47,871 nt of DNA, from positions 1 to 47,871 of the forward strand of contig JAUSDY010000087.1 in NCBI GenBank assembly GCA_030650395.1, given 5' to 3'. How positions within the stretch are numbered: position 1 is the first letter of the stretch; every line of letters starts with the position of its first letter. A program made the translations under genes and the position numbers. Source of the DNA: Acidobacteriota bacterium. GTDB lineage: Bacteria > Acidobacteriota > Vicinamibacteria > Vicinamibacterales > UBA2999. Positions 1-47,871 of this stretch are shown here, in pieces. Under the pieces are notes generated by a model, which saw only the letters and a list, made by a program, of their open reading frames with translations, searched no databases and was not told the DNA's origin.

Positions 1-1611
1 ACGGGCTATCCAGACACGACGCCGCGCGACACCGGCATCGGTGATCTGCCCGGCCAGGTGCCGGCGGTCCTCTCCGTGAATCCGCCGACGACCAATCCCA
101 TCGTGGACGTCACGATGCGGATGCAGGAAGGCAAGCAGTACTTCGTCAACAAGATCACGTTCACGGGAAACACCACGACACGCGACAACGTGATCCGCCG
201 CGAGATTCAGCTCGCGGAGGGCGGCGTGTTCAACACCGAGTCGCTGAAGTACAGCGTGCGCCGCCTGAATCAGCTCGGCTACTTCAAGCAGCTCGATGAG
301 CAGAAGGCCATCGACGTCGCGAAGACCGCCGGGAAGGACAATACCGTCGACCTGACGCTCAAGCTGGAGGAACAGAACCGCAACCAGATCTCCTTCGGCG
401 CCGGCATGTCGCAGTTCGAGGGGTTCTTCGGCCAGCTGTCGTTCCAGACCTCGAACTTCCTCGGCCGGGGTGAGAGCCTGACCGTGTCGATGACGGCCGG
501 GTCGCGGTCGCAGAACTATCAGATCGCGTTTACCGAACCTTTTCTTTTCGACCGGAACCTGACGGCGGGCTTCGACCTCTACAAGCGGAACCTGCAGTAC
601 ATCTCGCAGTTTACGCAGGCGTCCACGGGCGGCAATACGACCTTTGGATTCCCGGTGGGGGCGTTCAGCCGGGCGTTCGTCAACTACAGCTACGAGCAGG
701 TCAATGTGCAGGACCTGAACGAAGCGTTCTTCGACCAGTCCTGTCTGCTGCTGGAGCGCGGTTGCGCCGAGGTCTCGCTGAGGAACCTGACCTCCGCCCA
801 GTCGCTCATCCTGCAGCGCAACCCGTACCTGTACGACTCGCTTCTGGTCGGGCAGGGCGGCAAGCGGACCATCAGCAAGATCACGCCGAGCTTTGTCCAC
901 AACACGGTGGACAATCCCATCTTCCCCAACCGCGGCAAGCGCCTCACGATGTCGGTCGACCTGGCGGGCGTGGGGGGGAACACGAAGTATGTGAAGCCGA
1001 CGGCCGAGGCGGCCTTCTTCAAGCAGCACACCCGGCGGACCTCGTTCGGCGCCCGTGCGCAGTTCCAGTACATCCGGCCCTACGGTTCGAGCCCGCTGCC
1101 GATTTTCGAACGCATTGTCCTGGGCGGCGAGTACACGATCCGCGGGTTCGACATCCGGACGGTCGGACCGGCGGCCCCAGGCAATCCGAACCTCATCCTG
1201 GGCGGCAACAAGAGTCTTGTGTTGAACGCCGAGTACCTGATCTCCATTGCGGGCCCGGTCCGGTTGATCCTCTTCTATGATGCCGGCCAGGTGCGGGACA
1301 TCGGCCAGTCCTTCGGAATGAAGGAGGATCTCACGCGGCAGGTGTTCCCGTCGGCACCGCTCCTGTTCGACCCCTTTGCGAATTCGGGCCTCGTCGACCC
1401 GAATGCCGCCGGCCCGAGCACCGAGGTGATTGGGCGGACCAGCGCCTTCAAGACGTCGACCGGTGCGGAGATCCGGTTCTTCATGCCGGTGCTGAACGTG
1501 CCGTTCCGGTTGATCTTCGCGTATAACCCGCAGCGCTTCGGCGTGCTCGACAACAACCTGCGCCCGGCCAAGCGCTTTACCTTCAAGTTCGCGGTAGGCT
1601 CGACTTTCTAG
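1..1611 (+). CDS. bamA: Outer membrane protein assembly factor BamA, C-terminal part (5' end outside window)
   Basis: BamA is the outer-membrane beta-barrel that folds and inserts other outer-membrane proteins. The frame is open from base 1 without a start, so the gene is cut by the window edge. What remains is the end of the POTRA region (the stretch ITFTGNTTTRDNVIRREIQL is a typical last POTRA repeat) followed by the Omp85 surface-antigen barrel. The barrel contains the FPNRGKRLTMSVDL motif, an RGFD segment matching the conserved RGF of loop 6, and a C-terminal strand ending in phenylalanine. Skp and lipid A genes downstream fit this role. Confidence is high for the family; only the length and start are unknown. 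Confidence 0.95.
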   Translation, partial: TGYPDTTPRDTGIGDLPGQVPAVLSVNPPTTNPIVDVTMRMQEGKQYFVNKITFTGNTTTRDNVIRREIQLAEGGVFNTESLKYSVRRLNQLGYFKQLDEQKAIDVAKTAGKDNTVDLTLKLEEQNRNQISFGAGMSQFEGFFGQLSFQTSNFLGRGESLTVSMTAGSRSQNYQIAFTEPFLFDRNLTAGFDLYKRNLQYISQFTQASTGGNTTFGFPVGAFSRAFVNYSYEQVNVQDLNEAFFDQSCLLLERGCAEVSLRNLTSAQSLILQRNPYLYDSLLVGQGGKRTISKITPSFVHNTVDNPIFPNRGKRLTMSVDLAGVGGNTKYVKPTAEAAFFKQHTRRTSFGARAQFQYIRPYGSSPLPIFERIVLGGEYTIRGFDIRTVGPAAPGNPNLILGGNKSLVLNAEYLISIAGPVRLILFYDAGQVRDIGQSFGMKEDLTRQVFPSAPLLFDPFANSGLVDPNAAGPSTEVIGRTSAFKTSTGAEIRFFMPVLNVPFRLIFAYNPQRFGVLDNNLRPAKRFTFKFAVGSTF

Positions 1612-1631
1612 CCACGGCGCCAAGGAATCTC

Positions 1632-2054
1632 ATGCGTTCATTCATGCTCCGCGTGTTCGTGTTGCCCCTGGCGCTGCTGGCGGGGGCCTGCTCGAGTATT
1701 TACGACACCCTGCCCACCACGCCCGATCCGGTCATCGTCACCGAAACCTTCACCGGGTCCATCACCATCAACGGCGCCGCGACGCACAGTTTTTTCACGT
1801 CGGCCACCGGCTCGGTCACCGCGACGCTGGCTTCGCTCGGCGAGACCCCCCCAACCAATGTGGGCTTCAGCCTGGGGACCTTCAGCGGCTCGACGTGCAG
1901 CGTCAATACCGGTTTGTTCAACGACAAGGCCGTGGTCAGCACCGTGATCATCGGGACGGTCTCGACGCTCGGCGGCAGCCTGTGCGTTCGCATTCATGAC
2001 GTGGGTACCCTGACCGGCCCGGTGGCGTACGAAATCAAGGTCGAACATCCATAG
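1632..2054 (+). CDS. Small predicted lipoprotein of unknown function
   Basis: A 140-residue protein beginning with a classic lipoprotein signal: basic start, hydrophobic VFVLPLALLAGAC and a lipobox LAGAC with the cysteine near residue 20. The mature part is rich in Thr, Ser and Gly (for example ETFTGSITINGAATHSF), has two further cysteines and looks all-beta. I do not recognise a family. It starts 20 bp after bamA and precedes skp, so an envelope role is plausible, but that rests only on the signal and neighbours. Confidence 0.7.
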   Translation: MRSFMLRVFVLPLALLAGACSSIYDTLPTTPDPVIVTETFTGSITINGAATHSFFTSATGSVTATLASLGETPPTNVGFSLGTFSGSTCSVNTGLFNDKAVVSTVIIGTVSTLGGSLCVRIHDVGTLTGPVAYEIKVEHP

Positions 2055-2065
2055 GATCGCTGTCG

Positions 2066-2093
2066 CCCGCCGCCGCTCTTCGAGCTATGGCGG
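2066..2093. repeat. Dispersed palindrome (family B) in the lipoprotein-skp spacer
   Basis: An imperfect hairpin with CCCGCC and GGCGGG arms around a centre containing CGCTCTTCGAGC. It resembles the gtccgccgaagc...gcgaaggcgga palindromes at 6111-6144 and 11092-11121, here in an intergenic spacer just downstream of a stop codon. It could act as a terminator or mRNA-stabilising hairpin, but no U-tract follows. Confidence 0.5.
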
Positions 2094-2130
2094 GCAAGCC
2101 CGCGATTGGAGGGCAGACGCGGGCTTGGTG

Positions 2131-2136
2131 TAAAAT
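2131..2136 (+). promoter_or_regulatory. Putative -10 box (TAAAAT) for skp
   Basis: TAAAAT, immediately preceded by TG, lies 34 nt upstream of the skp ATG. A purine-rich stretch aaagga sits 8-13 nt before the start as a ribosome binding site. No convincing -35 box is visible. This would let skp and the lipid A genes be transcribed separately from bamA. Confidence 0.4.
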
Positions 2137-2170
2137 CACAAACTTGTAGTTCCCACGAAAGGACTTAGTA

Positions 2171-2854
2171 ATGAGAGGTTTTGCTGTTGTTGTCGCGCTC
2201 AGCCTGATGCTGTCCGCGTCTTTCGCGTTTGCCCAGGCCCCCGCGACGCCTGCCGCCCCCGCCCAGGCGAAGCCGGCGGTTCCGGCGCCCGCGGCGCCTG
2301 CGCCCGCCGCGCCGGTCCAGGCCGCGCCTCAGCTCGCGGCGCCGAAACCGTTCCCGCAGGGCGCCAAGGTGGCGTATGTCGTGCTGCAGCGTATCGCCAA
2401 CGAGTCGGCTGATGGCCGCGTGGCCACGACCCGCATCCAGGCCCTTCAGCAGAAGCGCGCCGCCGAGCTCAACGACAAGAACAAGCAGCTCACGACGCTT
2501 CAGCAGAAGCTGGAAAAAGAAGGCTCGGTCATGAGCGCGAACGCCGCGGCCGAACTGCAAAAGCAAGTCGAGAAGATCACCGTCGACGTGCAGCGCTTCA
2601 CGCAAGACGCGCAGGCCGAGGTCCAGGAGCTGCAGCAGACCCTGCAGCAGGAATTCCAGCAGCGTCTCGAGCCGGTGCTTCAGGCCGTGGCGCAGGAGAT
2701 GGGCCTGCAGTTCGTGTTCAACGGGCCTGACGCCGGCCTGGTGTGGGCCGATGCCGCCCTCGACATCTCGTCCGAGATCATCCGGAAGCTCGATTCGGCC
2801 AAGCCCACGCCGGCTCCCAAGCCGCCAGCCGCGACGAAGCCACCAGGCCGGTGA
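2171..2854 (+). CDS. skp: OmpH/Skp family periplasmic chaperone
   Basis: Skp holds unfolded outer-membrane proteins in the periplasm before delivery to BamA. The 227-residue product has a signal peptide (VVVALSLMLSASFAFAQA), then an unusual Ala-Pro-rich linker of about 40 residues. The OmpH domain follows (AKVAYVVLQRIANESADGR...), with a long Gln/Glu/Lys-rich coiled coil at roughly residues 90-165. A Pro/Lys tail ends the protein. Position after bamA is the conserved arrangement in diderms. Its stop overlaps the GTG start of the fabZ-lpxA gene. The Ala-Pro linker is longer than in E. coli Skp and may span to the peptidoglycan or membrane; that is inference. Confidence 0.88.
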   Translation: MRGFAVVVALSLMLSASFAFAQAPATPAAPAQAKPAVPAPAAPAPAAPVQAAPQLAAPKPFPQGAKVAYVVLQRIANESADGRVATTRIQALQQKRAAELNDKNKQLTTLQQKLEKEGSVMSANAAAELQKQVEKITVDVQRFTQDAQAEVQELQQTLQQEFQQRLEPVLQAVAQEMGLQFVFNGPDAGLVWADAALDISSEIIRKLDSAKPTPAPKPPAATKPPGR

Positions 2855-4092
2855 ACGCCGGGCTTCTCGATCGTCTCTGCCATCGCTACCCCGCGCTCCT
2901 CGTCGATACCATCGCCGAGCACGAGCCGGGGCGGCGGATGGTGGCGGTGAAGAACGTCTCCGTCAACGAAGAGTTTTTCACCGGGCACTTCCCGGGCAAG
3001 CCCCTCATGCCCGCGGTGCTGATGATCGAGGCGCTGACGCAGGTCGCGACGCTGCTGTTGCTCGATCGCCAGTCGGGCCGGCCCGCCGCGCACGTCACCC
3101 TCCGCGGCGTCGATAACGCCAAGTTCCGCAAGCAAGTCGTCCCGGGCGATCGGTTGAAGCTGACGGTGACCGCCGGTCCCGTCAGGGGATCGATCGTCCG
3201 CGTCGCCGCCACCGCCGAGGTCGACGGGCAGACGGTGGCCGAGGCCGAGCTCGTACTCGTGGTGACGCCGTCGGCCGACATCGATCCGCTGGCGCGCGTG
3301 CACCCGGGCGCGGTGATTGGCGAAGGCACCACGGTCGGCGCCTTCGCGGTGATCGGCCCGCAGGTCAAGATCGGCCGCCATTGCAGGATTGGGGCATCCT
3401 CGGTCATCGACGGCAACACCGCGATCGGCGACGGCACGGAAATTTTTTCCTTTGCCTCGATCGGCTTGCCGCCGCAGGACCTCAAGTACAAAGGCGAAGA
3501 CACCAAGCTCGTGATCGGCGAGCGCAACATCTTTCGCGAGTTCGTCGCGATCCACCGCGGCACGGCTGGGGGCGGCGGCATCACGACGATCGGCAATCGC
3601 AACCTGTTCATGAATTACGTGCACGTGGCGCACGACTGCCACGTCGGGAACGAAACGATCTTCGGGCCGCATGCGACGCTTGGCGGGCACGTGGCCGTCG
3701 CCGATTACGTGAACGTCAGCGCGGGATCCGCCGTGCACCAGTTCTGCCGGGTCGGCCCGTACGCGTTCATCGGCGGCTATTCGGTGATTACGAAGGACGC
3801 GCTGCCGTACGGGCGCACGGTCGGCAGCCGGCCGGCCCGGGTGTTCGGCCTCAACCTGATCGGCCTGCGCCGGCGCGGCTTTTCTGACGACACACTGAAA
3901 AAGCTGCGCGCCGCGTATCGCTACCTGACGCAGTCGAAGCTCAATACCACGCAGGCCGTGGCCCGGATCGAGCAGGACCGCGCGCTACAGTGCCCCGAGG
4001 TCGACAACCTCGTGCAGTTCATCCGGACGGCATCGCGAGGCGTCATTCTCCGGCGCGGCGGCAAGCGCGCTGATGATTCTGCCGAAGACTAG
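2851..4092 (+). CDS. lpxA: FabZ-LpxA fusion: 3-hydroxyacyl-ACP dehydratase plus UDP-GlcNAc O-acyltransferase
   Basis: One continuous 413-residue frame carries two enzymes. Residues about 1-140 are a FabZ hotdog domain with the catalytic motif HFPGKPLMPAVLMIEAL (His and Glu present; the usual MPG is MPA). Residues about 145-413 are LpxA, a left-handed beta-helix of hexapeptide repeats. It includes NIFREFVAIHRGT, the MNYVHVAHDCHVGN segment with the catalytic histidine, and the C-terminal GLRRRGFS helix region. FabZ makes trans-2-enoyl-ACP for fatty acid synthesis, while LpxA moves the 3-hydroxyacyl group from ACP to UDP-GlcNAc, so both compete for the same substrate. I chose GTG 2851 because it overlaps the skp stop (GTGA). 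Open frame continues upstream inside skp but is not FabZ-like. No lpxD lies between skp and this gene. Confidence 0.92.
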   Translation: MNAGLLDRLCHRYPALLVDTIAEHEPGRRMVAVKNVSVNEEFFTGHFPGKPLMPAVLMIEALTQVATLLLLDRQSGRPAAHVTLRGVDNAKFRKQVVPGDRLKLTVTAGPVRGSIVRVAATAEVDGQTVAEAELVLVVTPSADIDPLARVHPGAVIGEGTTVGAFAVIGPQVKIGRHCRIGASSVIDGNTAIGDGTEIFSFASIGLPPQDLKYKGEDTKLVIGERNIFREFVAIHRGTAGGGGITTIGNRNLFMNYVHVAHDCHVGNETIFGPHATLGGHVAVADYVNVSAGSAVHQFCRVGPYAFIGGYSVITKDALPYGRTVGSRPARVFGLNLIGLRRRGFSDDTLKKLRAAYRYLTQSKLNTTQAVARIEQDRALQCPEVDNLVQFIRTASRGVILRRGGKRADDSAED

Positions 4093-4101
4093 ACTGCCGA
4101 T

Positions 4102-4153
4102 GGTTCCCCACGAAGGTTCCTCACGACGGTTCCTCACGACGGTTCCTCACGGG
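4102..4153 (+). repeat. Four tandem 13-bp units between lpxA and lpxI
   Basis: Four adjacent copies of ggttcctcacgac (first and last copies with 2-3 changes) fill the spacer, followed by a partial fifth ggttcgtc leading into the lpxI start at 4165. It has no protein-coding role. It belongs to the set of word-repeat spacers seen through the window. Confidence 0.85.
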
Positions 4154-4164
4154 GGTTCGTCGGC

Positions 4165-4983
4165 GTGAAACTCGGGCTCATTGCCGGTAACGGACGATTC
4201 CCATTTTTGGTACTGGATGCCGCGCGGTCTCTCGGGCACGAGGTGACCATCATCGGCATCAAGGAAGAAGCGTCGCAGGAGCTCGAACAGGCCGCCGCGC
4301 GCGAGCCGAAGGCGGCGCTCCACTGGGTGTCGATCGGTCAGCTCGGCACCTTCCTGAAAATCCTCAAAGACGCGGGCTTGTCCACCGCCGTGATGGCAGG
4401 GCAGGTCAAGCACGTGCAGATTTTCGGCGGCTTCATTCCCGACCTGACGGCGCTGTCGTTGATGGGGCGGGTCAAGTCGATGAACACCGACGCGCTGATC
4501 GCCGCCGTCGCCGATCTGATGCGTGAGAACGGCGTCGAGCTGATCAACTCAACCGCGTTTCTCGAGCCGCTGCTGGCTGAGGCAGGGCAGCTGAGCGAGC
4601 GCGCGCCGAACGAGGCTGAGCGAAAAGACCTGGAGTTCGGGTATCGCATGGCCGACGCCATCGCCGGCCTCGACATCGGGCAAACGATCGCGGTCAAGCA
4701 CCAGGCCGTGGTCGCCGTCGAGGCGATGGAAGGCACCGACGAGACGATCGGCCGTGCCGGCCACCTCGCCGGGCCGGGCGTGGTGATTATCAAGGTCGCC
4801 AAGCCAAATCAGGACATGCGGTTCGACGTGCCGATCGTCGGTCTGGCCACGATTCAGGCCATGCGCGTCGCCGGCGCCACAGTGCTTTCGGTCGACGCCA
4901 AGCGCACGCTCGTTTTTGATCGGGATGCGTTGCTGGCCTCGGCCAACGAGGCCGGCATCGCCATCGTCGGAAGGGCCCGATGA
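4165..4983 (+). CDS. lpxI: UDP-2,3-diacylglucosamine pyrophosphatase LpxI
   Basis: LpxI (formerly DUF1009) hydrolyses UDP-2,3-diacylglucosamine to lipid X and UMP, step four of lipid A synthesis, in bacteria without LpxH. The 272-residue protein has the N-terminal domain MKLGLIAGNGRFPFLVLDAA and ends with the C-terminal catalytic domain. That domain contains DIGQTIAVKHQAVVAVEAMEGTDETI, VVIIKVAKPNQDMRFDVPIVG and GATVLSVDAKRTLVFDR, all typical of the family. Start is GTG after the tandem repeat; the stop overlaps the next ATG (ATGA). Being between lpxA and an oxidoreductase supports a lipid A operon. Confidence 0.92.
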   Translation: MKLGLIAGNGRFPFLVLDAARSLGHEVTIIGIKEEASQELEQAAAREPKAALHWVSIGQLGTFLKILKDAGLSTAVMAGQVKHVQIFGGFIPDLTALSLMGRVKSMNTDALIAAVADLMRENGVELINSTAFLEPLLAEAGQLSERAPNEAERKDLEFGYRMADAIAGLDIGQTIAVKHQAVVAVEAMEGTDETIGRAGHLAGPGVVIIKVAKPNQDMRFDVPIVGLATIQAMRVAGATVLSVDAKRTLVFDRDALLASANEAGIAIVGRAR

Positions 4984-5909
4984 GGGCCGCCGTGATCGGC
5001 GTCGGCCACCTGGGCCGGCATCACGCGCGGATTCTCGCCTCGCTTCCCGGCATCACGCTGGCGGGCGTCGTCGATACCAATCGCGATCGCGCCAACCAGG
5101 TGGCCGGCGAGCACGGCACGCAGGCGTTCGGCAATGTCCGCGAGATGTCCGGCAAGGTCGACATCGTCGTGGTGGCGGTGCCGACCGAAAGCCATGCGGC
5201 GGTTGCGATGCCGTTGATCGAGGCCGGGGTGCATGCGCTCGTCGAGAAGCCGATCGCGCAAACGGTGGCGGAAGCCGATGCGCTGATTGCCGCCGCGAAG
5301 AAGGCGGGCGCGGTCCTGGCCGTGGGTCACAGCGAGCGCTTTAATCCGGCAGTGGCGGCGGCAAGGCCGTACGTGAAGGATCCGCGTTTCATCGAGGTCC
5401 ACCGGCTTGGGATCTTTCCGGATCGCAGCCTCGACATCGACGTCGTGCTCGACCTGATGATCCACGATCTCGATTTGATTCTGAGCCTGGTGCCGAGCGA
5501 GGTCGAGGGGGTCGAGGCCGTCGGCGTGCCGGTGTTGACGCCAAAGGTCGATATCGCCAACGCGCGCATCCGGTTTGCCAACGGGTGCATTGCGAACCTG
5601 ACCGCCAGCCGCATCAGCCGCGATCCGGTGAGGAAGATCCGCTTCTTTCAGCGTGATTCGTACGTGTCGATCGATACGGCGTCGCGCGAAGTGGAGATCT
5701 ACAAGCTCGTGCCGCAATCGGGCGCGCTTCCGAAGATCGGCGGAGGCAAGCTCGACGTGGCTGGAGACGAACCGCTCAAACGAGAGCTTGAAGATTTCGT
5801 GGCCGCCGTGCGAAACGGCGGTACACCCGCGGTCACCGGCGAGCAGGGCCGCGCAGCCCTCGCGCTCGCGATCCGCATCGTCGACCTGATGGAACAGCAT
5901 GGACATTAA
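4980..5909 (+). CDS. Gfo/Idh/MocA family NAD(P)-dependent oxidoreductase, possible GnnA-like UDP-sugar dehydrogenase
   Basis: A 309-residue dehydrogenase. The N-terminal Rossmann fold has the dinucleotide motif GVGHLGRHHA, and the EKP signature (VEKPIAQTVAEAD) carries the catalytic lysine. GHSERFNPAV follows, then the second domain with IDVVLDLMIHDLDLI. The family oxidises sugars and related alcohols. Its overlap with lpxI and nearness to lpxA suggests a nucleotide-sugar substrate. In Acidithiobacillus, GnnA, a member of this family encoded among lpx genes, oxidises the 3-position of UDP-GlcNAc before transamination by GnnB. No GnnB-like aminotransferase is adjacent here, so the substrate is inference. 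Confidence 0.82.
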   Translation: MRAAVIGVGHLGRHHARILASLPGITLAGVVDTNRDRANQVAGEHGTQAFGNVREMSGKVDIVVVAVPTESHAAVAMPLIEAGVHALVEKPIAQTVAEADALIAAAKKAGAVLAVGHSERFNPAVAAARPYVKDPRFIEVHRLGIFPDRSLDIDVVLDLMIHDLDLILSLVPSEVEGVEAVGVPVLTPKVDIANARIRFANGCIANLTASRISRDPVRKIRFFQRDSYVSIDTASREVEIYKLVPQSGALPKIGGGKLDVAGDEPLKRELEDFVAAVRNGGTPAVTGEQGRAALALAIRIVDLMEQHGH

Positions 5910-6864
5910 CCTCGCAATCGCCGAACGCGCGCGAGCGGGCGAGTCGTTGACGGCCGCCGAGCTCGACGAGCTGGCCTCGGCCGACCTGCTGTCGCTTGGC
6001 ATGCTGGCCGACGAGGTGCGGCGGTCGCGCGTCGGCGACACGGTCACGTACGTGCGCGTATTTGAATGGTCCGCCTCCGCTCGCACAGGTTCTGGCGAGC
6101 TACGGCGAGACTCCGCCGAAGCGGCCTCCGGCCGCGAAGGCGAGCCTGTCCCCTCGAAGGCCGGCGAGATTCGAATCGCGGTGGTGCCCGAGTCGCTGGC
6201 CGGCGCTGTCGCCGCGATTGGCAACGCTCGCGCCGCGGCCCCGAAAGTTCTGCTGACCGCATTCTCGCTGGCCGACATCGTCGATCGGGCCTGGGCGCCT
6301 CTGGTCGACGTGCTGCGCCAACTGAAGAGCGCGGGCCTCGACGCCATTGCCGAAGCGCCGATCGATCGCGTCGCTGACCTTGCCGGCGCACTCCAAGCCT
6401 GCCAGGACGCTGGGCTGGCTGCTCGTTGCCTGTCGCTGCAGAAGCCGGTGGGCGGCGCCAGAATCGATCTGCTGGTCCTGTTGCAGACCCTTGCCGCCAG
6501 GTTCGCCTGGGTGCAGACCGTGGCGCCGCTGCCGCGCGAGCAGTCCGTCGCGGTGCCGACCACCGGGTACGACGATGTGAGGGCGGTGGCGATGGCACGG
6601 CTGGCGTTACCGGCCGTGCGGAACATTCAGGTCGATTGGGCCCAGTACGGCCCCAAGCTCGCGCAGGTCGCGCTCACGTTCGGCGCCAACGACGTCGATC
6701 GCGTGTCGCCGATCGATGACGAAACGTTGGGCCGCCGCCGCACGGCCGTCGAAGACGTCAAGCGGAACATCGCCGCGGCCGGGTTTACGCCCGTCGAAAG
6801 AGATCTCCCATTCGACTCGCAGCGAGGCGGTGCCTCGCCGCTCGCTCAGGGCAGGCCCCAGTGA
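5899..6864 (+). CDS. MqnE/CofH-like protein lacking the radical SAM cluster
   Basis: This 321-residue protein resembles aminofutalosine synthase MqnE at both ends. Residues about 26-55 (DLLSLGMLADEVRRSRVGDT) match the segment just before the [4Fe-4S] motif. Residues about 219-300 match the C-terminal region (TTGYDDVRAVAMARLAL, DWAQYGPKLAQVALTFGAND). Where CxxxCxxC should stand there is a Ser/Arg/Glu-rich stretch partly encoded by a palindromic repeat (6111-6144), and only two scattered cysteines occur in the whole protein. It cannot bind the cluster, so radical SAM catalysis is excluded. It starts 11 bp inside the preceding gene and overlaps mqnA. It may be a structural pseudoenzyme or a decaying paralogue that has kept its frame. 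Confidence 0.75.
   Translation: MDINLAIAERARAGESLTAAELDELASADLLSLGMLADEVRRSRVGDTVTYVRVFEWSASARTGSGELRRDSAEAASGREGEPVPSKAGEIRIAVVPESLAGAVAAIGNARAAAPKVLLTAFSLADIVDRAWAPLVDVLRQLKSAGLDAIAEAPIDRVADLAGALQACQDAGLAARCLSLQKPVGGARIDLLVLLQTLAARFAWVQTVAPLPREQSVAVPTTGYDDVRAVAMARLALPAVRNIQVDWAQYGPKLAQVALTFGANDVDRVSPIDDETLGRRRTAVEDVKRNIAAAGFTPVERDLPFDSQRGGASPLAQGRPQ
6111..6144. repeat. Family B palindrome inside the MqnE-like gene
   Basis: Hairpin with cgcc-gaag-cggcc and ggccg-cgaa-ggcg arms, read in frame as roughly residues 71-82 of the MqnE-like protein. It sits where the radical SAM cysteine cluster would be in MqnE. It is related to the copy at 11092-11121. Confidence 0.55.
6807..6858. repeat. Family A palindrome at the 3' end of the MqnE-like gene
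   Basis: Begins cccattcgactcg and ends cgctcagggcaggcc, with a complementary gcgaggcggtgcctcgc core. It encodes the last residues FDSQRGGASPLAQGRP. Near-identical ends occur at 9053-9107, 16004-16027 and 28445-28491. Confidence 0.7.
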
Positions 6865-7649
6865 CTCCGCTTCGGCTCGGCGCGGTTTCGTATCTCAATA
6901 CGAAGCCGCTGGTCTATGGACTTGACGCGCACCCCGAACAGTTCAACGTCCGGTTCGACGTGCCATCCAGATGTGCGGCGTTGCTCCATGAGGGCAGCGT
7001 CGATCTCGGCCTGATTCCCGCGATCGAGTATTTGCGCGGTGAGTATGTGATCGTGCCTGACGTGGCGATTGCCTCCGACGGCGAGATCGCGTCGGTCGCG
7101 GTGTTCACGCGCGTGCCGATTGACAAGGTGCGGACGCTGGCGCTCGACATCAGCTCTCGCACGTCGGTGGCGTTGACGCGCGTGTTATGCGCGAAGCATT
7201 GGGGCATTGCGCCCTCGTTCACGCCTGCGGATCCCGACCTGGAAACCATGCTCGCCCGCGCCGACGCGGCGCTGATGATCGGCGACCCCGCGCTCAGGAT
7301 CGATCCCGCCAAACATCACGCAATCAAAATCGATCTGGGCTCCGAATGGCGGTCGCTGACCGGCCTGCCGTTCGTCTATGCGATGTGGACCGGGCGCTCC
7401 GGCGCCGCGTCGGCCGAGCAGTGCCGGGCGCTGCAGGCGGCCCGCGACCGCGGCGTCGCGCGCGTCGCCGATATCGCGCGCGATGTTGCCCAGGGTGACA
7501 AGGACCGCGAGACGCAGGCGCTGCATTACCTGCGTGATAATCTCAAATACAGCCTGGGGGAACGCGAATCGGCAGGCTTGCGCCGTTTTCACGAGCTTGC
7601 CTCAGAGATCGGCTTGGTACTGTCGTTGCAGCCTCTCCGCTTCTATTGA
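6861..7649 (+). CDS. mqnA: Chorismate dehydratase MqnA
   Basis: MqnA dehydrates chorismate to 3-enolpyruvylbenzoate, the first step of the futalosine menaquinone pathway. The 262-residue protein has the periplasmic-binding-protein-like fold of the family. It opens with RLGAVSYLNTKPLVYGL and continues with VPSRCAALLHEGSVDLGLIP, SRTSVALTRVL and ADAALMIGDPAL, then GLPFVYAMWTGR. Start is GTG 6861, overlapping the stop of the previous gene. Downstream mqnC and prenyltransferase genes confirm the pathway. Confidence 0.94.
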   Translation: MTPLRLGAVSYLNTKPLVYGLDAHPEQFNVRFDVPSRCAALLHEGSVDLGLIPAIEYLRGEYVIVPDVAIASDGEIASVAVFTRVPIDKVRTLALDISSRTSVALTRVLCAKHWGIAPSFTPADPDLETMLARADAALMIGDPALRIDPAKHHAIKIDLGSEWRSLTGLPFVYAMWTGRSGAASAEQCRALQAARDRGVARVADIARDVAQGDKDRETQALHYLRDNLKYSLGERESAGLRRFHELASEIGLVLSLQPLRFY

Positions 7650-7717
7650 AATAACCAATTACCAAGAACCAATAACGAAAGCGGCTTTCTTTATTTGTTC
7701 TTGGTTATTCGTTATTG
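7650..7717. repeat. AT-rich palindromic spacer (family C)
   Basis: Between mqnA and mqnC. The left arm is built of aataaccaa / accaagaaccaataacgaaag and the right arm of the complement ctttc...ttcttggttattcgttatt. It is strikingly AT-rich against its surroundings. A second member lies at 38487-38556. It could form a long hairpin in the operon mRNA. Confidence 0.8.
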
Positions 7718-7730
7718 TGCTGATGTAGCT

Positions 7731-8950
<1,220 letters not shown>

Positions 8951-8954
<4 letters not shown>

Positions 8955-10189
8955 CCCATTACCGAGCGGCGTGGGTCTGTCCCATCGACCGCTCGCCCAT
9001 CAAGGACGGCATCGTCACGGTCGATGCGGGTCGGATCGCCGCGATCCGGGCTCCCTTCGACTCGGGACGAGACCGGGACCCGGTCTCGCCCCTCGCTCAG
9101 GGCAGGCCGGTCCGGGATCTCGGGCGTGTCGTGCTCATGCCCGGGTTGATCAACGCACACATTCATCTCGAGCTGTCGTGGCTGCGCGGCCGCGTACCGC
9201 CCGCCCACAAGTTCACCGACTGGGTGAAGCAATTGGTCGCGCTCCGGCGTGGCATCGAGCGGCTGGGCGACCCTGACGTGGTGGCGCCGATTCGCACGGC
9301 GATTGGCGAGCTGCGCGACTCCGGCACGGTGGCCGTGGGCGACATCAGCAATTCGCTCGCCTCGGTGGCGCCGATGGCCGAGGCCCGGCTCGACGGCATC
9401 GTGTTTCACGAGCTGCTTGGCTTCAAGGAGCGTGACGCCCGGCTGGTCGAGCGCTCACTCGAAGCGCGCAACGCCGTCGCAGCAAGCGGCATTCGAACCT
9501 CGATCGCGCCCCATGCTCCGTATTCGACGTCGCCGGAGCTGTTTCGCGCCATTCGTGCCGCCGTCGACGAATCTCCGTGTCGCATTACCAGCATTCACCT
9601 CGGTGAGTCGCCGCAGGAGGTCGAGCTGCTCGCGACCGGCACGGGGTCGTGGCGCAGCATGCTCGAGATCATCGGCGCATGGCGCGACGACTGGCAGATT
9701 CCCGGTTGTGGCCCCGTCGAGTATCTCGACGGCATGGCCCTGATCGACGCGCGCACATTGGTGATCCACGGCGTGCAGCTCGAGGACGGCGCGTTGCGGC
9801 GCCTCGCTCAGATCGGCGCCACGCTCGTGACCTGCCCGCGCAGCAATCAATGGGTCGGCGTTGGCGCACCGCCGATCGAACGCTTCTACCAGTCCGGCGT
9901 CGCGGTGGCGGTTGGCACCGATAGCCTCGCCAGCGTTGCCGATCTGAATCTCTTCGGCGAGATGAAAGAGATGCGCTGGCTCGCGCCCGGCGTTCCGGCT
10001 GCAAAAATTCTCGAGAGCGCCACCCTGGTCGGCGCCCGTGCGCTCGGTCTCGACCACGAGCTCGGGACCCTGACCCCCGGCAAGCGTGCCGAGATCATCG
10101 CGGTCGCAGTGCCGGAAGGCGTGGATGATGTTGAGGAATACTTGCTGAGCGGAATCCAGCCTTCACAGATCTCCTGGATCGAGTCGTGA
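8951..10189 (+). CDS. Amidohydrolase, probable aminodeoxyfutalosine deaminase
   Basis: A 412-residue metal-dependent hydrolase of the TRZ/ATZ/guanine-deaminase type. Visible metal-site motifs are GLINAHIHLELS (HxH), SIAPHAPYS, SIHLGES, a histidine in LVIHGVQL and the aspartate in VGTDSLAS. Because it overlaps mqnC and sits in a menaquinone operon, the likely reaction is deamination of 6-amino-6-deoxyfutalosine to futalosine. Related TRZ/ATZ enzymes do this in other futalosine-pathway bacteria. Substrate is inferred from context; the family is clear. A family A palindrome is inserted in frame after residue about 35 in the N-terminal beta domain, encoding FDSGRDRDPVSPLAQGRP. Confidence 0.85.
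9053..9107. repeat. Family A palindrome inside the amidohydrolase gene
   Basis: Starts cccttcgactcggg and ends cctcgctcagggcaggcc, with a central perfect hairpin gagaccggga/cccggtctc. It is read in the same frame as the copy at 6807-6858, giving the shared residues SPLAQGRP. Confidence 0.75.
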
Positions 10190-10217
10190 ACCTCTGAACC
10201 TTTGAACCTGTGAACCG
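10187..10217 (+). repeat. 8-bp tandem repeat forming the entire amidohydrolase-prenyltransferase junction
   Basis: Four consecutive units tgaacctc, tgaacctt, tgaacctg, tgaaccg. The first TGA is the stop of the upstream gene, and the GTG start at 10210 straddles the last two units, so the whole spacer is repeat. Confidence 0.85.
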
Positions 10218-11061
10218 ACTAGTCACCTACCTGTCCTTCGTCCGCTTCAGCCATTCGGTGTTTGCGCTGCCGTTTGCGCTGACCGGCGCGCTGCTCGCGT
10301 GGCGGGTGGCGCCGTTCCGTTGGTCTCAGGTCGGATGGGTGATCGTGGCGATGGTGGCGGCGCGAAGTGCCGCGATGGGCTTCAACCGCCTGGTGGATGC
10401 GCGGATGGATGCCCTCAATCCCAGGACCGCCGCCCGCGAGATCCCGCGTGGCGCGATGGGCCGAGGCGAGGCGACCATCTTTGTGATCGTGTCGTCGGTC
10501 GTGTTCATCGCGGCCTCCTGGCGATTGAGCCCGCTGTGTGCGCTGCTTTCGCCAGTCGCGTTGGCCATCGTCTTCTGGTATTCGCTCGCCAAACGCTTCA
10601 CGTCCTACACGCAGTTGTTTCTTGGACTCGCGATGGCCGTGGCGCCGGTCGGCGGCTGGCTGGCAGCCGGTGGCCGCGGCGGGTGGGAGCCGTGGGTGCT
10701 TGGCCTGGCGATCGGGTTGTGGGTCGGCGGATTTGACATTCTCTACGCGTGCCAGGACGTGGAGTTCGATCGCGCGCACGGCTTGAACTCCATACCGGTG
10801 CGATTCGGGATCGCCAGGTCGCTCTGGATCTCACGGGCGATGCATGCGGCGACGATCATCTGCATGGCGAGCCTGGCGTTTCTCGTACCGCTCGGTCCGA
10901 TCTATCTCGCCGGCGTCGCGCTGGTCGCGGGCCTGTTGATCTACGAACAGTCGCTCGTCAGCGAGCGCGATCTCTCGCAGGTCAGGCGCGCGTTCGATCT
11001 CAATGGCTGGGTGGGGATCTTGTATTTCGTGACGACGGGCATCGCGCTGTATGTCGGTTAG
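10210..11061 (+). CDS. mqnP: UbiA-family prenyltransferase (MqnP-type)
   Basis: A polytopic membrane enzyme of 283 residues that attaches the polyprenyl chain to the naphthoate ring precursor. Both Asp-rich prenyl-diphosphate motifs are visible: NRLVDARMDALNPRT near residue 60 and YACQDVEFDRAHGLNSIP near residue 180. About eight hydrophobic helices follow the UbiA pattern. The start is GTG 10210, formed by the upstream 8-bp repeat (VNRLVTYLSFVRFSHSVFALP). It lies in the menaquinone operon and overlaps menG by 11 bp, which favours MqnP over ubiquinone UbiA. The exact substrate is inferred from context. Confidence 0.88.
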   Translation: MNRLVTYLSFVRFSHSVFALPFALTGALLAWRVAPFRWSQVGWVIVAMVAARSAAMGFNRLVDARMDALNPRTAAREIPRGAMGRGEATIFVIVSSVVFIAASWRLSPLCALLSPVALAIVFWYSLAKRFTSYTQLFLGLAMAVAPVGGWLAAGGRGGWEPWVLGLAIGLWVGGFDILYACQDVEFDRAHGLNSIPVRFGIARSLWISRAMHAATIICMASLAFLVPLGPIYLAGVALVAGLLIYEQSLVSERDLSQVRRAFDLNGWVGILYFVTTGIALYVG

Positions 11062-11836
11062 CTCACCGTCAGGCGGGTCCGAGCGAAGCGAGTCCGCCGA
11101 AGCGCAACGCGCGAAGGCGGATCGACAGCTAGACAAGACACCCGCGAAAATCTCGGGGATGTTTGACGCGATCGCCGGGCGCTACGACCTTCTCAACACG
11201 GTCTTGTCTGGCGGTCTCGATCGTTATTGGCGCCGACGCGCTATCGCGACGTTGCAGCTGACCGGGTCCGAGCGCCTGCTTGACGTCTGCACTGGAACCG
11301 CCGACGTCGCGATCGGGGCGGCGCGCGGCGGTGCCGCGAGGATTGTGGGCGTCGATTTTTCCGGCGTGATGCTGGTTCACGGGCTCGAGAAAATCCGCCA
11401 CGCCGCGCTCGGGCCGCGGGTCAACCTCGTGCGTGGCGATGCCATGAGCCTGCCTGTCGCCAGCGCGTCCGTGGATGCCGCCACCATCGCGTTCGGCATT
11501 CGGAATGTCCAGCAGCCCGACGTCGCCTGCCGCGAGCTGCACCGGGTGCTTCGGCCCGGCGGCCGTCTGGCCATTCTCGAGTTTGGGCTGCCGGTAATTC
11601 CCGCCGTGCGACCCTTGTATCTCTGGTATTTCAACCATGTGCTGCCGCGGATCGGCCGGGCGGTCTCGAAGCACGACGCGGCGTATACCTATCTGCCCGA
11701 GTCGGTCGGTACCTTTCAGTTCGGCGACGCGTTCGCCCGGATCCTCAGCGACGCCGGATTTTCACAGGTCCGCCACAAGCCTTTGGCGCTCGGCATCGTC
11801 TATCTGTATACGGGTCAAAAACCGTCGGGGACTTGA
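11051..11836 (+). CDS. menG: Demethylmenaquinone methyltransferase (UbiE/MenG family)
   Basis: Performs the final SAM-dependent C-methylation of demethylmenaquinone. The 261-residue protein contains the N-terminal family motif FDAIAGRYDLLNTVLSGGLD and the SAM motif LLDVCTGTADVAI. It also has VGVDFSGVML, the DAATIAFGIRNV segment and RPGGRLAILEFG. The first 30 residues (Ser/Glu/Arg-rich) are translated from a family B palindrome and are not conserved; initiation could occur further in, but ATG 11051 fits the overlap with mqnP. It is the last gene of the menaquinone operon. Confidence 0.92.
   Translation: MSVSSPSGGSERSESAEAQRAKADRQLDKTPAKISGMFDAIAGRYDLLNTVLSGGLDRYWRRRAIATLQLTGSERLLDVCTGTADVAIGAARGGAARIVGVDFSGVMLVHGLEKIRHAALGPRVNLVRGDAMSLPVASASVDAATIAFGIRNVQQPDVACRELHRVLRPGGRLAILEFGLPVIPAVRPLYLWYFNHVLPRIGRAVSKHDAAYTYLPESVGTFQFGDAFARILSDAGFSQVRHKPLALGIVYLYTGQKPSGT
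11092..11121. repeat. Family B palindrome in the menG N-terminal coding region
   Basis: gtccgccgaagcg and cgcgaaggcgga flank a short centre and form a hairpin. It is in frame and encodes SAEAQRAKAD-like residues before the conserved methyltransferase domain. Confidence 0.65.
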
Positions 11837-11886
11837 GGACTTGGGGGCTTGAACTCAAGCCCTCAGGCCCGTAAGCCCTCAAGCCC
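11834..11886. repeat. Palindromic word-repeat spacer (family E, cttgagg/gccctcaag)
   Basis: Left half repeats ttgaggacttgggggcttg and the right half carries complementary aagccctcagg / aagccctcaagcccg, meeting at gggcttgaactcaagccc. It follows the menG stop and may serve as a hairpin terminator. The same words occur at 27902-27991 and 29771-29806. Confidence 0.75.
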
Positions 11887-11892
11887 GCAGTG

Positions 11893-11898
11893 TATAAT
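11893..11898 (+). promoter_or_regulatory. Consensus -10 box (TATAAT) for the tonB-like gene
   Basis: A perfect TATAAT preceded by TG lies 14 nt before ATG 11913, implying a 5' leader of only about 7-8 nt. No good -35 box is visible in the repeat upstream. Confidence 0.55.
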
Positions 11899-11912
11899 CC
11901 TGTAACCTACTG

Positions 11913-12842
11913 ATGTACTTCGACTTCGACGATCGCTACCGCGACATCGAACCGGTCGGATCCGCAATTAACCGGCGCGATGGCGTCGCCGTGTCGATCG
12001 TCGCTCACGGGGCGCTCCTCGCGTTGCTCCTGTTCCTGCCGCAGTTGCTCCCTCAAAGACCGGACTCGCAGGCCCTTCAGCCTCCGCCCGAGCAGCGGCA
12101 GGAAGAGCAACCGCGGTTTGTCTTCGTCGAACCGAAAGTGGATCTCCCGCCCCTTCGGCAACCCGATCGCGTCGAGCTGTCTGACGTCGATCGCAGCGCT
12201 CGCGCGACCGAGCGCGCGCCGACGCTCGATAATCCGTTGCCCTTTGCCCGGGGGAACTCGTCGGAACGAACCGAAGAGTCTCCGGACGAGCGCATGAAGG
12301 GTAAGGGACCCGCGCCGCAGCCCGCCCCTGAGGCACCTCCCGTCGAAGTACCGCAACCCATCGACCCCAAGAACGATCCGCAGATGGCGATGATGCAGCG
12401 TCCGCCAGTGCAGCCGCCCGCCGGCGGATCATTGGGCGAGGCGTTGAAGAACCTGCAGAAGTACATTCAAAAAGAGTCCTTCGACAACCAGAAGGGCCAG
12501 TCGCAGGAATTTGGCCCGCTTCAGTTCGACACCAAGGGCGTCGAGTTCGGGCCGTGGATCCGCCGTTTCGTCTCGCAAGTGCGCCGCAACTGGTTCGTGC
12601 CGTATGCGGCCATGACGATGCGTGGGCGCGTGGTCATCACCTTCTACGTGCATCGCAACGGCGCGCTGACCGACGTCACGGTGATTCGGCCGTCGGAGAT
12701 CGAGTCGTTCAACACGGCCGCGGTCAACGCCCTCCTCGCCTCGAACCCGACGGCGGTGCTGCCGCCGGAGTATCCGGATGACAGGGCGTTCTTCACCGTG
12801 ACCTTTTTCTACAATGAGTCGCCCCCTGGCCAGCAGGAATGA
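11913..12842 (+). CDS. TonB-like energy-transducer family protein
   Basis: A 309-residue inner-membrane-anchored periplasmic protein. A single membrane helix (VSIVAHGALLALLLFLPQLL, about residues 27-47) is followed by a long Pro/Glu/Gln-rich periplasmic spacer. The C-terminal TonB domain has WIRRFVSQVRRNWFVPYAAM, VVITFYVHRNGALTDVTVIRPS and FNTAAVNALLAS. TonB-type proteins transmit proton-motive energy to outer-membrane receptors. No exbB or exbD lies beside it, so it may work with a remote complex or in another envelope role. Its stop overlaps the next gene (ATGA). Confidence 0.83.
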   Translation: MYFDFDDRYRDIEPVGSAINRRDGVAVSIVAHGALLALLLFLPQLLPQRPDSQALQPPPEQRQEEQPRFVFVEPKVDLPPLRQPDRVELSDVDRSARATERAPTLDNPLPFARGNSSERTEESPDERMKGKGPAPQPAPEAPPVEVPQPIDPKNDPQMAMMQRPPVQPPAGGSLGEALKNLQKYIQKESFDNQKGQSQEFGPLQFDTKGVEFGPWIRRFVSQVRRNWFVPYAAMTMRGRVVITFYVHRNGALTDVTVIRPSEIESFNTAAVNALLASNPTAVLPPEYPDDRAFFTVTFFYNESPPGQQE

Positions 12843-13558
12843 GCCGACCGAGCATCTCCGCGTTCCTGCCGTGCTACAACGACGCCGGGAGTATCGGCCG
12901 CCTGGTCGTTGACCTCCGAGCCACGCTTCAAACGTTGACGGACGACTTCGAGATCATCGTCGTCAATGATGGTTCGCAGGACGGCAGTGAGCAGGTGTTA
13001 CGTGAGCTGCAATCCGAGGTTGCCGAGCTGAACGTCATCACCCATCCCCGGAACCGTGGCTACGGCAGTGCGCTGAGATCCGGCTTCGCCAATGCGACGA
13101 AAGACCTGATCTTCTACACCGACGGCGATGGACAGTACGATGTCAAGGAGCTGGCGATTCTGGCGATGCTGCTCTCAGACGACGTGGACTTCGTCAATGG
13201 GGCGAAGATGAGGCGGCAGGACCCCGCGTATCGCGTGCATATTGGCAACCTGCACAAGTTCATGATGCGCTGGACGTTTTGGCTGCCGATCGTTGACGTG
13301 GATTGCGATTTCCGCCTGATCCGGAAATCGGTGATCGATCGCATTCACCTGACCTCCAACAGCGGTTCGATTTGCACCGAGCTGGTCAAGCGTTCCGACC
13401 GGGCGGGGGCGCGGTTCCGCGAGGTCTCCGTGCATCATTATTCGCGACAATCGGGACAGTCCCAGTTCTTCAAGCCGCTCGCCATCGCGCACACCTATTT
13501 CGACCTGCTCCGGCTCTGGGTCCGCCTGATGGTTCTCGAACGGTCACCACGGCCGTAA
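12839..13558 (+). CDS. Family 2 glycosyltransferase (polyprenol-phosphate sugar transferase type)
   Basis: A 239-residue GT-A enzyme. The nucleotide-sugar domain shows FLPCYNDAGSIGRLV, IIVVNDGSQDGSEQVL and the metal-binding YTDGDGQYD; VDCDFRLIRKSVI lies further in. There are no membrane helices, and the length and motifs resemble dolichyl/undecaprenyl-phosphate mannosyl- or glucosyltransferases that charge a lipid carrier for envelope glycosylation. The actual sugar is unknown. It overlaps the TonB-like gene and precedes miaA. Confidence 0.85.
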   Translation: MSRPSISAFLPCYNDAGSIGRLVVDLRATLQTLTDDFEIIVVNDGSQDGSEQVLRELQSEVAELNVITHPRNRGYGSALRSGFANATKDLIFYTDGDGQYDVKELAILAMLLSDDVDFVNGAKMRRQDPAYRVHIGNLHKFMMRWTFWLPIVDVDCDFRLIRKSVIDRIHLTSNSGSICTELVKRSDRAGARFREVSVHHYSRQSGQSQFFKPLAIAHTYFDLLRLWVRLMVLERSPRP

Positions 13559-13560
13559 CG

Positions 13561-14526
13561 GTGGCGAGCCATCCTCTGATTGCGGTCCTGGGGCCGACCG
13601 CCACCGGCAAGAGCGCCCTGGGGCTCGCGCTGGCTGAGCGGTTCGGCGGCGAGATCATCAACTGCGATTCGACGGCCGTCTATCGCGGGTTCGACATCGG
13701 CACCGACAAACTGCCGATGGCCGAACGCCGCGGCATTGCTCATCACTTGATCGACATCGCCGAACCGACCGACGAGTACACCGCAGCGCAGTTCGCGCGT
13801 GATGCGTCGGCCATCGTGCGCGCCGTTCATGCGCGCGGCAAGGTGCCGATCCTGGTGGGCGGCACCGGTTTTTATTACCGTGCCTTGACGCGGGGCTTGT
13901 TTCCCGGTCCTGGCAAGGACGCCGCCCTCAGGTCACGACTCGAGCGAATTGCCGAGACGCGGGGCGTCGAGCGGCTGCATCGCCTCGTGAGCCGCGTCGA
14001 CCCGGAGTCGGCCCTGCGGATCCAGCCACGCGATCTGAAGCGCCTGGTCCGTGCGCTCGAGGTTTATTTTCAAACCGGCCGGCCGTTGACCGCTCACTTC
14101 GAGGCCACCGTGTCGCTGCTCGACGCCGATGTGCAGGTCGTACCGATCGGCCTGCGCATGCCCGCCGCGTGGCTTGCCGAGCGGCTGGCGGAGCGGGTCG
14201 ATGCGCAGTTCGACCGGGGATTGCTCGACGAGATTCGGTCGCTGTTGGCTGCGGGGGTGCCGCCCGATGCACGGCCGTTCGGCGGCCTGGTCTATCGCCA
14301 GGCGATGGAGCACCTGAAAGGGGTGCGCGGCGAGCCCGAGACCCGGGCGCTCGTCGCGCAAGAGAACCGCCGCTACGCGCGCCGGCAGTTGATCTGGTTC
14401 CGAAAAGAGCCTAACCTTGTCTGGTTTGACGGTCCCGGCACTCACGCCGAAGTGCAGGACAGCGTAATTGCGATGCTGGCCGCGCGGGACCTGTTGAAGG
14501 ACGGGAAAAATGTCGCCGATACCTGA
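13561..14526 (+). CDS. miaA: tRNA dimethylallyltransferase MiaA
   Basis: MiaA adds a dimethylallyl group to A37 of tRNAs reading UNN codons. The 321-residue protein has the P-loop GPTATGKSAL, the substrate motif NCDSTAVYRGFDIGTDK, the DIAEP segment, VGGTGFYYRALTRGL and the C-terminal region with RYARRQLIWFRK. GTG 13561 is chosen because it begins the conserved IAVLGPTATGKS region two bases after the previous stop; longer open frame upstream runs through the glycosyltransferase in another frame. It overlaps hfq by 17 bp, the classic miaA-hfq order. Confidence 0.94.
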   Translation: MASHPLIAVLGPTATGKSALGLALAERFGGEIINCDSTAVYRGFDIGTDKLPMAERRGIAHHLIDIAEPTDEYTAAQFARDASAIVRAVHARGKVPILVGGTGFYYRALTRGLFPGPGKDAALRSRLERIAETRGVERLHRLVSRVDPESALRIQPRDLKRLVRALEVYFQTGRPLTAHFEATVSLLDADVQVVPIGLRMPAAWLAERLAERVDAQFDRGLLDEIRSLLAAGVPPDARPFGGLVYRQAMEHLKGVRGEPETRALVAQENRRYARRQLIWFRKEPNLVWFDGPGTHAEVQDSVIAMLAARDLLKDGKNVADT

Positions 14527-14767
14527 AGCCAAGACCGGCGCTCCAAACATTCAGGATGTGTTCCTGAATTATGCACGTCGTGAAAAACTGCCCGTCACCA
14601 TCCACCTGCTGGACGGACGCGAGTTCGAAGCCCGCATCAAGAACTTCGATCGCTTTGCGCTGATCGTCGAGCACGCGGGCATGGACCACTTAATTTTCAA
14701 GCACGCGATCGCCACGATTCGCACGCCTCGCAGCGTCCCGAATTACTTCTCGTCACACCATCCCTAA
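14510..14767 (+). CDS. hfq: RNA chaperone Hfq
   Basis: Hfq is a hexameric Sm-like protein that helps small RNAs pair with mRNAs. The 85-residue product carries the Sm1 motif (NIQDVFLNYARREKLPVTIH, LLDGREFEARIKNFDRFAL) and the Sm2 region with IFKHAIATI, equal to the canonical KHAISTI. The tail is short. Location directly after miaA matches many bacteria. A word-repeat palindrome follows the stop. Confidence 0.96.
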   Translation: MSPIPEAKTGAPNIQDVFLNYARREKLPVTIHLLDGREFEARIKNFDRFALIVEHAGMDHLIFKHAIATIRTPRSVPNYFSSHHP

Positions 14768-14848
14768 TGAAGGCAGAAGGCACAAGGCAGAAGGCAGAAC
14801 TAAGGCGCAACGTTTTTGCCTTTTGCCTTTTGCCTTTTGCCTTGCCCT
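14767..14848. repeat. Palindromic word-repeat spacer (family D, aaggcaga/tgccttttgcc)
   Basis: The left half repeats gaaggcagaaggcacaaggc and the right half repeats the complement tgccttttgccttttgcc. Together they can form a long hairpin followed by deoB. The same words recur at 34341-34370. The right half is open in the deoB frame and could be mistaken for an N-terminal extension. Confidence 0.85.
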
Positions 14849-14852
14849 AAGC

Positions 14853-16052
14853 GTGTTCGAGCGCGCCATCGTGATCGTCCTCGACAGCGTCGGCATCGGC
14901 GAGTTGCCGGATGCCGGCGTGTACGGGGACGAGGGCAGCAACACGCTCGGCCACATCGCGGCGACGGTGCCCATGGCGATTCCCACGCTCGCCGCGATGG
15001 GCCTGTCGCGCCTGCTGCCGCTCAAGGGGATCGCCGCGCCGGCGGCGCCGACCGCCGCGTTCGGCCGCATGGCCGAGCGATCGGCCGGGAAAGATTCCGT
15101 GACGGGCCACTGGGAGCTGATGGGCGTGGTGTTGGAGAAGGCGTTTCCGACGTTTCCTGACGGATTTCCACCTGCATTGATCGCGGAATTCGAGAAGCGG
15201 ATCGGCCGCCCGTCGATCGGCAACGTGGTTGCCTCAGGCACCGCGGTAATCGACGAGCTTGGACCGCGTCACGTCGAGACCGGCTTTCCGATTGTGTATA
15301 CGTCCGCCGACAGCGTGTTCCAGATCGCCGCGCACGAAGACGTCGTGCCGGTGCCACAGCTCTACGAGTGGTGCCAGATCGCCTACGACCTGACCGTGAC
15401 GGGTCTCGGCCTCGGTCGGGTGATTGCGCGTCCCTTCGTGGGCAAGCCGGGTGCGTTTAGGCGCACCTCCAACCGGCACGATTACGCCATGCCGCCGGTG
15501 GCCGAGACGCTGCTCGATCGCATGATTGCGAAGGGTCATCAGGTGACGTCGGTCGGCAAGGTGTCGGATCTGTTCGCGGGCCGCGGCGTGAGCGAATCGC
15601 ACCCGACCAAGAGCGACGCGGACGGTGTTGATCGAATCGAGGAGTTGATGGGAACGCAGGAGCGCGGGCTGATCTTTGCAAACCTCGTCGACTGCGACGC
15701 GGTTTACGGCCATCGCAACGACACGCCGGGCTACGCGGCAAACATCGAACGCTTCGATCGTCGGCTGGCGGGGCTGTTGCCGAAGCTACGAGCCAACGAC
15801 CTTCTCGTGATCACCGCCGATCACGGCAACGACCCGACCACGCCCAGCACCGATCATTCTCGCGAGCACGTGCCCTTGCTCGTGCAGGGCCCCAGGGTCC
15901 GCGCCGGCGTCGACCTCGGAACACGATCGACGTTTGCCGATCTGGGCCAGACACTTGCCGACATCTTCGGCGTCGGCCGGCTCGCTCATGGCCAGAGCTT
16001 CCTGCCTGCCCTGAGCTTGTCGAATGGGCCCGCCATAATGGAGGCGCGATGA
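14853..16052 (+). CDS. deoB: Phosphopentomutase DeoB
   Basis: DeoB interconverts (deoxy)ribose 1- and 5-phosphate in nucleoside salvage, and belongs to the alkaline-phosphatase superfamily with two Mn ions. Motifs: IVLDSVGIGELPDA and YGDEGSNTLGHI at the start (metal Asp and catalytic Thr), then KDSVTGHWELMG, NLVDCDAVYGHRND and ITADHGNDPTTPSTDHSREH. I prefer GTG 14853 because the upstream in-frame residues MPFAFCLA come from the family D repeat. The C-terminal end SFLPALSLSNGPA is encoded by a family A palindrome. The stop overlaps the dgt start (ATGA). Confidence 0.93.
   Translation: MFERAIVIVLDSVGIGELPDAGVYGDEGSNTLGHIAATVPMAIPTLAAMGLSRLLPLKGIAAPAAPTAAFGRMAERSAGKDSVTGHWELMGVVLEKAFPTFPDGFPPALIAEFEKRIGRPSIGNVVASGTAVIDELGPRHVETGFPIVYTSADSVFQIAAHEDVVPVPQLYEWCQIAYDLTVTGLGLGRVIARPFVGKPGAFRRTSNRHDYAMPPVAETLLDRMIAKGHQVTSVGKVSDLFAGRGVSESHPTKSDADGVDRIEELMGTQERGLIFANLVDCDAVYGHRNDTPGYAANIERFDRRLAGLLPKLRANDLLVITADHGNDPTTPSTDHSREHVPLLVQGPRVRAGVDLGTRSTFADLGQTLADIFGVGRLAHGQSFLPALSLSNGPAIMEAR
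16004..16027. repeat. Family A element at the deoB 3' end
   Basis: Contains gcctgccctgagcttgtcga, the inverted form of the ttcgac...gctcagggcaggc ends seen at 6807, 9053 and 28445. It is translated in frame as the last residues of DeoB. Confidence 0.7.
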
Positions 16053-17113
16053 ACACGGCGTCATCCATTCGCGAGCAGCTCGAGGCGCGCGAGCGGGAGA
16101 TCCTCGCGCCGCAGGCCGCCAAGAGCGCCGATACCAAGGGCCGCCTACGCACTGAAAAAGAAGATTCGATCAGGCCGGCCTTTCAACGCGATCGCGATCG
16201 CATCGTCCACACCAAGGCGTTCCGCAGGCTCAAGCACAAGACCCAGGTGTTCTTTTCGCCGGCCGGCGATCACTACCGCACGCGCCTGACCCACACGCTC
16301 GAGGTCGCGCAGATCGCCCGCACCATTTCGAAGGTCTTGCGTCTTCACGAAGAACTGACCGAAGCGATCGCTCTTGGACATGATCTCGGGCACACGCCAT
16401 TCGGTCACGCAGGCGAGCGCGTCTTGAACGAGCTGGTCTCCGGCGAGTTCAACCATTACGAGCAAAGCCTCCGTATCGTCGACGTGCTCGAGAACAATCG
16501 CGAGGGGCTCAATCTCACGTGGGAAGTGCGCGACGGCATCGCGCGCCACTCGAAAGGCAAGAACGGCATGCCCGTCGGGGCGCCGCCGGAACACCGCGCC
16601 AGCACCATCGAAGGCCAGGTCGCCCGCGTCGCCGACATCGTCGCCTACGTGAACCACGACATCGACGACGCGGTGCGCGCCGGCATTCTCGACGAAGGCA
16701 GCCTGCCGAAGAAGGCCGTCGAACTCCTCGGACGGTCGTCGTCCGAGCGCATCGGGAACCTGGTGTCCGATGTGGTCTATCAAACGCTCGAGGCCGGCGT
16801 CACTGAGATCCGCATGAGCGATCCGGTGCTCGAAGCGCTGCTCGAGCTGCGCGGTTTCCTGTTCGAGGCGGTCTACGAAAACCAGATCGCCACGGCCGAG
16901 TTTGGCAAGGCCGCGGGCATTCTGGGCGGCCTGTGGGAAAAGGTCCGGCAGCGGCCGGAAGAGTTCCTTGACACCCGCACCATCGCGGCCGAAGGCGTCG
17001 ACGTGGCCGCCTGCGATTTCCTGGCTGGCATGACAGATCGTTATGCGGTGCGGCTTTACGAGGAGCTGTTCATTCCGAAGCCGTGGGTGCAGATGACGAG
17101 GGTTCGGGACTAG
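16049..17113 (+). CDS. dgt: dGTPase-like HD-domain triphosphohydrolase
   Basis: Cleaves dNTPs to deoxynucleosides and triphosphate, helping set dNTP pools. The 354-residue protein has the family opening (DRDRIVHTKAFRRLKHKTQV, SPAGDHYRTRLTHTLEV). The HD-site histidines are in LTHTLEV and GHDLGHTPFGHAGE, with NHYEQSLRIVDV and the DIVAYVNHDIDDAVRAG metal motif further on. Length fits the short type-2 dGTPase-like subfamily rather than E. coli Dgt. Overlap with deoB links it to nucleotide salvage. It borders the cassette island on its left. Confidence 0.92.
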   Translation: MNTASSIREQLEAREREILAPQAAKSADTKGRLRTEKEDSIRPAFQRDRDRIVHTKAFRRLKHKTQVFFSPAGDHYRTRLTHTLEVAQIARTISKVLRLHEELTEAIALGHDLGHTPFGHAGERVLNELVSGEFNHYEQSLRIVDVLENNREGLNLTWEVRDGIARHSKGKNGMPVGAPPEHRASTIEGQVARVADIVAYVNHDIDDAVRAGILDEGSLPKKAVELLGRSSSERIGNLVSDVVYQTLEAGVTEIRMSDPVLEALLELRGFLFEAVYENQIATAEFGKAAGILGGLWEKVRQRPEEFLDTRTIAAEGVDVAACDFLAGMTDRYAVRLYEELFIPKPWVQMTRVRD

Positions 17114-17127
17114 CGTCACCCCATACA

Positions 17128-17187
17128 GGCTCCAAGGTCAGGCATCAGCCGCCGCCGCAGGCGGTCGGCTGCATGCCATGTTGGGCC
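17128..17187 (-). repeat. attC-like recombination site 1
   Basis: A 60-bp imperfect palindrome directly after the toxin-antitoxin pair. On the minus strand it begins with GCCCAAC, a perfect RYYYAAC core, then GCAGCCGACCGCC, loop TGC, GGCGGCGGCTGATGC, and ends cttggagcc where GTTRRRY is expected. Unpaired extra bases break the stem asymmetrically, as in integron attC sites. The terminal core is degenerate, so the site may no longer recombine. Confidence 0.65.
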
Positions 17188-17197
17188 TCGGCGTCGA

Positions 17198-17401
17198 TCA
17201 ACTCGCTCGGCGTTTCGCCAATAACGCCCTGACCACCGGTACGAGCTTCACCGGTACTTTCATGACGGTCGTCGTCGTTGATCGGTACGCCGCCTCGTCA
17301 TCCGCGACGGCCTCGGATTCGGACAGGCCTTCGTAGTGAGCGAGCACCCGACGTACTCGTGATTCGTTCCAACCTGGAGGAAACCGCTTCTGTTTCTTCA
17401 T
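17198..17401 (-). CDS. Putative antitoxin partner of a DUF4258-like toxin
   Basis: A 67-residue protein with the segment PPGWNESRVRRVLAHYEGLS, then an acidic stretch and a C-terminal VPVVRALLAKRRAS. It is a small, basic-acidic protein of the type commonly paired with short DUF4258/BrnT-like toxins. Its start overlaps the upstream toxin stop by 4 bp (ATGA), indicating translational coupling, and its stop lies 11 bp from attC site 1. Antitoxin function is inferred from the pairing. Confidence 0.6.
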   Translation of the reverse strand: MKKQKRFPPGWNESRVRRVLAHYEGLSESEAVADDEAAYRSTTTTVMKVPVKLVPVVRALLAKRRAS

Positions 17402-17691
17402 GGCTTCTTCTTCTTCTTCTTCTTCTGGCGCCGCCGCAAGGCCTTCCGGGCCTTCTCGCCCAGTTCATACGCGGTGATAACAAACACCGAGCCAGGAATC
17501 GAATCTGGCACGTAGATCACCCGTAGGTACCGACCGGACTCGGTTTGGCCGAGTGCGATTCTTGATCCATCGCGACCGGTTCGATCCTCCATCGGTCGCG
17601 CCAGGACATCCTCCACTTCCTCCTCGACCACGGAGTGGCCGTAGATGTGGGGCTGCTCCGTTGCCGGATCGATGTAGAACCGAACCGTCAC
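17398..17691 (-). CDS. Putative DUF4258-like toxin of a type II toxin-antitoxin pair
   Basis: A 97-residue protein: VRFYIDPATEQPHIYGHSV, EEEVEDVLARP, SRIALGQTESGRYLRVIYV, VFVITAYELGEKARKALRRR. This pattern (helix, ESGRYLRVIY strand, ITAYE strand) matches small DUF4258/RelE-fold toxins. The protein ends in a run of seven lysines plus Pro encoded by a trinucleotide repeat. The gene leads a two-gene unit between attC sites 2 and 1, as expected for an integron cassette cargo. Confidence 0.65.
   Translation of the reverse strand: MTVRFYIDPATEQPHIYGHSVVEEEVEDVLARPMEDRTGRDGSRIALGQTESGRYLRVIYVPDSIPGSVFVITAYELGEKARKALRRRQKKKKKKKP
17405..17425. repeat. Seven tandem TTC trinucleotides in the toxin C-terminus
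   Basis: Seven uninterrupted ttc units on the plus strand (gaa units on the coding strand), giving the poly-lysine tail. Length changes would alter the number of lysines without shifting the frame. Confidence 0.85.
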
Positions 17692-17756
17692 TCTGAGATT
17701 CTACGCCCGAATTGCCCTTCCGAAATTTGGTCCGACCGCTGCGGGATTTGAGGCCA

Positions 17757-17854
17757 TATCAACGCCTGCGGCTCACCCGCGGCGGCCACTCACAGTCCCT
17801 GCGAGTCGGCCCGTTCGGCTCGCGGCCGCCGACGGGTCCAGCCGCCTGTTAGCG
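17757..17854 (-). repeat. attC-like recombination site 2
   Basis: A 98-bp imperfect palindrome upstream of the toxin gene. On the minus strand it begins cgctaacaggcggctggacc and ends ccgcaggcgttgata. The inner arms ggcggcc/ggccgcc and acccg/cgggt pair, around a long variable loop. The AAC and GTT cores are kept but neighbouring core bases deviate from RYYYAAC/GTTRRRY. It shares arm sequence with site 3. Confidence 0.55.
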
Positions 17855-18043
17855 GCCAACCCGGAGCCACCTGCCCGAGAACTGTGGCAGGAACGTTTTC
17901 CGTGTCTGGCAGAACCTAGTTGATCGCGACCAACGCCAGCACCAGCATCCCACCCTCAATCCGCGAAGTGTTCCTTGAGACACTGAGTCTCAGACTGGAC
18001 CATTCCGGCCAGCATGTCCGGCGCCGTTCCGGCCGCAAGCCGC
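17855..18043. other. Stretch between attC-like sites 2 and 3 without a convincing gene
   Basis: About 190 bp. On the minus strand only very short frames occur (for example a 10-codon frame MLVLALVAIN ending in TAG). A plus-strand frame at 17920-18111 runs through attC site 3 and is not protein-like. It looks like an ORF-less or eroded cassette. Confidence 0.5.
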
Positions 18044-18113
18044 ACCTCACGGCCAGCGCTCACCCGCGGCCGCTCGCCGTCCGCGCGGCCGTCGGGTGCA
18101 GCGCGTGTTAGAC
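18044..18113 (-). repeat. attC-like recombination site 3
   Basis: A 70-bp palindrome directly after the HNH gene stop. On the minus strand it starts with gtctaac (perfect RYYYAAC), continues gcgctgcacccgacggccgc, returns as gcggccgcgggtgagcgc, and ends gtgaggt, one mismatch from GTTRRRY. The arm words match site 2. One extra unpaired base per arm segment gives the asymmetric bulges typical of attC. Confidence 0.65.
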
Positions 18114-18119
18114 GCCGTG

Positions 18120-18768
18120 TCACGAAATCGCAGGCATGAGTCTTTCTTCCCGGAGATCGTGAAGTGATGCCATGCGCTCCTCAAATTCCGAAGCCGACAG
18201 CACGCTCCGACGGTATAAGTCACGACAGAAGTCCCCCGCTTCCTGGCCCTGCTTTCGCGAATTGCACTCGTGGCACGACGCGACAACGTTGCGATACGAA
18301 TGACCACCGCCGTTCACCTGAGGCATTGCGTGGTCGAGCACGCACGTCCCGGCATCGATTGAGCGGAGGCAGTAGAAGCAGCGGCCCTTCTCGCGCTCGA
18401 CCAACGCGGCGCTGTACTTCCTGCCGGTGAAGAAATCCAGATCTTCGACGTTCACTTGCCCCACGGCCTCTGTCGCGCGAACGAGGCCGATTTCGCCAGG
18501 CAGTAGGACGTGAACCATGTTCGTCACCTGACCGGTTTTCGATCTTGATGCAACCTTTGCTGTGAAGAGACCGGAGCGCCTCGCGGGCTTTAGTCTGGCC
18601 AACGCCAAGCGCCGTTACGAGGGGCTGAATCGCGAAGAGTGCCTGCTCAGCGCCCATCGTTCGGGTGTGCCGCAGCAGATGGTAGTACAGCGTCCGTTCC
18701 CACACGTCGAGCCCGAGCCTTGGGAAGAGCAGGTCTTCGATCTCGCCTTGAATTTCTTCCCAGTTCAT
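18120..18768 (-). pseudogene. Winged-helix plus HNH endonuclease gene, broken by a frameshift
   Basis: Two minus-strand frames together make one sensible protein. The first part (from ATG 18768) is a DNA-binding-like domain: MNWEEIQGEIEDLLFPRLGL, YYHLLRHTRTMGAEQALFAI, ALGVGQTKAREALRSLHSKG. At the A-run around 18536-18539 the frame must slip by one base. It then continues TGQVTNMVHVLLPGEIGL to an HNH/zinc nuclease domain with CFYC, DAGTCVLDHAMP, ASCHECNSRK. One extra A in GAAAACC explains the break, so it is either a real inactivating mutation, a sequencing error in a homopolymer or programmed slippage. The stop is 7 bp from attC site 3. Confidence 0.72.
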
Positions 18769-18803
18769 CGACGTTTCATCCAGGCGTCTAGACAGTATGG
18801 CTG

Positions 18804-19274
18804 TCAGATTCTAAATCGAGAGACCTGCCCCACATGGTTATCGTGGGTTGCGCGGAGCTGATGAAGGCGTCGCGCCGAGCCACACACCCAAGGAGGCAGG
18901 CCATTGTGGGAGACATCGTCGATTGTGGCCTTGTCGATATCACAAAGCACCATAGCAAGCGGGCCCCGCCATAGGTGACGCACAAACATGGCTGTCGTTG
19001 GGTACTCGACTGCGCGGCTGCCCTTCTGGCCCGCCATCTGCGACCACGCATGTTCGTAGGCACTTCCTTGTCCGGGCAGACGGTTCTGAACTACATCGAA
19101 CACGTTCGCTGATGCTCCGGGACTCCGGGTCGCATACGGAGACATCGCGTGCGCATCGATGAGGGAGAGATGTGCCGATGGAAACTGGCTTCTAAGCAGT
19201 AGGGTCAGCTCGGCCAGCACCCAATGCTGAAGCAGATTCCCTTTATTACCTTTGAAGGTCGGCATGGGCTTCAC
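18804..19274 (-). pseudogene. Truncated RlmJ-like methyltransferase-type protein
   Basis: A 156-residue frame from GTG 19274 (ATG 19265 also possible). The beginning FKGNKGNLLQHWVLAELTLL followed by LSLIDAHAMSPYA resembles the N-terminus of RlmJ-like class I methyltransferases (GN...KH...L, then a Asp-rich SAM region). Then come LPGQGSAYEHAW, YPTTAMFVRHLWRGPLAMVL and CDIDKATIDDVS. The last 30 residues lose similarity and the frame ends just before the HNH gene, so the C-terminal half is missing. It begins 9 bp after the GTTAGGC core of the split attC site, as cassette genes do. The family call is moderate only. Confidence 0.5.
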
Positions 19275-19355
19275 TGTTATCCGCCTAACAACGCCCCGGC
19301 TTCAGCCGTGGCGCGCCAGTATCACACCGCGCGCCGTCGGCTGCAAGCGATGGAA

Positions 19356-19366
19356 TGGACTCCTCC
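19356..19366 (+). repeat. Left subterminal inverted repeat of the IS
   Basis: tggactcctcc, perfectly complementary to 20425-20435. A further inverted copy, ggaggagtcca, lies at 19421-19431 directly before the transposase ATG and doubles as its ribosome binding site (ggagga). Confidence 0.8.
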
Positions 19367-20350
19367 TGCTGTGCGGCATCATGGTGCCATCGGTAAAGCG
19401 GCCTCGTGAGGGCCAAGCTCGGAGGAGTCCACATGGAGCATACGACCATCGCCGTCGATCTCGCAAAGTCGGTGTTCCAGGTAGCCGTGTCGCATCGGCC
19501 GGGCCATCTCGACGAAGAACGAAGGCTCGCGCGCGATCGCCTGTTACCGTTCTTCGCCCAGCGGCCGCCGGCGACGATCGTCCTCGAGGCCTGCGGGTCG
19601 GCTCATTACTGGGCCCGCCAACTCCAACCATTCGGTCATACGGTACGGCTGCTGCCCCCGCATGATGTGCGCCCGTACGTCCGGCGCAATAAGACCGACC
19701 GCACCGATGCGAAAGGGCTCCTGGAAGCCAATCGGAACGAAGAGATTCACCCGGTCCCCGTCAAAACGATCGAGCACCAAGCCATTGCCTCGTTGCACCG
19801 CCTGCGGTCCACCTGGCTCGCGACGCGCACCGCGCGGCTCAATACGCTCCGAGGCCTGCTGCGCGAATTCGGCATCTTCATCCCGGTCGGCGCGCAGCAC
19901 GTCGTCCCCCGCGTCCGGGAACTGCTGGTCGAGCCGACTCCGGTGCCCCTGCTGCTGCGCACGACCCTCGCGGCGGCTTGTGACGAGATTGAGATGCTGG
20001 CGACGAATATGCGGGCCGTCGAACGACAGCTCGGGGCGCTCGCGTCCGAGATGGCCGACGTGACGCTCTTGCAAACCGTCCCAGGCGTGGGCGTGATCAG
20101 CCGACCAGCGACCCGGGTAATCACGGATTCGACGCTGGCTCACCCAGAGGACTGCACCGAGCGCCCCGCATCATGGCGCACCGGTCGGACCGGCGCGGGG
20201 GGCAGGCCGATAACTCGGCTGGCCGTGAGGGCCGTGCAAGCGATTGGCTCCCCGCGCGCGGATTCCATGATGGCCCGGAGCCGAACCGGCTCCTCGGACG
20301 AGGCCGAAGAGACGACTGCCGTGCTCACGCCGCGGCTTGGGCGCAGCTAT

Positions 20351-20377
20351 GCCAACGAAGGAAGGTCCTTCGTTGGC
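20351..20377 (+). repeat. Perfect 12-bp hairpin near the right end of the IS
   Basis: gccaacgaagga, 3-nt loop, tccttcgttggc. It lies between the residual transposase region and the right inverted repeat, where IS1111-group elements carry their non-coding region that is transcribed as a guide (seek/bridge) RNA. Whether this hairpin is part of such an RNA is inference. Confidence 0.6.
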
Positions 20378-20424
20378 AACTCAACGAAAGGACTACTTAT
20401 CGCGCCGTTTTCTTTTTGCTTGAC

Positions 20425-20435
20425 GGAGGAGTCCA
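20425..20435 (-). repeat. Right subterminal inverted repeat of the IS
   Basis: ggaggagtcca, exact complement of 19356-19366, 8 bp before the gttaggc core of the split attC site. Confidence 0.8.
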
Positions 20436-20607
20436 GATACCGTGTTAGGCAACGCGATCGACTCTACATGTTGCGGGATCCACAATGAGCGCAAGAAGCC
20501 TTCGCCCTCCAACTCTCAACTACGAACCGTCTTGGCGCGCACTCTGGCAACGAGCCCTTGCATGATGCCGTCGGTCGGGAGGGCAGCTGTGGTCGAGGGA
20601 ACGACCT

Positions 20608-21237
20608 TCATGCATTCGACACCGTTGGAGTTGCGCTTGATACCCAGTCCCTTGTTTCGAATACTCGCCTGACCCGTTTCGAAACGCAGAAGTACGGAAG
20701 CCAGACCACGGGCCAGATGACGGCAAGAACATCAATCGGCAAATTGTCCGGAAATTCAGCCCAGTCAATCACGGCCCCGACCGCAACTGCGGCGAGCTGT
20801 ATCCACAAAACTATCCGGAGCGCTTTCACGAAGCGCATGTCGCGAGACCTTCTTAATTTTTCAGCAACGACAAGCTGAATAGCCAACACTAGCATGCCGG
20901 GCACAGCGGAAAGCAGGTAGAGGGGATACAGCGCCCGATCCTCAGCCCAAGTACTAGGAAGATAATTCTCGAACGACGCGAGGTTCACCACCAAAGCGAT
21001 GATCACCCCCAAGTACAGTTGGATGTAGAAGCACAGCAACCAGCCTCCGATTTCTTGGGCCTTACGTTTGGCACAGACGTACCACATGATCAACGCGCCC
21101 AAGCCCGGCACTGACGTCCGGGATGGCGAGGATTGGGTAGCCTCTTGTGCGAAGATTTGAGCGACTGAGCCGTAGCCGAGGGCGACTACTAGAATCGCCG
21201 GCAGCCTGAATCTTGATGTTTTCATCGCATTCGCCAC
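20608..21237 (-). CDS. DUF2569-like integral membrane protein
   Basis: A 209-residue protein (GTG 21237; ATG 21225 is an alternative). An N-terminal hydrophobic segment (FRLPAILVVALGYGSVAQIF) may be a signal or first helix. A GLGALIMW helix and EIGGWLLCFYIQLYLGVIIA follow; the GGWL motif is characteristic of DUF2569. Further helices are YLLSAVPGMLVLAIQLVVA, LRIVLWIQLAAVAVGAVI and DVLAVIWPVVWLPYF. Function is unknown. It is the rightmost minus-strand gene of the cassette-like island; the split attC site 4 lies about 160 bp beyond its stop, and that gap holds no gene. Confidence 0.65.
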   Translation of the reverse strand: MANAMKTSRFRLPAILVVALGYGSVAQIFAQEATQSSPSRTSVPGLGALIMWYVCAKRKAQEIGGWLLCFYIQLYLGVIIALVVNLASFENYLPSTWAEDRALYPLYLLSAVPGMLVLAIQLVVAEKLRRSRDMRFVKALRIVLWIQLAAVAVGAVIDWAEFPDNLPIDVLAVIWPVVWLPYFCVSKRVRRVFETRDWVSSATPTVSNA

Positions 21238-21611
21238 GGTTCACGCGCCTGCATAACAGTCTATGGAGTAGACCGGAAGGGACCACTCGCGGGCTACTAC
21301 GGGCCAGGTACTCCCGTTCCGCTCACTCGTATCTGCAACGAGGCCGGGATGATAGCACGGCAATAACGCCCTCAGGCGATGCCGCGTTGACCCGCGAACA
21401 GGAGCCGAAGACGCGTCAGGCTCCGCGTGTAACTGTGGGACCGCGTGCCGCCGACTCGGGTCAGGCAACTGTTGAGCGCATGCGAGTTAGTGCCGAAAAG
21501 CGGTCGAGGGTGCCCGGCGTGGATACGCGCGAGCTTCGCGGGTCAAAACGACGGCGGGCCCTTCTCACGGGGGTCGACCCGACTGGTGCGACGGTGCGGT
21601 ACAATCGTTTA
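21238..21611. other. Gap of about 370 bp: right edge of the cassette island and upstream region of the nucleotidyltransferase module
   Basis: Contains gcataac at 21251-21257, which reads GTTATGC on the minus strand (one mismatch from GTTRRRY) just before the DUF2569 start and may mark the cassette boundary. A clear palindromic attC body is not visible here. The rest shows no credible gene. A plus-strand open frame runs through it into the next gene but its composition is not protein-like. Confidence 0.45.
21600..21605 (+). promoter_or_regulatory. -10 box (TACAAT) placed for leaderless transcription of the small gene at 21612
   Basis: TACAAT, then six bases (cgttta), then ATG. With a start site about 7 nt after the box, the transcript would begin at the ATG. 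No Shine-Dalgarno sequence is present. Confidence 0.6.
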
Positions 21612-21857
21612 ATGGTTCCAGCGGCTCCCGACGTCCGGCGCTGGCTCGAGGGATTCGAAGCGGCCCGGCTCGCCGACCAAGCGGCGCGGCGCGCCGCCGG
21701 ACCCATGATTGAACGATCCATTCGCTTGTCCCTGTCGCTCCTGCAGGCCAGCCGTGCAGCGGCGGGGGGAAAGTACCCTGTCGATCCTCGCCGGTCGTCT
21801 GAACGCGAGGCCGTGCAAAGTATCTGGCGCCGGCTCCGCGCCCCGTACGTCCGGTGA
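21612..21857 (+). CDS. Small protein upstream of a nucleotidyltransferase, possible antitoxin
   Basis: An 81-residue Arg/Ala-rich, helix-forming protein (PAAPDVRRWLEGFEAARLAD, ERSIRLSLSLLQASRAA, ending SIWRRLRAPYVR). I do not recognise a family. The start is ATG 21612 immediately behind a TACAAT box; the open frame extends further upstream but that part looks non-coding. The stop overlaps the next start (GTGA), so the two genes are translationally coupled. Small helical genes like this often pair with AbiEii-type nucleotidyltransferases, hence the tentative antitoxin label. Confidence 0.6.
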   Translation: MVPAAPDVRRWLEGFEAARLADQAARRAAGPMIERSIRLSLSLLQASRAAAGGKYPVDPRRSSEREAVQSIWRRLRAPYVR

Positions 21858-22444
21858 CCGATCAAACTCAACCCGGATTCCTCGACGCGCTTCGAGCGCT
21901 GTGGAGCGCTCTGGATCGCCATGGGCGGCCAGCAATGATTATCGGCGGCGTCGCGGTGATCGCCCACGGCGTTCCACGGTTGACCGTTGACATCGACGCG
22001 ACCGTTGCGGCAGCAGAGACTGATGTCGATCATCTGATCAACGCGCTGAGCCGTGATGGCATTCAGGCCCGAATCGAGAACGCCCGCGAGTTCGCCGAGA
22101 AGAATCAGATCCTGCTGGCCGTGCATGAGCTGTCCGGAACCTCCATCGATCTCAGCCTTGCCTGGCTGCCGTTTGAAGAGGAGGCGCTGCGCGCGAGCCA
22201 GCCTTGTGACTACGCCGGTGTGAGGATCAGGATCCCCCGTCCAGAAGACTTGGTTGTTTACAAGCTGGTTGCCTGCCGCCCGCGAGACCTCGACGATGCG
22301 GAAGGTCTGATGGTTCTACACGGCGGCGCTATGAATCTGGTGAGAATCAGGGCACTGGTAGGCGAGTTCGCCGCCCTCCTGGAGGACGATGAGCGACCCA
22401 AGGCACTCGATAGGCTGATTGCAAAGACTGGGATCAGCGATTGA
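21854..22444 (+). CDS. Nucleotidyltransferase (DUF6036/AbiEii-like)
   Basis: A 196-residue protein with the minimal nucleotidyltransferase fold: IIGGVAVIAHGVPRLTVDIDATV contains the GG, the HG, and the two metal-binding Asp of the DxD motif. A third acidic residue is in SGTSIDLSLAW, and IRIPRPEDLVVYKLVACRPRDLDDAEGL is the segment common in AbiEii/DUF6036 proteins. Such enzymes are frequently toxins that modify tRNA or proteins, or their regulators. It is coupled to the small upstream gene. The precise target is unknown. Confidence 0.72.
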   Translation: MTDQTQPGFLDALRALWSALDRHGRPAMIIGGVAVIAHGVPRLTVDIDATVAAAETDVDHLINALSRDGIQARIENAREFAEKNQILLAVHELSGTSIDLSLAWLPFEEEALRASQPCDYAGVRIRIPRPEDLVVYKLVACRPRDLDDAEGLMVLHGGAMNLVRIRALVGEFAALLEDDERPKALDRLIAKTGISD

Positions 22445-22509
22445 CGCCCCTGGACGATTAGCGAATGCCCCCAGCAGGACCTGTAGTTGCGCGGCGCCGA
22501 AGAGCGCGT

Positions 22510-22767
22510 TCACCGTCGTCGTAGTTTCATGAACCACCGCTGCTGATCCACTAGCCCCGATGTGGGCTTCGGGGCGCGAGGCGGCACGGTGTAATCGGCT
22601 TGGCCGCACAAGAGGGTGATGGCCTGGAATACGTCCAGCTGTCGGAGTTCGTCTTTGCGAATCCGTTCGAGCTCGGGTCCGGCCCTCTTCCAGGTTCGGG
22701 CCCATTGACGGGCCTGGATGATCTGTTCGTCTGTCCACCCGGCGAATGACGCGGGCCGTTCCGCCAT
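22510..22767 (-). CDS. Conserved small hypothetical protein
   Basis: An 85-residue protein: FAGWTDEQIIQARQWARTWK, RAGPELERIRKDELRQLDVF, ALCGQADYT-like loop, then PPRAPKPTSGLVDQQRWFMK. It looks like a compact helical protein with a Trp-rich core and a conserved Pro-rich end. I recall similar proteins in unrelated genomes but no assigned function. It stands alone, convergent with the nucleotidyltransferase, and has its own TACAAT box 6 nt before the ATG. Confidence 0.6.
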   Translation of the reverse strand: MAERPASFAGWTDEQIIQARQWARTWKRAGPELERIRKDELRQLDVFQAITLLCGQADYTVPPRAPKPTSGLVDQQRWFMKLRRR

Positions 22768-22773
22768 GCCGGA

Positions 22774-22779
22774 ATTGTA
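22774..22779 (-). promoter_or_regulatory. Extended -10 box (TG-G-TACAAT) for the 85-residue gene
   Basis: On the minus strand tggtacaat is followed by six bases (tccggc) and the ATG at 22767. This fits a leaderless transcript with an extended -10. Confidence 0.65.
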
Positions 22780-22833
22780 CCAGACGTGAGCGGCGTGACC
22801 GATGGGACTGCGCCCGGGCGCCGGCCGCCCGCG

Positions 22834-22842
22834 TGGTATACT
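22834..22842 (+). promoter_or_regulatory. Extended -10 promoter (TGGTATACT) for the yceD-rpmF-fatty acid operon
   Basis: tggtatact matches TGnTATAAT with one change. It is 73 bp before the yceD ATG, leaving a leader of about 67 nt. No -35 consensus is visible, consistent with an extended -10 promoter. Confidence 0.55.
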
Positions 22843-22915
22843 GAAAAGTCTTGTCGTCCGCTGGAATTCGCGGAAGTACTTGTAGAGTTTGGCTTTAGCG
22901 CGACGGGTTTGTGTG

Positions 22916-23461
22916 ATGCGTTTCGAATTATCGCAGCTTCGTCAGCCGGAGACCGAGTTCAACCGGGTGTTTCAGCCGGCAGAACTGCCGGACGGCGAGG
23001 AAGAGTACCGGGTCAGGGAGCCCGTCGTCTTGCGGATGACCATCCACAAGGACGACGATCGGTTCCGGCTCGTTGGCACCATGAAGACCGCGCTCGAGCT
23101 TGATTGCAGCCGGTGCCTCGAGTCGTTTGCGTTGCCGGTCGACCGCGAGTTCGACCTGCGCTATTTTCCGTCCACGGCGGCGGAACCGGTGGCGGAAGAC
23201 GAAGAAGCCGAGATCGAAGTCGACGACGTGGCGATGACGTTTTATCGCGACGAGCAGATCGACCTGAACGAGTTGTTACGGGAGCAGTTTTACCTGGCGT
23301 TGCCGATGAAGCCGCTCTGCAAGCAGGATTGCCGCGGGATCTGCCCGCAGTGCGGGTCCAATCGAAACCTCAAACCGTGCAGCTGCAATCCGCAATGGGA
23401 AGATCCTCGGTTGGCTGGTTTGAAGACGTTCATAACGAAGCGAGAGCACGACGATGCCTAA
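22916..23461 (+). CDS. yceD: YceD/DUF177 family protein (large-subunit accumulation protein D)
   Basis: YceD proteins aid 23S rRNA/50S accumulation and are nearly always upstream of rpmF. The 181-residue protein has the typical central motif (GTMKTALELDCSRCLESFAL, with CxxC) and the acidic middle. The C-terminal segment LREQFYLALPMKPLCKQDCR leads to CPQCGSN and CSCNP, giving a zinc-like Cys cluster. ATG 22916 (MRFELSQLRQP) is chosen over a GTG nine codons upstream because the conserved part begins there. It overlaps rpmF by 8 bp. Confidence 0.88.
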   Translation: MRFELSQLRQPETEFNRVFQPAELPDGEEEYRVREPVVLRMTIHKDDDRFRLVGTMKTALELDCSRCLESFALPVDREFDLRYFPSTAAEPVAEDEEAEIEVDDVAMTFYRDEQIDLNELLREQFYLALPMKPLCKQDCRGICPQCGSNRNLKPCSCNPQWEDPRLAGLKTFITKREHDDA

Positions 23462-23636
23462 TCCAAAGCGCAGACATTCAAAGACCCGCGGTCGCAAGCG
23501 CCGCACCCACGACGCCCTGAAGGCGACTACGCCGGGACTGTGCCCGCAGTGCAGCGAGCCTAAGGCCGCGCACCGCGTGTGCCGCTACTGCGGCTTCTAC
23601 CGCGCGCGCCAGGTGCGAGCGGTCAACGAAGACTAG
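23454..23636 (+). CDS. rpmF: 50S ribosomal protein L32
   Basis: A 60-residue basic protein starting PNPKRRHSKTRGRKRRTHD and containing two Cys pairs (CPQC and CRYC) that form the zinc ribbon of the zinc-binding L32 form. Order yceD-rpmF-plsX-fab is conserved in many bacteria and links ribosome and lipid synthesis. Confidence 0.96.
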   Translation: MPNPKRRHSKTRGRKRRTHDALKATTPGLCPQCSEPKAAHRVCRYCGFYRARQVRAVNED

Positions 23637-23649
23637 CGCCTCCCTCAAC

Positions 23650-24654
23650 ATGCGCATCGCGGTAGACGCGATGGGCGGCGATCATGCGCCGGCGCGTCCG
23701 GTAGACGGCGCGCTCGCGGCCGCTCGCCAACTGGGTCTTGGAGTGGACCTGGTCGGCCGCGCCGACCTGATCCGCGCCGAGCTCCAACGCCATCCTGACG
23801 CAGGGACCCTCGACGTGCGCGTCATCGACGCGCCCGACGTGATCGACATGGCCGAGTCGCCCGCACGGGCGTTGCGGCGAAAACCGGGGGCGTCGATCCG
23901 CGTCGCCGCCGAACACGTGGCGGCGGGGCAGGCGAGCGCGTTGTTCAGCGCCGGCCACACCGGCGCCACGGTGCTGGCGGCACACGCAGCGTTCGGCATG
24001 CTGGCTGGAGCGGATCGCCCGGCGCTGGCGCCCACGGTGCCGACGCGCCTGGGTTTCGCGGTGTTGCTCGATGCGGGCGCGACGGTGGAATGCCGGCCCG
24101 CGCACTTGCTACAGTTTGGCGGCATGGGCGCCGTTTACGCGAAGGTCGGCCTGGGCGTCGAGCGCCCGCGCGTCGGGTTGCTTTCGATCGGCGAAGAAGA
24201 AACCAAGGGGAACGAGCTGACTCGCGAGGCGCATCAGCTGCTCAAGGCCTCGTCGCTCGACTTCATCGGCAACGTCGAGGCCCGCGACATTTTCGCAGGC
24301 GACGCCGACGTCGTGGTGTGCGATGGGTTCACGGGCAACGTCGCGCTGAAGTTGAGTGAAGGCCTTGTTGAAATGGTTGAAGACCTGTTGGGCGAGGAGC
24401 TGCAGAGCACGTTTTCGAGCCAGGTCGGCTACCTGTTATCGCGGCGGGCGTTCCGGCGGTTTCGCAAGCGCGTCGACTATTCGGAGTTTGGCGGCGCGCC
24501 GCTGCTCGGGGTGGCCGGCCTTTGCATTGTCGGTCACGGCCGGTCGTCGGTGAAGGCCGTGCGTAACGCCGTGGCGATGGCATCACGCATGGCGGGCAAC
24601 GACATGGTGGGACGACTCAAACACGAGATGGCAGCGTTCGCGGTGATCGAATGA
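23650..24654 (+). CDS. plsX: Phosphate acyltransferase PlsX
   Basis: PlsX makes acyl-phosphate from acyl-ACP for phospholipid synthesis. The 334-residue protein opens IAVDAMGGDHAPARPVDGAL and has ALFSAGHTGATVLAAH, RPALAPTVPTRLGFAVLLDA, LLSIGEEETKGNELTREAH, IGNVEARDIFAGDADVVVCD, GFTGNVALKLSEG and FGGAPLLGVAGLCIVGHG. All are standard PlsX motifs. The start is 13 bp after rpmF and the stop overlaps fabD (ATGA). Confidence 0.95.
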   Translation: MRIAVDAMGGDHAPARPVDGALAAARQLGLGVDLVGRADLIRAELQRHPDAGTLDVRVIDAPDVIDMAESPARALRRKPGASIRVAAEHVAAGQASALFSAGHTGATVLAAHAAFGMLAGADRPALAPTVPTRLGFAVLLDAGATVECRPAHLLQFGGMGAVYAKVGLGVERPRVGLLSIGEEETKGNELTREAHQLLKASSLDFIGNVEARDIFAGDADVVVCDGFTGNVALKLSEGLVEMVEDLLGEELQSTFSSQVGYLLSRRAFRRFRKRVDYSEFGGAPLLGVAGLCIVGHGRSSVKAVRNAVAMASRMAGNDMVGRLKHEMAAFAVIE

Positions 24655-25619
24655 ATTCAGGTGGAGGCAACCCTTTAGGGTTGCCTGTTATCGCTTGCTT
24701 GTTTCCGGGACAGGGATCGCAGGCCGTCGGCATGGGCAAGGCCCTTGCCGATCAGTTTCCCATTTGCGCAGCCACCTTCGCGGAGGCCGACGCCGCGCTT
24801 GGCGAATCGCTGAGCGGCCTGATCTTCAATGGACCGGCAGATCGCCTGACCCTCACGGAAAACACGCAGCCCGCAATCCTGACGATGAGCGTCGCGGTGT
24901 GGCGCCTGCTCGACGAGCGCGGCCTCAATCCGTCATTCGTCGCCGGTCATAGCCTTGGCGAGTATTCGGCCCATGTGGCTGCGGGAACGCTGGCCTTCGC
25001 GGATGCGGTGCGGCTGGTGCGCAATCGTGGACGGTACATGCAAGAGGCCGTGCCGGTTGGCGTGGGCGCGATGTCTGCAATTCTGGGCCTGGATGAAGCC
25101 GGAGTGGCGCGGGCCTGCCAGGAGGCTGCCGAAGGCGACGTGGTGAGCCCCGCCAACCTGAACGCGCCTGGTCAAATCGTGATTGCCGGAACCGCGGCGG
25201 CTGTGGCGCGCGCCGGGGAGCGCGCCAAGGCGCTGGGCGCCAAGCGGGCGATTGCGCTGCAGGTCAGCGCGCCGTTCCACTGCGCGCTGATGAAACCGGC
25301 CGAAGAGCGCCTGGCGCCGGAGCTGCGGGCCGCGGCATCACAAGACCCGCGCGTGCCGGTGGTCGCCAACGTCGATGCGGAGCCAAAACGGTCTGCCGCC
25401 GCATCGATCGACGCCCTGATTCGGCAGGTTTCTTCGCCGGTGCGATGGGAAAGCGTCATCCAACGCCTTGCGTCTGAGGGCGTCACCGCATATGTTGAAG
25501 TGGGTCCGGGCAAGGTGCTCTCCGGCCTCGTCAAGAAGATTGTCCGTGACGCCACCATTCTGAACGTCGAAGGTCCCGACGACCTGTCGACGGTCGAGGC
25601 TTTCTTAACGCCGGCCTGA
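24651..25619 (+). CDS. fabD: Malonyl-CoA:ACP transacylase FabD
   Basis: FabD transfers malonyl groups from CoA to ACP. The 322-residue protein contains FPGQGSQAVGMGK, the nucleophile motif GHSLGEYSAHVAAG, the arginine in VRNRGRYMQ, NAPGQIVIAG, the catalytic histidine in SAPFHCALM, and the C-terminal VGPGKVLSGL. The N-terminus is unusual: after the ATG, residues NSGGGNPLGLP are encoded by a perfect palindrome (24665-24686) before the conserved strand begins. Confidence 0.95.
   Translation: MNSGGGNPLGLPVIACLFPGQGSQAVGMGKALADQFPICAATFAEADAALGESLSGLIFNGPADRLTLTENTQPAILTMSVAVWRLLDERGLNPSFVAGHSLGEYSAHVAAGTLAFADAVRLVRNRGRYMQEAVPVGVGAMSAILGLDEAGVARACQEAAEGDVVSPANLNAPGQIVIAGTAAAVARAGERAKALGAKRAIALQVSAPFHCALMKPAEERLAPELRAAASQDPRVPVVANVDAEPKRSAAASIDALIRQVSSPVRWESVIQRLASEGVTAYVEVGPGKVLSGLVKKIVRDATILNVEGPDDLSTVEAFLTPA
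24665..24686. repeat. Perfect 10-bp-arm palindrome inside the fabD start
   Basis: aggcaaccct, tt, agggttgcct. It lies 14 nt into fabD and is translated in frame. It resembles the gacaaacct...aggtttgtc palindrome in leuS (35486-35551) in layout. Confidence 0.85.
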
Positions 25620-25636
25620 CGGCCCGCTGATTCGCG

Positions 25637-26377
25637 ATGGGACAGTTCGACGGAAAGATTGCGATTGTGACGGGTGCGTCGCGCGGGATCGGGCGCGCGA
25701 TTGCCGAGCGCCTGGCGTCGGGCGGCGCGACGGTGATTTGCGTGGCGCGTGGCGCCAACGCGGACGCGACCGCGCAAGCGATCGTGGCCAGCGGCGGAAA
25801 GGCGTCGGCGTTTTCGGCGGATGTGACGGACGCCGCGGCGGTTGACGGGCTGATCAAGCAGACGGTCGAGCAGCACGGGCGCCTCGACATCCTGGTGAGC
25901 AACGCCGGCATCACGCGCGACCAGTTGATGCTGCGCATGAAGCGGTCAGACTGGGACGAGGTCGTGGCGACGAACCTGACGGCGGCGTTCACGCTCTGCC
26001 AGGCGGCGCTCAAGCCGATGATCCGCCAGCGGGCCGGGCGCATCGTCGCCATCAGCTCGGTGGTGGGCCAGATGGGGAATGCGGGGCAGGCGAACTATGC
26101 GGCCTCGAAGGCGGGCCTGATCGGGTTCTGCAAGTCGCTGGCGCGCGAGGTGGCGTCGCGGCAGGTGACGGTGAATGTGGTGGCGCCGGGTCTGATTGAC
26201 ACGGACATGACGCGGGCCGTCATCGAAAGCGCAAAGACCGATTGGGCGGCGCACATTCCGCTCGGCCGGCTCGGCTCGCCGGCCGACGTCGCGGCGGCGG
26301 TTGGATTTCTGGCGTCTGATGAGGCGTCGTATATTACTGGTCAGGTTCTCGCCGTCAACGGCGGGATGTACATGTAG
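25637..26377 (+). CDS. fabG: 3-oxoacyl-ACP reductase FabG
   Basis: NADPH-dependent reduction of 3-ketoacyl-ACP. The 246-residue short-chain dehydrogenase has the cofactor motif TGASRGIGRAIAE, NAGITRD, the catalytic set Ser in ISSVVGQMGN, Tyr and Lys in NYAASKAG, and the C-terminal YITGQVLAVNGGMYM. It lies between fabD and acpP in the conserved operon, 17 bp after fabD. Confidence 0.95.
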   Translation: MGQFDGKIAIVTGASRGIGRAIAERLASGGATVICVARGANADATAQAIVASGGKASAFSADVTDAAAVDGLIKQTVEQHGRLDILVSNAGITRDQLMLRMKRSDWDEVVATNLTAAFTLCQAALKPMIRQRAGRIVAISSVVGQMGNAGQANYAASKAGLIGFCKSLAREVASRQVTVNVVAPGLIDTDMTRAVIESAKTDWAAHIPLGRLGSPADVAAAVGFLASDEASYITGQVLAVNGGMYM

Positions 26378-26386
26378 GAGGGGACA

Positions 26387-26626
26387 GTGGCCGTTGCCGA
26401 CAAGGTGAAGAGCATTATCGTGGAGCAGCTGGGCGTCGATGAAGAAGAAGTGACCCCGGATGCGTCGTTCGTCGACGACCTGGGCGCCGACTCGCTCGAC
26501 ACCGTCGAGCTCGTCATGGCGTTCGAGGAGGAGTTCGGCATCGAGATCCCTGACGAGGAGGCGGAGAAGATCACGCGCGTCAAGGAAGCGGTCGACTACA
26601 TCGAGTCCCACTCGAAGAAGAAGTAG
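26387..26626 (+). CDS. acpP: Acyl carrier protein
   Basis: A 79-residue acidic helix bundle that carries fatty acyl chains on phosphopantetheine. The attachment serine is in [20 protein letters not shown]. The start is GTG 26387, preceded by a strong ribosome binding site (aggagggg). A stable hairpin follows the stop before fabF. Confidence 0.96.
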
Positions 26627-26647
26627 GGCGCCCCTTGATGGGGTGCC
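26627..26647 (+). terminator. Intercistronic hairpin between acpP and fabF
   Basis: ggcgcccc, loop ttgat, ggggtgcc: an 8-bp stem with one G-U pair, starting right after the acpP stop. No U-tract follows, and fabF begins 13 nt later behind ggaggttca. It is more likely an attenuator or mRNA-processing/stability element than a full terminator. Confidence 0.55.
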
Positions 26648-26659
26648 GGCGGAGGTTCA

Positions 26660-27901
<1,242 letters not shown>

Positions 27902-27991
27902 GGGCGTGAGGACTTAAGGGCTTGAGGGCTTGAAGAGCCCAAATCGAAGCCCACTCCCAAGCCCCCCAGCCCCCAAGACCTCAGGACCTCA
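27902..27991. repeat. Palindromic word-repeat spacer (family E)
   Basis: Repeats gaggacttaagggcttgagg on the left and aagcccactcccaagccccc / caagacctcaggacctcaga on the right, which are roughly complementary. It fills the fabF-etfB gap and may act as a terminator-like or processing structure. Confidence 0.75.
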
Positions 27992-27995
27992 GAGA

Positions 27996-28802
27996 ATGAA
28001 GATAGCAGTCTGTATCAAGCAAGTTCCCACCCGCGAGTGGCAGCCGCGTCTGAACGACGACAAGACGTGGATTCGCGATCAGGACGTCAGCTATGAAATG
28101 AACGAGCCCGACGCCTATGCGCTCGAGGAGTCGTTGCGGCTGCGCGAGAAGCATGGCGGCGAAGTGGTGGTCTGTTCCGCGGGCCCGGCCCGCGTGCAGC
28201 AGGTGATTCGTGAAGCGCTGGCCCGCGGCGCCGATCGCGCGCTGCACGTTGAAGACGATGCGCTGGGCGCGGCGGATGCGTTCACGGCCGCGTCGGCGAT
28301 GACGGCGGCGATGGCCGAGCAGAAGTTCGATCTGATCCTGACGGGCCTGCAGTCTGACGACCAGGGCCACGCGCAGTTCGGCCCGGTGCTCGCCGAGAAG
28401 CTCGGCATCCCGCATTCGACGATCATCATGGAGGTGAATGTCGACCCTTCGACTCGCGACGCCGAAAACGGCGCCGCTCGCTCAGGGCAGGTGGCTGGGG
28501 TTAGGGTCAAGCGCGAGCTCGAAGGCGGATGGTTCCAGTACGTCACGATGCCGCTGCCGGCGCTGCTGACCATTCAGAGCGGCATCAACCAGCTCCGCTA
28601 CGCCACGCTCAAGGGGATCATGGCCGCGAAGAAGAAAGAGATCATCAAGGTGGCGGCCCCGGGCGGCCTGGCGCCGCGGCACAAGGTAATCGCGCTGCAC
28701 ACGCCGCAGAAGTCGAAGCAGACCGTGATGATCGGCGGCTCGCCTGCTGAAGCGGCGAAAGAGCTCGTGAAGCGGCTGCGCGAAGAGGCGCGGGTCCTAT
28801 GA
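27996..28802 (+). CDS. etfB: Electron transfer flavoprotein beta subunit
   Basis: EtfB binds AMP and, with EtfA-FAD, carries electrons from acyl-CoA and other dehydrogenases. The 268-residue protein begins KIAVCIKQVPTREWQPRLND and contains MNEPDAYALEESLRLRE, LTGLQSDDQGHAQFGPVLAE, the ETF beta signature region (VKRELEGGWFQYVTMPLPAL) and LRYATLKGIMAAKKK. ATG 27996 is the natural start; earlier in-frame codons lie in the spacer repeat. A family A palindrome (28445-28491) adds about 15 residues (DPSTRDAENGAARSGQ) in a surface loop before the signature. It overlaps etfA (ATGA). Confidence 0.93.
   Translation: MKIAVCIKQVPTREWQPRLNDDKTWIRDQDVSYEMNEPDAYALEESLRLREKHGGEVVVCSAGPARVQQVIREALARGADRALHVEDDALGAADAFTAASAMTAAMAEQKFDLILTGLQSDDQGHAQFGPVLAEKLGIPHSTIIMEVNVDPSTRDAENGAARSGQVAGVRVKRELEGGWFQYVTMPLPALLTIQSGINQLRYATLKGIMAAKKKEIIKVAAPGGLAPRHKVIALHTPQKSKQTVMIGGSPAEAAKELVKRLREEARVL
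28445..28491. repeat. Family A palindrome inside etfB
   Basis: Starts cccttcgactcgc and ends cgctcgctcagggcagg with gacgccg/cggcgcc core arms. It is read in a different frame from the copies at 6807 and 9053, and still leaves the gene intact. Confidence 0.75.
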
Positions 28803-29770
28803 TTCTCGTTGTCGCCGAACAAAAAGACGGCAAGCTCACTCGCGCGAGTTGGGAAACGGTTGCGGCCGCCCAACAGCTCGCGGGCGGAACGATGCCGATC
28901 ACGATCGCCGTCGCCGGCCAGGGCGTGTCCGGCCCGGCCTCGGAGCTGGCGGCTGCAGCAGTCGCCGGCGTGCTGACGGTGGAGCACGCCGCGCTTGCTG
29001 CTTATACCCCCGATGCGTTCGTGCAGGCGCTGGAGCAGGTGATCGCGCAGGTGAAGCCGGCCTACGTGTTGTTTCCGCATACCTATCAGACGCGCGATTT
29101 CTCGCCCACATTGGCGACGCGCATCGATCGCGCGCTGGTCACCGACGTGACGGCGATCAAGACCGTGAACGGGGCAGCGGCGTTCTCCCGCCCGATGTTC
29201 CGGGGCAAGCTGGTCGCCGACGTGGTGCCGCAGGGCCCGGCGCCGCATCTCATCTCGATGCAGATCGGCGCGTACCGCGCGGACGCGGCGGCCAAAGGCC
29301 CTGCGCCGGTGGCGATCACAGCTGCCGGCGTGACCATCGACGAGTCGAAGATCCGGCAGAAGCCTGAGGCGCCGTTCCAGGAAGCCAAACAGGCGGTGGA
29401 CCTGTCGCAGGCCGAGCGCATCGTGTCGGTGGGCCGCGGCATCAAGTCGCAGGAGAACATCGCGATCGCCGAACAGCTGGCCAAGGCCTTTGGCGCCGAG
29501 CTCGCCGCGTCGCGGCCGATCTGCGACAACGGCTGGCTGCCGATGGAACGCCAGATCGGCAGCTCCGGCCAGACGGTGGCGCCCAAGCTCTATGTTGCGC
29601 TCGGCATCTCGGGCGCCATCCAGCACCTGGTCGGCATGAAGGGCGCGCGCACCATTGTGGCGATCAACAAGGATGCGGATGCCCCGATTTTCGAAGTCGC
29701 CGATTACGGAATCCAGGGCGACTTGTTTGAGCTCGCTCCTGCGCTGATTGCGGAGCTCGGGAAGTCCTAA
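28799..29770 (+). CDS. etfA: Electron transfer flavoprotein alpha subunit
   Basis: The FAD-binding ETF subunit, 323 residues. The N-terminal domain includes [20 protein letters not shown]. The C-terminal FAD domain has [60 protein letters not shown] and [20 protein letters not shown]. It is coupled to etfB and followed by the ETF:quinone oxidoreductase. Confidence 0.95.
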
Positions 29771-29806
29771 CAGGGCTTGAGGGCTTGGGGACTTGAGGGC
29801 TTAAGC
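29771..29806 (+). repeat. Word-repeat spacer (family E) between etfA and ETF-QO
   Basis: Repeats agggcttgagggcttggggacttgagggcttaag in direct orientation without a strong complementary half. Confidence 0.75.
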
Positions 29807-29808
29807 TG

Positions 29809-31470
29809 ATGGCCGAACGTGAAGTCCTCGAGGTTGACGTACTAATCGTCGGCGGGGGGCCGGCCGGCCTCTCGGCGGCGCTGCGGCTTGCGCAGTTGCA
29901 GAAGCAGAAAGGCGGCGAGCCGCTCTCGATCGCCGTGCTCGAGAAGGCGCGTGACATCGGCGCCCATTCGCTGTCAGGCGCGCTGCTCGACCCGTCGACG
30001 CTCGAGGATCTCATCCCCGACTTCGAGGCCAAGGGCGCGCCGCTGGCGACGCCGGTGCACGAAGACAACATCTATTTCCTCACCGAGAGCAGCAAGCTGC
30101 GGCTCCCGATCACCCCGCCGCCGTTCGTGAATCACGGCAACTACATCATCTCGCTCAATCTGTTCACGAAGTGGCTGGGCTCGCAGGTCGAAGCCGAAGG
30201 CATCGACCTCTTCATGGGGTTTGCGGCGCAGCATCCGTTGTATGACGGCCCCCGCGTGATTGGCGTGCGGACCGGCGATCGCGGCGTCGGCAAGGACGGC
30301 AAGCCGAAGGCGGCGTACGAGCCTGGCGCCGACATCCACGCCAAGGTCACGATCTTCGCGGACGGCGTGCGCGGCCATCTCACCAAGCAGCTGATTCGCG
30401 ATTTGCAGCTCGGCGCCGGGTCCGAGCCGCCGACCTTTGCCATCGGCCTGAAGGAACTGTGGGACGTGCCGAAAGACCGGCTGAAGCCGGGCACCGTGAT
30501 TCACACGCTCGGCTATCCGCTGCGGGAAGAGGAATTCGGCGGGAGCTGGCTGTATGCGATGCCCGAGGGCCGCATCTCGATCGGCTTCGTGGTCGGGCTC
30601 GAGTACAAGGATCCGCTGTTCGATCCGCACGCGGCCTTCCAGCATTTCAAGCGCCATCCCTACATCGCGAGCATTCTCGAAGGCGGGCAGCTGATTCGCT
30701 CGGGCGCCAAGGCGTTGCCGGAAGGCGGATGGAACACGCAGCCCAAGCTGTTCTTCGACGGCGGCCTCATCGTCGGCGACGCCGCCAACTTCGTGAACTC
30801 GACGCGCCTCAAGGGCATTCACCTCGCGATGCGAAGCGGGATGCACGCCGCCGAAACGGCATTTGACGCGGTTCGCGCGGGCGACAGCTCGTCGAAGGTT
30901 CTGAGCGGCTACAAGGCACTCGTGGATGGCGGCCCCATTCGGGCCGAGCTGCACCCGGTCCGCAACGTGCACCAGGCGTTCGGGGCGGGGCTGATGGTTG
31001 GCAGCGCCTACGCCGGCATCGCGATGTTCACGAAGGGCCGCCTGTTGCCGGATCTGCACGGGCACCCCGGTCACAAGGCGTTGAAGACGATCGATAACTA
31101 TTACGGTCGGTCGAAGCGCGACATCCTCGTGCCGTCAAACGCGGCGCCGATCGATCGCAAGCTGACCTTCGACAAGGTCACCGGCGCCCACTACTCGGGC
31201 ACGCACCACGACGAAGATCAGCCGGTCCATTTGCTCGTGCACACCGAGGTCTGCCACACCATCTGCGGTCCCGAGTACGGGCATCCGTGCATCCGCTTCT
31301 GCCCGGCCAATGTCTACGAGATGGTCGACAATGGCAGCGGCGGCCTGCGCCTGCAGATCAACGCCTCCAACTGCGTGCACTGCAAGACGTGCGACATCAT
31401 GGATCCGTACGGCGTCATCACCTGGGTTGCGCCCGAAGGGGGCGAAGGGCCCTCCTACGACGGCATGTAG
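29809..31470 (+). CDS. Electron transfer flavoprotein:quinone oxidoreductase
   Basis: A 553-residue flavo-iron-sulfur protein that passes electrons from ETF to the membrane quinone pool. The N-terminal FAD site is VLIVGGGPAGLSAALRLAQ. The central domain includes SGALLDPSTLEDLIPDF, the second FAD contact GGLIVGDAANFVNSTRLKGI, and KTIDNYYGRSKRD. The C-terminal 4Fe-4S domain supplies cysteines in CHTIC, CIRFCPANVYE and NCVHCKTCDIMDP, ending EGGEGPSYDGM as in eukaryotic and proteobacterial ETF-QO. Next to etfBA it completes an electron path to the menaquinone made by the operon upstream. Confidence 0.95.
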   Translation: MAEREVLEVDVLIVGGGPAGLSAALRLAQLQKQKGGEPLSIAVLEKARDIGAHSLSGALLDPSTLEDLIPDFEAKGAPLATPVHEDNIYFLTESSKLRLPITPPPFVNHGNYIISLNLFTKWLGSQVEAEGIDLFMGFAAQHPLYDGPRVIGVRTGDRGVGKDGKPKAAYEPGADIHAKVTIFADGVRGHLTKQLIRDLQLGAGSEPPTFAIGLKELWDVPKDRLKPGTVIHTLGYPLREEEFGGSWLYAMPEGRISIGFVVGLEYKDPLFDPHAAFQHFKRHPYIASILEGGQLIRSGAKALPEGGWNTQPKLFFDGGLIVGDAANFVNSTRLKGIHLAMRSGMHAAETAFDAVRAGDSSSKVLSGYKALVDGGPIRAELHPVRNVHQAFGAGLMVGSAYAGIAMFTKGRLLPDLHGHPGHKALKTIDNYYGRSKRDILVPSNAAPIDRKLTFDKVTGAHYSGTHHDEDQPVHLLVHTEVCHTICGPEYGHPCIRFCPANVYEMVDNGSGGLRLQINASNCVHCKTCDIMDPYGVITWVAPEGGEGPSYDGM

Positions 31471-31566
31471 CCAGGGTGCGTACAGTGCGTACCGTGCCAA
31501 GCGTGCGTACGGTGCTTTGGTGCCAAGGGTGCCAAGGGTGCTAGACGTGCCCAGGGTGCACCCCTC
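31471..31566 (+). repeat. Word-repeat spacer (family G, gggtgc/gtgcgta)
   Basis: Repeats ccagggtgcgtacagtgcgt, accgtgccaagcgtgcgtac, ggtgccaagggtgccaaggg and cccagggtgcaccc through the ETF-QO to acyltransferase gap. Direct repeats dominate. No gene. Confidence 0.75.
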
Positions 31567-32247
31567 GTGAGCGACAGTCCGCACTGGCGGCAGTCGAGAC
31601 GCAAGCGGGCCGAGGTCGCCGCCATCGCGACGCTGGGGTATCCGGTCGTGCGCGCTCTATGTTCCACCTGGACATGGAAGGTCAGCGGCGCCGAACACGT
31701 CGATGCCATTGCCAGGGCCGGCCACCATCCCATCCTTGCGCTGTGGCACGGGCGCATACTCGCTGCTACCCCTTACTTCCAGCGACGTGGCATTGTCGCC
31801 ATGGCGAGCGAGAACTTCGATGGTGAGTGGATTGCGCGGCTGCTCCAAAAGTTTGGCTATGGTGCGGCGCGCGGCTCGACGTCCCGAGGGGGCGCGATGG
31901 CGCTCCGGCAGCTCGTCAGGCAGGTGAAAGCCCACGGCGTGGCGTTCACCCTGGATGGTCCGCGCGGGCCGGCGGAGGTGGCGCAGCCAGGTGCGGTGTG
32001 GCTGGCCAAGGCCACCGGCAACCCGCTATTGCCGTTTCATTCCGAGGCCGCCTCGAGCTGGACGCTCAAGAGCTGGGATCGCACGCAGATTCCCAAGCCA
32101 TTCACCACTGTCGCGATGGCCATTGGCAAGCCGATCTATGTGCCACGCGACGCCGATGATCGAGCCTTGAACGAATTACGGATCACGTTAGAGGCGTCTC
32201 TGGCGGCGGCTCGAACCGAGTGTCACAGGCAGTTGGCCGGCCAATGA
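31567..32247 (+). CDS. DUF374 lysophospholipid/lipid A-type acyltransferase
   Basis: A 226-residue membrane-associated acyltransferase-like protein. ILALWHGRILAATPY carries the family histidine (WHGR in place of HxxxxD). Further typical motifs are GIVAMASENFDGEWIARLLQ, GYGAARGSTSRGGAMALRQL, GVAFTLDGPRGPAEVAQPGA and FTTVAMAIGKPIYVP. The DUF374 group probably acylates a lipid A/Kdo-type or phospholipid acceptor. Start is GTG 31567. The exact substrate is not known. Confidence 0.82.
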   Translation: MSDSPHWRQSRRKRAEVAAIATLGYPVVRALCSTWTWKVSGAEHVDAIARAGHHPILALWHGRILAATPYFQRRGIVAMASENFDGEWIARLLQKFGYGAARGSTSRGGAMALRQLVRQVKAHGVAFTLDGPRGPAEVAQPGAVWLAKATGNPLLPFHSEAASSWTLKSWDRTQIPKPFTTVAMAIGKPIYVPRDADDRALNELRITLEASLAAARTECHRQLAGQ

Positions 32248-32277
32248 CGACAATTTCATTACCGGCGGGGACGTCAA

Positions 32278-32649
32278 TCACCTTGTTTTCAGTGCCTCGC
32301 ATAATTCGACGACTCGCAGCTCGAGCCGCTTTATATCGCGCTTGATGCTGTGCCGATGAACCATCTGCCATGCGAATATCTTCATCATGACAACTCCTTG
32401 CATGCCCACGATAAAGAGGACTGCGTACATGATCTGCTGTTGAGTCTCGCCACTCTTGAAGAACTGCGCGGCGCTGAAGATCGACAGCGCAAGGAACATT
32501 ATTCCACCGACCCATGCCGCGATTGCGGTGGACAGCAGCTTCCGGCTGTAGAAGTCGCTGACGATTGAGCTGAGTCCCTCTTCTTTCGATTCGTCGTAGC
32601 TATCTTCAATGATTCTCTTGATCTGTTGATCGTTCATGTTGCCTTTCAT
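32278..32649 (-). CDS. DUF6768-like membrane protein, partner of the ECF sigma factor
   Basis: A 123-residue protein (ATG 32637, MNDQQIKRIIEDSYDESKEE, may be the real start). An acidic N-terminal cytoplasmic helix is followed by two membrane helices, IAAWVGGIMFLALSIFSAAQFF and QIMYAVLFIVGMQGVVMMKIF, then a charged coiled tail. This arrangement fits DUF6768 proteins found beside ECF sigma genes. It overlaps the sigma gene by 4 bp. By position it probably acts as an anti-sigma or accessory factor, but no zinc-binding ZAS motif is present. Confidence 0.65.
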   Translation of the reverse strand: MKGNMNDQQIKRIIEDSYDESKEEGLSSIVSDFYSRKLLSTAIAAWVGGIMFLALSIFSAAQFFKSGETQQQIMYAVLFIVGMQGVVMMKIFAWQMVHRHSIKRDIKRLELRVVELCEALKTR

Positions 32650-33236
32650 TTGGCAGTTGCGGGAATCGGTGCTGACGGTCTATCGACCAGCGATTCCCAA
32701 TGTGTCCTGAATTCGGATCGAGCCGTGTGGAGACGCGACTTGACAGTGCCTTCTGGTGTTCCGAGGATCTCAGCGATCTCCGCCACGCCGAAACCTTCCA
32801 GGTAATGCAGGTTCAGCACCACCTGCGAATGTCCTGACAGGCGGCAGAGGACGCCGTGGACGTCGTCGGCCGTTTCGCGCTGCTCCTGGTCGGATGCCGA
32901 TGCTGGCGAGTCCTTTGGCACCGCCTTCAGTTCCTCGTCCAGCCAGATCTCGCGACCGTTGCGATGTAGCGAGTCAGACGCCTTGTGGCTGACGATGCGG
33001 TAGGCCCAGGAGCCAAATTTGGCCGGATCTTTGAGGCGACTCAGTCCCCGAACGATATCCAACCAGCTGTCTTGAGTAATGTCCCACGCGGCCTCGGGGC
33101 GCCGTGTCAGATTATAGGCGTGTGCCCACAAGCGTCTCTGCCAGCGCGAAACCAACGTCTCAAACGCTTCGCGGGACCCGCACTGAGCATCAACCACCAG
33201 TATTTCGTCAACGATTTGATCGGTCGAACTCTGCAT
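32646..33236 (-). CDS. ECF-family RNA polymerase sigma factor
   Basis: A 196-residue sigma-70 family member. Region 2 is visible as FETLVSRWQRRLWAHAYNLT, AAWDITQDSWLDIVRGL, FGSWAYRIVSHKASDSLHR. Region 4 with a helix-turn-helix follows (LSGHSQVVLNLHYLEGFGVA, EIAEILGTPEGTVKSRLHTA). It directs polymerase to a small regulon that probably includes its own operon with the DUF6768 membrane partner. A TACCTT box stands 6 nt before the ATG. Confidence 0.9.
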   Translation of the reverse strand: MQSSTDQIVDEILVVDAQCGSREAFETLVSRWQRRLWAHAYNLTRRPEAAWDITQDSWLDIVRGLSRLKDPAKFGSWAYRIVSHKASDSLHRNGREIWLDEELKAVPKDSPASASDQEQRETADDVHGVLCRLSGHSQVVLNLHYLEGFGVAEIAEILGTPEGTVKSRLHTARSEFRTHWESLVDRPSAPIPATAK

Positions 33237-33242
33237 TTATGC

Positions 33243-33248
33243 AAGGTA
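33243..33248 (-). promoter_or_regulatory. Putative leaderless -10 box (TACCTT) for the sigma factor gene
   Basis: On the minus strand TACCTT is followed by gcataa and ATG at 33236. It fits the TANNNT-N6-ATG layout seen at five other genes. Confidence 0.4.
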
Positions 33249-33400
33249 TGTCTGTTCGGACGGGAATTCGGTTCAGATCGGCGCCCCGACGATGGCGCAG
33301 CCGGCGATCGAAGCCAGTAGTCGGCAGAACCGCCTACCGCACCGCCAACATCTTGCGGCGCAGTCTAGTGCCGGCACTCCTCCGGGTCAACGAGGTGGAC

Positions 33401-33406
33401 TAACCT
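33401..33406 (+). promoter_or_regulatory. Putative leaderless -10 box (TAACCT) for the deacetylase gene
   Basis: TAACCT, six bases (ataagc), ATG at 33413. Weak box, correct spacing. The 164 bp between it and the divergent sigma gene show no other feature. Confidence 0.4.
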
Positions 33407-33412
33407 ATAAGC

Positions 33413-34339
33413 ATGCCGTTGGTTCTCGTGAGTTCCCCCCGCTTCGTCGATCACGTCACGCCGGCCGGCCACCCGGAACGGCCCGAGCGGGCCGAGACGA
33501 TGGAGGCGGTCGCGGCGCGGTTCGTCGGGCAGGGCGGCACGGTGCTCGAGCCTCGGCTTGCGACGGACGATGATCTGGCGCGCGTCCACACACCCGAACA
33601 CATCGAGAGCATCGTCGAGCTACGCGGCCGCGCCGCGAAGATCGACGAAGACACGTTCACCTCGCCTGACTCGGATGAGATCGCGCGTCTCGCTGCCGGC
33701 GCGGTGTTGACAGGCGTTGATGCTGTCCTCGGTGGCGCGCCTCGATCGCGGGCACTGGTGATGGTCCGTCCGCCCGGCCATCATGCCGAGGCAGACCGCG
33801 CCATGGGCTTCTGCCTCTACAACAACATCGCCGTCGGCGCCGCCTACGCGCGGGCGAAGGGGTGTGCGCGCGTGGCGATCTGCGATTACGACGTGCACCA
33901 CGGCAACGGCACGCAGTGGATCTTCTACGAGGATCCGACGGTGCTGTTCGTCTCGTCGCACCAGTTTCCGTTCTATCCAGGCACCGGCGCGCCGAACGAG
34001 ACCGGCAGGGGAGCCGGCGCCGGCTTCACGCTTAATATTCCACTCGCGGCTGGAACGCAAGACGAGGAGGTCGAGCGGCTCTACGCCGAGGTCGCCATTC
34101 CGAGAGTGAGAGCGTTCAAGCCGGACCTGCTGATGATCTCAGCCGGATTCGATGCGCACGAGCAGGACCCGCTCGGGCAGCTGCGGATGACGACCGAGGG
34201 ATTCGGCCGGCTGACCAAGGCGCTGTTACAAGTGGCCGACGAAGTGTGCGACGGTAAGGTCGTGCTCGTCACCGAAGGCGGTTACGACCTCAAAGCCCTG
34301 TCTGACTGCCTCGAGTCGGTAATCGGCGTGTGCCGATAG
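33413..34339 (+). CDS. Histone deacetylase-family (AcuC-like) amidohydrolase
   Basis: A 308-residue class II-like deacetylase, probably acting on acetyl-lysine, acetylpolyamine or a related acetyl-amide. Motifs: HPERPERAETMEAV, VRPPGHHAEADRAMGFCLYN with the active-site His pair, ICDYDVHHGNGTQWIFY with zinc-ligand Asp and His, HQFPFYPGTG, and ISAGFDAHEQDPLG with the second zinc-ligand Asp. Substrate cannot be read from sequence. It stands between the divergent sigma factor and leuS. Confidence 0.88.
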   Translation: MPLVLVSSPRFVDHVTPAGHPERPERAETMEAVAARFVGQGGTVLEPRLATDDDLARVHTPEHIESIVELRGRAAKIDEDTFTSPDSDEIARLAAGAVLTGVDAVLGGAPRSRALVMVRPPGHHAEADRAMGFCLYNNIAVGAAYARAKGCARVAICDYDVHHGNGTQWIFYEDPTVLFVSSHQFPFYPGTGAPNETGRGAGAGFTLNIPLAAGTQDEEVERLYAEVAIPRVRAFKPDLLMISAGFDAHEQDPLGQLRMTTEGFGRLTKALLQVADEVCDGKVVLVTEGGYDLKALSDCLESVIGVCR

Positions 34340-34340
34340 T

Positions 34341-34370
34341 TCTGCCTTTTGCCTTCTGCCTTTTGCCTTG
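34341..34370 (+). repeat. Word-repeat spacer (family D) before leuS
   Basis: tctgccttttgccttctgcc then ttttgccttg, the same words as the right half of the repeat at 14767-14848. A TATTCT box follows at 34371-34376, 12 nt before the leuS GTG, and may be its promoter. Confidence 0.75.
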
Positions 34371-34388
34371 TATTCTTAGTAGATCACC

Positions 34389-36950
<2,562 letters not shown>

Positions 36951-36951
36951 T

Positions 36952-37503
36952 ATGCACCTGACCAGACGGGAGCTCTTGCGCGCCGCGTCCGCCCTCGCGG
37001 CTGGCGTCGGCTCCGGCGCCTGCGGATACGCCCTTGCAGGGCGGGGATCGTTCCTGCCCGCCTACATCAAGACGCTCGGCATCCCGATGTTCGGCAACAC
37101 CACGCCGTATCAGACGATCGAGCAGGTGTTCACCCAGAAGGTCCGCGAAGAATTCCAGAGTCGCGGCGCCTACACGGTGGTGCCCGCTGACACGGGCGTT
37201 GACGGCATCGTGCGCGGGGTGATCGAGGGAATCTCGTTGCAGCCGGTGTCGTTGACCGATGCGCAACTGGCCTCTCGCTATCGCTTCACGGTGACGGTGA
37301 AGGTAAAGTTCGAAGACGTCAAGGCGCAAAAGACGCTGTGGGAGAACCCGTCGCTGTCGTTCTCCGATGAGTACGAGCTGGCGACGCCCGGCGGCGCCAC
37401 GCTCGACGTCTCGGCGTTCATCGGCAACGAGCGCGCGGCCTACGACCGCGTTGCGACCGATTTTGCGCGCTCCGTCGTGAGCGCCATTCTCGAGGCCTTC
37501 TGA
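36952..37503 (+). CDS. lptE: LPS-assembly lipoprotein LptE
   Basis: LptE is the outer-membrane lipoprotein that plugs LptD during LPS export. The 183-residue protein has a twin-arginine-like signal start (LTRRELLRAASALAAGVGSG) and lipobox GSGAC followed by GYALAGRGSFLPAYIKTLGI, the typical LptE opening. Later regions YRFTVTVKVKFEDVKAQKTLW and VATDFARSVVSAILEAF fit the family. It lies one base after leuS and overlaps the holA start. It supports a full LPS export route with the lipid A genes at the left end. Confidence 0.85.
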   Translation: MHLTRRELLRAASALAAGVGSGACGYALAGRGSFLPAYIKTLGIPMFGNTTPYQTIEQVFTQKVREEFQSRGAYTVVPADTGVDGIVRGVIEGISLQPVSLTDAQLASRYRFTVTVKVKFEDVKAQKTLWENPSLSFSDEYELATPGGATLDVSAFIGNERAAYDRVATDFARSVVSAILEAF

Positions 37504-38486
37504 GTACTCCAACCGAAGTTCGCAAGCAGATCAAATCGGGCACCACGGGCCCGCTCTATCTGCTCGAGGGCGATGACCTGCAGTCGCGCCACGACCTGTC
37601 GCTCGAATTTGCCGGCCTCGTCGACGAAGGGCTCCAGGCGTTCAACGTCGAAAGCCTGTACGCCAACGAATCCGGCAACGCGGCCGGCCGCGACGCGCTG
37701 ATCGGCACCATCCTGTCGACGGCGCGCACGCTGCCGATGATGGCGCCCCGGCGAGTCGTGGTCGTGCTCGAGGCGGAACGGCTGCTGTCGCCCAAGCGCG
37801 CCAAAGACGAAGATGATGCCCAGGCCGACCTCGGGCTTGGCACGAAGAAGAAGCGGAGCACCACGCCCCTCGAGGAGCTGGAAGCGTATTTCGAGAAGCC
37901 GGAACCGATGACGACCCTGGTGTTCGTCGCCGGCGCGCTCGACGGCAACCGCCGCATCGTCAAGCTGCTCAGGAAACACGCCGACTGCGTCGATTGCGGC
38001 TCGCTGGCATCGCCGCAGGAGGCCGCCGCGTGGATCCGCAAGCGCCTCGAGAAGGACGAGCTGTCGATCGACTCGAAGGCCCTCGCGCTGCTGCTCGAGA
38101 CGACGGGGCTGAGCCTCGGGCGCATTCGCGCAGAGATCGAAAAGCTCGTGTTGTACGCGTCGGGCGAATCAATCATCACGCCGAACCACGTGCGCGATCT
38201 GGTGCTGCCGCAAAGCGAGCCTGGCGAAGACTTCGCGCTGGGCAGGGCCATTTGGAATAACGACGCCGCGGGCGCGCTGCGGGAGATTGCCGCGCAGATC
38301 GATGCGGGCACCCAGCCCCCGATGATCCTCGGCCAGATCAGAGCCGCTGCGATCCGCCTGCGGCCCGACACGCGGGTGAAGAAAGGGCTCGACCTGGTGT
38401 TTCAGGCCGATCAGGCGATCAAGTCGTCTGCCGGTGCGCCCCAGTACCTGCTTGAGTGCCTCGTCGTCGAGATCTGCGGGAAATGA
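37500..38486 (+). CDS. holA: DNA polymerase III delta subunit HolA, apparent CTG start
   Basis: The clamp-loader delta subunit, about 328 residues if translation begins at CTG 37500. The N-terminal half includes KSGTTGPLYLLEGDDLQSRH and FNVESLYANE. MAPRRVVVVLEAERLL and the middle TTLVFVAGALDGNRRIVKLL follow, then the C-terminal helical collar (DEAFALGRAIW-like EDFALGRAIWNNDAAGALRE, ILGQIRAAAIRL). No ATG, GTG or TTG occurs in frame before 37734, which would delete about 78 conserved residues. CTG 37500 overlaps the lptE stop (CTGA), mimicking the usual ATGA coupling. This makes CTG the most likely start. Confidence 0.85.
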   Translation: MSTPTEVRKQIKSGTTGPLYLLEGDDLQSRHDLSLEFAGLVDEGLQAFNVESLYANESGNAAGRDALIGTILSTARTLPMMAPRRVVVVLEAERLLSPKRAKDEDDAQADLGLGTKKKRSTTPLEELEAYFEKPEPMTTLVFVAGALDGNRRIVKLLRKHADCVDCGSLASPQEAAAWIRKRLEKDELSIDSKALALLLETTGLSLGRIRAEIEKLVLYASGESIITPNHVRDLVLPQSEPGEDFALGRAIWNNDAAGALREIAAQIDAGTQPPMILGQIRAAAIRLRPDTRVKKGLDLVFQADQAIKSSAGAPQYLLECLVVEICGK

Positions 38487-38556
38487 AATAACGAATAACC
38501 AAGTACGAATAACGAAAGGTGCTTTTGGTTATTGGTACTTGGTTATTGGTTATTCA
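38487..38556. repeat. AT-rich palindromic spacer (family C)
   Basis: aataacgaataaccaagtac on the left and ggtacttggttattggttat on the right form a long inverted repeat around ggtgctttt. It separates convergent holA and the permease pseudogene, so it could be a bidirectional terminator. It is related to 7650-7717. Confidence 0.85.
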
Positions 38557-40582
38557 AACCGAAGCGCTTCCACCGGATCCGCATTCGCCGCACGCCGTGC
38601 GGGGATGTAGCACGCCACCGCCGACACCAGCAGCATCAGCAGGGCCGCGCCGCCAATCGCCAGCGGATCGGTCGGGGCCACGCTGAACAGGAACGCCTCG
38701 AGCACGCGTGACGCGCCGATCACGCCGACCAGCCCGACCGCCACGCCGACCGCAGCGACGCCGAGACCGCGGGCGACGACCAGCCGCAGGATGTCGAGCC
38801 ACGCGGCGCCGAGCGCCATCCGGACGCCGATCTCGCGCCGGTACTGCGAGGCAATGGTGCCAAGCACGCCGTAGAGGCCGGCGGCAGCCAGCAACAATGC
38901 GAGAGCTGCGAATTCCGTCAGTACGATCAGGGCGAACCGCCTGGTCGTGAGCGTCCGGCCGACCAGCTCGTCGAGCGTCGCCGTGCGATAGAACGTCTGC
39001 AGGGGATCGAGATTCCAGATTTCCGTCTTTGCCGTCGAGATCAAGGTGCGCGGATCGATCGATGTCCGGGCGATCACGGTCATCGAGCCCGAGGGGATTT
39101 GCGCGAACGGCGCCACGATTTCGGCCCTCGGCGCTTGATCGAGCCTCTCGTGACGCAGCGCGGCTGTCACGCCGACGATCTGGGCCTGCGACAACCGGCC
39201 GGACACGCGGAACTCCAGGCGCTGCCCAATCGGGTCGATGCCGTGAAGGTAGCGGTCGGCGAACGCTTCGCTGACCACCACGACACGAGGTGCGTCAGAG
39301 CCGTCGACAGGCCGCGCATCGCTGCCTGCGCGAGCACCAGCGCCGCAAGCGAGGCGACCGATGCCAGCAGCAGTGTTTCGACCAGCAGCTGGCCGACCAG
39401 CCGCCACCGGTTGGCCCCGAGCGCGGTCCTCACGGCCAGTTCCTGTTGCCGCGCGGCTCCCCGCGCCAGCAGCAGGTTGGTGACGTTCACGCACGCGATC
39501 AGCAGCACGCCGAAAACCGCGGCGGTGAACAATCCGACCGCGGGACGCACGTCGCCCACCAGGTGCTCCCGCAGCGTGATCACCGAGGCGCGGACGCCTT
39601 TGTTGGTGCGCGGATTCTCAGTTTCGATCTGGGACGACAACGTGTCCATCTCGGCCTGCGCCTGTTCGATCGACACGCCGTCCTTGAGACGGCCCGCGAC
39701 GGCCCAGTAACCGCTGACCCGGATGCGCGGTTCGTACTCCTCCATGACTTTGGCGGCCCAGATCTGTCGGTCGTTTGGCGCGTCCTCGAGCAGGTGCGGC
39801 TGAAAATCATCCGGCGCCACGCCGACGACGACGTACGGAAGGTTGTCGATTGGTATGGCGGTGCCAACGATGTTCGGATCTGCGCCGAAATGGGTCCGCC
39901 AGAACCTTGCGCTCAAGACGACGACCTGATGATTGCCTTTCTTGTGCTCGTCGGGCCTGAAGAACCGGCCGGCAAGCGGCTTCACCGCGAACACGTCGAA
40001 GAATCCTTCGGTCACGTTCAACGCCTTCAGCACCTCGGGGCGGTCGCCGCCGGTGTAGTCGTAGCTGTAGGGATCGGCCGCGGCCAGCTGCGAAAAACTC
40101 GTCGCCCGAGCACGCCAGTCGATGAAGTTGCCCGGCGCCACGTCGAGCTTGCCCGGCGTTGCGATCTGGCGTTCCCACACGGTGACGATGCGATCGGGGT
40201 TGGGGTAGGGAAGCGGCCTCAGCAGGATCTGCGACACCACGCTGAAGGCCGTGACCGACGCGGCCATGCTGAGTGCCAGGATGCCGACCGCGGTCACCGC
40301 AAAGCCGGCATGCTGCCGCAGCTGCCGCCAGCCGTGTCGCAAGTCGTCGATCGCATCGAGGTCGGCGACCTCGCGTTGCCGGATCCAGAAGGCATCGCTG
40401 AACGAACCCAGCGCGTAGCGGACGAGAGGCGGCGGTGCGCGCCTCGGCGACTCGCGCTCGGCGTCCGCCGCGGCCGCCAGCTCGCCGTGCCATTCCTGCC
40501 GCCAGTCGTCGCGCAGCCGTGCCGGCACCAGCCGCGCGGCCAGGTCGACGATGCGGAGCGCCCGTTGCATCGTGCTCGGCAC
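38550..40582 (-). pseudogene. ADOP-type FtsX/MacB permease with an internal deletion and frameshift
   Basis: Acidobacterial duplicated orphan permeases have two MacB periplasmic plus FtsX units. Here the first unit is intact: an ADOP-type N-terminus (PARLRDDWRQEWHGELAAAA), then FAVTAVGILALSMAASVTAF, RPLPYPNPDRIVTVWE, and FtsX helices ending VLAQAAMRGLSTAL. At about 39290-39310 the frame changes directly to the end of the second periplasmic domain (DAPRVVVVSEAFADRYLHGI), followed by the final FtsX unit to the stop at 38550 (IPARRAANADPVEALRFE). Roughly 200 residues expected between are missing. The gene is therefore probably inactive. Start is GTG 40582 or ATG 40570, next to padR. Confidence 0.8.
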
Positions 40583-40583
40583 G

Positions 40584-40898
40584 TTAACCCTCGCTTTCAG
40601 ACGGCTTGAACAGCCGCCGGCCGGCTTCGGCCAGGCCTTGTGCGCGCGTGACCGCGTCGCGCGCCACGGCCCGGCCCCCCGCCGTCAGCTCGTAGTAGCG
40701 GCGCGCCGGCCGCTGTTGCTTGCGGGCCACGGTCTCGCGCTCCCACCGCGAGCGCAGGATGCCCTCGGCATCCAGCCGCCGCAGGATCGGATAGACGGTG
40801 CCGCTCGGCAGACCGGTGGCATCCATGATGTCGAAGCCGTGATGGCGGCCGTCGAGCAGGGCCTGGAGGACGAGCGCGGTTGGAAAGGTGAGTCGCAT
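40584..40898 (-). CDS. PadR-family transcriptional regulator
   Basis: A 104-residue winged-helix repressor: LVLQALLDGRHHGFDIMDAT, GLPSGTVYPILRRLDAEGIL as recognition helix and wing, then RRYYELTAGGRAVARD. PadR proteins paired with ADOP permeases are common in Acidobacteriota, where they probably control the permease. It is one base from the permease gene and likely in the same operon. A palindrome ctacctatgtag upstream may be its own operator. With the permease broken, it may be a relic. Confidence 0.88.
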   Translation of the reverse strand: MRLTFPTALVLQALLDGRHHGFDIMDATGLPSGTVYPILRRLDAEGILRSRWERETVARKQQRPARRYYELTAGGRAVARDAVTRAQGLAEAGRRLFKPSESEG

Positions 40899-40905
40899 GG
40901 CGTGT

Positions 40906-40925
40906 ATATTACCCTACCTATGTAG
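40906..40925 (-). promoter_or_regulatory. Leaderless -10 box (TAATAT) and possible PadR operator upstream of padR
   Basis: On the minus strand TAATAT (40906-40911) is followed by seven bases and the padR ATG, consistent with a leaderless mRNA. The adjacent near-palindrome ctacctatgtag (40914-40925) would let PadR block its own promoter. The operator role is inference. Confidence 0.45.
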
Positions 40926-40978
40926 AGTTAGACTCAGGCCGGGCGCGGAAGGTTGAGGGCGTGTCTAAAGACCCGCCT

Positions 40979-41239
40979 CTACTTGGCAATTTTGGCGGAG
41001 AGGCGCGACTTGTAGCGGGACGCGGTGTTGCGGTGAATGATGCCCTTGGTGGCCATCTTGTCCACCAGCGATTGCAGCGACTTCAGCGCGGTCTTGGCGC
41101 CCTCGACGTTCTTGTCGTCGAGCGACTTGCGGATGCTCTTCAGCCCGGTGCGGAGCTTCGACCGCAACTGGCGATTGGCCTCGCGCCGCTTTACGTTCTG
41201 CCGATTGGCCTTCAAGGCCGACTTGTTTCTCTTCGCCAC
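40979..41239 (-). CDS. rpsT: 30S ribosomal protein S20
   Basis: An 86-residue Lys/Arg/Ala-rich helical protein that binds 16S rRNA. It begins AKRNKSALKANRQNVKRREA and ends IIHRNTASRYKSRLSAKIAK, both diagnostic of S20. The start is GTG 41239 with gagg upstream. It is monocistronic between padR and the lytic transglycosylase. Confidence 0.95.
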   Translation of the reverse strand: MAKRNKSALKANRQNVKRREANRQLRSKLRTGLKSIRKSLDDKNVEGAKTALKSLQSLVDKMATKGIIHRNTASRYKSRLSAKIAK

Positions 41240-41302
41240 GTCTCTAGAACCTCGATGTCAGAAGGATACCGAACAGGTAATCGTATCACGCCTGCGCCCT
41301 AC

Positions 41303-41355
41303 GGGCTTCGGCGTGCAAGCACTGCGACGCCGTGCGGGCTTTGGCGTGCAAGCAC
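41303..41355 (+). repeat. Direct repeat in the rpsT-transglycosylase spacer
   Basis: Two 20-bp copies, gggcttcggcgtgcaagcac (41303-41322) and gggctttggcgtgcaagcac (41336-41355), differ by one base and are spaced 33 bp apart. No gene is present in the 140-bp gap. Confidence 0.8.
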
Positions 41356-41381
41356 GCGTTCGCGATGGAATTGGGGCTGTT

Positions 41382-42071
41382 CTAGCGGCCGATGATGTCG
41401 TATGCGCCCGAGGCAGGCGGCTTGTCCGAAATGCGGCTCACGGGCTTGCCGTTGACCAGCTCCATCCAGCGGTAGATCACCGTCGGCGGGGGAGCCTGCG
41501 GCGTCGACTCGGTGATGCGCTTGACATAGGCGCGGGTCTCCTGGAACGGCGGCACCGCGTCATATTTGTCGACGTTGCCCATGCCGGCGTTGTAGGCGGC
41601 CAGTGCCAAGTCGACTTTTTGATCGTAGCGATCGAGCAGCCGCTTCAGGTAAACCACGCCGCCGCGAATGTTTTCGTTGGGCTCGAAGGGGTTATTGACG
41701 CCGAGCTCGACGGCGGTGGCCGGCATCAACTGCATCAGGCCCATGGCGCCCTTGGACGAGACCGCCCGGGGGTTGAATGCCGATTCTGCCTGGATCACCG
41801 CGCGCACGAGATCGGCAGAGACGCCAACCCGGCGGGAATGCTCGGTGATGTGGCCGTCATACAGCATGCTCTTCGCGCTGGGAACCAACGGCTTGGTGGC
41901 ACGGAACGCCGTGCTCCCCTTAACGGCGTAGGTGGCCATCACGCCCTTGTCGGTACGGGGCTTGTCCGACAGCACCAGCGTCCCGTCCGCATCACGCCAG
42001 GTGTAAATCTGGGCGGCAGCGGGCGTCGCAAGGCATAGACAGACGCCGAGGACAAGAAGACTGAGTTTCAA
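41382..42071 (-). CDS. Lytic transglycosylase (DUF4124 plus SLT domains)
   Basis: A 229-residue exported peptidoglycan-cleaving enzyme. The signal peptide LSLLVLGVCLCLATPAAAQ is followed by a DUF4124 segment (IYTWRDADGTLVLSDKP). The SLT domain has the catalytic glutamate in AVIQAESAFNPRAVSSKGAM, then GLMQLMPATAVELGV, NIRGGVVYLKRLL and LALAAYNAGMGNV. A short C-terminal DUF4124-like tail follows (IYRWMELVNGKPV). The start is TTG 42071. It stands between rpsT and alaS. Confidence 0.9.
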   Translation of the reverse strand: MKLSLLVLGVCLCLATPAAAQIYTWRDADGTLVLSDKPRTDKGVMATYAVKGSTAFRATKPLVPSAKSMLYDGHITEHSRRVGVSADLVRAVIQAESAFNPRAVSSKGAMGLMQLMPATAVELGVNNPFEPNENIRGGVVYLKRLLDRYDQKVDLALAAYNAGMGNVDKYDAVPPFQETRAYVKRITESTPQAPPPTVIYRWMELVNGKPVSRISDKPPASGAYDIIGR

Positions 42072-42119
42072 GAGACTTCAGTCTACCTTATCGGCGACTT
42101 TTCATTACGAAAATAGGCC

Positions 42120-44816
42120 TTAGCTCAGCAGCTTTTCCACCAATACTCGAGCTTCTGCGAGCAAATCCTTTATTTTCGCCGGATCTTTGCCTCCGGCCTC
42201 CGCAAAGTCCGGACGACCCCCGCCGCCCCCGCCCACAATGGGCGCAAGCTGCTTCACCAGTTGACCCGCAGGGGCCTTCTTCGACAGGTCCGGGGTGACT
42301 GACGCAATCAGCGACACCTTGCCGTCGGGCATCGCCGCCGCGAGCACGATCACCCCGCTTTTCAAGCGTGATTTCAGCGTGTCGGCGAGGGCGCGCAGCG
42401 AATCCTGGTCGACGTCCACGACCTCCCGGGCAATCAACGTCGCCCCCCCAATCTCCACCTTGCCATCGTCCGCCGCACCGCCGCCGGTACCGGCGAGTGC
42501 GACCTTGGTCTTGAGCTGCTGCACGTCCTTCTGCGTCTTGCTCAGAAGCGCCTGCTGCTGGCGGATCCACTCCGCGAGGGCGCCGCGCTTGGCGCCGGTC
42601 TCGGCCAGCGCTTCCTTGAGCTCGCCGATCGCGGCGCGCGCCAGGCCGATCGCGCCCATGCCGGTCACCGCCTCGAGACGCCGCACGCCCGCCGCCACGC
42701 CCGACTCCTCGGTGATCAGGAACGCGCCGATGTCTCCCGTGGCGCGCACGTGCGTGCCGCCGCACAGCTCCGTGCTGAAGGAGCCGTCGCCGACGGCGAC
42801 GACCCGCACGTGATCGCCGTACTTCTCCCCGAAGAGCGCCATTGCGCCGGAGTCAATTGCCTGCTGCGTGTTTTTGACGGCGGTCGTCACGTCCTCGTTT
42901 TTCTGGATCGCCGCGTTCACGATCCTCTCGATCTGCAGCAACTCGTCCGGGGTCAGGGCCGAGAAATGCACGAAGTCGAATCGCAGCCGATCCGGGGCGA
43001 CCAGCGAGCCCGCCTGCTTGACGTGCGCGCCCAGCACCTTGCGCAGCGCCGCGTGCAACAGGTGCGTGGCCGTGTGATTGCGCCGGGTCGCGTCGCGCGC
43101 CGTGGCGTCGACCTCGGCGGTCACCATGTCGCGCAGCGCGATCCGCTCTTCAACTTTCTCGACACGATGCGCGCGCGGCAGGCCCGGGCCAAGCCGCGCA
43201 ATGCCCGTCACGCGCGATCGCTCGCCCGACGCGGGCTCGATCCAGCCCTGATCGGAAACCTGGCCGCCCGATTCCAGGTAGAACGGCGTTCGCGCCAACG
43301 CCACGTAACCTGACGCGCCTTTCTCGAGCGCATCGACCGGTTTCCGCTCTGCGTTGAACAACGCCAGTACCGGGACGCCTTGCTCAGTGGTGCCGGTGTA
43401 ACCCTCGAAGGCGTCGCCCACCTCGCGCAAGCCCTCGCGCGCCTCGTCTGATGCGAACGAGAAGTCTTCGCCCTTCTTGCCCTCGAACGAGCTGCCCTTG
43501 CGCGCCTTGACGCGCTGGCCTTCCATCGCGGCGTCGAAGCCTTCCGCATCGAATGTCAGGCCCTGGTTTTCGGCCAGGTCTTCGATGAAGTCTCGCGGCA
43601 GGCCGAACGTGTCGTAGAGCTTGAAGGCCTCATCGCCGCCGACCACCTTCGATCCTTTTGCCGCGCGGTCGAGGACCTCTTCCAGTTTCGGAAGCCCGTC
43701 GGTCAGCACCGCATCGAACCGCTCTTCTTCGCTCTTGATCACCTTCGCGACGGCGTCGCGCGCGGTCGTCAGCTCGCGATAGGCTTCGCCCATCTCGCGC
43801 ACGACGACGTCGACGAGCGAATGCAGGAACGGCTCGTGCATCCCCAGCTTGCGCCCGTGGCGCATCGCCCGCCGCATGATCTTGCGCAACACGTAGCCGC
43901 GCCACTCGTTCGACGGCACCACGCCATCGGCAATCAGAAACGTCGACGCGCGCGCGTGATCGGCGACCACGCGCATCGACACGTCGGAGGGCGACATCGA
44001 CCGTCCGTAGTGGTGTCCAGACAGCGTCCCGATCGCATCGAGCAGCGGCATGAATAACGGCGTGTCGTAATTCGAGAGCGTGGCTTGCATCACGGCCGAG
44101 ATGCGCTCGAGGCCCATGCCGGTGTCGATCGACGGCGCCGGCAGGGGCGTCAGCGTGCCCGTGGCGTCGCGCTCGAACTCCATGAACACGTTGTTCCAGA
44201 TCTCGACGAAGCGCTCGCTGCCCGACGCCACGTCGTGCACGAAGTTGCCGGTGCCGGCCACCTCCGCGCCGCGATCGACATAGATTTCGGAGCAGCGCCC
44301 GCACGGGCCGGTGTCGCCCATGGCCCAGAAGTTGTCGGCCATGCCGAGCTCGCCGATGTGGTCGGCGGGAACGAAGTCGAGCCAGCGCCGGTACGCCTCG
44401 TCATCGCGCGGAATCCCGGGCGCGCCCTTGAAAACCGTCACGTACAGCTTCGACAGGTCGAGCTTCCACTCCTTCGTCAGCAGCTGCCACGCCAGCTCGA
44501 TTGCGTCCTGCTTGAAATAGTCGCCGAACGAGAAGTTGCCGAGCATTTCGAAGAACGTGTGATGCCGGAGCGAGGGGCCGACGTTGTCGAGGTCGTTGTG
44601 CTTGCCGCTCACCCGCATGCACTTCTGCGACGACGCGGCGCGCGTGTAGTCGCGCTTCTCGCGGCCGAGAAAGACGTCCTTGAACTGGTTCATTCCGGCG
44701 TTGGTGAAGAGCAGCGTCGGGTCGTCGCCGGGCAGCAGGGGACTGCTGGGCACCACGCGGTGGCCATGCCTCTCGAAATACTTCAGGAAGGACGCGCGAA
44801 TGTCACGGGGGTGCAT
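42120..44816 (-). CDS. alaS: Alanyl-tRNA synthetase
   Basis: A class II synthetase of 898 residues. The catalytic core begins IRASFLKYFERHGHRVVPSS and includes LLFTNAGMNQFKDVFLG, CMRVSGKHNDLDNVG, HHTFFEMLGNFSFGDYFK and GMGLERI. The editing domain has zinc ligands in RNHTATHLLHAAL and CGGTHVRATGDIGAF. The C-terminal DHHA1 domain ends with GGGGGGRPDFAEAGGKDP. The start is ATG 44816, with TACAAT 6 nt upstream. recX lies upstream in the same direction. Confidence 0.97.
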   Translation of the reverse strand: MHPRDIRASFLKYFERHGHRVVPSSPLLPGDDPTLLFTNAGMNQFKDVFLGREKRDYTRAASSQKCMRVSGKHNDLDNVGPSLRHHTFFEMLGNFSFGDYFKQDAIELAWQLLTKEWKLDLSKLYVTVFKGAPGIPRDDEAYRRWLDFVPADHIGELGMADNFWAMGDTGPCGRCSEIYVDRGAEVAGTGNFVHDVASGSERFVEIWNNVFMEFERDATGTLTPLPAPSIDTGMGLERISAVMQATLSNYDTPLFMPLLDAIGTLSGHHYGRSMSPSDVSMRVVADHARASTFLIADGVVPSNEWRGYVLRKIMRRAMRHGRKLGMHEPFLHSLVDVVVREMGEAYRELTTARDAVAKVIKSEEERFDAVLTDGLPKLEEVLDRAAKGSKVVGGDEAFKLYDTFGLPRDFIEDLAENQGLTFDAEGFDAAMEGQRVKARKGSSFEGKKGEDFSFASDEAREGLREVGDAFEGYTGTTEQGVPVLALFNAERKPVDALEKGASGYVALARTPFYLESGGQVSDQGWIEPASGERSRVTGIARLGPGLPRAHRVEKVEERIALRDMVTAEVDATARDATRRNHTATHLLHAALRKVLGAHVKQAGSLVAPDRLRFDFVHFSALTPDELLQIERIVNAAIQKNEDVTTAVKNTQQAIDSGAMALFGEKYGDHVRVVAVGDGSFSTELCGGTHVRATGDIGAFLITEESGVAAGVRRLEAVTGMGAIGLARAAIGELKEALAETGAKRGALAEWIRQQQALLSKTQKDVQQLKTKVALAGTGGGAADDGKVEIGGATLIAREVVDVDQDSLRALADTLKSRLKSGVIVLAAAMPDGKVSLIASVTPDLSKKAPAGQLVKQLAPIVGGGGGGRPDFAEAGGKDPAKIKDLLAEARVLVEKLLS

Positions 44817-44822
44817 CTCTCT

Positions 44823-44828
44823 ATTGTA
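44823..44828 (-). promoter_or_regulatory. Leaderless -10 box (TACAAT) for alaS
   Basis: On the minus strand TACAAT, agagag, ATG (44816). It lies in the 22-bp recX-alaS gap. The purine hexamer might instead serve as a weak Shine-Dalgarno, so a leadered transcript from recX is also possible. Confidence 0.55.
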
Positions 44829-44838
44829 ATTCGGGTGA

Positions 44839-45285
44839 TTAGGTACGAAGGCGCTTGAGGATCGCTTCGATCGCGAAGCCCTGCGCCGCGAGGCCGCGGA
44901 CGATACGGGCGCGGCCTTTCTCGTCGAGGTCGCGGGGCGACCCGCCGCGCAACCGGCGCTCGAAGGCGCGGTCGAGCAGCGCGCCCTCGTCGACCTCCTC
45001 GAACACTTCGTTCACCGCCGATTCGGCAATCGATCCGTCGATGCCCATTTGCCGGATCTTCTGCAGCACGCGGGTGCGGCCGCGGTGGCGGATGGCGCTC
45101 TCGATGCGCGCGGCGGCCAGCGCCACGCGGCGATCGTTGAGCGTGCCGTCGTGGCGGAGCTTCTGGATGGCGGATTCAATCTCGTCCGCGTCGAGCTGCC
45201 GCCTCGTCAGCCGGGTGCGCATCTGCGCTTCCGACAACTCTCGCGCAGACAGGAGCATCAGCGCGGTGGTGTAGGCGTCGGGCAC
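44839..45285 (-). CDS. recX: Regulatory protein RecX
   Basis: RecX modulates RecA filaments. The 148-residue protein shows the helical tandem repeats of the family: ALMLLSARELSEAQMRTRLT, DEIESAIQKLRHDGTLNDRR, IESAIRHRGRTRVLQKIRQMG and a C-terminal IVRGLAAQGFAIEAILKRL. GTG 45285 shares its last base of the preceding stop (TAGTG arrangement) with pilT. recA is not in the window; recX with alaS nearby is a common order. Confidence 0.88.
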   Translation of the reverse strand: MPDAYTTALMLLSARELSEAQMRTRLTRRQLDADEIESAIQKLRHDGTLNDRRVALAAARIESAIRHRGRTRVLQKIRQMGIDGSIAESAVNEVFEEVDEGALLDRAFERRLRGGSPRDLDEKGRARIVRGLAAQGFAIEAILKRLRT

Positions 45286-46517
45286 TACTTTCCGAAGCGG
45301 GTGATTTCAGGCGGCTTGGGCGGCGGCGGCGCCGGCTTCGCGGCGGCTGCGGGTTTGGCGGCGGCAGGGGCGGGGGCGCCGGGCTTGTCCTTGCTCGCGC
45401 CGCTGAAGATCGCCCCGGCCATCTGGTCGCGGGAGGTGTCTGCGGTCGTCGAGATGCCCTGCACCTTGAGCTTGAACTCGTCAACGTGCGACGCCCAGCG
45501 CAGCGCCTCTTCGTAGGAGATCAGCTCCTGCTTGAACAGGTCGAAGATCGACTGATCGAAGGTCTGCATGCCGTACTGCGACGTGCCCTGGGCAATCGCG
45601 CCCTGGATCAAATGCGTCTTGTCCTTGTCGACGACGCAGTCCTTGATGAACGGCGTGGCCACCAGCACCTCAACGGCCGGTGCGCGGCCGGTACCGTCCG
45701 CCCGCGGAATCAGTCGCTGGGCAATCGAGGCTTTCAGCACCGAGGCCAGCTGCAGGCGCACCTGCTTCTGCTGGTGCGGCGGGAACACCGAGATGATGCG
45801 GTTGATGGTCTCGGTCGCATCGAGGGTGTGAAGGGTCGAGAACACCAGGTGGCCCGTTTCGGCGGCGTGCATCGCCGTCTCGATGGTTTCCATGTCGCGC
45901 ATTTCGCCGACCAGAATCACGTCCGGGTCCTGGCGCAGCGCGCTTCTCAGCGCAAACGCGAACGACCGGGTATCGACGCCGATCTCGCGCTGGTTGATGA
46001 TGCACCGGTTGTCGCGGTGCAGGTATTCGATCGGGTCCTCGATCGTAATGACGTGCGCGGTCCGAATGGCGTTGATGTGGTCGATCATCGCCGCGAGCGT
46101 GGTGCTCTTGCCGCTGCCGGTGGTGCCGGTCACGAGCACCAGGCCGCGCTCTTCGGCCGCGATGGTCTTGAGCACCTGGGGCAGGCCGAGCTGGTCCAGG
46201 TTCTTCACCGTCACCGGAATGACGCGCAGCACGCAGCCGATGGTGCCGCGCTGTTGAAAGACGTTGCAGCGGAACCGGCCCAGCCCCGGCACGCTGTAGG
46301 CCAGGTCGACTTCCTGCGAGTCCTTGAACTTCTGCCGCTGCGCCGTCGACATGATCGACGCCGCCATTTCGACGAGGTCCTCGTGATCGAGCTTCTTCTC
46401 CTCGCTCACCGACGCGAGGTGCCCGTGGATGCGGCACATCGGAAAACTGCCGACCTTGAGGTGCAGGTCCGAGGCGCCCTTTTCGACCGCGAGCTTCAGG
46501 AGATCGTTGACGTGCAT
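45285..46517 (-). CDS. pilT: Type IV pilus retraction ATPase PilT
   Basis: A hexameric secretion ATPase that depolymerises type IV pili, 410 residues. It begins MHVNDLLKLAVEKGASDLHL. The Walker A motif is TGTTGSGKSTTLAAMIDHIN, and the Asp box and Walker B are ITIEDPIEYLH and RQDPDVILVGEMRDMETIET. The His box is AAETGHLVFSTLHTLDA. AGAIFSGASKD precedes an Ala/Pro/Lys-rich tail of about 30 residues that is longer than in E. coli or Pseudomonas PilT. No other pilus gene is in the window. Confidence 0.93.
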   Translation of the reverse strand: MHVNDLLKLAVEKGASDLHLKVGSFPMCRIHGHLASVSEEKKLDHEDLVEMAASIMSTAQRQKFKDSQEVDLAYSVPGLGRFRCNVFQQRGTIGCVLRVIPVTVKNLDQLGLPQVLKTIAAEERGLVLVTGTTGSGKSTTLAAMIDHINAIRTAHVITIEDPIEYLHRDNRCIINQREIGVDTRSFAFALRSALRQDPDVILVGEMRDMETIETAMHAAETGHLVFSTLHTLDATETINRIISVFPPHQQKQVRLQLASVLKASIAQRLIPRADGTGRAPAVEVLVATPFIKDCVVDKDKTHLIQGAIAQGTSQYGMQTFDQSIFDLFKQELISYEEALRWASHVDEFKLKVQGISTTADTSRDQMAGAIFSGASKDKPGAPAPAAAKPAAAAKPAPPPPKPPEITRFGK

Positions 46518-46524
46518 ACCGTGT

Positions 46525-47466
46525 CTATCGGGCAGCGACGGCCGTTCCCACAGGGGTCAGCCAGGCGTGCGTATCGGGCAATTCGCCGCGCAAAATGCCG
46601 AAAAACCGCTTCTGTAACGCTTCTGTAATGGGGCCGCGTTTTCCGTTACCGACGGTGATCTTGTCGATCGAGCGGATCGGCGTGATTTCAACCGCGGTCC
46701 CGCAGAAGAACGCCTCGTCCGCCAGGTAGAGGAATTCGCGTGGAATCGAGGTGTCGCGGACCTCGTAGCCCAGGTCCTGCGCCATCGTGACCACGCTCTC
46801 GCGCGTGATGCCCTGGAGCACCGACGAGCCGAGCGATGGCGTGTAGATCACGCGGTCGCGCACGAGAAACAGGTTCTGGCCGCTGCCTTCGCTCAGCAGA
46901 CCCCGCTCATCGAGCGCGATGCCATCGTCATAGCCGTCGAGCGTGGCCTGCATCTTGATGAGGCCGGAGTTGGCGTAATTGGCGGTGCCCTTCGCCAGAG
47001 CGGGCAGCGTGTTCGGCGCCAGGCGCGTCCACGAGCTGACGCCGACGTCGATGCCCTTCTCGAGCGCGCCGGCGCCAAGCATCTGTTCCCACTCCCACAC
47101 GATGATCGAAGCGTCAACCGGGCACGGCATGGGGTTCAGGCCGAGCTGTTCGTAGCCGCGATACACCAGCGGCCGGATGTAGCAGCTCTTGAAGCCGTTC
47201 TCGCGAACGGTGTCGAGCACCGCCTGCGAGAGCTCTTGCTGCGACCATCGCGGTTCCATCCGGTAGACGCGGCACGAATCCATCAGGCGCCGCATATGCG
47301 GCTCGAGCTGGAAGACGTTGGTGCCGGTCTTCGAATCGTAGGCGCGGAGTCCCTCGAAGACGCCCGTGCCGTAATGCAGCGCGTGAGAAGCGACGTGCAC
47401 GGTGGCGTCTTTCCACGCCACGAGCGAGCCGTTCATCCAGATTTTCCCGGTCCCGGTGAAACCCAT
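46525..47466 (-). CDS. ilvE: Branched-chain amino acid aminotransferase
   Basis: A PLP-dependent class IV aminotransferase of 313 residues, catalysing the last step of Leu, Ile and Val synthesis. Motifs: KIWMNGSLVAWKDATVHVAS, HALHYGTGVFEGLRAY, and the PLP lysine in LPALAKGTANYANSGLIKMQ. The signature DERGLLSEGSGQNLFLV, LQGITRESVVTMAQDLGYEV and EAFFCGTAVEITPIRSID follow. ATG 47466 (MGFTGTGKIW) is preferred over an upstream start because a TATAAT box lies between them. pilT follows 7 bp later. Confidence 0.94.
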   Translation of the reverse strand: MGFTGTGKIWMNGSLVAWKDATVHVASHALHYGTGVFEGLRAYDSKTGTNVFQLEPHMRRLMDSCRVYRMEPRWSQQELSQAVLDTVRENGFKSCYIRPLVYRGYEQLGLNPMPCPVDASIIVWEWEQMLGAGALEKGIDVGVSSWTRLAPNTLPALAKGTANYANSGLIKMQATLDGYDDGIALDERGLLSEGSGQNLFLVRDRVIYTPSLGSSVLQGITRESVVTMAQDLGYEVRDTSIPREFLYLADEAFFCGTAVEITPIRSIDKITVGNGKRGPITEALQKRFFGILRGELPDTHAWLTPVGTAVAAR

Positions 47467-47476
47467 AGTTCGACGA

Positions 47477-47482
47477 ATTATA
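47477..47482 (-). promoter_or_regulatory. Consensus -10 box (TATAAT) for ilvE
   Basis: On the minus strand TATAAT lies 10 nt before the ATG at 47466, predicting a leader of only about 3-4 nt. Confidence 0.55.
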
Positions 47483-47493
47483 CGCCCGCACAC

Positions 47494-47791
47494 GCGGACC
47501 CGACTCGCACTTGGTCCCGGCGTCGATATTCGATACCGGTTCGCGGTCGTGACGCGGCGAGGTGTCTCCCGGCGTTCGCTCTCGCTCGGCGGTCAAATCT
47601 TCCTCGCCGCATTAATCGCCCCAGCGATGGACGCGCCAAAGACGGCAAGGCGCCTGCGTAGGCTCCGGTCGATTTGACGACGGGATGCTTGTCAACGCCT
47701 CGCTCGAACGCACACGCGGGGCGCCACCGCGCCACGTCCCGACCGCGCACAGTTGCCGGACTCGCAGCCGGAGGGCGCGGAGACGCGACGA
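47494..47791. other. Right-end region without a recognisable gene
   Basis: About 300 bp upstream of ilvE. Short open frames occur on both strands but are Arg-rich and not protein-like. I see no RNA gene. Confidence 0.5.
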
Positions 47792-47871
47792 GAGGTTGCT
47801 TTGAGAAAAAGCGGTGAGCTTACGTGGCGCTTCATGAGCTGGGCCCTACGCTTTTTGCTCAAAGCAACCTC
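47792..47871. repeat. Large inverted repeat ending exactly at the window end
   Basis: The left arm starts gaggttgctttgagaaaaag (47792-47813) and the right arm reads cgctttttgctcaaagcaac to the final base (47849-47871). They differ by one inserted base. The 35-nt centre is not repeated. This is a 22-23 bp stem, far stronger than nearby structures, and the sequence stops at its last base. Confidence 0.85.

Follow-up and report, generated by a model that had tools for sequence, protein, structure and literature searches.

A cysteine-motif-less MqnE-like protein kept in the menaquinone operon of Vicinamibacterales is a candidate pseudoenzyme partner in the futalosine pathway

In the futalosine pathway of menaquinone synthesis, MqnE is an active enzyme that takes the product of MqnA as its substrate, and the PGGG segment that MqnE shares with MqnC has a role in SAM binding. 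Regulation of an active enzyme by a dead paralogue is known from other enzyme families, among them AdoMetDC and deoxyhypusine synthase, which are not radical SAM enzymes. In trypanosomes, excerpts of the two reports concerned describe the AdoMetDC prozyme of T. brucei (PMC5201418) and a catalytically dead paralogue of deoxyhypusine synthase (PMC3663545) as subunits of demonstrated heteromers. Both resemble the protein described here as dead paralogues that have stayed in the pathway of the biosynthetic enzyme to which they are related, and differ from it in being eukaryotic and in that their heteromers have been shown, whereas for the present protein we infer one. Among Acidobacteria, MqnA, MqnC and MqnD are recorded in five of five proteomes in an excerpt of PMC3914697. 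No dead paralogue of MqnE or MqnC appeared in the titles and abstract openings of the open-licence literature among the matches listed, and the terms MqnE, MqnC and Vicinamibacter were absent from the text of PMC13386864.

The window (the whole stretch of DNA that was analysed, 47,871 nucleotides from an Acidobacteriota bacterium of the order Vicinamibacterales) carries a menaquinone operon, the features of which are collected in Table 1. The first-pass annotation had described one gene of this operon, given the working name psE, as encoding a protein with both ends alignable to MqnE, standing beside mqnA and mqnC with its frame intact, and each of these points held. The psE reading frame is intact, its start overlaps the end of the upstream oxidoreductase gene by 11 nt, its stop overlaps the GTG start of mqnA by 4 nt, and mqnC follows. 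Further downstream, the amidohydrolase scored 160 bits with PRK08418, below the cut-off of 320, and the prenyltransferase scored below the cut-offs of the MqnP models.

Table 1. Positions in the window of psE, its parts and the neighbouring genes, with the basis of each label
Feature	Position	Strand	Basis
Gfo/Idh-type oxidoreductase, upstream of psE	4980..5909	+	label from reading
psE, cysteine-motif-less MqnE-like pseudoenzyme (putative)	5899..6864	+	321 aa; domain and profile matches, alignment, fold model
N-terminal helices and barrel strand 1 of psE, aa 1-57, MqnE-like	5899..6069	+	DSSP of model; weak 6xi9 match
In-frame copy of multi-copy palindromic repeat, low-confidence loop	about 6069..6145	+	BLAST, pLDDT; ends approximate
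CofH_C (PF19288) domain of psE, aa 211-305	6529..6813	+	Pfam, 43.5 bits
Hallmark motif QVDWxxYGPKLAQVALTFGA(D/N)D, aa 244-265	6628..6693	+	nearly invariant in 74 rows
mqnA (VitK2_biosynth)	6861..7649	+	PF02621, 192.6 bits; MqnA rather than MqnD by reading
mqnC, active-type radical SAM with CX3CX2C	7731..8954	+	TIGR03699, 485 bits, above cut-off; motif
Order-specific conserved C-terminal tail of MqnC, candidate docking tail	8787..8951	+	beyond TIGR03699 model end
Amidohydrolase, probable aminofutalosine deaminase (mqnX)	8951..10189	+	PF01979, 131.6 bits; label partly from context
UbiA-type prenyltransferase, probable mqnP	10210..11061	+	TIGR01475, 279.5 bits, above cut-off
UbiE/MenG-like methyltransferase	11051..11836	+	ORF reading and conserved position

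Pfam searches showed that CofH_C is the sole above-cut-off domain in psE (43.5 bits against a cut-off of 27), which places the protein in PF19288, whereas Radical_SAM gave no match in psE up to an E-value of 1. The NCBIfam models for MqnE (TIGR03700; 67.2 bits against 434.55) and MqnC (TIGR03699; 70 bits against 428.1) scored far below their cut-offs and matched mainly the C-terminal part, and a psE family profile matched the solved MqnE structure 6xi9 weakly in the N-terminal part (16.8 bits) and also in the C-terminal part. On the strength of these matches both ends of psE align with MqnE, the N-terminal end weakly, and the cysteine region does not. Reading of the sequence found no CX3CX2C motif in the window psE, which has two cysteines outside that pattern. 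The motif was likewise absent from all 73 psE orthologues, 24 of which lack cysteine altogether, whereas it was present in 24 of 24 MqnE and MqnC controls. The orthologue set was drawn from the best 80 of 216 relatives, leaving out L041 (run of N), L044 (contig end), L096 (ambiguous letters), L065 and L092 (start codon not found), and L115 and L120 (hallmark pattern unmatched by the script). Among the 73 frames of this set, no fusion of psE with a partner gene was noticed. In an alignment of psE with MqnE and MqnC (A2), the PGGG segment is a gap in all eight psE rows and the cluster loop is missing from the same eight, so that psE resembles an MqnE barrel whose active-site loops have been trimmed.

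Structure prediction agreed with this reading. An AlphaFold2 model of the window psE, built from an alignment of 74 rows (A3), had a mean pLDDT of 90.4 and a pTM of 0.88, and a model of an orthologue without the repeat described below had values of 95.3 and 0.92. The top PDB match of both models was MqnE of Pedobacter heparinus (6xig_A for the window psE, with Z 26.6 and rmsd 2.8 over 287 residues; 6xi9 for the orthologue, with Z 28.6 and rmsd 2.9 over 293 residues), followed by radical SAM barrels at Z 19-20. psE is therefore predicted by the models to fold as an MqnE-like (beta/alpha)8 barrel in which the active-site loops are shortened and the three cluster cysteines are absent. It is like MqnE in this predicted fold over 287-294 residues, including the N-terminal helices and the C-terminal domain, and unlike it in lacking CX3CX2C and PGGG and in its length of about 290 aa as against about 370. 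With MqnC it has the CofH_C domain in common, Q244 of psE is found in 12 of 12 MqnC and K253 in 75% of MqnC, and the two genes are near each other; it differs from MqnC in the same missing motifs, in its low TIGR03699 score and in forming a separate clade.

The first-pass annotation had also proposed that the CxxxCxxC region was replaced by low-complexity sequence made in part by a palindromic repeat, and of this the absence of the motif stood, whereas the role given to the repeat did not. The repeat is about 75 bp long, rich in inverted arms, and gave 34 BLAST matches in its own genome, itself included; two of these may represent a single copy in halves. In an alignment with MqnE the repeat falls at the position of the cluster loop, and confidence of the model falls there to a pLDDT of 60 (aa 61-70) and 56 (aa 71-80). 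An alignment of 28 loci and the window was made (A1; L016 left out for a run of N, L015 cut at a contig end), in which one orthologue, from genome G006 (L015/L044), has the repeat at the same loop in the opposite orientation (49 bases, 92%), which argues that the loop tolerates insertions; in the nearest relative, G001 (L041), the position is taken by a run of N. Since orthologues free of the insert also lack the cysteines, the repeat did not replace the motif, and its insertion was rejected as the cause of cysteine loss; by these comparisons it was inserted, in frame, at a later time. Folding of the insert as single-stranded DNA was not striking (z -1.87). Rickettsia palindromic elements are multi-copy palindromic repeats inserted in frame in protein genes, and the psE insert is like them in behaviour only (in frame, multi-copy, palindromic), the organism being a different one.

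The first-pass annotation had suggested that a motif-less MqnE-like protein was being kept in this operon, and the distribution and evolution of psE bear this out. psE was found in 94 of 106 Vicinamibacterales genomes, each at least 90% complete (E<=1e-30). In a phylum-wide draw of 297 Acidobacteriota genomes it was found at the same threshold in 28, all of them in Vicinamibacterales; the genomes listed without it include two further Vicinamibacterales and two from a different order of the class, and a more divergent psE outside the order could fall under this threshold. By the named loci among the best 80 of 216, the group belongs to Acidobacteriota. Comparison of the window psE with nine relatives (Nei-Gojobori, own script) gave dN/dS values of 0.18-0.40, as against 0.16-0.27 for mqnA, 0.08-0.18 for mqnC, 0.15-0.31 for mqnX and 0.13-0.26 for the oxidoreductase, all of these being rough values because many pairs have dS near or above 1. 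psE thus evolves faster than the neighbouring genes and yet is constrained, and values well below 1 clearly point to purifying selection. In these respects psE has the two properties expected of a pseudoenzyme, namely homology to an active enzyme without the catalytic residues and the mark of purifying selection.

These data also bear on the reading that psE is a decayed mqnE copy on its way out. The missing cluster cysteines, the repeat inserted in the psE of the window genome, and the evolutionary rate of psE (mean distance 0.95, above that of the other eight proteins measured) would all fit decay. However, matches were free of stops in 94 of 95 cases, the TGA in the remaining one (G007) being where the gene itself terminates and the match ends, and neither the cysteine motif nor frameshifts, which the first-pass annotation had named as the sign of simple decay, occurred in close relatives. 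With invariant motifs in 74 rows, a confident predicted fold, conservation without the motif in 73 of 73 orthologues, presence across most of the order and the dN/dS values above, decay is hardly credible and was rejected. The first-pass annotation had paired decay with a real MqnE elsewhere, and that second half proved correct. A search of the host genome (98.41% complete) returned one match over the TIGR03700 cut-off, at C157:36708-37757 (473.3 bits), with CX3CX2C intact. This mqnE adjoins a gene that reads as quinolinate-synthase-like.

The rest of the early pathway was also located in the host genome. The same contig, C157, encodes a second VitK2_biosynth protein, to which NCBIfam gave no match and which is MqnD by reading, beside a futalosine hydrolase (MqnB; TIGR03664 160.2 bits, cut-off 124.7). 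Together with mqnA and mqnC of the window, MqnE, MqnB and the second VitK2_biosynth protein make the early pathway complete without psE, and the possibility that psE stands in for a missing early enzyme was rejected on the presence of all five.

Completeness of the pathway also weighs on a re-purposed psE, the barrel of which would bind a pathway intermediate or catalyse a non-radical step at new invariant residues. Invariant residues run throughout alignment A3, and ten positions (R53, V54, R92, Y224, V245, D246, Y250, G278, R280 and A293) are conserved in at least 90% of the 74 rows and specific to psE, that is, rare among 12 MqnE and 12 MqnC. K253 and R281 are also invariant, and DSSP of the model places several of the psE-specific residues at strand ends and after strands 6-8. 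The invariant charged residues (D226, D246, K253, R280 and R281) would fit a ligand site as well as an interface. Nevertheless, the early pathway of the host has no gap to fill and relatives outside Vicinamibacterales hold the pathway genes without psE, and re-purposing is considered rather unlikely.

Gene order outside Vicinamibacterales gives an indication of where psE came from. Among 11 genomes from outside the order for which mqn regions were fetched, five have the order mqnE-mqnA-mqnC, and in the remaining six mqnE is further off, elsewhere, or beyond the fetched stretch. The five include both fetched genomes of the other order of the class (G121 and G263), in which MqnE carries CX3CX2C, indicating that psE occupies the slot of a catalytic mqnE. 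In a tree of 48 rows, psE, MqnC and MqnE each fell on one side of a branch (support 100/100, 100/98 and 92/93, respectively), so that psE forms a third group beside MqnE and MqnC in this tree, which does not nest it inside MqnE. None of four tested placements of psE was rejected at 0.05, namely with MqnE of the other order of the class (p 0.275), with MqnE of G066 (0.196), with the order's own MqnE (0.095) and with its own MqnC (0.062). When 24 proteins were ranked by the psE profile, the seven best were all MqnE, with the highest scores (129.5, 124.0 and 123.1 bits) going to the MqnE proteins from G066 and from the other order of the class. This ranking weakly supports an MqnE origin. Synteny and the profile ranking taken together favour descent of psE from an operonic MqnE.

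Within Vicinamibacterales, 71 loci extend far enough downstream to show the neighbours of psE. In 70 of them mqnA is the next gene, and in 70 mqnC is found at most 2.3 kb from psE, the exceptions to this linkage being L114 and L102. Of the 75 loci that include the upstream side, only 59 have the oxidoreductase gene there at a distance of up to 1.9 kb, which indicates that psE goes with the mqn genes. With start codons chosen by script, 45 of 72 loci show the stop of psE overlapping the start of mqnA, and in 38 of the 72 the overlap is exactly 4 nt. This overlap bears on a further reading, in which psE is a carrier that hands the MqnA product to the distant MqnE, as would suit the biochemistry of these two enzymes. 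An exploratory comparison of evolutionary rates (40 loci with all nine genes, no significance attached) also pointed to mqnA, the gene with which psE covaried most (0.41, as against -0.17 for mqnC). However, neighbouring genes can covary without such a link (0.39 for lpxI and gfo), so that the value for mqnA is weak evidence, and in two genomes (G336, which contains L114, and G344) mqnA has moved away whereas psE has stayed in the operon and directly abuts mqnC. A carrier role is accordingly regarded as improbable.

psE and mqnC are present or absent together. Across the 106 genomes, 91 have both psE and MqnC (E<=1e-120 for MqnC) and nine have neither, with three discordant cases in each direction (Fisher p 1.4e-8, a value that ignores relatedness). 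All six exceptions are accounted for by a contig that breaks off (within mqnA in G271, G337 and G353, within psE in G384, within mqnC in G372) or by an mqnC split in two pieces (G335). VitK2_biosynth proteins are likewise missing from five of the nine genomes with neither (four of family f11, and G357), which is what loss of psE along with the pathway would produce; the other four (G021, G023, G343 and G360) keep one VitK2_biosynth protein, and the absence of mqnC and psE from them may be an assembly gap.

MqnC of the order also has a C-terminal tail past the end of the TIGR03699 model. Tails were taken from the 75 loci with a complete frame, of which 70 were kept together with the window's own, the rest being <=330 aa or overlong. 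The tail is 45-60 residues long in 69 of 71 loci (one has 70, one is overlong), with the consensus RRnMHYexLGdPxfRerxvPRmlxLatARxxGdxsvPxELxxYxARsxxgK, whereas 11 MqnC from other Acidobacteriota lineages have 2-34 residues there and lack the conserved tail. Judged by sequence, the coincidence of this tail with a dead paralogue beside MqnC suggests a docking element; psE and the tail each mark one and the same clade, and the coincidence therefore counts as one event.

Taking these data together, psE is probably a non-catalytic pseudoenzyme partner in futalosine menaquinone synthesis, a reading to which we assign a probability of roughly 0.6. Under the proposed mechanism, another mqnE copy would have taken over catalysis and the ancestral operonic mqnE would then have lost its radical chemistry, and the emptied barrel would have been kept in a non-catalytic role, stabilising, activating or regulating one of the futalosine enzymes as its partner, like the dead paralogue subunits of other families. 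Contact would be with MqnC, the remaining radical SAM enzyme of the operon, through its order-specific tail. MqnC is the most likely candidate and takes about half of the weight given to a partner role, since it is encoded near psE, stays beside psE in the two operons that lack mqnA, and has the tail; the alternatives are MqnE and MqnA, the latter favoured by the gene overlap and the rate covariation. The stricter proposal, that MqnC (or MqnE) works only with a dead paralogue derived from the operonic mqnE and docked via the new MqnC tail, is put forward tentatively, with the odds against it.

For annotation, the protein is a warning against calling a radical SAM enzyme on a C-terminal CofH_C match alone. 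If the partner role is correct, the locus would be a clean evolutionary case, an operon slot filled by a catalytic protein in another order of the class and by a non-catalytic one in Vicinamibacterales. Should psE prove necessary, a regulatory or structural partner that has not yet been looked for would take part in the radical steps of futalosine menaquinone synthesis, and if the stricter proposal is true, a radical SAM enzyme would have a pseudoenzyme subunit and menaquinone synthesis in Vicinamibacterales would depend on a heteromer.

The palindromic repeat carried in frame within psE, the MqnE-like pseudoenzyme lacking the cysteine motif, is a dispersed element of about 75 bp, with 34 matches in its own genome (the window copy included). 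This repeat is also present in the same psE loop of a relative, G006 (positions 125-173 of its psE locus, L044), where it lies in the opposite orientation. A second, short repeat, present in several copies in the window and also found in the psE locus of the nearest relative, G001 (L041), lies at the 3′ end of psE within a C-terminal extension that was seen in the window genome and in L041. The MqnC proteins of the Vicinamibacterales share a conserved C-terminal tail, which was not found in 11 MqnC from other lineages of the phylum.

Repeats and the MqnC tail in the window
Feature	Position (nt)	Location
Palindromic repeat, in-frame copy	~6069-6145 (ends approximate)	within psE
Second short repeat, psE copy	6834-6857	3′ end of psE
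Second short repeat, mqnX copy	9085-9108	within mqnX
Second short repeat, further copy	28472-28491	
Conserved C-terminal tail of MqnC	8787-8951	

The NCBI titles of several relatives' MAGs (loci L043, L057, L059, L099, L119 and L120) are probably mistaken; the doubtful titles among these are Acidimicrobiia, Bifidobacterium breve, Alphaproteobacteria, Cyanobacteria and Woeseiaceae. The mqnA-mqnC gap is about 1.2 kb larger in G055 (L186, 3492-4721), and the psE-mqnC distance is of comparably large size in G199 and G362. One genome bin, G365, holds two psE copies (C89:184-1041 and C233:5267-6127, the latter being L187), each followed by mqnC, reflecting either a duplication or mixed strains.
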